DNA of 37,236 nt from Streptobacillus felis (lineage in GTDB: Bacteria > Fusobacteriota > Fusobacteriia > Fusobacteriales > Leptotrichiaceae). The notes beneath the pieces were generated by a model that did not search any database, was not told the DNA's origin, and worked only from the letters and a program-made list of their open reading frames with translations. Below, piece after piece: positions 1 through 37,236 of this stretch. Position 1 is the stretch's first letter. Every line of letters begins with the position of its first letter. The stretch is from the NCBI RefSeq assembly GCF_001559775.1, contig NZ_LOHX01000307.1, positions 1 through 37,236 of the forward strand, written 5' to 3'. The position numbers and the translations under genes are program-made.

Positions 1-174
1 TAAAACATTACAAAAAAATTTTTTGTTTGTAGTTGTTGGATTTGAAACAAACTTAGTTATATTTAGCATATTAACTTGTTTTAATTCGTGTTCTATTATT
101 ACTCTATCAACATAATTTAAATGTTTGTAATTTAGCTCTTTATTATTTTCTATTTTTGTGTTATTATTAGTCAT
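1..174 (-). CDS. Partial IS30-like transposase, N-terminus (runs off left edge)
   Basis: A leftward reading frame starts at an ATG whose first base is 174 and stays open for 58 codons to base 1. An AAAGGAA ribosome binding site lies about 12 bases upstream. The peptide has a polar leader, then KHLNYVDRVIIEHELK and later ITKFVSNPTTTNKKF. This resembles the N-terminal helix-turn-helix of IS30-family transposases (pattern KHLT-x-x-R-x-x-IE followed by a PTTIS-KE type helix). IS30 proteins carry a DDE catalytic domain, but that would lie outside the window and cannot be checked. The family call is by eye; an IS remnant or an unrelated DNA-binding protein is possible. Confidence 0.5.
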   Translation of the reverse strand, partial: MTNNNTKIENNKELNYKHLNYVDRVIIEHELKQVNMLNITKFVSNPTTTNKKFFCNVL

Positions 175-212
175 GGGTATACAGTTCCTTTCAATTAATT
201 TAGTCGTTTATG

Positions 213-240
213 ATTGTACTGTATATCCAATTTTTTTCAA
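213..240 (-). promoter_or_regulatory. Putative promoter of the leftward transposase-like gene
   Basis: On the minus strand, TTGAAA (240-235) and TACAAT (218-213) are separated by 16 bases. They lie about 40 bases before the transposase-like start codon. Further upstream on the same strand, at 258-249, is AAGTGTCCAA, which could be part of the element end; I cannot see the other end to confirm this. Confidence 0.45.
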
Positions 241-298
241 GTTATTTTTGGACACTTACTATTTTAATTTAGGTTTTTTCAGTATTTTTTTTTATTGT

Positions 299-327
299 TT
301 GCATTAGCAAAAAAAAAATGGTAAAAT
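299..327 (+). promoter_or_regulatory. Putative promoter of the rel operon
   Basis: TTTGCA (299-304) and TAAAAT (322-327) are 17 bases apart. They are followed by a GGGGAG ribosome binding site at 350-355 and the rel start at 362. The downstream genes are spaced closely enough to be co-transcribed from here. Confidence 0.5.
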
Positions 328-361
328 TTAGTATTAGAATACATATTTAGGGGAGATTTTT

Positions 362-3728
<3,367 letters not shown>

Positions 3729-3729
<1 letters not shown>

Positions 3730-4913
3730 TGCATATAAAAAGAGAAAATATTAATGCTATAGGACTAGGATATGGAGAATTAGCATTAAAAGGAAAAAAT
3801 AGAGGTACTTTTGAAGGTAATATTAAACAAAGAATTAATAATAAGCTAATAAATTTTGATGCAAAATTAGTAAATGATCTATCAAAATTATATGTATATA
3901 CAAATGAAAGTAATAATGAGAATTTAATTGGTGAATTAAAAAAAATATTTGGTATTAATAATATGAATTTTTCAGTTATGGTTGAAAGTGAAGAAAGATG
4001 TATTAAACAAAAAATAGAAGATATCTCAAATGAATTATATCAAGAAGGTGCTAGAACCTTTAAAATTGAAGTAAATAGAGCTAATAAAAAATTTGAAAAA
4101 AATTCAATGGATTTTGCAAAAGAATTAGGTGCACATGTATTAATAAATACAGAATTCACAAAAGTTTCCATGAAAAATCCAGATGTATTAATTTCTTTAG
4201 ATATTAGAGAAAAAACATATATTTATACTGAAAAAATAAATACCTATGGTGGTCTACCCTTAGGTTCATCAGGAAATGGATTATCATTAATTTCAGGAGG
4301 AATAGATTCTCCGGTTGCATCATTTTTAATGGCTAAAAGAGGGTTGAAATTAGAATATGTTACTTTCCATTCTTTTCCATTTACATCTAAAAAAGCTTTA
4401 GTAAAAATAGAAGAATTAGTAAAAATATTAAGTGAATATAATGGTAAATCTAAATTTTATTCTATGAATATATTACCAATACAGCAGGCTATAAATGAAA
4501 AAACAAATAAAGAATATGCAACTATTTTAACAAGAAGAGCAATGATGAGACTTTCGGAAATGTTAGTTAAAAAAAATAATTTAAAAGCTTTAGTAACTGG
4601 AGAAAGTTTAGGTCAAGTTGCCTCTCAAACTTTAGAAGGGCTAAACTGTACATCAAATGCTGTTGAAAAAACAGTGGTATTTAGACCATTAATTAGTATA
4701 GATAAAATAGAAATTATAGAAAAAGCAAAAGAAATTGGTACTTATGAAAAATCAATAGAACCACACGATGATTCTTGTGCAATGTTTGCACCAAAACATC
4801 CAAATACAAAACCTAGCATTGAAAAAATATTAATAGAAGAATCAAAAATTGAAAACTATGATGAAATATTACTTGAAATTTTTAATAATAAGAAAATGGT
4901 GTTAGTTAAGTAA
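3729..4913 (+). CDS. thiI: tRNA 4-thiouridine synthase ThiI (no rhodanese domain)
   Basis: Installs 4-thiouridine at position 8 of tRNAs; in many bacteria it also supplies sulfur for the thiazole of thiamine. The 394-residue protein has an N-terminal ferredoxin-like/THUMP region (to about 165) and an adenylating PP-loop SGGIDSP (189-195). A conserved cysteine lies in DDSCAMFAPKHPNTKP (C350). It lacks the C-terminal rhodanese domain of the longer E. coli enzyme, so persulfide must come directly from a cysteine desulfurase, as described for Bacillus-type ThiI. It overlaps tgt upstream and the YihY gene downstream by one base each, in a tRNA-modification operon. Confidence 0.94.
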
Positions 4914-6139
4914 TGTTAAAAAAATACAATAAAGATAAAATAATTTCAATGGCTAAGATTTATTTTAAAAAATATTTTTCTAAGGATCTTTCATTATTAG
5001 CATCTAACCTAACATATATGATGATTTTAACAATATTTCCTTTTTTTGCAATAATATTAGGTGTTGCAAAAGGTTTTGGGTTAGATGAGAAACTTATACT
5101 ACAAATAAAGACTTTTATTCCACAAAATGAAGAAGTTTTATCATATGTTTTAGAAACTACAAATAATCTAATTGATAATGCTAGAGGTGGGATACTTACT
5201 GGTTTGGGTATAGCAATTTTAATATTTTCTGTAATAAGTATGTTTGATTTACTTGAAACAACTTTTAATAATATTTGGGATGTAAGAAAGAAAAGAAATA
5301 TTTCTTCTAAATTTATTACTTATATTGCTGTAATATTTTTAGCACCAATATTTATATTATTAATACTTGCAAGTAGTTCTATGTTAGTTGATTTTATTAA
5401 GTCATTTACTGAAATATCTAATCTAACAAAATATATTTTAAAGATATTTAATATGTTATTTAGAATATCATTTATTTCAGCTCTATTTATATTAATTCCA
5501 AATAAAAGAGTAAAATTTTTACCAGCAGTTATTGGAGCTACAATTTCTGATATAGGATTAAATATATTATATAGCATATACATATATTTACAGTTTTCAA
5601 TAAGTAGATACAATTTAATATATGGTTCATTAGCATTTATTCCAATATTTTTAATTTGGATGAAATATGCTTGGACTATAATTTTAATAGGTTCACAAAT
5701 TACATATACTATACAAACTTCAAATGAATTAGTGGAAGAAAAATTTGAAATTTCACTTTCTATGAAAAAAAAGATAGGAATATATATTTTACACATTTTA
5801 TCAAAAAGATTTAATAATATGGAAAAACCTATTAATATGAAACAATTAGTTGAATATACTGGGATTTCAGAAAAAGCACTAAATAGATGTATAAGTATGC
5901 TTGAAGAATACGGATTAATAAATGAAGTTTTAGATGAAAATAAGGAAGTAGAATATTATCAGATAAATATGAATCCAAATAAATTAAGTTATGAAATGTT
6001 TAATGCTATTATTGAAAATGATATTATAGATGATAAATTTATATTAGAACAAATGACAGTTGAAAGAAGAAAAGAATTTGATGAGATTGTTGATCAACTT
6101 AAATATAAAAATGATAAATTGATAATAGAGAATAGGTGA
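4913..6139 (+). CDS. YihY/BrkB family inner-membrane protein
   Basis: A 408-residue membrane protein of the YihY/BrkB (UPF0761) family. The family was once named ribonuclease BN, but that activity belongs to RNase Z, so no enzymatic role is assigned. The N-terminal part matches the family: DLSLLASNLTYMMILTIFPF, then several hydrophobic segments to about residue 270 (about six membrane helices by eye). The C-terminal 130 residues are soluble and read like a winged-helix unit (KQLVEYTGISEKALNRCISM), which is common in longer members. The start overlaps the thiI stop by one base. Confidence 0.85.
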   Translation: MLKKYNKDKIISMAKIYFKKYFSKDLSLLASNLTYMMILTIFPFFAIILGVAKGFGLDEKLILQIKTFIPQNEEVLSYVLETTNNLIDNARGGILTGLGIAILIFSVISMFDLLETTFNNIWDVRKKRNISSKFITYIAVIFLAPIFILLILASSSMLVDFIKSFTEISNLTKYILKIFNMLFRISFISALFILIPNKRVKFLPAVIGATISDIGLNILYSIYIYLQFSISRYNLIYGSLAFIPIFLIWMKYAWTIILIGSQITYTIQTSNELVEEKFEISLSMKKKIGIYILHILSKRFNNMEKPINMKQLVEYTGISEKALNRCISMLEEYGLINEVLDENKEVEYYQINMNPNKLSYEMFNAIIENDIIDDKFILEQMTVERRKEFDEIVDQLKYKNDKLIIENR

Positions 6140-6143
6140 TGAT

Positions 6144-7220
6144 ATGTTACAAGTAATTTTAGTATTGCTAATAGCTCTAATATTTTTATTGATATACCTT
6201 ATATATATTACTATCTCAAGTAAAAAAAATGATGAGTTTAAAGATATGAAGTTTGAAATTATAGAAAAACTTATGGAAAAAAATGAAAAATCAAAAGACG
6301 ATATATCAAAATTAATATATGATGATAAAATAAATGTAAAAAATGAAATTAGTGATTTTAAATCAAATATTAGAGAAAATATTACTAAGGATGTTTTAAC
6401 TCTAGGAGATAAAGTTGAAAATAGGTTAAAAGATGGATTTAAAATTTCAAATGATGCTGTAAATACAGTAATACAAAGATTAGTAAAAATAGATGAAGCA
6501 CAAAAAAATATAGAAAAACTATCTACTGAGGTTGTTTCTTTACAAAAAATATTATCGGACAAAAAATCGAGAGGAACATTTGGTGAATCAAGATTAGAAC
6601 AAGTATTGGAATATGTATTTGGAGATAATAATCTTTATGAAAGGCAATATAAATTTTCTAATGGTAAAGTTGCTGATGCTGTAGTATTTTTAAATACTAA
6701 ACTAAATAAATTAGCAATAGATTCAAAGTTTCCGTTAGAAAACTATATGCTATATATTGAAAATAAGAGTGTAGAATATAAAAAGGAATTTATTAAAGAT
6801 TTAAAAAAACATATAGATGATATTTCAAGTAAATATATTATTCCAGGAGAAACGATAAATCAAGCTATAATGTTTTTACCTAGTGAATCAATTTTTATGG
6901 AAATATATAATGATTTTCCAGAAATTCTAGAATATGCATATTCTAAAAAAGTATGGATTTCATCTCAAACTAATTTGATGATATATATTACAACTATGCA
7001 ATTTTCAGCTATAGAGTATAAAAAAAATGAAAATGCAAAAGAAATTTTAGCTCAATTAGATAGATTTTCAAATGAATTTACAAGATTTTATACTAGGTGG
7101 GAAAACTTAAATAAAGATTTTAAAAAATATGAAAAGGACTTTAATGATTTAAGTATTACTAGTGAAAAGATAATAAAAGAGTTTGAGAAAATAAAAAATT
7201 TAGTTGATATCAATGAATAA
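6144..7220 (+). CDS. rmuC: RmuC-family DNA recombination protein
   Basis: RmuC proteins limit DNA rearrangements such as inversions between short inverted repeats; the fold is nuclease-like but the biochemical role is poorly defined. The 358-residue protein has one N-terminal membrane helix (about 2-24). A long coiled-coil region follows to about 140. The conserved domain then begins with SRGTFGESRLEQVLEYVFG and continues with VADAVVFLN and LAIDSKFPLENY, the family signature with the DSKFP motif. A GGTGAT ribosome binding site lies just before the ATG, which starts 4 bases after yihY. It ends the rel operon, and the promoter for malQ overlaps its last codons. Confidence 0.9.
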   Translation: MLQVILVLLIALIFLLIYLIYITISSKKNDEFKDMKFEIIEKLMEKNEKSKDDISKLIYDDKINVKNEISDFKSNIRENITKDVLTLGDKVENRLKDGFKISNDAVNTVIQRLVKIDEAQKNIEKLSTEVVSLQKILSDKKSRGTFGESRLEQVLEYVFGDNNLYERQYKFSNGKVADAVVFLNTKLNKLAIDSKFPLENYMLYIENKSVEYKKEFIKDLKKHIDDISSKYIIPGETINQAIMFLPSESIFMEIYNDFPEILEYAYSKKVWISSQTNLMIYITTMQFSAIEYKKNENAKEILAQLDRFSNEFTRFYTRWENLNKDFKKYEKDFNDLSITSEKIIKEFEKIKNLVDINE

Positions 7221-7231
7221 TATGATATAAT
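7204..7231 (+). promoter_or_regulatory. Putative promoter of malQ operon
   Basis: TTGATA (7204-7209) and TATAAT (7226-7231) are 16 bases apart. The -35 lies within the end of rmuC, and AAGGAG follows at 7249-7254 before the malQ ATG at 7264. Confidence 0.6.
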
Positions 7232-7263
7232 AAAATTGAATATTTAATAAGGAGATAGATATT

Positions 7264-8733
7264 ATGAGAAAAGCAGGAATTTTACTTCATCCTACATCTT
7301 TACCTGGTAGAGAAGGTATAGGTACTTTAGGCATTGAAGCTTTTAAATTTATTGATTTTTTAAAAAAATCAAAACAAAAATTATGGCAAATATTTCCATT
7401 GGGTCCTACAGGTTATGGAGATTCTCCATATCAATGTTTTTCAGCTTTTGCTGGTAACCCATATTTAATTGATTTAGAAACTTTAGTTAAAGAAGGTTAT
7501 CTTGAAAATGAAGATTTAAATGTTTATTTTGGAGATAATAAAGAAAGTATAGAATATGGATTAATTTATACTAATAAGTTACCTATTTTAAGAAAAGCTT
7601 TTACAAAGTTTGATGTTGAAAATAATGAATTTTTAAACTTTAATGTTGAAAATAATTATTGGTTAGATAATTATTCTTTATTTGCAGCTCTTAAAACATA
7701 TTTTAATGGAGAATCATGGTCAAATTGGCCTAAAGAATTAAAAAATAGAGAAGAAGAATCTATTAAAGAATATAAGGTTAAATTAATAGATGAAATAAAT
7801 TATCAAAAATTCTTACAATATATATTCTTTAAACAATGGAAATCTATAAAAAATTATGCTAAACAAAATGGAATAGAAATTATAGGTGATATACCAATTT
7901 TTGTATCTATGGATTCAGCAGATGCATGGTCAAATCCAGAAATTTTCTTATTTGATAAAGAAAGAAATCCTGTTAAAGTAGCAGGAGTTCCACCTGATTA
8001 TTTCTCAGCTACAGGACAATTATGGGGGAATCCATTATTTGATTGGGCTAAGTTAAAAGAAACAGGATATAAATGGTGGATAGATAGAGTAAAAGCAAAT
8101 CTATCTTTATATGATGTAATAAGAATAGATCATTTTAGAGGATTTGAATCTTATTGGGCAATAAATTATGGAGAAACAACAGCAATTAACGGAAAATGGG
8201 AAAAAGGTCCTGGAATAGACTTGTTTAATGAAATTAAAAAATCTTTAGGGGATATAAATATTATTGCAGAAGACTTAGGTATTTTAACAGATGAAGTTGT
8301 AGAACTAAAAGAAAGTGCTGGTTTCCCTGGTATGAAAATACTGCAATTTGCCTTTGATCAAGATCCTGAAAATGAATATTTACCACATAATTTTGAAAAT
8401 AATACAGTAGTTTATACTGGTACTCATGATAATGATACAACAAATTCATGGTATTTTAAATTAACAGATGCTGAAAAAGGAGAAGTAAGAGACTATTTAA
8501 ATGTAAGTGATGATTCATACATAGTTTATTCTATGATTAGACTTGCATTAAGATCTGTTGCTGATACTGCAATTATACCTATGCAAGATTATTTAAATTT
8601 GGGTGAATTTGCACGTATTAATACTCCAGGACTTGCTAGTGGTAACTGGCAATGGAGATTAAATGAATGGGCATTAAATGATGACTTAGCTGCAAATATT
8701 GCTCATTTAACTGAAATATACGGTAGAAATTAA
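7264..8733 (+). CDS. malQ: 4-alpha-glucanotransferase (amylomaltase)
   Basis: Transfers alpha-1,4-glucan segments between maltodextrins and releases glucose, in cytoplasmic maltodextrin/glycogen use. The 489-residue protein is a full-length GH77 enzyme. It starts with RKAGILLHPTSLPG and has WQIFPLGPTGYGDSPYQ. The nucleophile D289 is in VIRIDHFRGFE, the acid/base E336 in IIAEDLG, and D389 in YTGTHDNDT. It works with the glycogen phosphorylase encoded further right (GlgP trims glucan chains and MalQ reshuffles the short remnants) and with the ROK glucokinase. It is the first gene of a four-gene run; rarA starts 13 bases after its stop. Confidence 0.96.
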   Translation: MRKAGILLHPTSLPGREGIGTLGIEAFKFIDFLKKSKQKLWQIFPLGPTGYGDSPYQCFSAFAGNPYLIDLETLVKEGYLENEDLNVYFGDNKESIEYGLIYTNKLPILRKAFTKFDVENNEFLNFNVENNYWLDNYSLFAALKTYFNGESWSNWPKELKNREEESIKEYKVKLIDEINYQKFLQYIFFKQWKSIKNYAKQNGIEIIGDIPIFVSMDSADAWSNPEIFLFDKERNPVKVAGVPPDYFSATGQLWGNPLFDWAKLKETGYKWWIDRVKANLSLYDVIRIDHFRGFESYWAINYGETTAINGKWEKGPGIDLFNEIKKSLGDINIIAEDLGILTDEVVELKESAGFPGMKILQFAFDQDPENEYLPHNFENNTVVYTGTHDNDTTNSWYFKLTDAEKGEVRDYLNVSDDSYIVYSMIRLALRSVADTAIIPMQDYLNLGEFARINTPGLASGNWQWRLNEWALNDDLAANIAHLTEIYGRN

Positions 8734-8746
8734 GAAAGGAGAGCTT

Positions 8747-9934
8747 ATGAACTTATTTAATTATGATAAAACCCCTTTAGCTTATAAATATAGGCCAAAA
8801 GATTTAAATGGATTTTATGGTCAAGATAAAATAAAAAAAATTCTATTTAATATTATAGAAAATAAGAAAATCATAAGCTCTATATTCTTTGGACCAAGTG
8901 GTACAGGTAAAACAACTTTAGCAAAAATAATTGCGGATAAACTTGATTATGAATATGTTTATTTAAATGCTATAAAGGCATCAAAAAGCGATATAATAGA
9001 AATATCTCAGAAAGCTAAAAATAGTGTCAATAAGACACTATTGTTTTTTGATGAGATACATAGATTTAATAAATTACAGCAAGATTCTTTATTAGAAGAT
9101 TTAGAAAACGGGAATATAATATTAATTGGTGCAACAACAGAAAATCCATATTATTCTCTTAATAGAGCACTACTTTCAAGAGTATTATTATTTGAATTTA
9201 AGAAATTAAGTGAAGATGATATATATAAAATAATTTTAAATGTTGTAGAATCAGAAAACATTGAATATGATAAAAAAGTTCTTAAATATATTTCAATAAT
9301 TTCTGATGGTGATGCTAGAACTGCAATTAATTATGTGGAAACTTTAAATCATGCTAATTTATTAAATACATGTATTGAAGAAATAACTGAGGTTTTGAAT
9401 GTAAAGGTTTATGCAGATAGATATGATGCAATATCTGCAATGATAAAATCGATTAGGGGATCAGACCCTGATGCAGCAGTATATTGGATGAGTAAACTAT
9501 TAGTAGGAGGAGAAGATCCTATGTATATTGCAAGAAGATTAGTAATTTTAGCTAGTGAAGATGTTGGTTTAGCTAATGTACAGGCAATAAATGTTGCAAC
9601 ATCATGTATGAATGCAGTAAAGGAAATTGGAATGCCTGAATCTAGGATAATACTTTCTGAATGTGCAATATATTTAGCGTTATCACCTAAAAGCAATAGT
9701 GCTTATGTTGCTGTCAATATGGCTATAGAAGATATAGAAGAAAATGGAGCACAAAGTGTACCTATACACCTAACAAAAGTAGGTGCTAAAAATTATTTAT
9801 ATCCACATAATTATGAAAATAATTATATTAAACAAAAATATATGAATGAAAAGAAAAAATACTATATTCCTGGAGATAATAAATTTGAAAAAAATATGGA
9901 AGAGGTATGGTTGAAAATTAAAGGAGAAAAATAA
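8747..9934 (+). CDS. rarA: Replication-associated recombination protein A (MgsA/RarA)
   Basis: A AAA+ ATPase of the RarA/MgsA/WRNIP1 family that acts at stalled or gapped replication forks. The 395-residue protein has Walker A GPSGTGKT (49-56), Walker B LLFFDEIH (98-105), sensor-1 GATTEN and an arginine in ALLSR. The C-terminal helical tetramerisation domain contains LVGGEDPMYIARRL and SECAIYLALSPKSN, both typical of the family. This separates it from RuvB and clamp-loader ATPases. A GGAG site precedes the ATG. Confidence 0.95.
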   Translation: MNLFNYDKTPLAYKYRPKDLNGFYGQDKIKKILFNIIENKKIISSIFFGPSGTGKTTLAKIIADKLDYEYVYLNAIKASKSDIIEISQKAKNSVNKTLLFFDEIHRFNKLQQDSLLEDLENGNIILIGATTENPYYSLNRALLSRVLLFEFKKLSEDDIYKIILNVVESENIEYDKKVLKYISIISDGDARTAINYVETLNHANLLNTCIEEITEVLNVKVYADRYDAISAMIKSIRGSDPDAAVYWMSKLLVGGEDPMYIARRLVILASEDVGLANVQAINVATSCMNAVKEIGMPESRIILSECAIYLALSPKSNSAYVAVNMAIEDIEENGAQSVPIHLTKVGAKNYLYPHNYENNYIKQKYMNEKKKYYIPGDNKFEKNMEEVWLKIKGEK

Positions 9935-9935
9935 A

Positions 9936-10385
9936 ATGGAAAAAAATATCATATATATACTACTTGCAATTTTTGCAGGTATAGTGGTTACACTTCAAGG
10001 ACCTGTAAATGTTGAATTAGGCAAATCTTTAGGAAGTGATTATTGGGCTGCTTTAGCATCATTTGTTATTGGAACTATATTTTTAATATTGTTTATGGTA
10101 ATAACTGGTCAAAAAGCACCAACTTTTGCACAATTTGTAAATACTTCATGGTGGAAATATTTAGGAGCTATTACTGGAGCTATATATGTTTTATCTGTAA
10201 TTACTATTATTCCTGCATTAGGTGTTGGATTTGCAACTATATTACTAATGTTTTCACAACTTGTAATGGCTATGATTATAGATCATTATGGGTTATTTGG
10301 ATATGCAGTAAAAACTTTTTCTTTTGAAAGAATGATAGGTGTGGCACTTATGGCTGCAGGAATATTTTTAATAAATAGGAAGTAG
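9936..10385 (+). CDS. DMT-superfamily membrane protein, YdcZ (DUF606) type
   Basis: A 149-residue hydrophobic protein with about five membrane helices. It has the pattern of the YdcZ/DUF606 branch of small drug/metabolite transporters: ILLAIFAGIVVTLQGPVNVELG at the start, WWKYLGAITGAIYVLSV in the middle and RMIGVALMAAGIFLINRK at the end. Such half-size proteins usually work as dimers or paired units; the substrate is unknown. Its ATG lies one base after the rarA stop, so it is co-translated in this run. Confidence 0.8.
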   Translation: MEKNIIYILLAIFAGIVVTLQGPVNVELGKSLGSDYWAALASFVIGTIFLILFMVITGQKAPTFAQFVNTSWWKYLGAITGAIYVLSVITIIPALGVGFATILLMFSQLVMAMIIDHYGLFGYAVKTFSFERMIGVALMAAGIFLINRK

Positions 10386-10391
10386 GTATTT

Positions 10392-11345
10392 ATGTATAAA
10401 GTATCATTAGCACCAATGGTAGATAGAACAGACACTCATTTTAGAAATTTTATTAGAATGATAAATGAGGATATAGAATTATATACTGAAATGATTACAA
10501 CACAAGCAATATTAAATGGATATAAAGAAAAAATATTAAAGAAAACATCTGAAGAAAATCCTGTTGTATTACAGATTGCAACTTCATCTTTAAATGAAAG
10601 TATTGAAGCAGCAAAGATTATTAAGTATACAGATTATAATAGTGTAAACATTAATGTTGGTTGTCCTTCAGATAGAGTTTCAGGCCATAATATGGGTGCA
10701 TATTTAATGAGTGAACCTCAATTGGTAAGAGATATTGCACAAGCTGTAAAAGAATATTCTGGTAAACCTGTAAGTATAAAAAATAGAATAGGAATAGATG
10801 GAAAAGGAATTTTAGAAAATGATAGAAAAATAGTAACATATGAAGAATTATTAGATTTTATAGATATAACAAATGTAGATAAATATATAGTACATGCAAG
10901 GATAGCTATATTAAAAGGTTTAAGTCCTAAAGAAAATAGGACTATACCTCCTTTAGATTATGATATGGTTTATAGATTAAAAAAAGATAGACCTAATTTA
11001 GAAATTGAAATAAATGGTGGTATAAAAACTATTGAAGATATAGTAAATCACCATAATTATGTAGATTCTGTGATGATAGGTAGAACTTTTTATGATAATC
11101 CTATGCTTGCTAATGAAATAAATAAATTAAATGGAAAAGTAGAAATAGAAATAAAAGATATTTTGAAAAAAATGTTTCATTATGTGAAAAAAATAGAAGA
11201 AAACGGTGAAAAACCTCACCATTTTTTAAGACATACTTTAGGACTTTTCTATAATACACCATATAGTAAGTTATGGAAAAATAAAATATCACCAACTAAT
11301 TCTAATAGTAATGATATTCTTGAATTTTTATCTATAATAGTGTAA
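10392..11345 (+). CDS. dus: tRNA-dihydrouridine synthase, DusA-like
   Basis: An FMN enzyme that reduces uridines in the tRNA D-loop. The 317-residue protein opens with SLAPMVDRTDTHFRNF, the Dus FMN-binding start. The catalytic cysteine C91 is in INVGCPSDRV. Further family marks are VHARIAILKGLSPKENRTIP and IEINGGIKT. The SPKENR-IPPL segment is specific to the DusA branch. It lies 6 bases after the YdcZ gene. The nox promoter overlaps its 3' end. Confidence 0.93.
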   Translation: MYKVSLAPMVDRTDTHFRNFIRMINEDIELYTEMITTQAILNGYKEKILKKTSEENPVVLQIATSSLNESIEAAKIIKYTDYNSVNINVGCPSDRVSGHNMGAYLMSEPQLVRDIAQAVKEYSGKPVSIKNRIGIDGKGILENDRKIVTYEELLDFIDITNVDKYIVHARIAILKGLSPKENRTIPPLDYDMVYRLKKDRPNLEIEINGGIKTIEDIVNHHNYVDSVMIGRTFYDNPMLANEINKLNGKVEIEIKDILKKMFHYVKKIEENGEKPHHFLRHTLGLFYNTPYSKLWKNKISPTNSNSNDILEFLSIIV

Positions 11346-11348
11346 AAT
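11320..11348 (+). promoter_or_regulatory. Putative promoter of nox-trxA
   Basis: TTGAAT (11320-11325) and TAAAAT (11343-11348) are 17 bases apart and overlap the end of the dus gene. An AGGAGG site follows before the nox ATG at 11381. Confidence 0.55.
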
Positions 11349-11380
11349 ATAGTATATATTTAAAAAAATAGGAGGAATGT

Positions 11381-12715
11381 ATGAAAGTAGTAGTTGTAGG
11401 TGCAAATCATGCTGGGACAGCGACAATTAATACAATTTTAGGTAACTATCCAGGAACAGAAGTAGTTGTTTTTGATAAAAATAATAACATTAGTTTCTTA
11501 GGTTGTGGAATGGCTTTATGGATAGGGGATCAAATTGATGGTTCAGAAGGATTATTCTATTCAAACAAAGAAAAATTAGAATCAAATGGTGCTAAAGTAT
11601 ACATGGAAACTGAAGTATATGACATCGATTTTGAAAACAAAGTAGTTTATGCGAAAAGTAAATGTGGAAAAGAATTTGTAGAAAAATATGATAAAGTAAT
11701 ACTTTCTACAGGATCTTTACCAATTGATTTACCAATTATAGGTAAAGAATTAGAAAATGTTCAATACGTTAAATTATTCCAAAATGCAGCGGAAGTAATT
11801 GAAAAATTAAAAAATCCTGAAATTAAACATGTTACTGTAATAGGTGCAGGATATATAGGAGTAGAATTAGCTGAAGCATTTGAAAGAAAAGGTAAAAAGG
11901 TTAGATTAGTTGATTCTTCAGAAGATTGTTTATCAACATATTATGATAAAGAATTTAGAACTAGAATGAATGATAACTTAGAAAATCACGGAATTGAATT
12001 ATCATTTGGTGAATGGTTAAAAGAAATTAAAGGTACAGATGGTAAAGTATCAGGAATAGTTACTGATAAAGGTGAGTATGCAACTGATATGGTAATATTA
12101 TGTGCTGGATTTAGACCTAACACAGACTTATTAAAAGGTAAAGTAGAATTATTTAGAAATGGTGCATATTTAGTAGATAAAACTCAAAAAACATCTCAAG
12201 ATGATGTTTATGCAATAGGAGATTGTGCTACTATTTATGATAACGCTATTGATGATGTTAACTACATTGCATTAGCAACTAACGCTGTAAGAAGTGGTAT
12301 AGTAGCTGCGCATAATGTTTGTGGAACTAAATTAGAAGGAATAGGAGTTCAAGGTTCAAATGGAATTTCTATTTATGGATTAAACATGGTTTCAACTGGA
12401 TTATCAGAAGAAAATGCAAAAAGACGTGGATTTGAAGTAGAAACTACTACATTTACAGATAATCAAAAACCAGAATTTATGAAAACAGAAAACGATCAAG
12501 TTACAGTAAAAATAGTTTATGATAAAAATTCAAGAAGAATTTTAGGAGCACAAATGGCTTCTACATTAGATATTTCACTTGGATTACACGTGTTCTCACT
12601 TGCAATTCAAGAAAAAGTAACTATTGATAAATTTAAATTATTAGATATTTTCTTCTTACCACACTTTAACAAACCATATAACTACTTTACTATGACGGCT
12701 TTAGGGGCAAAATAG
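11381..12715 (+). CDS. nox: FAD-dependent NADH oxidase (C42 type) / CoA-disulfide reductase family
   Basis: Oxidises NADH with O2; members with a single redox cysteine usually make water. This gives oxygen tolerance and NAD+ regeneration in fermenting cells. The 444-residue protein begins with the FAD dinucleotide fold [15 protein letters not shown]. The redox-active C42 is in [10 protein letters not shown]. The NADH fold [15 protein letters not shown] and the second FAD motif YAIGDCATI follow. The C-terminal dimerisation domain has the typical [15 protein letters not shown]. CoA-disulfide reductases share this fold and C42, so that activity is the main alternative. It is followed after 19 bases by trxA, in a redox operon. 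Confidence 0.92.
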
Positions 12716-12734
12716 TTATAATTAGGAGGAAAAA

Positions 12735-13052
12735 ATGAGTAAAGTTTTACATTTAGCAGCAGCTGAACAATTAAAAGAAATATTTGAAAAAGAAAAAGTA
12801 GTTTTAGTAGACTTCTTTGCAACATGGTGTGGACCATGTAAAAGATTAGGACCAGTTTTAGATGAACTTAGTGAAGAAGCAAATTTTGCTATAGTTAAAA
12901 TTGATGTAGATCAATTTCCTGAATTAGCTGGAGAATATGGAGTAAGAAGTATACCTACTTTATTCGTAGTAAAAGATGGAGAAAAAGTTGCTGCAGATTT
13001 AGGATTTAAAACAAAAGATGAATTATTTTCTTTAGTGAAAAATAATATATAA
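12735..13052 (+). CDS. trxA: Thioredoxin
   Basis: A small cytoplasmic disulfide reductant. The 105-residue protein has the canonical active site FFATWCGPCK with C32 and C35, and the cis-proline loop RSIPTLFVVKDG. It has no signal peptide. An AGGAGG site precedes the ATG. It shares an operon with nox, and a strong terminator follows. No thioredoxin reductase is seen in the window. Confidence 0.97.
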   Translation: MSKVLHLAAAEQLKEIFEKEKVVLVDFFATWCGPCKRLGPVLDELSEEANFAIVKIDVDQFPELAGEYGVRSIPTLFVVKDGEKVAADLGFKTKDELFSLVKNNI

Positions 13053-13080
13053 TTATATAAAAGTATAATTAATTTTCTAA

Positions 13081-13119
13081 GGAATAGTATAGTTGTAATA
13101 TATACTATTCCTTTTTTTT
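13081..13119 (+). terminator. Rho-independent terminator after nox-trxA
   Basis: An 11-bp perfect stem, GGAATAGTATA (13081-13091) with TATACTATTCC (13101-13111), and a 9-base loop, followed by eight T. Confidence 0.93.
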
Positions 13120-13120
13120 A

Positions 13121-13129
13121 TGGTATAAT
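13121..13129 (+). promoter_or_regulatory. Extended -10 promoter of copA operon
   Basis: TGGTATAAT (13122-13129 with its leading TG) is an extended -10 element directly after the trxA terminator. I see no good -35 at 17 bases. A GAGGTGA site at 13148-13154 precedes the copA ATG. Confidence 0.5.
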
Positions 13130-13158
13130 ATGGTATATATTTAAAATGAGGTGATTAA

Positions 13159-15327
13159 ATGAAAAGACAAAAATTTAATATAACAGGTATGCATTGCACT
13201 AACTGTTCGTTAAATATAACTAAAAATATCGAAAAAAAAGATGGAATAGAAAATGTTAATATTAATTTGATTACATCTAAAATGTCTGTTATTTATGATG
13301 AAAATAAAGTAGATAATGACATGATAATTGAAACTGTAAAAAAACTAGGCTTTGGAATAGAAGTTGAAGAAAATATTAATACTCAAAATATTGAAAAAAA
13401 AGAAAAAAATTATGATATATATAAGTTAGTAATTTCTATATTTTTTTCATTAATAATTATGTATATTTCTATGGGACATATGTTAGGTTTTAAACCTGTA
13501 AAATTCTCTACTATATTACAAATATTAATTAGTAGTTTTATAATGATATTTTATTATAAATATTACATTTCTGGAATTAGATCATTGTTAAATAAAAATT
13601 CTAATATGTTAACTTTAATTTCAGTAAGCACTTTGTCTGCGTATATATACAGTATCATAAGTGTGTTGACGAAAAAGAATGATATATACTTTGAATCTAT
13701 AGTAGTAATACTTACTTTGGTAAGTATAGGTAAATTTGTAGAATCAAAAATAAAAAAGAATGCTTCTGATACAATATATAAAATGATGGATTTAACTCCT
13801 AAAAAAGCAGTTATAATAAAAGGTGGAAAAGAAATATTAATAGAAGTTGAGGAATTAGAAGTAGGAGATGAAGTATTAGTTAAATCTGGTGAAATTATAG
13901 CGTGTGATGGATCAGTAATTGAAGGAAAAGGTTATGTAAATGAATCTTCAATTACTGGTGAAAGTAAATTGATAGAAAAAAATATTAATGATCAAGTTAT
14001 TTCATCAAGTATTTTAGAAAAAGGATATATTATAATAAAAGTTGAAAAAGAAAATAAGGACACTGTGATATCTAAAATTATTAATTTAGTTGAAGAGGCA
14101 ACCTCAAGCAAACCTCCTATATCTAAATTAGCAGATAAAATTAGTGGTATTTTAGTACCTATAATTTTTTGTATAGCTATTTTAACTTTAATTTTATCTA
14201 TACTTTTTGGAGTGAAGTTATCCGATGCAATAAATAGATCTATTTCTGTTTTAGTAATATCTTGTCCATGTGCTTTAGGTATTGCAACACCTATATCTAT
14301 AATGGTTGGTAGTTTAAAAGGGGCAAAAATGGGTATTTTATTTAAAAGTGCGGAGTTATTAGAGATTATTAAGGACTCAACTGTTATATTATTTGATAAA
14401 ACAGGAACATTAACTAAAGGTAAACCTAAAGTTATAGATTTCATAAATTTAACAGAAAATAATGAAATATATGATTACATATATTCTATAGAAAAAAAAT
14501 CTGAACATCATTTAGCTAATTCTATTGTTAATTTTTTTAATGATAAAAATTATTTGAATTTAGATATAGAAGAATTTATTCAACATGAAGGAAGAGGAAT
14601 AAGTTCGAAAATTAATGGTAAAAAAATATTAATAGGTAATGTAAAAATGATGAGGGAAAATAATGTAGAATTAGATGATTACTTAGTTGATATAAAGAAT
14701 TATTCTAATGAAGGAAAGACAATTATACTTGTATCTATTGATTATAAATTATCTTCATTAATTACTATAGCGGATGAGATTAGAGATGATGCAAAATTAA
14801 CTATAGAAAAAATAAAAAGTTTAGGAATTAGACCGATTATGCTAACCGGAGATAATGAAGGTACAGCAAAATATGTTGGTAAAAATGTAGGTATAGATGA
14901 AATATATTACGGATTATTACCCAATGAAAAGTATAAAATACTATTAAATTTACAAAAAAATAATAAGGTAATAATGGTAGGTGATGGAATTAATGATGCA
15001 CCAGCTTTAGCCAAATCTGATGTAGGAATTAGTATAGGTGGATCAACAGATATAGCTATGGAAATTTCAGATATAGTTTTAATAAGACAAAAACTAATAG
15101 ATATAGTTAATGCTATTTATCTAAGTATTTCAGTAATAAAAAATATAAAAATAAGTTTATTTTGGGCATTTATATATAACTTTATTGGTGTAGCGATGGC
15201 AACAGGTATTTTTTCTAAATATGGTATTAATTTAAATCCAATGTTTGCAGCGTTTGCGATGAGTATGAGTTCAATATGTGTATTATTAAATGCAATGACA
15301 CTAAATTTTTTTAAAGGAGTGAAATAG
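13159..15327 (+). CDS. copA: Cu(I)-type P1B ATPase exporter
   Basis: An ATP-driven copper (or silver) exporter in the cytoplasmic membrane. The 722-residue protein has one N-terminal HMA domain with GMHCTNC (C13, C16). It has the TGES actuator loop, the membrane metal site C369-P-C371 and the phosphorylation site D413 in DKTGTLTKGKP. The hinge is GDGIND (608-613). Cu(I) signature residues are Y673-N674 in the seventh helix and the MSMSS group (701-705) in the eighth. In the nucleotide domain, the usual SEHP motif reads SEHH (448-451): the histidine that orients ATP is kept but its proline neighbour is replaced. No CopY/CsoR-type regulator or copper chaperone is adjacent. It starts a long operon. 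Confidence 0.93.
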   Translation: MKRQKFNITGMHCTNCSLNITKNIEKKDGIENVNINLITSKMSVIYDENKVDNDMIIETVKKLGFGIEVEENINTQNIEKKEKNYDIYKLVISIFFSLIIMYISMGHMLGFKPVKFSTILQILISSFIMIFYYKYYISGIRSLLNKNSNMLTLISVSTLSAYIYSIISVLTKKNDIYFESIVVILTLVSIGKFVESKIKKNASDTIYKMMDLTPKKAVIIKGGKEILIEVEELEVGDEVLVKSGEIIACDGSVIEGKGYVNESSITGESKLIEKNINDQVISSSILEKGYIIIKVEKENKDTVISKIINLVEEATSSKPPISKLADKISGILVPIIFCIAILTLILSILFGVKLSDAINRSISVLVISCPCALGIATPISIMVGSLKGAKMGILFKSAELLEIIKDSTVILFDKTGTLTKGKPKVIDFINLTENNEIYDYIYSIEKKSEHHLANSIVNFFNDKNYLNLDIEEFIQHEGRGISSKINGKKILIGNVKMMRENNVELDDYLVDIKNYSNEGKTIILVSIDYKLSSLITIADEIRDDAKLTIEKIKSLGIRPIMLTGDNEGTAKYVGKNVGIDEIYYGLLPNEKYKILLNLQKNNKVIMVGDGINDAPALAKSDVGISIGGSTDIAMEISDIVLIRQKLIDIVNAIYLSISVIKNIKISLFWAFIYNFIGVAMATGIFSKYGINLNPMFAAFAMSMSSICVLLNAMTLNFFKGVK

Positions 15328-15336
15328 GTGTAAATA

Positions 15337-16218
15337 ATGAAAAAAGAATATTTTGAAAGTTTTGATGGTATTCAAATTCCATATGTTTCGTATGAAAATG
15401 GTAATAAGAAAAAAGTATTAATGTTACATGGACTATACGAATATATTGATAGATATTATGAGTTTGCAACTAAATTAAATGAGGCAGGTTATGATGTTTA
15501 TTTATTTGAATATAGAGGTCATGGAGAATTGAGGCAGGGAGACATTGCTGATTTTGGAGATAAGGGAATTACAGGTATATTAAATGACATAAAATTATTT
15601 ATTAAACATAAATTTAACAATATTTCTAATGATAATATATTTTTAATAGGAAAAGGATTAGGAGGATTATTAAGCCTATATCTACAAGAAGATATGAAAT
15701 TAAAAAATTCTGTTTTAGTATCTATGCCTATAGAAAAGAAATTTTCAATATTTATGGGTAAATTAATTACTAGTATAGAAATGAAATTTAGTATGAGAAA
15801 TAGTTTTATTAATAAAGTAGTACTAAGAACACTTAATAGAGCTTTTATTAAAGAAGGAAAATCTTCTTGGTTAAATAGAGATAAAGAAGTTGTTATATCA
15901 TATTTAAATGATGAAAATTATTTAAAAAAAGGTTCAGCAAGACTTTATAATAATGTGTTGTCTCTAACATCGTTTATAAAGAAAAATATTAAAAAAATAA
16001 ATGAAAATGCAAATATTTTTGTTGTTTTTGGAACAAGAGATGCTTTAGTTTCAGAGACTAAATTAAAAAAATATATGCAAAAAATAAATAATGGGAAAAA
16101 TAATATTAAGTTTTTAAAAGTAAAAAAGGCAAGACATGATATATTAAATGAATTAAATAAAAATGAAGTAATAAATGAAATAATAAAATATATGGATGGT
16201 ATTAGTAATGGAAATTGA
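15337..16218 (+). CDS. Alpha/beta hydrolase (monoacylglycerol-lipase-like) lacking the nucleophile serine
   Basis: A 293-residue alpha/beta-hydrolase of the serine aminopeptidase S33/lysophospholipase-like group. The strand-turn LMLHGLYEYIDRYYEFATKL and YRGHGE (60-64) match the group. The nucleophile elbow, expected as G-x-S-x-G, reads IGKGLGGL, so the serine position is G107. The other triad members seem present: D235 in FGTRDALVS and H267 in KARHDILNE. The codon there is GGA, with unambiguous frame on both sides. It may be a non-catalytic or divergent enzyme, or use a different residue. It follows copA by 9 bases and overlaps the gapN start by 11 bases. Confidence 0.82.
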   Translation: MKKEYFESFDGIQIPYVSYENGNKKKVLMLHGLYEYIDRYYEFATKLNEAGYDVYLFEYRGHGELRQGDIADFGDKGITGILNDIKLFIKHKFNNISNDNIFLIGKGLGGLLSLYLQEDMKLKNSVLVSMPIEKKFSIFMGKLITSIEMKFSMRNSFINKVVLRTLNRAFIKEGKSSWLNRDKEVVISYLNDENYLKKGSARLYNNVLSLTSFIKKNIKKINENANIFVVFGTRDALVSETKLKKYMQKINNGKNNIKFLKVKKARHDILNELNKNEVINEIIKYMDGISNGN

Positions 16219-17581
16219 TGTTTTATCACCAATAGACGGGAGTTTATTAGGTAGCGTTAAAAAGATGTTTAAAGAAGATGTAGATAACATTTATGTTAAA
16301 TCAAGAAATAGTTTTAAATTATGGAAGGATTTATCAACTGCAAAGAGAGCAGAATATATGTATAAAGCATCTGAAATATTAGAAAAAAATAAAGAAAAAA
16401 TAGCTGATATAATGAGTAAAGAAATCTCAAAACCATATAAAGATTCGATGATAGAAGTTGAAAGAACAGTTGGATTAATTAAGTATTCAGCAGAAGAAGG
16501 TATGAGAATATTCGGAGAAGTAATAGAAGGTAAAAATTACGATGATAGTTCAAAAACTAAGGTAGCTATAGTGAAAAGAGAGCCTGTTGGAGTTGTCTTA
16601 GCTATTTCACCTTTTAACTATCCAATTAATTTAGCAGCATCAAAAATAGTACCTGCATTAATTTCAGGTAATACAGTTGTATTTAAACCAGCAAGTCAAG
16701 GAGTATTATCAGGGATTGAATTAGTAAAATGTTTTGAAGAAGCAGGATTACCTGAAGGAGTATTACAAGTTGTAACAGGTAAGGGATCAGAAATTGGTGA
16801 TTATTTAAATACACATAAAGAAATTGATTTTATTAATTTTACTGGAAGTACACCTATTGGAGAAAGAATAGGTATGCAAGCTAAAATGAAACCAATATTA
16901 TTAGAACTTGGAGGTAAAGATGCTGCAATAGTTCTTGAAGATGCAGATTTAGATAAAGCTTCAAAAGATATAGTTAGTGGCGCTTTTTCATATTCAGGTC
17001 AAAGATGTACTGCTATAAAAAGAGTTTTGGTTATTGATAAGATAGCAGATGAATTGATATTAAAGATAAAAGAAAAAGTTTCTAAATTAAGAGTTGGTAA
17101 TCCTTTTGATGATGTAGAAATTACCCCATTAATTGATGAAAAAAGTGCAATTTTTGTTGAGGATTTAATTAATGATGCAATAAGTAAAGGAGCTATAGCT
17201 TTAACAGAAATAAAAAGAGAAAAAAATTTAATTTATCCTTTACTACTTGATAAAGTAACGGAAGATATGGATATTGCATGGGTTGAACCATTTGGACCTG
17301 TTTTACCTATAATTAGAGTTAAAACAGAGGAAGAAGCACTAGAAATTGCAAATAAATCTGAATATGGTTTACAAAGTTCAATTTTTACAAACAATATAGA
17401 CAAAGCATTTAAGTTTGCGAATAATTTAGAAGTAGGTACAGTACACATAAATAATAAGACTCAACGTGGTCCAGATAATTTTCCTTTTTTAGGTATAAAA
17501 AATTCTGGAGTTGGAGTACAAGGTATTAGACATAGTATACTTTCTATGACAAAAATAAAAACAATAGTAATAGACATGTAA
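16208..17581 (+). CDS. gapN: NADP-dependent non-phosphorylating glyceraldehyde-3-phosphate dehydrogenase
   Basis: Oxidises glyceraldehyde-3-phosphate irreversibly to 3-phosphoglycerate, making NADPH and bypassing the ATP-yielding phosphoglycerate kinase step. It is an aldehyde-dehydrogenase-superfamily protein with N137 (SPFNYPINLA), E233 (LLELGGKDAAIVLEDADL) and catalytic C267 (SYSGQRCTAIKRVLV). The last segment closely matches streptococcal GapN, unlike general ALDHs. An ATG at 16196 is also in frame. I chose the ATG at 16208 because its peptide begins MEIDVLSPIDG as expected and GGATGG lies 8 bases upstream. That gives 457 residues. The 3' end abuts the glucokinase gene, which suits a glycolysis operon. 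Confidence 0.92.
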   Translation: MEIDVLSPIDGSLLGSVKKMFKEDVDNIYVKSRNSFKLWKDLSTAKRAEYMYKASEILEKNKEKIADIMSKEISKPYKDSMIEVERTVGLIKYSAEEGMRIFGEVIEGKNYDDSSKTKVAIVKREPVGVVLAISPFNYPINLAASKIVPALISGNTVVFKPASQGVLSGIELVKCFEEAGLPEGVLQVVTGKGSEIGDYLNTHKEIDFINFTGSTPIGERIGMQAKMKPILLELGGKDAAIVLEDADLDKASKDIVSGAFSYSGQRCTAIKRVLVIDKIADELILKIKEKVSKLRVGNPFDDVEITPLIDEKSAIFVEDLINDAISKGAIALTEIKREKNLIYPLLLDKVTEDMDIAWVEPFGPVLPIIRVKTEEEALEIANKSEYGLQSSIFTNNIDKAFKFANNLEVGTVHINNKTQRGPDNFPFLGIKNSGVGVQGIRHSILSMTKIKTIVIDM

Positions 17582-17592
17582 TGGAGGTAAAA

Positions 17593-18546
17593 ATGAAATA
17601 TTATGGAGGAATTGATTTAGGAGGAACAAATTCTAAAATTGGTATTTTAGATGAAACAGGTAAGATAGTTTATTCAACTATAGTAAAAACTGAATCAAGT
17701 TTAGGTTATGAAGAATCTGTAAAAAAATTATCGGACCATATCAAATTTGGTCTAGAAAAAAATGGGATTTCTTATTCAGATTTTGTGTCATTAGGTATTG
17801 GTGTACCTGGACCTATAGTTAATAAATCAACTGTACTAATGTGGGCTAATTTTCCTTGGCCAAATAATTTAAACTTGGCTAAAGAATTTGAAAATGAATT
17901 ATTAAAACCAGTTTTCCTAGATAATGATGTAAATGTAATTACATTAGGAGAATTATGGGTTGGGGCTGCAAAAGGGTATAAAAATGTATTAGGTATGGCA
18001 ATAGGAACAGGAATAGGTGGAGGAGTTGTTGTAAACGGTGAAATTATTTCTGGTAAAAATGGTGCCTCAGGAGAAATAGGACATATACCTATAGAAAAAA
18101 AAGGTAGACTTTGTGGTTGTGGTAAAAGAGGTTGCTTTGAAGCATATGCATCTGCAACTGGAATTGCTAGAATTGCTAAAGATAGATTACAAGTTAATAA
18201 AAATAATGAACTATATAATTTAACATACGGTAGAGATCCGGAGGCAAAAGATGTATTTGAATGTGCAAAAAATGGAGATAAGCTTTCTTTAGATATAGTT
18301 GAAGAAACAGCTGAATACTTAGCAATAGGTATAAGTTCTGCACTTTCTATACTAGACTCAGATATAGTTGTAATAGGTGGAGGAGTTGCTCTAGCAGGAG
18401 ATTTCTTAATAGATAAAATTAAAAAATATTTACCAGAGTACTTAATGTCATCTATAGTTAATAATGTGGAAATAAAAATTGCAAAACTAGGTAATGATGC
18501 TGGTATATATGGTGCAGCATATTTAGCAATGCAATCAGTTAAATAG
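17593..18546 (+). CDS. ROK-family glucokinase
   Basis: Phosphorylates glucose (or a related sugar) with ATP. The 317-residue protein has the phosphate loop GIDLGGTNSKIG and the catalytic aspartate D112 in FLDNDVN. The ROK zinc site has H164 (GEIGHIPI) and C174/C176/C181 in LCGCGKRGCFEAYAS. There is no N-terminal helix-turn-helix, so it is a kinase, not a NagC/XylR-type repressor. An upstream ATG at 17581 is really part of the GGAGG ribosome binding site region; the ATG at 17593 is well spaced from GGAGG. It would consume glucose released by MalQ. N-acetylmannosamine kinase or another ROK sugar kinase is the alternative. Confidence 0.88.
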   Translation: MKYYGGIDLGGTNSKIGILDETGKIVYSTIVKTESSLGYEESVKKLSDHIKFGLEKNGISYSDFVSLGIGVPGPIVNKSTVLMWANFPWPNNLNLAKEFENELLKPVFLDNDVNVITLGELWVGAAKGYKNVLGMAIGTGIGGGVVVNGEIISGKNGASGEIGHIPIEKKGRLCGCGKRGCFEAYASATGIARIAKDRLQVNKNNELYNLTYGRDPEAKDVFECAKNGDKLSLDIVEETAEYLAIGISSALSILDSDIVVIGGGVALAGDFLIDKIKKYLPEYLMSSIVNNVEIKIAKLGNDAGIYGAAYLAMQSVK

Positions 18547-18559
18547 GAGAGTGAGTTGA

Positions 18560-19849
18560 ATGAATACAGGGACGACCATATTGCCCCAGATATTATTGAT
18601 TATTATCTTAATATTGATTAATGCTTTTTTTTCTGGTAGTGAAATGGCAATTGTTTCTATTAATAAAAATAGATTAAAAATATTAATAGATGAAGGAAAT
18701 GAAAAGGCTATAAAATTAGAAAAGTTAATGGAGGAACCAGCAAATCTTTTATCTACAATACAAATAGGTATAACACTTGCAGGATTTCTAGCTTCTGCTT
18801 CTGCAGCAATATCTTTATCTGATTTTTTAGCAAAGTTTTTAACTAGATTTTCTATTCCGTATTATCAACAAATTTCGGTAATACTTGTGACACTTTTATT
18901 ATCATATTTATCACTTGTTTTTGGTGAATTAATACCCAAAAGGTTAGCTTTATTAAATCCAGAAAAGATTGCTTTAACTAACATTGATATAATATTATTT
19001 GTTTACAAATTATTTATACCTTTTATTAAAATTTTATCTTTTTCAACAGATTTATTTTTGAGAATATTCAAAATAAATGAAGAAGATAATTTAGAAATTG
19101 TTAGTAAACAAGAAATAAAAATGATGGTTAATGATAGTGATATTAAGGATACAGAAAGAGTAATGATTGAAAAAATTATAGACTTTGAAGATAAAGTAGC
19201 AAGAGAAGTTATGATACCAAGAACTTCTATGTTTGCACTTGATATTGATTCAAATATTGAAGAAATTTTTACTTCAGAAGATATTATTAGATTTTCAAGA
19301 ATACCTGTATATAAAGAAGATTTAGATAATATAGTTGGGATATTACACACTAAGAGTTTATTGAAAAAAGCATATGAAATAGGTTTTGAAAATATTAAAA
19401 TAAAAGAAATTCTTCAAGAGGCATATTTTGTACCTGAAACAAAAAAAATACAGTCATTATTTATTGAAATGAAAACTTTAAAAAAACATATTGCTATATT
19501 GATAGATGAATACGGAGGAGTATCAGGTATAGTAACCTTAGAAGACTTACTTGAGGAAATTGTTGGTAATATTAATGATGAATATGATTTAGAACACGAA
19601 GATATTCAAAAAATTGGACAAAATAAATATATGATTAGTTCTTCTATTAGTTTAAACGATTTTAATGATTATTTTAATTTTAATATTGAATCCAATCATT
19701 ATGATTCTTTAAATGGAATATTAATTGAAAAATTAGGTTTTATACCTTTAGATAATAAGATTAAAGATATAGTTTTTGATCAATTTAAAATAAAAATAAT
19801 AAAAGTGAATAATAAGAGAATTGAGAAGGTAATTTTAGAAATTTTATAA
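18560..19849 (+). CDS. CNNM/CorC-type membrane protein with CBS domains (TlyC/HlyC family)
   Basis: A 429-residue protein with an N-terminal DUF21 (CNNM) transmembrane domain. FFSGSEMAIVSINKNRLK is the family signature, and about four hydrophobic segments extend to around residue 165. A pair of CBS domains follows (about 205-330; MIPRTSMFALD, RIPVYKEDLDNIVGILH, IDEYGGVSGIVTLEDLLEE). A CorC_HlyC C-terminal domain ends the protein. Related proteins are linked to Mg2+ or cobalt efflux; the old name hemolysin is not supported by function. A GGAGAG site lies 8 bases before the ATG. Confidence 0.9.
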   Translation: MNTGTTILPQILLIIILILINAFFSGSEMAIVSINKNRLKILIDEGNEKAIKLEKLMEEPANLLSTIQIGITLAGFLASASAAISLSDFLAKFLTRFSIPYYQQISVILVTLLLSYLSLVFGELIPKRLALLNPEKIALTNIDIILFVYKLFIPFIKILSFSTDLFLRIFKINEEDNLEIVSKQEIKMMVNDSDIKDTERVMIEKIIDFEDKVAREVMIPRTSMFALDIDSNIEEIFTSEDIIRFSRIPVYKEDLDNIVGILHTKSLLKKAYEIGFENIKIKEILQEAYFVPETKKIQSLFIEMKTLKKHIAILIDEYGGVSGIVTLEDLLEEIVGNINDEYDLEHEDIQKIGQNKYMISSSISLNDFNDYFNFNIESNHYDSLNGILIEKLGFIPLDNKIKDIVFDQFKIKIIKVNNKRIEKVILEIL

Positions 19850-19861
19850 GAGGGTGAAAGT

Positions 19862-21082
19862 ATGAAAATATTTGTATTAAATAGTGGTAGTTCATCTTTA
19901 AAGTTTTCTGTAATTGATACTGCCAGCGAAGTAGTTTTAATTAAAGGATTATGCGAAAGAATTGGGATTGAAAATTCTAGATTCAGTATAAAAAATTTTG
20001 TTAAAAATAAAAAAATTGACAAAATTCCAGAATTATTCCCTAATCATAAAAGAGCTTTAGAATTTGTATTAAATGTATTGGTAGATTCAGAATTTGGTGT
20101 TTTTGAAACTGTAGATCAAATACAAGCTATTGGACATAGGGTAGTTCATGGAGGTGAAGAGTTTACTGAGCCACTTTTGATTAATGATAAAAATATTTTA
20201 TCTTTAGAAAAAATTTCAACATTAGCTCCATTACATAACCCTGCAAATGTTATGGGTATAAAAGTAATGAGAGAATTACTACCAAATATACCTAATGTAG
20301 CTGTATTTGATACTGCTTTTCATTCAACTATGCCAGCTAAAGCATTTATGTATGCAATACCTTATGAAGAATATGAAAAGTTAAAAATAAGAAAATATGG
20401 ATTCCATGGGACAAGTCATAAATATGTATATAAAGTTGCAGAAAAATTATTGCTTGAAAAAGGTGTTAATAAACCTTATGGTGGATATAAAATAATAAGT
20501 TGTCATTTAGGAAACGGTGCTTCAATTACCGCAATAAAAGATGGTAAAGTTTTAGATACCTCTATGGGATTTACTCCACTTGCTGGATTAGTAATGGGTA
20601 CTCGTTGTGGTGATATAGATCCATCTATTGTTTTACATATAATGCAAGAGTATCACCTATCAGTTGAAGAAATGAGTCAGAAACTAAATAAAAGATCTGG
20701 AGTTTTAGGTATATTTGGAAAGAGTTCTGATAATAGAGAACTTACAGAAGCAATGTTAAATGGTGATGAAAGAGCTAAATTAGCTTTTGATATGTTAGCC
20801 TATAGTATTCAAAAATTTATAGGTTCATATTATATTCTTTTACAAGGAGTAGATGCAATAGTATTTACAGGTGGAATAGGTGAAAATTCAAGTGAAACAA
20901 GACAAAAAGTTTGTGAAAATCTTGAGTTTATGAATATAAATTTAGATTATGATAAAAATAAAATTAGAGTTTCAGGAGATGTAGATTTAAGTTTAGAAAA
21001 TTCTAAAACTAGTATATTTAAAATAGAAACTAATGAGGAACTTATGATTTCTATTGAAACATATAATTTATTGAAAGGATAG
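19862..21082 (+). CDS. ackA: Acetate kinase
   Basis: Interconverts acetyl phosphate + ADP and acetate + ATP, the final ATP-yielding step of acetate fermentation. The 406-residue protein has N7 (VLNSGSSSLKF), GHRVVHGGE, D150 (VFDTAFHSTMP), H182 (YGFHGTSHKYV), the CHLGNGAS loop and FTGGIGENS. No phosphotransacetylase gene is visible in the window. It sits 12 bases after the CBS-protein gene and 3 bases before the HAD phosphatase gene. Confidence 0.97.
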   Translation: MKIFVLNSGSSSLKFSVIDTASEVVLIKGLCERIGIENSRFSIKNFVKNKKIDKIPELFPNHKRALEFVLNVLVDSEFGVFETVDQIQAIGHRVVHGGEEFTEPLLINDKNILSLEKISTLAPLHNPANVMGIKVMRELLPNIPNVAVFDTAFHSTMPAKAFMYAIPYEEYEKLKIRKYGFHGTSHKYVYKVAEKLLLEKGVNKPYGGYKIISCHLGNGASITAIKDGKVLDTSMGFTPLAGLVMGTRCGDIDPSIVLHIMQEYHLSVEEMSQKLNKRSGVLGIFGKSSDNRELTEAMLNGDERAKLAFDMLAYSIQKFIGSYYILLQGVDAIVFTGGIGENSSETRQKVCENLEFMNINLDYDKNKIRVSGDVDLSLENSKTSIFKIETNEELMISIETYNLLKG

Positions 21083-21085
21083 TTA

Positions 21086-21895
21086 ATGAGTAAAAAATTG
21101 ATAGCAACAGATATGGATGGGACATTATTAAATAGTGAACATCTAATTCCAGAGATAAATAAGGAATATATTATTAAAATACAAGAAGAAGGTCATGTAT
21201 TTGTACTTGCTAGTGGAAGGCCAACATTTGCTATGGTTGAACAATCAAAAGAGCTTAGAATGGATGAATTTGGAGGATATATTATTTCATATAATGGAGG
21301 GGAAATTTTAGAATGTAAAACTTCTAAAAGAATATATAGTTTAAGTATTGATAAAAAAGAAGTTTTAGAAATTTATGACTATGCATTGAAAAATAATTTA
21401 TCTATTCTAATATATAGTCAGGGTAGACTTTTTGCAAATGAGGTAAATGAATATACAATAGTTGAAGCTGAAATTACAAATGCTAAAATTGAATTAATTA
21501 ATGATTTTAAAGATGTTGATTTAGATAATGTTTCTAAATGTATGTTACTTTCTAATCCAGATTCTTTAATAGAACATGAGAAAAAATTAAAAGCAAGTCA
21601 TTTAACAGATAAACTATTTTTTGCAAGGTCTTTACCTATATTTTTAGAAATTGTTAATAAAGATGTAGATAAAGGTAAAACTTTAAATAAATTAATGGAA
21701 ATATTAAATATAGATAAAGAAAATACTATTTCTGCAGGTGATAGTTATAACGATATCCCTTTATTAGAAGTAAGTTCTTTAAAAGTTGTTCCTTCAAATG
21801 CTAAGCCAGAATTAAAAGAAATGGCAGACTATGTTGGTGTAAGTAATGAAGAAGGAATATTAGCAGACCTAATTAAAAAATTTATACTTAATTAA
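21086..21895 (+). CDS. Cof-type HAD-IIB family phosphatase
   Basis: A 269-residue haloacid-dehalogenase-superfamily hydrolase, probably a sugar-phosphate phosphatase. Motif I is ATDMDGTLLN with D9 (nucleophile) and D11. Motif II is LASGRPTFAM. Motif IV is SAGDSYNDIPLLEV, preceded by a DKGKTLNKL lysine. The insert between motifs is the C2B cap of the Cof/YidA group. Many such enzymes are promiscuous, so no substrate is given. It is the last gene of the copA-to-ackA run. Confidence 0.9.
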   Translation: MSKKLIATDMDGTLLNSEHLIPEINKEYIIKIQEEGHVFVLASGRPTFAMVEQSKELRMDEFGGYIISYNGGEILECKTSKRIYSLSIDKKEVLEIYDYALKNNLSILIYSQGRLFANEVNEYTIVEAEITNAKIELINDFKDVDLDNVSKCMLLSNPDSLIEHEKKLKASHLTDKLFFARSLPIFLEIVNKDVDKGKTLNKLMEILNIDKENTISAGDSYNDIPLLEVSSLKVVPSNAKPELKEMADYVGVSNEEGILADLIKKFILN

Positions 21896-21916
21896 GTAAT
21901 TATCGTGTTTATACTA

Positions 21917-21945
21917 TTTACAAGCTAAGTAAAATATGATATTAT
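21917..21945 (+). promoter_or_regulatory. Putative promoter of tpiA-secG
   Basis: TTTACA (21917-21922) and TATTAT (21940-21945) are exactly 17 bases apart. A GGAGG site then precedes the tpiA ATG at 21976. Confidence 0.6.
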
Positions 21946-21975
21946 TAGTAATGAAATAAAAAATGGAGGAAAAAA

Positions 21976-22734
21976 ATGAGAAAGATTATCGTTGCAGGAA
22001 ACTGGAAAATGAATAAAACAAGAACTGAGACAGAAAAATTCTTTAAAGAATTATTACCATTAGTTGAAGGTAAAACAGTTGAAATGGTTATTGCGGCACC
22101 ATTTACAAATCTTGAAACTGCTATAAGAGAAACAAAAGGTAGTAATATTAAAATAGCAGCACAAAATATGAATCCAAAAGAAAATGGAGCATATACTGGA
22201 GAAGTTTCTCCTTTAATGTTAAAAGATTTAGGTGTTGAATATGTTTTAGTAGGACATTCTGAAAGAAGAGAATACTACAAAGAATCAAATGAATTTATAA
22301 ATGAAAAAGTATGTTCTGCTATAGATCATGGTTTAAAACCAATATTATGTTTTGGAGAAACTTTAGAACAAAGAGAATCTAATATTACTGAAAAAGTTGT
22401 TGAAGAACAATTAAGAGAAGGATTAAAAGGTGTTTGTGAAAAAGGAATATTAAATGTAGTATTAGCTTATGAACCAGTGTGGGCTATAGGAACAGGTAAA
22501 ACAGCTACATTTGAACAAGCTCAAGAAGTTCATGCATTTATTAGAAAATTATTAACTGAAATGTATAATGAAGAAATAGCAAATGAAATTACAATACAAT
22601 ATGGTGGTTCAATGAAACCTGAAAATGCTTTAGAATTAATGTCACAAAATGATATAGATGGTGGATTAATTGGTGGAGCTGCATTAGAACCTGCAAGCTT
22701 TGCTAAGCTTGTTGAAGCTGGTTCTAGTATATAA
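21976..22734 (+). CDS. tpiA: Triosephosphate isomerase
   Basis: Interconverts dihydroxyacetone phosphate and glyceraldehyde-3-phosphate, feeding GapN. The 252-residue protein has all catalytic residues: N9/K11 in GNWKMNK, H94 in LVGHSERREY, E166 in AYEPVWAIGTGKTAT and the phosphate-gripping GGSMKPENA and GLIGGAALEP segments. secG follows after 13 bases with its own GGAGG site. Confidence 0.98.
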   Translation: MRKIIVAGNWKMNKTRTETEKFFKELLPLVEGKTVEMVIAAPFTNLETAIRETKGSNIKIAAQNMNPKENGAYTGEVSPLMLKDLGVEYVLVGHSERREYYKESNEFINEKVCSAIDHGLKPILCFGETLEQRESNITEKVVEEQLREGLKGVCEKGILNVVLAYEPVWAIGTGKTATFEQAQEVHAFIRKLLTEMYNEEIANEITIQYGGSMKPENALELMSQNDIDGGLIGGAALEPASFAKLVEAGSSI

Positions 22735-22747
22735 GGAGGATTAAATA

Positions 22748-22948
22748 ATGAAAACATTATTGGTAATCTTATTAGTGGTATTAGCCATTATTTTAATAGG
22801 TGTAATTTTAATACAACCTGATAGAAGTCGTGGAATTGCTAAAACTGCTAATGTTTTAGATCAAGAGAAAGAAGGAATAGAAAAATTTACAGAATATGTT
22901 GCTTTTTTATTCTTGTTTGTTGCAATTTTATATAATATTATAAGATAA
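22748..22948 (+). CDS. secG: Protein-export membrane protein SecG
   Basis: A small subunit of the SecYEG translocon. The 66-residue protein has the SecG plan: an N-terminal membrane helix (about 3-22), a short loop with the LIQPDRSRGI-type motif, and a second helix (about 46-65). Identification rests on this motif, the size and the frequent tpiA/secG pairing in other bacteria. Confidence 0.83.
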   Translation: MKTLLVILLVVLAIILIGVILIQPDRSRGIAKTANVLDQEKEGIEKFTEYVAFLFLFVAILYNIIR

Positions 22949-22982
22949 ATATTAAAAAACATACATTTTTACTAGTTTAAAC

Positions 22983-23010
22983 TTGACAAAGCTAAAAAAA
23001 AGTGTATAAT
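22983..23010 (+). promoter_or_regulatory. Strong promoter of the HU gene
   Basis: Consensus TTGACA (22983-22988) and TATAAT (23005-23010) with a 16-base spacer. This is one of the best matches in the window, as expected for an abundant nucleoid protein. Confidence 0.8.
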
Positions 23011-23042
23011 AATATTGATTATTAATTAAGGAGGATGTGTTT

Positions 23043-23324
23043 ATGTCAAAAAAAGGATTTGTTGAAGAATATGCTAAATTAACAGGAGAAACTAAAAAAA
23101 GATCTGAAGAGTTAGTTAATGCTTTCTTAGAAACAGTTGAAAAATTAGTTGTTAAAGGTGAAGATGTACAATTTGTTGGATGGGGATCATTCAAAGTTCA
23201 AGAAAGAAAAGAAAGAGAAGGAATCAACCCTAAAACTCAAAAAGAAATCAAAATACCTGCTAAAAAAGTATTAAAATTCAAAGTTGGTAAAAAATTCGCT
23301 GAAAAAGTTTCAAAAGCAAAATAG
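23043..23324 (+). CDS. hup: HU-family DNA-binding protein
   Basis: A histone-like nucleoid protein that bends DNA as a dimer. The 93-residue protein has the HU/IHF signature GWGSFKVQERKEREGINPKT (the beta-arm) and a basic C-terminus. I start at ATG 23043, 8 bases after AAGGAGG. An in-frame GTG six bases earlier is too close to the ribosome binding site. It has its own promoter and terminator, so it is a monocistronic gene. HU versus IHF subunit cannot be told apart here. Confidence 0.95.
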   Translation: MSKKGFVEEYAKLTGETKKRSEELVNAFLETVEKLVVKGEDVQFVGWGSFKVQERKEREGINPKTQKEIKIPAKKVLKFKVGKKFAEKVSKAK

Positions 23325-23335
23325 TAATATATAAG

Positions 23336-23362
23336 ACTACATCTTAGGATGTAGTTTTTTTT
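23336..23362 (+). terminator. Terminator after hup
   Basis: An 8-bp stem, ACTACATC (23336-23343) with GATGTAGT (23348-23355), and a 4-base loop, ending in a run of eight T. Confidence 0.9.
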
Positions 23363-23387
23363 ACAAAAATGTATTTTTGAAATTTTA

Positions 23388-23401
23388 TGCAAACGGTTTA
23401 A
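23388..23401 (+). promoter_or_regulatory. LacI/CcpA-like operator upstream of glgP
   Basis: TGCAAACGGTTTAA matches the catabolite-response-element consensus TGWAANCGNTNWCA at all but two positions. It sits 3 bases upstream of the glgP -35. The AAAC-G-GTTT core is a small palindrome. It could be an activation or repression site for a LacI/GalR-family sugar regulator; no such regulator is encoded in the window. Confidence 0.45.
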
Positions 23402-23404
23402 TAG

Positions 23405-23433
23405 TTGACAAATCAATCTGAATAGTATAAAAT
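23405..23433 (+). promoter_or_regulatory. Promoter of glgP
   Basis: TTGACA (23405-23410) and TAAAAT (23428-23433) are 17 bases apart. GGAGG follows 8 bases before the ATG at 23461. Confidence 0.7.
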
Positions 23434-23460
23434 ATATTTAGATTATAAATGGAGGAAAAT

Positions 23461-25920
23461 ATGGATAAAAAAGTATTGAAGGATAAGATTTTACTATCTT
23501 TGAGAAGACAATATAGTAAAACTTTAGAAGATGCAAAAGAATATGAAATATATTATGCTGTTGCAAGAGCAACTATGGACGAGATTACAGAACATTGGTA
23601 TAATACTAAAAAAACTAGACAACAAGATCAAGTAAAACAAATGTATTATTTATCTGCTGAATTCTTAATGGGTAGATACATGAGTAATAACTTAATCAAT
23701 TTAAGATACAATGATGTTATGAGAGAAGTATTAGAAGAATTAGGTGTAGATATTAATAAATTAGAAGACTATGAAATGGACGCTGGATTAGGTAATGGAG
23801 GATTAGGTAGATTAGCTGCTTGTTTCTTAGATTCATTAGCTACATTAGGTTTACCTGGACATGGTTATGGTTTAAGATATAAATATGGAATGTTTGAACA
23901 AAAAATAGAAAATGGATTCCAAGTTGAGTATCCAGATGATTGGCAACAATATGGTACTCCTTGGTGTGTAAAAAGAATTGATAGAGTATTTGAGGTTAAG
24001 TTTGGTGGAGATATAGAAATTCATAAAGATGAAGTAGGTAAAGAGTATTTCAAAAGAGTTAATACGGAAAATGTATTAGCAGTTGCGTATGATGTACCAG
24101 TTATAGGATATGGAAATAATGTTATTAATACATTAAGATTATGGGAAGCAAGATCTCCTGAAGGTTTTGATTTAAAATTATTTAACTCTCAAAACTATAT
24201 TTTAGCATCTGAAAAAGAAGTTAGAGCTAAAGATATTTCAAGAGTTTTATATCCTAATGATACTGAAAGAGAAGGTAAAATATTAAGACTTAAACAACAA
24301 TTTTTCTTTACATCAGCTTCATTACAAGATATTATAAGAAGACATAAAGCTACATTTGGTAATAATTTTGCTTTATTGCCGGAAAAAGTTGCTATACAGT
24401 TAAATGATACACACCCTGTTGTGGCTATTCCTGAATTAATGAGAATATTATTAGATCAAGAAAAATTAAGTTGGGATGAAGCATGGGAAATTTCTAAAAA
24501 AGTATTTGCATATACTAACCATACTATATTATCAGAAGCTTTAGAAAAATGGGAAATAAATATATTTAGACCATTATTACCAAGAATTTATCAAATTATA
24601 GAAGAAATCAATAGAAGATTCTTAATAGAGTTATCTAATAAAGTAAATGGTGACTACGATAAGATTAAGAGAATGAGTATAATTGGTGATGATAAGGTTA
24701 AAATGGCATGGCTTGCAATAGTTGGTTCACATGCAGTAAATGGAGTTGCTGAATTACATACAGAAATATTAAAAAACCAAGAATTAAAAGATTGGTATGA
24801 ATTATATCCTGAAAAATTCCAAAATAAAACTAATGGAATAACACAAAGAAGATGGTTATTAAATGCTAACCCAGAATTAGCATCATTAATAACAGAATTA
24901 ATTGGAGATAAATGGATAGTTGATTTAACAGAACTTAAAAAATTAGAAGCATACTTAGACGATGAAAATGTCTTAAATAGACTTTCTGATATTAAAAAAG
25001 AAAATAAAGTTAAATTAGCTAAATATATAAAAGAAACAACTGGAGTAGAAGTTGATGTAAATTCAATATTTGATATTCAAGTTAAAAGATTACATGAATA
25101 TAAACGTCAATTATTAAATGTTTTACATATTATGGATTTATATAATAAATTAAAAGAAAATCCTTTATTAGATGTAACACCTCGTACATTTATATTCGGT
25201 GCAAAAGCAGCTCCAGGATATAGAAGAGCTAAAGGTATAATTAAATTAATTAATACAGTTGCTGAAGTTGTAAACAATGATACAAGTATTAATAATAAAA
25301 TTAAAGTTGTATTCTTAGAAAACTATAGAGTATCATTAGCTGAAAAAATATTCCCAGCAGCAGATATTTCTGAACAAATATCTACTGCAGGTAAAGAAGC
25401 TTCTGGAACAGGTAATATGAAATTTATGTTAAATGGTGCACTTACATTAGGTACTATGGATGGTGCAAATGTTGAAATAGTTGAAGAAGTTGGAATAGAA
25501 AATGCATATATCTTTGGATTAAAAGCAGATGAAGTTTTAAGATTAGAAGGATATGGAAAATATGATCCAAGAGTAGATTATGAAACAGTAGAAGGTCTGA
25601 AAAAAGTTTTAGAACAATTAATAGACGGTACTTATGATGATTCTCATACAGGTATTTTCAGAGAATTATATAATTCATTATTAAATGGAGTTGAAGGTAA
25701 TAGACCTGACGTATACTTTGTTCTAAAAGATTTTGCTGATTATAGAAAAGCTCAAGAGAAAATTAGTAAAGATTATAAAGATCAAAAAACTTGGTTAAGA
25801 AAATCATTAATTAATATTGCAAATGGTGGTAAGTTCAGTTCTGATAGAACTATACAAGATTATGCTGAAAATATTTGGAATATTAAACCATCTTTACCAC
25901 GTAATTACATTACTGAATAA
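23461..25920 (+). CDS. glgP: Glycogen/maltodextrin phosphorylase
   Basis: Releases glucose-1-phosphate from alpha-1,4-glucans with pyridoxal phosphate. The 819-residue GT35 protein has MDAGLGNGGLGRLAACFLDS, LNDTHPVVAIPEL, the RLHEYKRQLLN segment and the PLP lysine region EASGTGNMKFMLNGAL. I use the ATG at 23461; an in-frame ATG at 23449 lies before the GGAGG site and cannot be the start. It is transcribed alone between two terminators and has a sugar-regulator-like site at its promoter. Its product and MalQ's glucose feed glycolysis. Glycogen synthesis genes are not in the window. Confidence 0.97.
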   Translation: MDKKVLKDKILLSLRRQYSKTLEDAKEYEIYYAVARATMDEITEHWYNTKKTRQQDQVKQMYYLSAEFLMGRYMSNNLINLRYNDVMREVLEELGVDINKLEDYEMDAGLGNGGLGRLAACFLDSLATLGLPGHGYGLRYKYGMFEQKIENGFQVEYPDDWQQYGTPWCVKRIDRVFEVKFGGDIEIHKDEVGKEYFKRVNTENVLAVAYDVPVIGYGNNVINTLRLWEARSPEGFDLKLFNSQNYILASEKEVRAKDISRVLYPNDTEREGKILRLKQQFFFTSASLQDIIRRHKATFGNNFALLPEKVAIQLNDTHPVVAIPELMRILLDQEKLSWDEAWEISKKVFAYTNHTILSEALEKWEINIFRPLLPRIYQIIEEINRRFLIELSNKVNGDYDKIKRMSIIGDDKVKMAWLAIVGSHAVNGVAELHTEILKNQELKDWYELYPEKFQNKTNGITQRRWLLNANPELASLITELIGDKWIVDLTELKKLEAYLDDENVLNRLSDIKKENKVKLAKYIKETTGVEVDVNSIFDIQVKRLHEYKRQLLNVLHIMDLYNKLKENPLLDVTPRTFIFGAKAAPGYRRAKGIIKLINTVAEVVNNDTSINNKIKVVFLENYRVSLAEKIFPAADISEQISTAGKEASGTGNMKFMLNGALTLGTMDGANVEIVEEVGIENAYIFGLKADEVLRLEGYGKYDPRVDYETVEGLKKVLEQLIDGTYDDSHTGIFRELYNSLLNGVEGNRPDVYFVLKDFADYRKAQEKISKDYKDQKTWLRKSLINIANGGKFSSDRTIQDYAENIWNIKPSLPRNYITE

Positions 25921-25937
25921 TTAAAATTAATAGTATA

Positions 25938-25976
25938 AAAACCTTATAAACAATAGTGTTTATAAGGTTTTTTTTT
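25938..25976 (+). terminator. Terminator after glgP
   Basis: A perfect 15-bp stem (25938-25952 with 25957-25971; core ACCTTATAAACA) and an ATAG loop, ending in a T run to 25976. Confidence 0.95.
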
Positions 25977-26055
25977 GTTTAAAAAATAGATTTTTGCAAA
26001 AAAATAAAGTGTAAAAAAATTTTTATAAAAAAATAAAAAAAAACTAGTAAAAACA

Positions 26056-26084
26056 TTGACTTTTAGCAATAATTATGGTATAAA
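26056..26084 (+). promoter_or_regulatory. Promoter of the mraZ operon
   Basis: TTGACT (26056-26061) and TATAAA (26079-26084) are 17 bases apart. The MraZ box array begins about 10 bases after the -10. Confidence 0.7.
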
Positions 26085-26094
26085 TTAGTAAAAG

Positions 26095-26129
26095 GTGGTA
26101 GAAAATGGGTTTTTGTGGTAAAAAGTGGT
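26095..26129 (+). promoter_or_regulatory. MraZ operator array, four boxes 10 bp apart
   Basis: Four pentamers GTGGT, ATGGG, GTGGT and GTGGT start at 26095, 26105, 26115 and 26125, an exact 10-bp period. MraZ is known to bind TGGG/TGG(K) direct repeats spaced 10 bp in the dcw promoter of E. coli and related repeats in mollicutes. The array covers the expected transcription start just before mraZ, so autorepression is the likely role. Confidence 0.85.
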
Positions 26130-26155
26130 AGATTTTATGGAAGGAGGTGTGGTGT

Positions 26156-26581
26156 ATGTTTATTGGTGAATATAGTTGTAGCGTTGATAATAAGGGACGT
26201 TTAATGTTACCAGCAAAATTCAGAGAACTTTTAAATGGTGAGAATTTCTATATTACTAAAGGTGTAAATGGGCAAATAGATTTATATAATTTAGAAAATT
26301 GGAAAGAAGTTGTAGAAAAATTATCAAAAGTAAAACAAACTGATGAAAAAGCAACAAAGTTTAAAAGGTTTATAATTGGATCAGCACAAGAAATAGAGCT
26401 AGATAGCCATGGAAGACTTACAGTTACATCTACTTTAAAAAAATATTCTGATTTATCAAAAAAAGCCACAGTAATTGGTATGGGAAATAAAATTGAAATT
26501 TGGGATACAGAAAAACTAGATAACTATAGAAGTGATGAAGATATTAATGAAATAATTGGAGAAATTGATATAGACTTTTAA
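26156..26581 (+). CDS. mraZ: Transcriptional regulator MraZ
   Basis: An AbrB-like DNA-binding protein that regulates the division and cell wall cluster. The 141-residue protein starts MFIGEYSCSVDNKGRLMLP, the first half of the internally repeated MraZ domain. The second half contains QEIELDSHGRLTV. The ATG at 26156 follows AAGGAGG by 8 bases; an earlier in-frame GTG overlaps that site and is rejected. It is the first gene of mraZ-rsmH-ftsL and has its own operator array upstream. Confidence 0.95.
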   Translation: MFIGEYSCSVDNKGRLMLPAKFRELLNGENFYITKGVNGQIDLYNLENWKEVVEKLSKVKQTDEKATKFKRFIIGSAQEIELDSHGRLTVTSTLKKYSDLSKKATVIGMGNKIEIWDTEKLDNYRSDEDINEIIGEIDIDF

Positions 26582-26598
26582 TAGAAAGGCGGTAATTT

Positions 26599-27528
26599 AT
26601 GGAATATCATTTACCGGTTCTATACAATGAAGTTTTAGATAATATCATAGAAGAGAAAGACTTAATATATATGGATTGCACACTTGGTGGAGGAGGACAT
26701 AGTGAAGGTATTTTATCAAAATCTACAGATAAATCAAAACTTATTGCTATAGACCAAGATGAAAATGCAATCAAATTTGCAGGAAAAAGATTAGAAAAAT
26801 ATGGAAATAAAATAAGTATTTTTAAAAATAATTTTGAAAATTTAGATGTAGTAGCTTATTTAGCTGGCTACGATAAGGTTGATAGAATATTAATGGATAT
26901 CGGAGTATCATCAAAGCAATTAGATGATGATAAAAGAGGATTCTCATATAGAAAAGAAGCTAAATTAGATATGCGTATGGATGAGACACAAGATATTAGC
27001 GCATATGAAGTTATAAATAATTTCAAGGAAGAAGAAATTGCAGATATTTTGTATAAATATGGTGAAGAACCAAAATCAAGAAAGATAGCTAAATATATTG
27101 TTGAATATAGAAAAAATAAAAAAATTGAAACTACAATAGAATTAGCTGATATAGTAATTAAAGCTATAGGAAAGAGTATGAAGAAGCATCCTGCTAAAAG
27201 AACTTTTCAAGCAATAAGAATATATGTTAATAGAGAACTTGAAGTTCTAGAAAAAGCATTAGATAAATCAATAGAATTACTTAACCCAGGTGGTAGATTA
27301 TTGGTTATAACGTTTCATTCTTTAGAGGATAGAATAGTAAAAGAGAAATTTAGGAAATATGAAAATCCATGTACTTGTCCATATGATTTACCAACATGTA
27401 TTTGTGGGAATAAATCAAAAGGTAGAGTACTTACAAGAAAACCTATAATTTCAAAGGAAGAAGAATTAGAAGTAAATAATAGAGCACACTCAGCAAAATT
27501 AAGAGTGTTTGTAAAAGGAGAAGAATAA
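26599..27528 (+). CDS. rsmH: 16S rRNA (cytosine-1402-N4)-methyltransferase
   Basis: An S-adenosylmethionine enzyme that methylates C1402 in the ribosomal P-site region. The 309-residue protein begins with YHLPVLYNEVLD and has the SAM loop DCTLGGGGHSEGIL (26-39). Further motifs are MDIGVSSKQLDDDKRGFSYR, HPAKRTFQAIRIYVNREL and LLVITFHSLEDRIVK. A GGCGG site precedes the ATG. The gene after it overlaps by one base. Confidence 0.97.
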   Translation: MEYHLPVLYNEVLDNIIEEKDLIYMDCTLGGGGHSEGILSKSTDKSKLIAIDQDENAIKFAGKRLEKYGNKISIFKNNFENLDVVAYLAGYDKVDRILMDIGVSSKQLDDDKRGFSYRKEAKLDMRMDETQDISAYEVINNFKEEEIADILYKYGEEPKSRKIAKYIVEYRKNKKIETTIELADIVIKAIGKSMKKHPAKRTFQAIRIYVNRELEVLEKALDKSIELLNPGGRLLVITFHSLEDRIVKEKFRKYENPCTCPYDLPTCICGNKSKGRVLTRKPIISKEEELEVNNRAHSAKLRVFVKGEE

Positions 27529-27860
27529 TGAGAAAAGAAAAAGTAATGAAAAATGTAATAGTATCAAGAAAAAGAAATAGAGTAATATTATTAAATTATT
27601 TAGAAAAGGTTGCATTAATAAAATTAGTTTTATTCATATTACCATTAGCAGCTGTTGGATTAATAAGCATAGTAACTGAATATAACTTAACAAACATAGC
27701 ACGTGAAAATTATGCTAATAATAAAGGAATAGAAAGAGTTGAAAAAGAAATTGACTCAATAAAATCAGAATTAATAGCTATATCTAATGTTGTAAACATT
27801 CAAAAAGAAAGTAAAAATTTAGGATTTGTATATAATCAAAATGTAAAATACATAAAATAA
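27528..27860 (+). CDS. ftsL: FtsL-like division protein
   Basis: A 110-residue bitopic protein with a basic cytoplasmic N-terminus, one membrane helix (about 28-50) and a coiled coil (about 66-95) ending in a short conserved-style tail (KNLGFVYNQ). Sequence alone is weak, as FtsL diverges greatly. The call rests on this topology plus its place right after mraZ-rsmH with a one-base overlap. I keep the ATG at 27528 because AGGAG lies 8 bases before it. A terminator follows at once, so ftsI and mur genes are not in this transcript. Confidence 0.72.
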   Translation: MRKEKVMKNVIVSRKRNRVILLNYLEKVALIKLVLFILPLAAVGLISIVTEYNLTNIARENYANNKGIERVEKEIDSIKSELIAISNVVNIQKESKNLGFVYNQNVKYIK

Positions 27861-27889
27861 TTGCTTTATTAATTTAAAGCAATTTTTTT
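27859..27889 (+). terminator. Terminator after ftsL
   Basis: A 10-bp stem, AATTGCTTTA (27859-27868) with TAAAGCAATT (27875-27884), and a 6-base loop, followed by T to 27889. It overlaps the ftsL stop codon. Confidence 0.88.
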
Positions 27890-27890
27890 A

Positions 27891-27919
27891 TTGAATAAAT
27901 CTTTTAAATAAAGTATAAT
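27891..27919 (+). promoter_or_regulatory. Promoter of xth
   Basis: TTGAAT (27891-27896) and TATAAT (27914-27919) are 17 bases apart. An AGAGGTG site precedes the ATG at 27946. Confidence 0.65.
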
Positions 27920-27945
27920 GAATAATAAAGAATTAGAGGTGAAAA

Positions 27946-28701
27946 ATGAAAAAATATATATCTTGGAATGTAAATGGATTAAGAGCTTGTATTAAGAAAG
28001 GGTTTTTAGAATATTTTAATGAACAAAAACCAAATATTATAGGATTACAAGAAATAAAAATGAGTGAGGGACAATTAGATTTACAACTTGAAGGATACTT
28101 TACTTATTATAATTATGCTGAAAAAAAAGGTTATTCAGGAACAGCAATATTTACTGATGTTGAACCTATTTCAATAAGCTATGGTATAGGCATAGAAGAA
28201 CATGATAAAGAAGGTAGAGTAATTACAGCAGAATTTGATGATTATTATTTTATCACAGTGTATACGCCTAATTCTAAAAGCGAGTTAGAAAGATTAGATT
28301 ATCGTATGATATGGGAAGATGAATTTAGAGCTTATTTAAAAAATTTAGAAAAAAATAAGCCAGTAATTGTTTGTGGTGATTTAAACGTTGCTCATAAAGA
28401 AATAGATTTAAAAAATCCTAAAACTAATACAAGGAGTGCTGGATTTACTATTGAGGAAAGAAATAAATTTACAGAATTAGTTAATGATGGATTTATAGAC
28501 ACATTTAGATATTTTTATCCAGAAAAAGAACATGCTTATTCTTGGTGGTCATATAGAGGTAATGCTAGAAAAAATAATACAGGCTGGAGAATAGATTATT
28601 TTTGTGTTTCAGAAGTATTAAAAGATAGATTAGTTGATGCAGAAATACATTCAGAAGTAGAGGGTTCAGACCATTGTCCTGTCCTTTTATATATTAAATA
28701 A
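27946..28701 (+). CDS. xth: Exodeoxyribonuclease III / AP endonuclease
   Basis: Cleaves DNA at abasic sites and removes 3' blocking groups in base excision repair. The 251-residue exonuclease-endonuclease-phosphatase-fold protein has N10 in [10 protein letters not shown]36 in LQEIK, D145 and N147 in CGDLNVAH, and the catalytic H243 in GSDHCPVLL. It is monocistronic, between the ftsL terminator and its own terminator. Confidence 0.96.
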
Positions 28702-28705
28702 ATTT

Positions 28706-28729
28706 ACTCACCTAAAGGTGAGTTTTTTT
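28706..28729 (+). terminator. Terminator after xth
   Basis: A 7-bp stem, ACTCACC (28706-28712) with GGTGAGT (28717-28723), and a TAAA loop, followed by T to 28729. Confidence 0.88.
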
Positions 28730-28750
28730 AATATAAATATATTATTTTTT

Positions 28751-28780
28751 ATTGAATTTTTTCAATTTTTGTGATATATT
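28751..28780 (+). promoter_or_regulatory. Promoter of fnt-miaB with palindrome over the -35
   Basis: TTGAAT (28752-28757) and TATATT (28775-28780) are 17 bases apart. The -35 lies inside a palindrome, ATTGAATTTTTTCAAT (28751-28766). Its TTGAA-N4-TTCAA layout resembles CRP/FNR-type sites but the half-site differs from TTGAT. Operator function is inference only. Confidence 0.45.
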
Positions 28781-28800
28781 TATTTTGTATAAAAAAGAAA

Positions 28801-28833
28801 GGAGAATACGCATAAAGTCGTATTATCACGATT
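28801..28833 (+). promoter_or_regulatory. Hairpin between Shine-Dalgarno and start codon of fnt
   Basis: The only good ribosome binding site, GGAG (28801-28804, preceded by AAAGAAA), is 29 bases from the ATG. The gap holds AATACG (28805-28810) and CGTATT (28819-28824), which form a 6-bp stem with an 8-base loop. Folding it leaves 9 bases between GGAG and ATG, a normal spacing. An in-frame TAA at 28813 excludes an earlier start. Confidence 0.5.
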
Positions 28834-29592
28834 ATGTTAAAGACACAAAAAGAATTAATGGAATATGTTATTCATGCAACAGAAAAAAGAATGAAAAGAC
28901 CATTTTCAAAACTTGCATTGTTATCTATATTAGGTGGAATGTTTATAGCTTTTGGATCAGTTGGTAATATTATTACAGCAGCTAATTTAATAGAAACAAA
29001 TGCTGGAATTGCAAAGTTTTTCGGAGCAGCAGTTTTCCCAGTAGGACTTATAGCTATTGTAGTTTTAGGGTTAGAATTATTTACTAGTAATTGTATGATG
29101 ACTATAGCTCATGTAGAAAAGAAAATAAATATCTTAAAAATGCTTAAAATTTTAGTAATAGTTTGGATTTTTAATTTAGTTGGGTCTATATTTGTAGCAT
29201 ATATTACATATCAAACTCACACTCTAAGTGATGCAGGTATAACTTTTTTATCTCATTTAGCTGAACATAAAACACATACATCTGCTTATGATTTAATTTT
29301 AAAAGGTATATTATGCAACGTTTTAGTTTGTGGTGCAAGTTTATTAGGATATATAGCTAAAGATGGTATATCAAAAATATTTGGAATTTGGTTTCCAATA
29401 ATGTTATTTATTATTTTAGGTTATGATCACGTTGTTGCAAATATGCTATATTTACCATTATCATTAATGCACGGTGTAGAAGGAGTTACTTTTTTAAATG
29501 TTTCATATAACTTTATTTTTGTAACTATAGGAAACTTTATTGGTGGTGGATTAGTTATTGGTTTAACATTATGGTATTGTAACAAAGATTAG
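28834..29592 (+). CDS. Formate/nitrite transporter (FNT) family channel
   Basis: A pentameric membrane channel for small monovalent anions such as formate, lactate, nitrite or hydrosulfide. The 252-residue protein has the six-helix FNT pattern. Family segments are KLALLSILGGMFIAFG, LELFTSNCMM, LKGILCNVLVCGA and FIILGYDHVVANM; the last carries the conserved pore histidine. In a fermenter it most likely exports formate or another acid, but substrate cannot be read from sequence. The start and its unusual leader are described separately. miaB follows after 11 bases. Confidence 0.9.
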   Translation: MLKTQKELMEYVIHATEKRMKRPFSKLALLSILGGMFIAFGSVGNIITAANLIETNAGIAKFFGAAVFPVGLIAIVVLGLELFTSNCMMTIAHVEKKINILKMLKILVIVWIFNLVGSIFVAYITYQTHTLSDAGITFLSHLAEHKTHTSAYDLILKGILCNVLVCGASLLGYIAKDGISKIFGIWFPIMLFIILGYDHVVANMLYLPLSLMHGVEGVTFLNVSYNFIFVTIGNFIGGGLVIGLTLWYCNKD

Positions 29593-29603
29593 GAGTTGAA
29601 TGT

Positions 29604-30914
29604 ATGAAAAAAGCAACAGTAATTACTTATGGTTGTCAAATGAATGTAAATGAAAGTGCAAAAATAAAAAAAATATTTAAAAATATGGGATATGAAGTAG
29701 TAGAAGAAATAGATGATTGTGATGCTGTATTTTTAAATACTTGTACAGTAAGAGAAGGTGCTGCTACTCAAATTTATGGTAAATTAGGTGAATTAATAGA
29801 ATTAAAGAAGAGAAAAGGTACTATTATAGGTATTACAGGTTGTTTTGCTCAAGAGGCTGGATTTGAGTTAATTAAGAAATTTCCAATGATAGATATAGTT
29901 ATGGGAAATCAAAACATAGGTCGTATTCCAGATGCAATAGAAAAGATATTAAATCATGAAAGTGAACATGAAGTTTATACAGATAATGAAGATGTTTTAC
30001 CACCAAGATTAGATGCTGATTTTGGTGGAGATAAGACAGCCTCTATTTCTATAAGTTATGGTTGTGATAAACGTTGTAGTTTCTGCATAGTTCCATATGT
30101 TAGAGGAAAAGAAAGATCTGTTCCTATGGAAGATATATTACTTGATGTAAAACATTACTTAAAAAAAGGTGCTAAAGAGATAGTTTTATTAGGACAAAAT
30201 GTTAATGCATATGGTAAAAAATTTAAAAATGGAGATACTTTTGCTAAACTTTTAGATGAAATTTGTAAAATAGAAGGAGATTATATTCTTAGATTTACTT
30301 CGCCTCATCCAAGAGATTTTACTGACGATGTAATAGATGTGATAGCGAAGAACGAGAAAATTGCAAGATGTATTCATATGCCATTACAATCTGGTTCAAC
30401 AAAAATACTAAAAAATATGTTAAGAGGATATACAAAAGAGCAATTTTTAACTCTTGCTGAAAAAATAAAAGAAAGAATTCCTGGTGCTTCACTTACAACA
30501 GATATTATTGTTGGATTTCCTGGAGAAACAGATGAGGACTTTCAAGATACATTAGATGTTGTAGAAAAAGTAGGATTTGAAAATGCATATATTTTTATGT
30601 ACTCAATAAGAAGAGGAACAAGAGCGGCTACAATGGAAAATCAGGTTCCTGAAGAAGTGAAAAAAGAAAGATTACATAAATTAAATAACTTACAAGATAG
30701 ATGTGCGTATAAAGAGAGTGTTAAATACTTAAATAAAGTTGTTAGAGTATTAGTTGAAGGACCAAGTAAGAAAAATAAAGAAGTGTTAACAGGAAGAACT
30801 TCAACTAATAAAGTAGTTTTATTTAAAGGTGAAGACAAATTATATAGAGGTCGTTTTGTAAATGTAAAAATAAATGATTGTAAAACTTGGACTTTGTACG
30901 GTGAAATAGTATAA
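29604..30914 (+). CDS. miaB: tRNA-2-methylthio-N6-dimethylallyladenosine synthase MiaB
   Basis: A radical-SAM enzyme that adds a methylthio group to i6A37 of tRNAs. The 436-residue protein has the three UPF0004 cysteines C11 (TYGCQMNVNES), C47 (NTCTVRE) and C80 (TGCFAQE). The radical-SAM cluster is C154/C158/C161 (GCDKRCSFCIVPYVRGKE). A C-terminal TRAM domain ends the protein. The VPYVRGKERS segment favours MiaB over RimO and MtaB. miaA is not in the window. Confidence 0.95.
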   Translation: MKKATVITYGCQMNVNESAKIKKIFKNMGYEVVEEIDDCDAVFLNTCTVREGAATQIYGKLGELIELKKRKGTIIGITGCFAQEAGFELIKKFPMIDIVMGNQNIGRIPDAIEKILNHESEHEVYTDNEDVLPPRLDADFGGDKTASISISYGCDKRCSFCIVPYVRGKERSVPMEDILLDVKHYLKKGAKEIVLLGQNVNAYGKKFKNGDTFAKLLDEICKIEGDYILRFTSPHPRDFTDDVIDVIAKNEKIARCIHMPLQSGSTKILKNMLRGYTKEQFLTLAEKIKERIPGASLTTDIIVGFPGETDEDFQDTLDVVEKVGFENAYIFMYSIRRGTRAATMENQVPEEVKKERLHKLNNLQDRCAYKESVKYLNKVVRVLVEGPSKKNKEVLTGRTSTNKVVLFKGEDKLYRGRFVNVKINDCKTWTLYGEIV

Positions 30915-30928
30915 AAAATAGTGTTTAT

Positions 30929-30978
30929 GAGGGTTAAAACCCACAATATTTTGTGTTTTTTAACTCTCAATTTTTTTT
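30929..30978 (+). terminator. Terminator after miaB
   Basis: An imperfect 11-bp outer stem, GAGGGTTAAAA (30929-30939) with TTTTAACTCTC (30958-30968, one G-T pair), encloses a smaller CACAA/TTGTG hairpin. It is followed by eight T. It marks the last clearly chromosomal feature before the mobile element. Confidence 0.82.
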
Positions 30979-31048
30979 AATTTATTCTAATTCGTTTTAA
31001 TATAATTTACAATGGCTAACAGTTGGCTTAAAAAAATATAGAGTCTAT
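30979..31048. other. Probable left attachment-site region
   Basis: This short stretch lies between the miaB terminator and the integrase stop and should contain the element junction. It holds two direct repeats 11 bp apart (TGGCTAA at 31013 and TGGCTTA at 31024). A small inverted repeat (AGAGT/ACTCT, 31040-31058) runs into the end of int. No tRNA gene is present. The core cannot be defined without the right end. Confidence 0.35.
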
Positions 31049-32071
31049 TTAGTACTCTAATAAATTAATCACCTCTAAAAGATCTTCAATATCCCAGTGT
31101 GTATATACTCCATCAGTTACATTTGTTTCTTCATGACCGACAATGTTTTTTATTTTGGAAACACTTACATTTAGCTTTCTCATTTTAGTAATAAAAGTAT
31201 GTCTAATTGAGTGAAGATTTGATACAAAATCTTCTTCTCCATGCATTTTTTTGAAATTAACATGTATTGTTCCGTATTTAAGATTCTTGAATAAATGTTC
31301 GCCTTTGTTCATATTTTCTTTTATTATTGGCAAAATTTTATCGTGAATTGGTATTTTTCTATTTAAACCTGCCTCAGTCTTTGATCCAGTAATTAAATAT
31401 TTTTCTTTTAAAAATATATTTTTATTTTTAATACGGATTAAATCAATGGTTCTCATTCCAGTATAGAATAATATTAGAATCATTGCAGCATATTTATTAG
31501 TTTTCTTTTTATAAATATTCCATAATTTCTGAACAAATTCATTAGAATAAACACATCTATCTATTACTCTAATTTGGTTATCTGATCTACTTAAAAGAGC
31601 TGCTATATTATTGGTTGTTATTTCGTTTTTTATTGCATCTAAATAAATGTTTTTTAATACTATTAATGCCCTTTTAGTAGTTGAAACTGGATGTTCATCT
31701 AATAAGATTTGATAATCTTTATATTTCAAAAATATAAAAAGTTCTGTAAGTATTGGTTCAAATATAATGGTAAAAGCCCTTATATAATCTTCAACTGTTT
31801 TTTCAGTTTTTATATTTTTAGCATGTTTAGAATTTTTCCATAATTCTAACATGTCTGATAAAGTAAGTTCAGAATTTTCTAAATTATATTTTTTTAGATT
31901 AAAATCTCTTAAAATTGTCTCTGCTTCTTTTAGAGTTTTAGCTGAACCTATGACTTTTCTAGTAAATTTTCCTTTAGAATTAATGTATGCTGGTCCTCTA
32001 ACTATAAATGGTTTTCTTAGTGGTCTATTTTTAATTTTATAAATTGATCCTGTTCCGTTTGGTTTTCTCAT
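31049..32071 (-). CDS. int: Tyrosine recombinase/integrase
   Basis: Catalyses site-specific integration and excision of the element. The 340-residue protein has an AP2-like/arm-binding N-terminus (NGTGSIYKIKNRPLRKPFIV), a SAM-like core-binding region and the catalytic domain. Active residues are R207 (YTGMRTID), K231 (SKTEAG), H287 and R290 (LHSIRHTFITKM), H313 (VGHEETNVTD) and Y323 (VYTHW). All six catalytic positions are present, so it should be active. I start at ATG 32071 because AGGAG lies 10 bases before it; a GTG at 32080 is too close to that site. It points toward miaB, as expected for an integrase at the element's end. Confidence 0.93.
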   Translation of the reverse strand: MRKPNGTGSIYKIKNRPLRKPFIVRGPAYINSKGKFTRKVIGSAKTLKEAETILRDFNLKKYNLENSELTLSDMLELWKNSKHAKNIKTEKTVEDYIRAFTIIFEPILTELFIFLKYKDYQILLDEHPVSTTKRALIVLKNIYLDAIKNEITTNNIAALLSRSDNQIRVIDRCVYSNEFVQKLWNIYKKKTNKYAAMILILFYTGMRTIDLIRIKNKNIFLKEKYLITGSKTEAGLNRKIPIHDKILPIIKENMNKGEHLFKNLKYGTIHVNFKKMHGEEDFVSNLHSIRHTFITKMRKLNVSVSKIKNIVGHEETNVTDGVYTHWDIEDLLEVINLLEY

Positions 32072-32072
32072 T

Positions 32073-32392
32073 TTACTCACTCTCCTTTATTTTTTTAATC
32101 ATTTCAATTAGTAGAGTTGAGTAAATTTCTATATCAAAAAGTTTGAATAATTTATATACTTCTAAGTGATACTTAAAAGTTTTTTTTGTAATAATAAAAT
32201 CAAGAAATATATCTTTCTTTTTCTTATTTCTAGATAAATAAATCAATGAATAATAATAAATCCATGTATATTCATCTTTTAATAGTTTTTCTGAAACTAA
32301 AAGTCTTGGTTCATTAAAGATCCATACTATTTTAGCTTTCTTTTCATTAGAAAAAACATTTCTAACTTGTAATTTTTGCTTTTTTTTAGCAT
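32073..32392 (-). pseudogene. Small gene needing a -1 frameshift at an A8 tract
   Basis: An AAGGAG site (32406-32401) sits 8 bases before ATG 32392. That ATG frame stops after 21 codons. Eight A residues (32387-32380) begin four bases after the ATG codon. Shifting -1 there enters a frame that is open for about 100 codons to TAA at 32075-32073, just before the integrase ATG. The joined product would have 106 residues starting MLKKKQKLQVRN. It is basic and rich in aromatic and isoleucine residues, and contains KIVWIFNEPRLLVSEKLL. The long frame has no start codon of its own near its 5' end. I recognise no family. It may be a frameshift mutation, a sequencing error, or expressed by programmed frameshifting or polymerase slippage on A8. 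Confidence 0.6.
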
Positions 32393-32441
32393 AACAATCA
32401 CTCCTTAAATTTTAAAGTTAATATATTATGCCTCGATTTTA

Positions 32442-32789
32442 TTAAATTTTGTCTTTTAAAAATTTTTCTACATGCTTTAAATATCTTTTTATGTCTTTTT
32501 CAGACATCAAAGTAATTTTAGATAATAATGCTTCATTTATTGTTAAAATAGAATCTAAAATAGGGTTTGTATCATCCTTTTCAGTATTATTATCATCTAG
32601 TAAAAAATAGTTTATATCTTTTCCAAATATTTTTGAAAGAATTGTTAAATTTTCAAGTGGAATATTTTTTGTATATCCATTTTCATATGCTTTTATTTTT
32701 GACACATTTATTCCAGATAATTCTGCTAATCTTTCCATAGTTAATTTTAATCTTTTTCTTTCACTTTTCAATTTTTTATCTATAGACAT
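32442..32789 (-). CDS. XRE-family repressor, short form
   Basis: A 115-residue helix-turn-helix protein. The XRE domain spans about 5-62 (LKSERKRLKLTMERLAELSG, then INVSKIKAYENGYTKNIPLE) and ends IFGKDINYFLL. A helical tail follows, possibly for dimerisation. It lacks the Ser-Lys peptidase domain of lambda CI/LexA-type repressors, so it cannot self-cleave. Release probably depends on a protein partner, and a BRO-N antirepressor is encoded in the same element. ATG 32789 follows AAAGGAGAG. It faces away from the rightward genes across a repeat-rich control region, the typical place for the element's master repressor. Confidence 0.85.
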   Translation of the reverse strand: MSIDKKLKSERKRLKLTMERLAELSGINVSKIKAYENGYTKNIPLENLTILSKIFGKDINYFLLDDNNTEKDDTNPILDSILTINEALLSKITLMSEKDIKRYLKHVEKFLKDKI

Positions 32790-32811
32790 AAAAATCTCTC
32801 CTTTCAAAAAT

Positions 32812-32840
32812 ATTATAACATATAATTTAAAAAATATAAA
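32812..32840 (-). promoter_or_regulatory. Putative promoter of the XRE repressor
   Basis: On the minus strand, TATAAT (32817-32812) lies 17 bases from a weak TTTATA (32840-32835). It is about 23 bases before the start codon. Confidence 0.5.
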
Positions 32841-32996
32841 ATAAAATAGAAAATTTAAACGTTATTCTTTCTTAAAAACAAATACCCCTCAAATTTCAAA
32901 AATAAACCACCTAGGAGCATTGAAAATTGTTTTTTTGACAAATTATAGCTTAAAATACAAATTCCTCTAATACATACCTTAAATAGTAAATTAGCT

Positions 32997-33111
32997 CAGG
33001 GATAAAATATATCCCTGATAGTGTCTTTCGAAAAGCTAGTAAATACTACAGGGATAAAAATTATCCCTGGTGAAAAGCTAGTAAATACTACAGGGATAAA
33101 ATTTATCCCCT
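32997..33111. repeat. Three palindromic sites, candidate operators or iterons
   Basis: Three 21-bp sites lie at 32997-33017, 33049-33069 and 33091-33111. Each has CAGGGATA, a 5-base A/T centre, and TATCCCTG; the third ends TATCCCCT. Start-to-start distances are 52 and 42 bases, about five and four helical turns, so all face the same side of the helix. The last two also share an identical 30-base upstream stretch that starts GAAAAGCTAGTAAATACTA (33030 and 33072), a 42-bp tandem repeat. They fit operators of the adjacent repressor or initiator-binding iterons. Confidence 0.85.
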
Positions 33112-33144
33112 AGTATTAGTAAAAAAGATAACTTTATTAAAGTC

Positions 33145-33192
33145 TTATATTATATATTATTATATATTATTATATATATATTATTATATATA
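33145..33192. other. 48-bp pure A/T tract, candidate DNA-unwinding element
   Basis: An uninterrupted A/T stretch built from ATATTATTAT-like units. It lies 34 bases after the third palindromic site and upstream of the RepA_N genes. Palindromic repeats next to such a tract is the usual layout of a replication origin. The rest of 32808-33433 shows no convincing gene. Confidence 0.5.
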
Positions 33193-33375
33193 GAGAAGGA
33201 TTAAAAAAAATTAATAAAAATATATCAGAGAAAAAATAAACAAATATGAATTATCAATTTTTAAAGAAAAGTAATGTGTTATATTATTTAATAACTAACT
33301 ATATAATACAAGTTTATATATAAAAATTAAAAGTATTTTGATTTATACATAATCAAAAATAAAAATAAAAAGGTA

Positions 33376-33404
33376 TTGACTTAATCAAAAATATAGTGTA
33401 AAAT
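33376..33404 (+). promoter_or_regulatory. Promoter of the rightward element genes
   Basis: TTGACT (33376-33381) and TAAAAT (33399-33404) are 17 bases apart. The -35 is part of a near-palindrome, TTGACTTAATCAA (33376-33388). A related inverted repeat, TTGATT-N7-AATCAA, lies at 33338-33356. These could be a second class of operator for this promoter. Confidence 0.6.
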
Positions 33405-33433
33405 AGCTATATAAACAACAAGAGGAGATACAT

Positions 33434-33649
33434 ATGAAATTAACTGTTTGTAATGTTGCCAAAGAATTAAATGTTCATCCTATGAAATTAGCATGGGAAA
33501 TAAGAAATGGTGTATATGAATTTGCAAAAGCATATAAAAAAAATAAAAATTCTGCCAAGCATACATATTTTTTTGATTATGTTAAAACTATGAAATATAT
33601 TCACGAATATAAGGAAGCTGTGGAAATTTATGAGAAAGAAAAGAATTGA
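33434..33649 (+). CDS. Small putative DNA-binding protein
   Basis: A 71-residue protein, first of the rightward run, with a GAGGAG site before its ATG. Residues about 5-26 (VCNVAKELNVHPMKLAWEIR) read like a helix-turn-helix of the excisionase/MerR type. The rest is basic and aromatic, ending in a helix (EAVEIYEKEKN). By position it could be a Cro-like regulator, an excisionase or an early activator. The family is not recognised. Its last 20 bases overlap the next gene. Confidence 0.6.
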   Translation: MKLTVCNVAKELNVHPMKLAWEIRNGVYEFAKAYKKNKNSAKHTYFFDYVKTMKYIHEYKEAVEIYEKEKN

Positions 33650-33995
33650 ATATGAATTTTGCTATAGATTTTATGAAAATGAAATTTATGTTTATTCAAG
33701 AGAAAAAGGAAAAACAAATAAATCATATTGGGACTGGCAGTATTTATGTAGACAACAAAAATGTACATGGAGAAATTTATTTCAAGTATTTATGATAAAT
33801 AATAAATATAAAAAACTTGCTGATTACGAAAATAACTTATTTAAAATTGAAATTTGGGAAAACAATGATTATAGGATTACTTTATTTAAAAATAATGGCA
33901 TAAAAAATATAGAACTTGAACCATTTATACATTTTTCTAAAAGGGATAAAGAATTAGATAGTATTATTAAAACAAAAAGAAAGAAGAGTGAGTAA
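33630..33995 (+). CDS. Hypothetical protein, possible paralogue of the gene at 34776
   Basis: A 121-residue protein that is basic and aromatic-rich: NEIYVYSREKGKTNKSYWDW early and IEIWENNDYRITLFKNNGI late. By eye it shares a layout with the protein encoded at 34776-35150: NEI-x2-(F/Y)-x-REK-x-K-N in the first third and I-x-IW-x3-(D/E)Y-(R/K)IT near the C-terminus. Function is unknown. The start overlaps the previous gene by 20 bases and has only a weak ribosome binding site. Its stop abuts the first RepA_N gene. Confidence 0.6.
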   Translation: MRKKRIEYEFCYRFYENEIYVYSREKGKTNKSYWDWQYLCRQQKCTWRNLFQVFMINNKYKKLADYENNLFKIEIWENNDYRITLFKNNGIKNIELEPFIHFSKRDKELDSIIKTKRKKSE

Positions 33996-33996
33996 A

Positions 33997-34320
33997 ATGA
34001 GTGATTATTATTATGAGAGTGATGAAATTTTTGATGGCTATTTATTAATGCCTAAAAGCTTGATAAAAAAAGAACCGTATAGATTTATTAGTGATGGTGC
34101 TAAAATAATTTATTGTTTAATGAGAGAAAAAAGTTTTGTAGAAAAAGAAAGTGGAAAAAGTTTTATATTTTTCCAAAAAACTGAGATACAGGAAGTATTA
34201 AATGTTTCAAAAAAAAAGGCAACAAAAATTATAAAAGAATTGGAAAATGTAAATTTATTAGAAAAAATAAAAGATATTAAAAAGGGAACTAATATATATT
34301 ATATAAAACATTCAATTTAA
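33997..34320 (+). CDS. RepA_N-domain replication initiator-like protein 1
   Basis: A 107-residue protein with the RepA_N pattern: YLLMPKSLIKKEPYRFISDG, then AKIIYCLMREK, and a winged-helix segment TEIQEVLNVSKKKATKIIKE followed by LENVNLLEK and NIYYIKHS. RepA_N proteins start replication of many low-GC plasmids and some mobile elements. Only the N-terminal DNA-binding domain is present, and there is no C-terminal host-specific domain. I use ATG 33997, which follows AAGAAGAG; an in-frame GTG at 33988 is less likely. It is the first of two tandem paralogues. Confidence 0.75.
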   Translation: MSDYYYESDEIFDGYLLMPKSLIKKEPYRFISDGAKIIYCLMREKSFVEKESGKSFIFFQKTEIQEVLNVSKKKATKIIKELENVNLLEKIKDIKKGTNIYYIKHSI

Positions 34321-34331
34321 AAGGAGAAATT

Positions 34332-34760
34332 ATGAATTTAGATTATTATTATAGACATGAGCTTGACTTTTATGATTTTTTTGTATTTCCAAAAGCATTA
34401 ATAAGTAAAGAGCCATTTAAATATTTGTCTGGTGATGCCAAAATATTATATTGCTTAATGAGAGATAGAATGAAAAGTTCTGAAGAAAATGGTTTTTATG
34501 ATGAGGATGGTAAAGTTTTTTTTATATATACTATAAAAGAAGTATGTGAAGTAATGAATGTTTCTAAAGCTACATCACAAAAATTAATTCAAGAATTGAA
34601 AAGCTTAGAATTAATTGAAAAGAGAAGGAAATCTATTGATTCACCAAACTTTTATTATCTAAAGAAAGTAGATTTAAATACTAGAACTGAAAGAACAATG
34701 GAAGAAATAAAAGCAAATATAGAAAAATTTAGAAATATCGTTAAAAAACAAAATTTATAA
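34332..34760 (+). CDS. RepA_N-domain replication initiator-like protein 2
   Basis: A 142-residue RepA_N-type protein. FFVFPKALISKEPFKYLSGD and AKILYCLMRDRM are followed by the family-typical loop NGFYDEDGKVFFIYTIKEVC, which is more complete than in the upstream copy. Next come MNVSKATSQKLIQELK and LIEKRRKSIDSPNFYYLKK. A charged helical tail (about 118-142) replaces the usual C-terminal domain. It is clearly similar to the preceding protein and probably arose by duplication. AAAAGGAG precedes the ATG. Confidence 0.82.
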   Translation: MNLDYYYRHELDFYDFFVFPKALISKEPFKYLSGDAKILYCLMRDRMKSSEENGFYDEDGKVFFIYTIKEVCEVMNVSKATSQKLIQELKSLELIEKRRKSIDSPNFYYLKKVDLNTRTERTMEEIKANIEKFRNIVKKQNL

Positions 34761-34775
34761 TCAAGTGAGGTAGAT

Positions 34776-35150
34776 ATGAAAGAATTCTATTTGAAAAAAA
34801 ACAATAAAAATGAAATTATATTTTTCTTTAGAGAAAAAACAAAAAATTCATCAAGTAAAGAAATATGGATGCAAAAAATTGATGAAAATTCAAAAATTAA
34901 CGATCTTGATTCTAATGCCACTTTTAATAAATTGCTTTGTTTTCTAGAAGTTAAAAATAAGATAATACATACTTTAGATGATGTTAATATTACTATTTGG
35001 AGAGGTGAAGAATATAAAATTACAAAAATAGAAATGAATAAACAAATAACTGGATTACAATTTTCTATAGCTGATGAAAATTATATATGCACAGAAAATG
35101 AAATATATATAATAAATCAAAATAACAGCATAAATGAAAGGTTGGTTTAA
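34776..35150 (+). CDS. Hypothetical protein, possible paralogue of the gene at 33630
   Basis: A 124-residue protein not assigned to a family. It contains KNEIIFFFREKTKNSSSKEI, a middle LLCFLEVKNKII, and ITIWRGEEYKITKIEMN, which parallels the protein at 33630-33995. It appears to be a small beta-rich soluble protein. The two paralogue candidates flank the two RepA_N genes (order A-B-B-A), so the four may form a functional unit. It ends one base before the BRO-N gene. Confidence 0.6.
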   Translation: MKEFYLKKNNKNEIIFFFREKTKNSSSKEIWMQKIDENSKINDLDSNATFNKLLCFLEVKNKIIHTLDDVNITIWRGEEYKITKIEMNKQITGLQFSIADENYICTENEIYIINQNNSINERLV

Positions 35151-35151
35151 T

Positions 35152-35838
35152 ATGAAAATTTTAGAAAAAAAAGAAATTTTAGGTGTCGAACTAGTTATAT
35201 TTGGATCTGAAGTAAATCCAATGTTTAATGCTAATGAAATAGCAAAAATCATTGAAAATAAGAATGTATCTCAAATGCTTAAAGATGTTGATCAAGATGA
35301 GAAAAAACTTGTAATTATTACTAGAGCTGATGGAAAGCAACACAAATCATGGTATTTAACTGAAGAGGGGCTATATGAAGTTTTATTTGCAAGTAGAAAA
35401 CCAATTGCAAAAAAATTTAAAAAACAAGTAAAGGAAATACTTAAAAATATAAGGCAAAAAGGTGGGTACATAGTTGTTAGAAAAGAAGATAATGAAGCCA
35501 CAATTAAAGCTAGATTAGAAGGACTTATGAAAGAAACTGAACAAAGATTGACATTACTTGAAAAAAAAGTAAATGAATATGAAATATTTTTTGATGAAGG
35601 GAAAGCATACAACTCAGTTAATTTTCTAGCTAAAAAATATAATCTAGCAGTAGATGAATTAATTGAAAAATTAACTAAAAGTAAGTTTTTATATAGAAAA
35701 GGTGAAAAGTTATATCTTTATAGAGAACATCAATATAAAGGTTATGCTAAATATTTGAAAATAAAAAATAAAGATGTTTTAAAATTTACGCTAAAAGGTG
35801 AATCATTTATCGATAGTTTAATGAGTGATAATAAGTGA
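35152..35838 (+). CDS. BRO-N domain antirepressor
   Basis: A 228-residue phage-type antirepressor. The BRO-N domain (about 1-100) has NPMFNANEIAKIIENKNVSQ and WYLTEEGLYEVLFASRKPIA, followed by KKFKKQVKEILKNIRQKGGY. A coiled segment (about 112-142) leads to a KilA-C/ANT-like C-terminal domain (VNFLAKKYNLAVDELIEKL and HQYKGYAKYLKI). Such proteins typically bind and neutralise an XRE repressor. I use ATG 35152, which has GAAAGG 10 bases upstream; an earlier in-frame ATG at 35134 would overlap that site. The partner is probably the short repressor at 32442-32789. Confidence 0.88.
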   Translation: MKILEKKEILGVELVIFGSEVNPMFNANEIAKIIENKNVSQMLKDVDQDEKKLVIITRADGKQHKSWYLTEEGLYEVLFASRKPIAKKFKKQVKEILKNIRQKGGYIVVRKEDNEATIKARLEGLMKETEQRLTLLEKKVNEYEIFFDEGKAYNSVNFLAKKYNLAVDELIEKLTKSKFLYRKGEKLYLYREHQYKGYAKYLKIKNKDVLKFTLKGESFIDSLMSDNK

Positions 35839-35867
35839 TAATAATAAAAAATAAAGAAAATGAAAAA

Positions 35868-35893
35868 GAGAGATAATAAAATAATTATCTCTC
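35868..35893. repeat. Hairpin after the antirepressor gene
   Basis: A perfect 10-bp inverted repeat, GAGAGATAAT (35868-35877) with ATTATCTCTC (35884-35893), and a 6-base loop. It has no T run on the + side. On the minus strand it is followed by a T-rich stretch, so it might end leftward transcription or stabilise the antirepressor mRNA 3' end. The rest of 35839-36075 shows no gene I can support. Confidence 0.6.
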
Positions 35894-36075
35894 AGAATAT
35901 GCAAATATATTATAACATAAATTTAAAATTTTTCAAGTAGTTCAATTTTTTTAGTAATAACACTTGATGATAAGAAAAAAGAGATAAAGCATATGAAGAA
36001 ATAAAAAACTGTATAGGAGATGAAAAACAGATTAATTTTTAAAGAATTTAAAAACTATTTAAAAGGGGGAATAAT

Positions 36076-36351
36076 ATGATAAAAATATACTTAAATCAAA
36101 TAGCCCAAATATACAATCTATTACTTGAAATTTTTGAAGAAGAAGATAGTGACTACGTAGATTATAGAGTTATAAAAAATAAAGAAAGATCTATTGATAG
36201 GACTTTATTAAAAATAACTAATAATAAAGAAAAACAAATAGAAATTTATAATATTATTAGAAAAGATTTATTTAATTTTGAAGATAATACTTGGAAATCT
36301 CTATGTGATGATTTAAGAAGTAAAGGATATGAAATAACTGATGGAAAGTAA
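36076..36351 (+). CDS. Hypothetical acidic protein
   Basis: A 91-residue, mostly helical protein rich in D, E, K and I (LLLEIFEEEDSDYVDYRVI; then YNIIRKDLFNFEDNTWKSL). An AAGGGGGAA ribosome binding site supports the start. No family recognised and no membrane segment. It lies between the antirepressor and the first of the two CACTCTATA palindromes. Confidence 0.6.
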   Translation: MIKIYLNQIAQIYNLLLEIFEEEDSDYVDYRVIKNKERSIDRTLLKITNNKEKQIEIYNIIRKDLFNFEDNTWKSLCDDLRSKGYEITDGK

Positions 36352-36396
36352 TAATAAATATAAAGAAAATATTGATAAAAATTTATATAGATAGTT

Positions 36397-36423
36397 TTCA
36401 CTCTATATTTAACATAGAGTGAA
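36397..36423. repeat. Palindromic element, copy 1
   Basis: TTCACTCTAT (36397-36406) and ATAGAGTGAA (36414-36423) are perfect 10-bp arms with a 7-base centre. It closely matches copy 2 at 36779-36804 over a 26-base core. It lacks a T run, so it is not a simple terminator; an operator or leader hairpin is likelier. Confidence 0.8.
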
Positions 36424-36437
36424 TGAAAGGATTGAAT

Positions 36438-36479
36438 ATGCTAATTATTAAATATAAGAATAAAGGAAGGGACTTATAA
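36438..36479 (+). CDS. Possible 13-codon leader peptide
   Basis: ATG 36438 follows AAAGG by 7 bases. It encodes MLIIKYKNKGRDL and ends with TAA sharing its last base with the next gene's ATG. It lies right after palindrome copy 1. This could be a translationally coupled leader; chance occurrence is possible. Confidence 0.3.
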   Translation: MLIIKYKNKGRDL

Positions 36480-36709
36480 TGATAATAACAAATATAAAAG
36501 AAATTAAAGATTTATCTGATACAATTATACATAGAAAAAATGATGATAGAAAATGGATAGTAAGGACAATAGATATTTCTCAAAATGAATATAACTTTAC
36601 AAAATGTTCAATTAAACTTGAATCTATAGATAATAAATTTAAATATGAATTATTAGGATCTTTAGAAGAAATTATTAGTTTACTAAAACAATGGGAAGTT
36701 CCAGCATAA
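36479..36709 (+). CDS. Hypothetical protein
   Basis: A 76-residue protein (start MIITNIKEIKDLSDTIIHRK; end LLGSLEEIISLLKQWEVPA), probably a small mixed alpha/beta soluble protein. AAGGAAGGG precedes the ATG. No family recognised. It has the palindrome copy 1 and a possible leader ORF upstream, and a clear terminator downstream, so it forms its own unit before the methyltransferase. Confidence 0.6.
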   Translation: MIITNIKEIKDLSDTIIHRKNDDRKWIVRTIDISQNEYNFTKCSIKLESIDNKFKYELLGSLEEIISLLKQWEVPA

Positions 36710-36734
36710 AACTAGAGTATTTCTAGTTTTTTTT
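36708..36734 (+). terminator. Terminator before the methyltransferase gene
   Basis: A 9-bp stem, AAAACTAGA (36708-36716) with TCTAGTTTT (36722-36730), and a 5-base loop, followed by T to 36734. Confidence 0.87.
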
Positions 36735-36778
36735 ATAAGAAAAAATAAAAAAATAAGAAAAAATAATGAAAAAAAATT

Positions 36779-36804
36779 TTCACTCTATATTGAATATAGA
36801 GTGA
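36779..36804. repeat. Palindromic element, copy 2
   Basis: CACTCTATAT (36781-36790) and ATATAGAGTG (36794-36803) are perfect 10-bp arms around TGA. Compared with copy 1 it differs by only two central bases over TTCACTCTATATT-x-AA-x-ATAGAGTGA. It lies 25 bases before the methyltransferase ATG, in its promoter or leader. Confidence 0.8.
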
Positions 36805-36828
36805 TTAAAATATAGTTGAAAGGTGAAA

Positions 36829-37236
36829 ATGGATAATAAAATAACTTATGTAAGTCTATTTAGTAGTGCAGGAGTAGGATGCTACGGTTTTAAAGAAAAT
36901 GGTTTTGAATGTGTAGCAACCTGTGAATTAATAGAATCTAGAATTAATATACAAAAATATAATGAAAAATGTAAATACGAATCAGGATATATTTTAGGAG
37001 ATGTGTCAGATGAAATTATAAGAAATAAACTTTTTAAAGAAATAGATTTTTGGAAGATAAATGAAGGAATAAAAGGTATAGATGTTGTTATAGCAACACC
37101 TCCATGTCAGGGGATGTCTACTGCAAATTATAAAAAAAATAATGAAAAACATAGAAATAGTTTGGTTGTAGAAGCAATTAAAATTATTAATGAAATAAAA
37201 CCTAAAGTATTTGTTTTTGAAAACGTTAGATCATTT
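36829..37236 (+). CDS. DNA cytosine-5 methyltransferase, N-terminal part (runs off right edge)
   Basis: The first 136 residues of a C5 DNA methyltransferase. Motif I is YVSLFSSAGVGCYGFKENGF (SAM binding). Motif IV is ATPPCQGMS with the catalytic C93. Motif VI is FVFENVRSF. The SLFSSAG start is a variant of the usual SLFSGAG. The target-recognition region is outside the window, so specificity is unknown. GAAAGG precedes the ATG. It may belong to a restriction-modification system, with the nuclease gene beyond the edge, or be a solitary element-protecting methylase. Confidence 0.92.
   Translation, partial: MDNKITYVSLFSSAGVGCYGFKENGFECVATCELIESRINIQKYNEKCKYESGYILGDVSDEIIRNKLFKEIDFWKINEGIKGIDVVIATPPCQGMSTANYKKNNEKHRNSLVVEAIKIINEIKPKVFVFENVRSF

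Follow-up and report, generated by a model that had tools for sequence, protein, structure and literature searches.

The dyad locus described here is probably the vegetative replication origin of an ICE, a reading to which we assign a probability of about 0.78. Our model suggests that one or both of two short RepA_N proteins would bind three A-tract dyads (iterons) as dimers, as their homology and co-occurrence with the dyads indicate. The last dyad would set the register of a 5'-CC-CTA-NTA-NTA-NTA-3' run, and the position of this run and its likeness to the host oriC suggest that it would be opened together with the AT-rich DNA beyond it. RepA_N may then recruit DnaA to hold one strand of the run, or a DnaD-like surface of RepA_N may hold the opposite strand; the host replication machinery would be loaded, and the excised circle would replicate. 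The model names no helicase-loading partner because a search of the host for a DnaB_2/DnaD-family protein (PF07261) gave no match and the ICE RepA_N proteins carry no C-terminal domain.

The element and its dyads

The window, that is, the whole stretch of DNA analyzed, is the complete contig C307 (37,236 bases) from a 1.6-Mb draft genome. It is chromosomal up to about position 30,914, where miaB ends (Table 1). The 40 bp at 30881-30920 are repeated at 90% identity on contig C233 of the same genome (48990-49029), where a glgC-like gene follows them. In G001, a complete 1,662,578-bp chromosome from the same genus, a glgC-like gene stands directly after miaB, and we therefore take the C233 copy as attR. 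Since att repeats are found on both contigs, C307 and C233 are taken as adjoining; on this assumption, and judging from sequence, the dyad locus falls within the left arm of an ICE, about 55 kb in length, that has the miaB 3' end as its insertion site. Upstream of attR, C233 carries a MobA-like relaxase, 68% identical to the relaxase of the related ICE L113, as well as VirB8/9/10-like genes and a VirD4-like coupling protein (T4SS names assigned by eye). Thus, the two contigs together hold the components that define an ICE: integrase, att repeats, relaxase, T4SS and coupling protein.

Insertion at miaB is not shared by the related ICEs L113 and L115, whose integrase end adjoins a tRNA cluster. 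The cargo upstream of the relaxase (L153, the locus on C233, positions 951-5578) includes three HipA-like kinase ORFs and a nucleotidyltransferase-like ORF, named by eye. At the other contig end, the window closes with the start of a C5 cytosine DNA methylase gene (36823-37236; Pfam 1.5e-22), cut by the contig end.

Table 1. Features of the ICE arm carried by the window.
Feature	Position	Strand	Evidence or remark
Probable attL of the ICE (miaB 3' end, stop at 30914)	30881..30920	+	40-bp match
Tyrosine integrase	31049..32080	-	Pfam Phage_integrase 1.3e-16; PHROG integrase 2.5e-39
XRE/Cro-type regulator, start TTG 32807 or ATG 32789	32442..32807	-	Pfam HTH_3 6.4e-11
Predicted XRE promoter, TTTATA-17-TATAAT, TG before -10	32812..32840	-	Consensus scan, 10/12
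Iteron 1, dyad CAGGGATA-AAATA-TATCCCTG	32997..33017	.	Full sequence CAGGGATAAAATATATCCCTG
Iteron 2, dyad CAGGGATA-AAAAT-TATCCCTG	33049..33069	.	Full sequence CAGGGATAAAAATTATCCCTG
Iteron 3, core dyad GGGATAAAATTTATCCC	33093..33109	.	Inside copy 33091-33111
Post-iteron trinucleotide element C-CTA-GTA-TTA-GTA-AA, DnaA-trio/DRE-like	33109..33123	+	Conserved in five ICEs
A/T-only tract, 48 nt, candidate unwinding region	33145..33192	.	AT-rich DNA also follows in L113-L116
Predicted rep-operon promoter, TTGACT-17-TAAAAT	33376..33404	+	Consensus scan
Small HTH-like ORF, 71 aa	33434..33649	+	28-36% identical to L113, L115 and L116 counterparts
Short RepA_N protein 1, 110 aa from GTG (107 aa from ATG 33997)	33988..34320	+	Pfam RepA_N 8.2e-12; PDB 4PTA 5.6e-9
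Short RepA_N protein 2, 142 aa, DNA-binding N-terminal domain only	34332..34760	+	Pfam RepA_N 1.5e-22
Conserved ORF, 124 aa	34776..35150	+	In all five ICEs upstream of antirepressor; 37-70% identity
Bro-N/KilAC antirepressor	35134..35838	+	50-75% identity among ICEs

A first-pass annotation of this DNA had described three sites with CAGGGATA/TATCCCTG arms. Two of them are full dyads; the third copy reads CAGGGATAAAATTTATCCCCT and keeps only a GGGATA/TATCCC core, its outer CA/TG pairs being broken, so that GGGATAAAATTTATCCC alone is dyadic there. The dyad starts lie 52 and 42 bp apart, exactly as annotated, and sites 2 and 3 each belong to a 38-nt unit, the two units agreeing at 37 of 38 bases. 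The A/T-only tract had been noted as following the palindromes; it has the full 48 nt, with about 35 nt between it and the last palindrome, and the trinucleotide run lies within this interval. Three same-arm dyads within 150 bp were found in none of 200 dinucleotide shuffles of the window, and an A/T run of at least 48 nt in one of 200. The full palindrome is absent from the rest of the genome. Searching viral contigs for the exact palindrome returned isolated dyads in 51 unrelated stretches, and a 541-bp DNA query against the genus matched mostly short AT-rich stretches.

A scan flagged stem-loops with T-rich tails at all three sites, as would be seen if the dyads were transcription terminators or regulatory RNA hairpins and not protein sites. 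We find this hardly credible: the tails are poor (TAGTGTCTTT, TAGTATTTAC), the AT-rich arms and imperfect dyads of the related elements would give weak stems, and three terminators in tandem would be odd.

Related ICEs and the RepA_N genes

The comparison with related elements, proposed in the first-pass annotation as a check, covered five ICEs: the window, L113 and L114 from G001, L115 from Streptobacillus notomytis AHL 370-1 (G002; contig LJRV01000101.1, 112,811 bases) and L116 from G008, a more distant family member. All five, including the four newly compared, carry 2-4 A-tract dyads beside a short pSK41-type RepA_N gene, whether or not XRE is adjacent. The dyads of the four relatives are GGTGTAATTTTTACACC, GGTTTAAAAAATAAACC, GAAGTAAAAAATTTTTACTTC and GGTAAAAAAATTTGACC. 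Their spacings (22; 23; 23 and 24; 17, 17 and 22) do not bear out helical phasing as a rule of the family, although the window's own spacings had been read as about five and four helical turns. No array was seen in the stretch read by eye at L074, L075 and L089, which are longer RepA_N/DnaD-type loci of the same order, or at the short RepA_N locus L082.

According to a study of the Vibrio cholerae PLE, RepA_N iterons are semi-palindromic direct repeats converging on an A-tract (PMC7145576). The dyads have this published form, inverted repeats around an A-tract, in three copies in the window and two to four in the relatives, and are read as iterons. Of the alternatives put forward in the first-pass annotation, iterons with an unwinding element gained support, both from this form and from the way the repeats track RepA_N in five ICEs. 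The half-site differs from ICE to ICE, as it would if each half-site co-varied with its own initiator; for PLEs, a second study describes such co-variation of origin and RepA_N domain (PMC8263062).

Another of those alternatives was a three-operator repressor switch, which would control XRE and the divergent rep operon in a lambda-like manner. The dyads do lie between XRE and a divergent operon in the window, L113 and L115; in the latter two, a plausible XRE -35 box (by eye) shares bases with the first dyad, and an antirepressor gene is present. In contrast, two of the five ICEs have their dyads away from XRE: those of L114 stand immediately before RepA_N, and those of L116 separate RepA_N from the small HTH gene. 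The locus L117 offers a further control: beyond the genome of the window, the best-matching XRE homologue (40%) is encoded there, together with a small HTH ORF and a DnaD/DnaC-like replication module, and the 224-bp intergenic region of L117 contains, by eye, no such dyads and no CCCTA motif. In the window, the nearest dyad is about 157 bp from the XRE promoter and about 265 bp from the rep-operon promoter and overlaps neither, both promoters being predictions from a scan in which promoter-like sites were no commoner than in shuffles. Moreover, the conserved trinucleotide element abuts one side only of the last dyad. Sites conserved beside XRE and overlapping its promoter were thus not found across the family, which weakens the switch to the point where we consider it quite improbable. 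As the dyads track RepA_N, are missing beside the L117 XRE gene and leave the predicted window promoters uncovered, the sequence comparison leads us to favor an origin over an XRE switch.

Both functions in one locus had been suggested as well: besides serving the RepA_N origin, the first iteron would let RepA_N (or XRE) tune XRE transcription and so tie replication to induction. The first dyad over the plausible -35 box in L113 and L115 makes such a secondary regulatory role possible, and iteron-bound initiators autoregulate in other plasmid families. This geometry is not seen in L114 and L116, and that of the predicted window promoters is unsupportive; on balance we hold the dual role to be doubtful, while granting it more weight than a pure switch.

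The origin reading draws further on the two RepA_N proteins themselves. Both have Pfam scores above the cut-off for the RepA_N N-terminal domain and match the N-terminal domains of the pSK41 and pTZ2162 RepA proteins, for which crystal structures have been solved (E 6e-9 and 5e-18; about 5e-18 for protein 2 against 4PTA, 4PT7, 4PQL and 5KBJ). An AlphaFold model of protein 2 is weak (pLDDT 66), and its best PDB matches are RepA N-terminal domains with poor rmsd. The size of the proteins and the position of the sites count against an origin. At 107-142 aa, both proteins are without the C-terminal domain on which replication by pSK41 Rep (319 aa; PMC5703833) depends, and no second RepA domain was found. 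The sites are 0.9 kb away from the first RepA_N gene, on its upstream side, and each of the five ICEs has them between genes; in plasmids, RepA_N origins are located within rep. A non-coding origin is reported for the PLE too (PMC7145576), so we regard repeats inside rep as typical and not obligatory.

The window carries two tandem short RepA_N genes (33988-34760), 41% identical to each other, where the relatives have one. The two proteins might form heterodimers, or binding and loading might be divided between them. The six short RepA_N proteins, when aligned, proved too divergent for the alignment to be used in scanning, and no matches came from viral contigs searched with XRE, RepA_N or integrase as a single protein query. 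The annotated neighbors of the dyads, a divergent XRE gene and two RepA_N genes, are present, with the qualification that ORFs at 33434 and 33630 precede the RepA_N genes. The first of these, the small HTH-like ORF, has no significant Pfam family. The 124-aa ORF family comprises five ICE copies and occurs in no other genome of the order among those searched. L116 differs from the other ICEs in having its integrase gene (5782-6816) within the operon, where it separates the small HTH gene from the conserved ORF.

A trinucleotide run behind the last dyad

Each of the five ICEs has a last dyad that ends in CC and passes without a gap into CTA-NTA-NTA or a close variant, with AT-rich DNA after it. 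The run reads CTA-GTA-TTA-GTA in the window, CTA-ATA-ATA-CTA-ATA in both L113 and L114, CTA-GTT-ATA-ATA-ATA in L115 and CTA-ATA-AGA-ATA-ATA in L116. T occupies the middle position in 23 of the 25 triplets, compared with 1 of 25 in each other register, and none of 20,000 shuffles reached 23. The run of the window, with a middle T in 4 of its first 5 triplets, is among the more degenerate of the five.

A similar arrangement is found in the host oriC, which lies between dnaA and pth. In each of four Streptobacillus genomes, an ATA-ATA-ATA run follows a TTCACA site, the last DnaA box of oriC, and the run is followed by AAAGAATATG and then AT-rich DNA. The S. notomytis oriC reads AATTCAAAGCC-CTA-ATA-ATA-ATA and is the only one with CCCTA ahead of the run; the other three have 11 nt, then ATA-ATA-ATA, and their lack of a CCCTA start counts against the likeness. 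DnaA-trios are described as 3'-GAT-5' with a spacer of 10-13 (PMC8287927), and TnnT motifs on the strand opposite the trios are recognized by DnaD (PMC10201434). As the oriC run matches this published layout, the ICE origin looks, as far as its sequence goes, like an oriC unwinding element with RepA_N-type sites in place of DnaA boxes. It has at least three 3'-NAN-5' triplets, with TnnT on the other strand, beside initiator boxes. DnaA boxes (TTWTYCACA, at most one mismatch) are absent from 32941-33618, and therefore from the roughly 16 bp upstream of the run where trios would have one.

We also tried the pattern CCCTARTWWKANTA alone as a diagnostic and rejected it: four genomes gave 10 matches, compared with 13 for the reversed control. 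The matches comprise four ICE origins (which helped define the pattern), one oriC (S. notomytis) and five places without dyads upstream. Since they are no commoner than in the control, the pattern is informative by position only.

Firmicutes RepA_N genes and known systems

Scanning genome and viral contigs, we collected 46 further RepA_N loci, mostly from Firmicutes. In many of them the last semi-palindromic iteron, here inside rep, runs directly into CCTAATAATACT, CCTAGTAATACT, CCTAATGATACTGA or close variants. The post-iteron zone, taken as 290-700 nt beyond the match start, holds 35 copies of the motif TA[AG]T[AG]A[TG]A[CT]T on its coding (+) strand, in 26 of the 46 loci, and 0 on the - strand; flanking DNA has 51 occurrences in 300 kb. 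Leuconostoc has a variant rich in GTGAGACTGA, the RepA_N plasmids of Lactobacillus and Lactococcus have a variant only, ATCTA(T/G)A(T/C) and then repeated TAGATACT, and a few of the RepA_N loci have no array.

In Firmicutes the motif encodes PNDTDY-like linkers (Asn/Asp/Thr), and T is favored at wobble positions in AT-rich genomes. The run could accordingly be a low-complexity linker in rep, accompanied by AT-rich drift in the ICEs, and no DNA element at all. We think this unlikely, because the run, although non-coding in each of the five ICEs, retains CCTA and its register, and because the Firmicutes motif occurs in one orientation only. A synonymous bias points the same way: with the motif codons excluded, third-codon T:C in 18 genes is 146:13 right after the motif and 1779:709 in the rest of their codons (odds ratio 4.5, p 6e-10; such p-values overstate independence and are descriptive, since the loci are related and in part redundant, and the motif was defined after viewing the ICEs). 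The bias persists in a gene of 51% G+C (L180; 9:0 vs 60:81) and in one of 40% G+C (L167; 12:0 vs 78:57).

The element looks, by its sequence, like a DnaA-trio/DnaD-recognition element placed behind RepA_N sites. More tentatively, and with somewhat less than even confidence, we suggest that RepA_N origins of Firmicutes and Fusobacteriota share a DnaA-trio/DRE-type strand-opening element fused to the last iteron, in which RepA_N would replace the DnaA boxes and either recruit DnaA or read the run itself. As to the latter, RepA_N and DnaD have folds in common.

RepA_N origins, replicating ICEs and DnaA-trios are each already known. We found no paper combining RepA_N with DnaA-trios in a literature that lacks most subscription papers, and earlier notice is possible. 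For Streptobacillus, this would be, to our knowledge, the first proposed ICE replication origin, and it enlarges the small group of RepA_N systems that do not come from Firmicutes. How RepA_N origins open is described as unknown in the PLE study (PMC7145576), although most large multiresistance plasmids of staphylococci replicate by means of this family (PMC5703833). A DnaA-trio/DRE-like element of 15-45 nt directly behind the iterons, conserved in coding and non-coding settings, makes the opening question directly testable.

The Firmicutes RepA_N theta replicons (pSK41, pTZ2162 and relatives) resemble the ICE origin in their RepA_N winged-helix initiator, their semi-palindromic A-tract repeats and, as found in this analysis, a related post-iteron trinucleotide element. 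In contrast to them, the ICE origin is non-coding, about 0.9 kb upstream of rep, and served by two short RepA_N proteins without the C-terminal domain, in a Fusobacteriota host. The oriC basal unwinding system (DnaA-boxes and DnaA-trios, with the DRE on the other strand) shares the order of initiator sites, every-third-base T/A run and AT-rich DNA, as well as the proximal triplet 3'-GAT-5' (PMC8287927, PMC10201434); the ICE differs in having RepA_N-type dyads for DnaA boxes, no spacer, and a host without a detectable DnaB_2/DnaD-family protein.

The V. cholerae PLE phage satellite, compared by description and not by sequence, is likewise integrated in a Gram-negative host, has three semi-palindromic non-coding iterons, and shows origins and DNA-binding domains that diversify between elements, although its RepA has a C-terminal domain and needs phage functions; the available parts of the two studies describe no trio-like element (PMC7145576, PMC8263062). 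For the TnGBS ICEs of Streptococcus agalactiae, again compared by description, theta replication of the extrachromosomal form is reported (cited in PMC7826253); they belong to another phylum and integrate by IS-type transposition.
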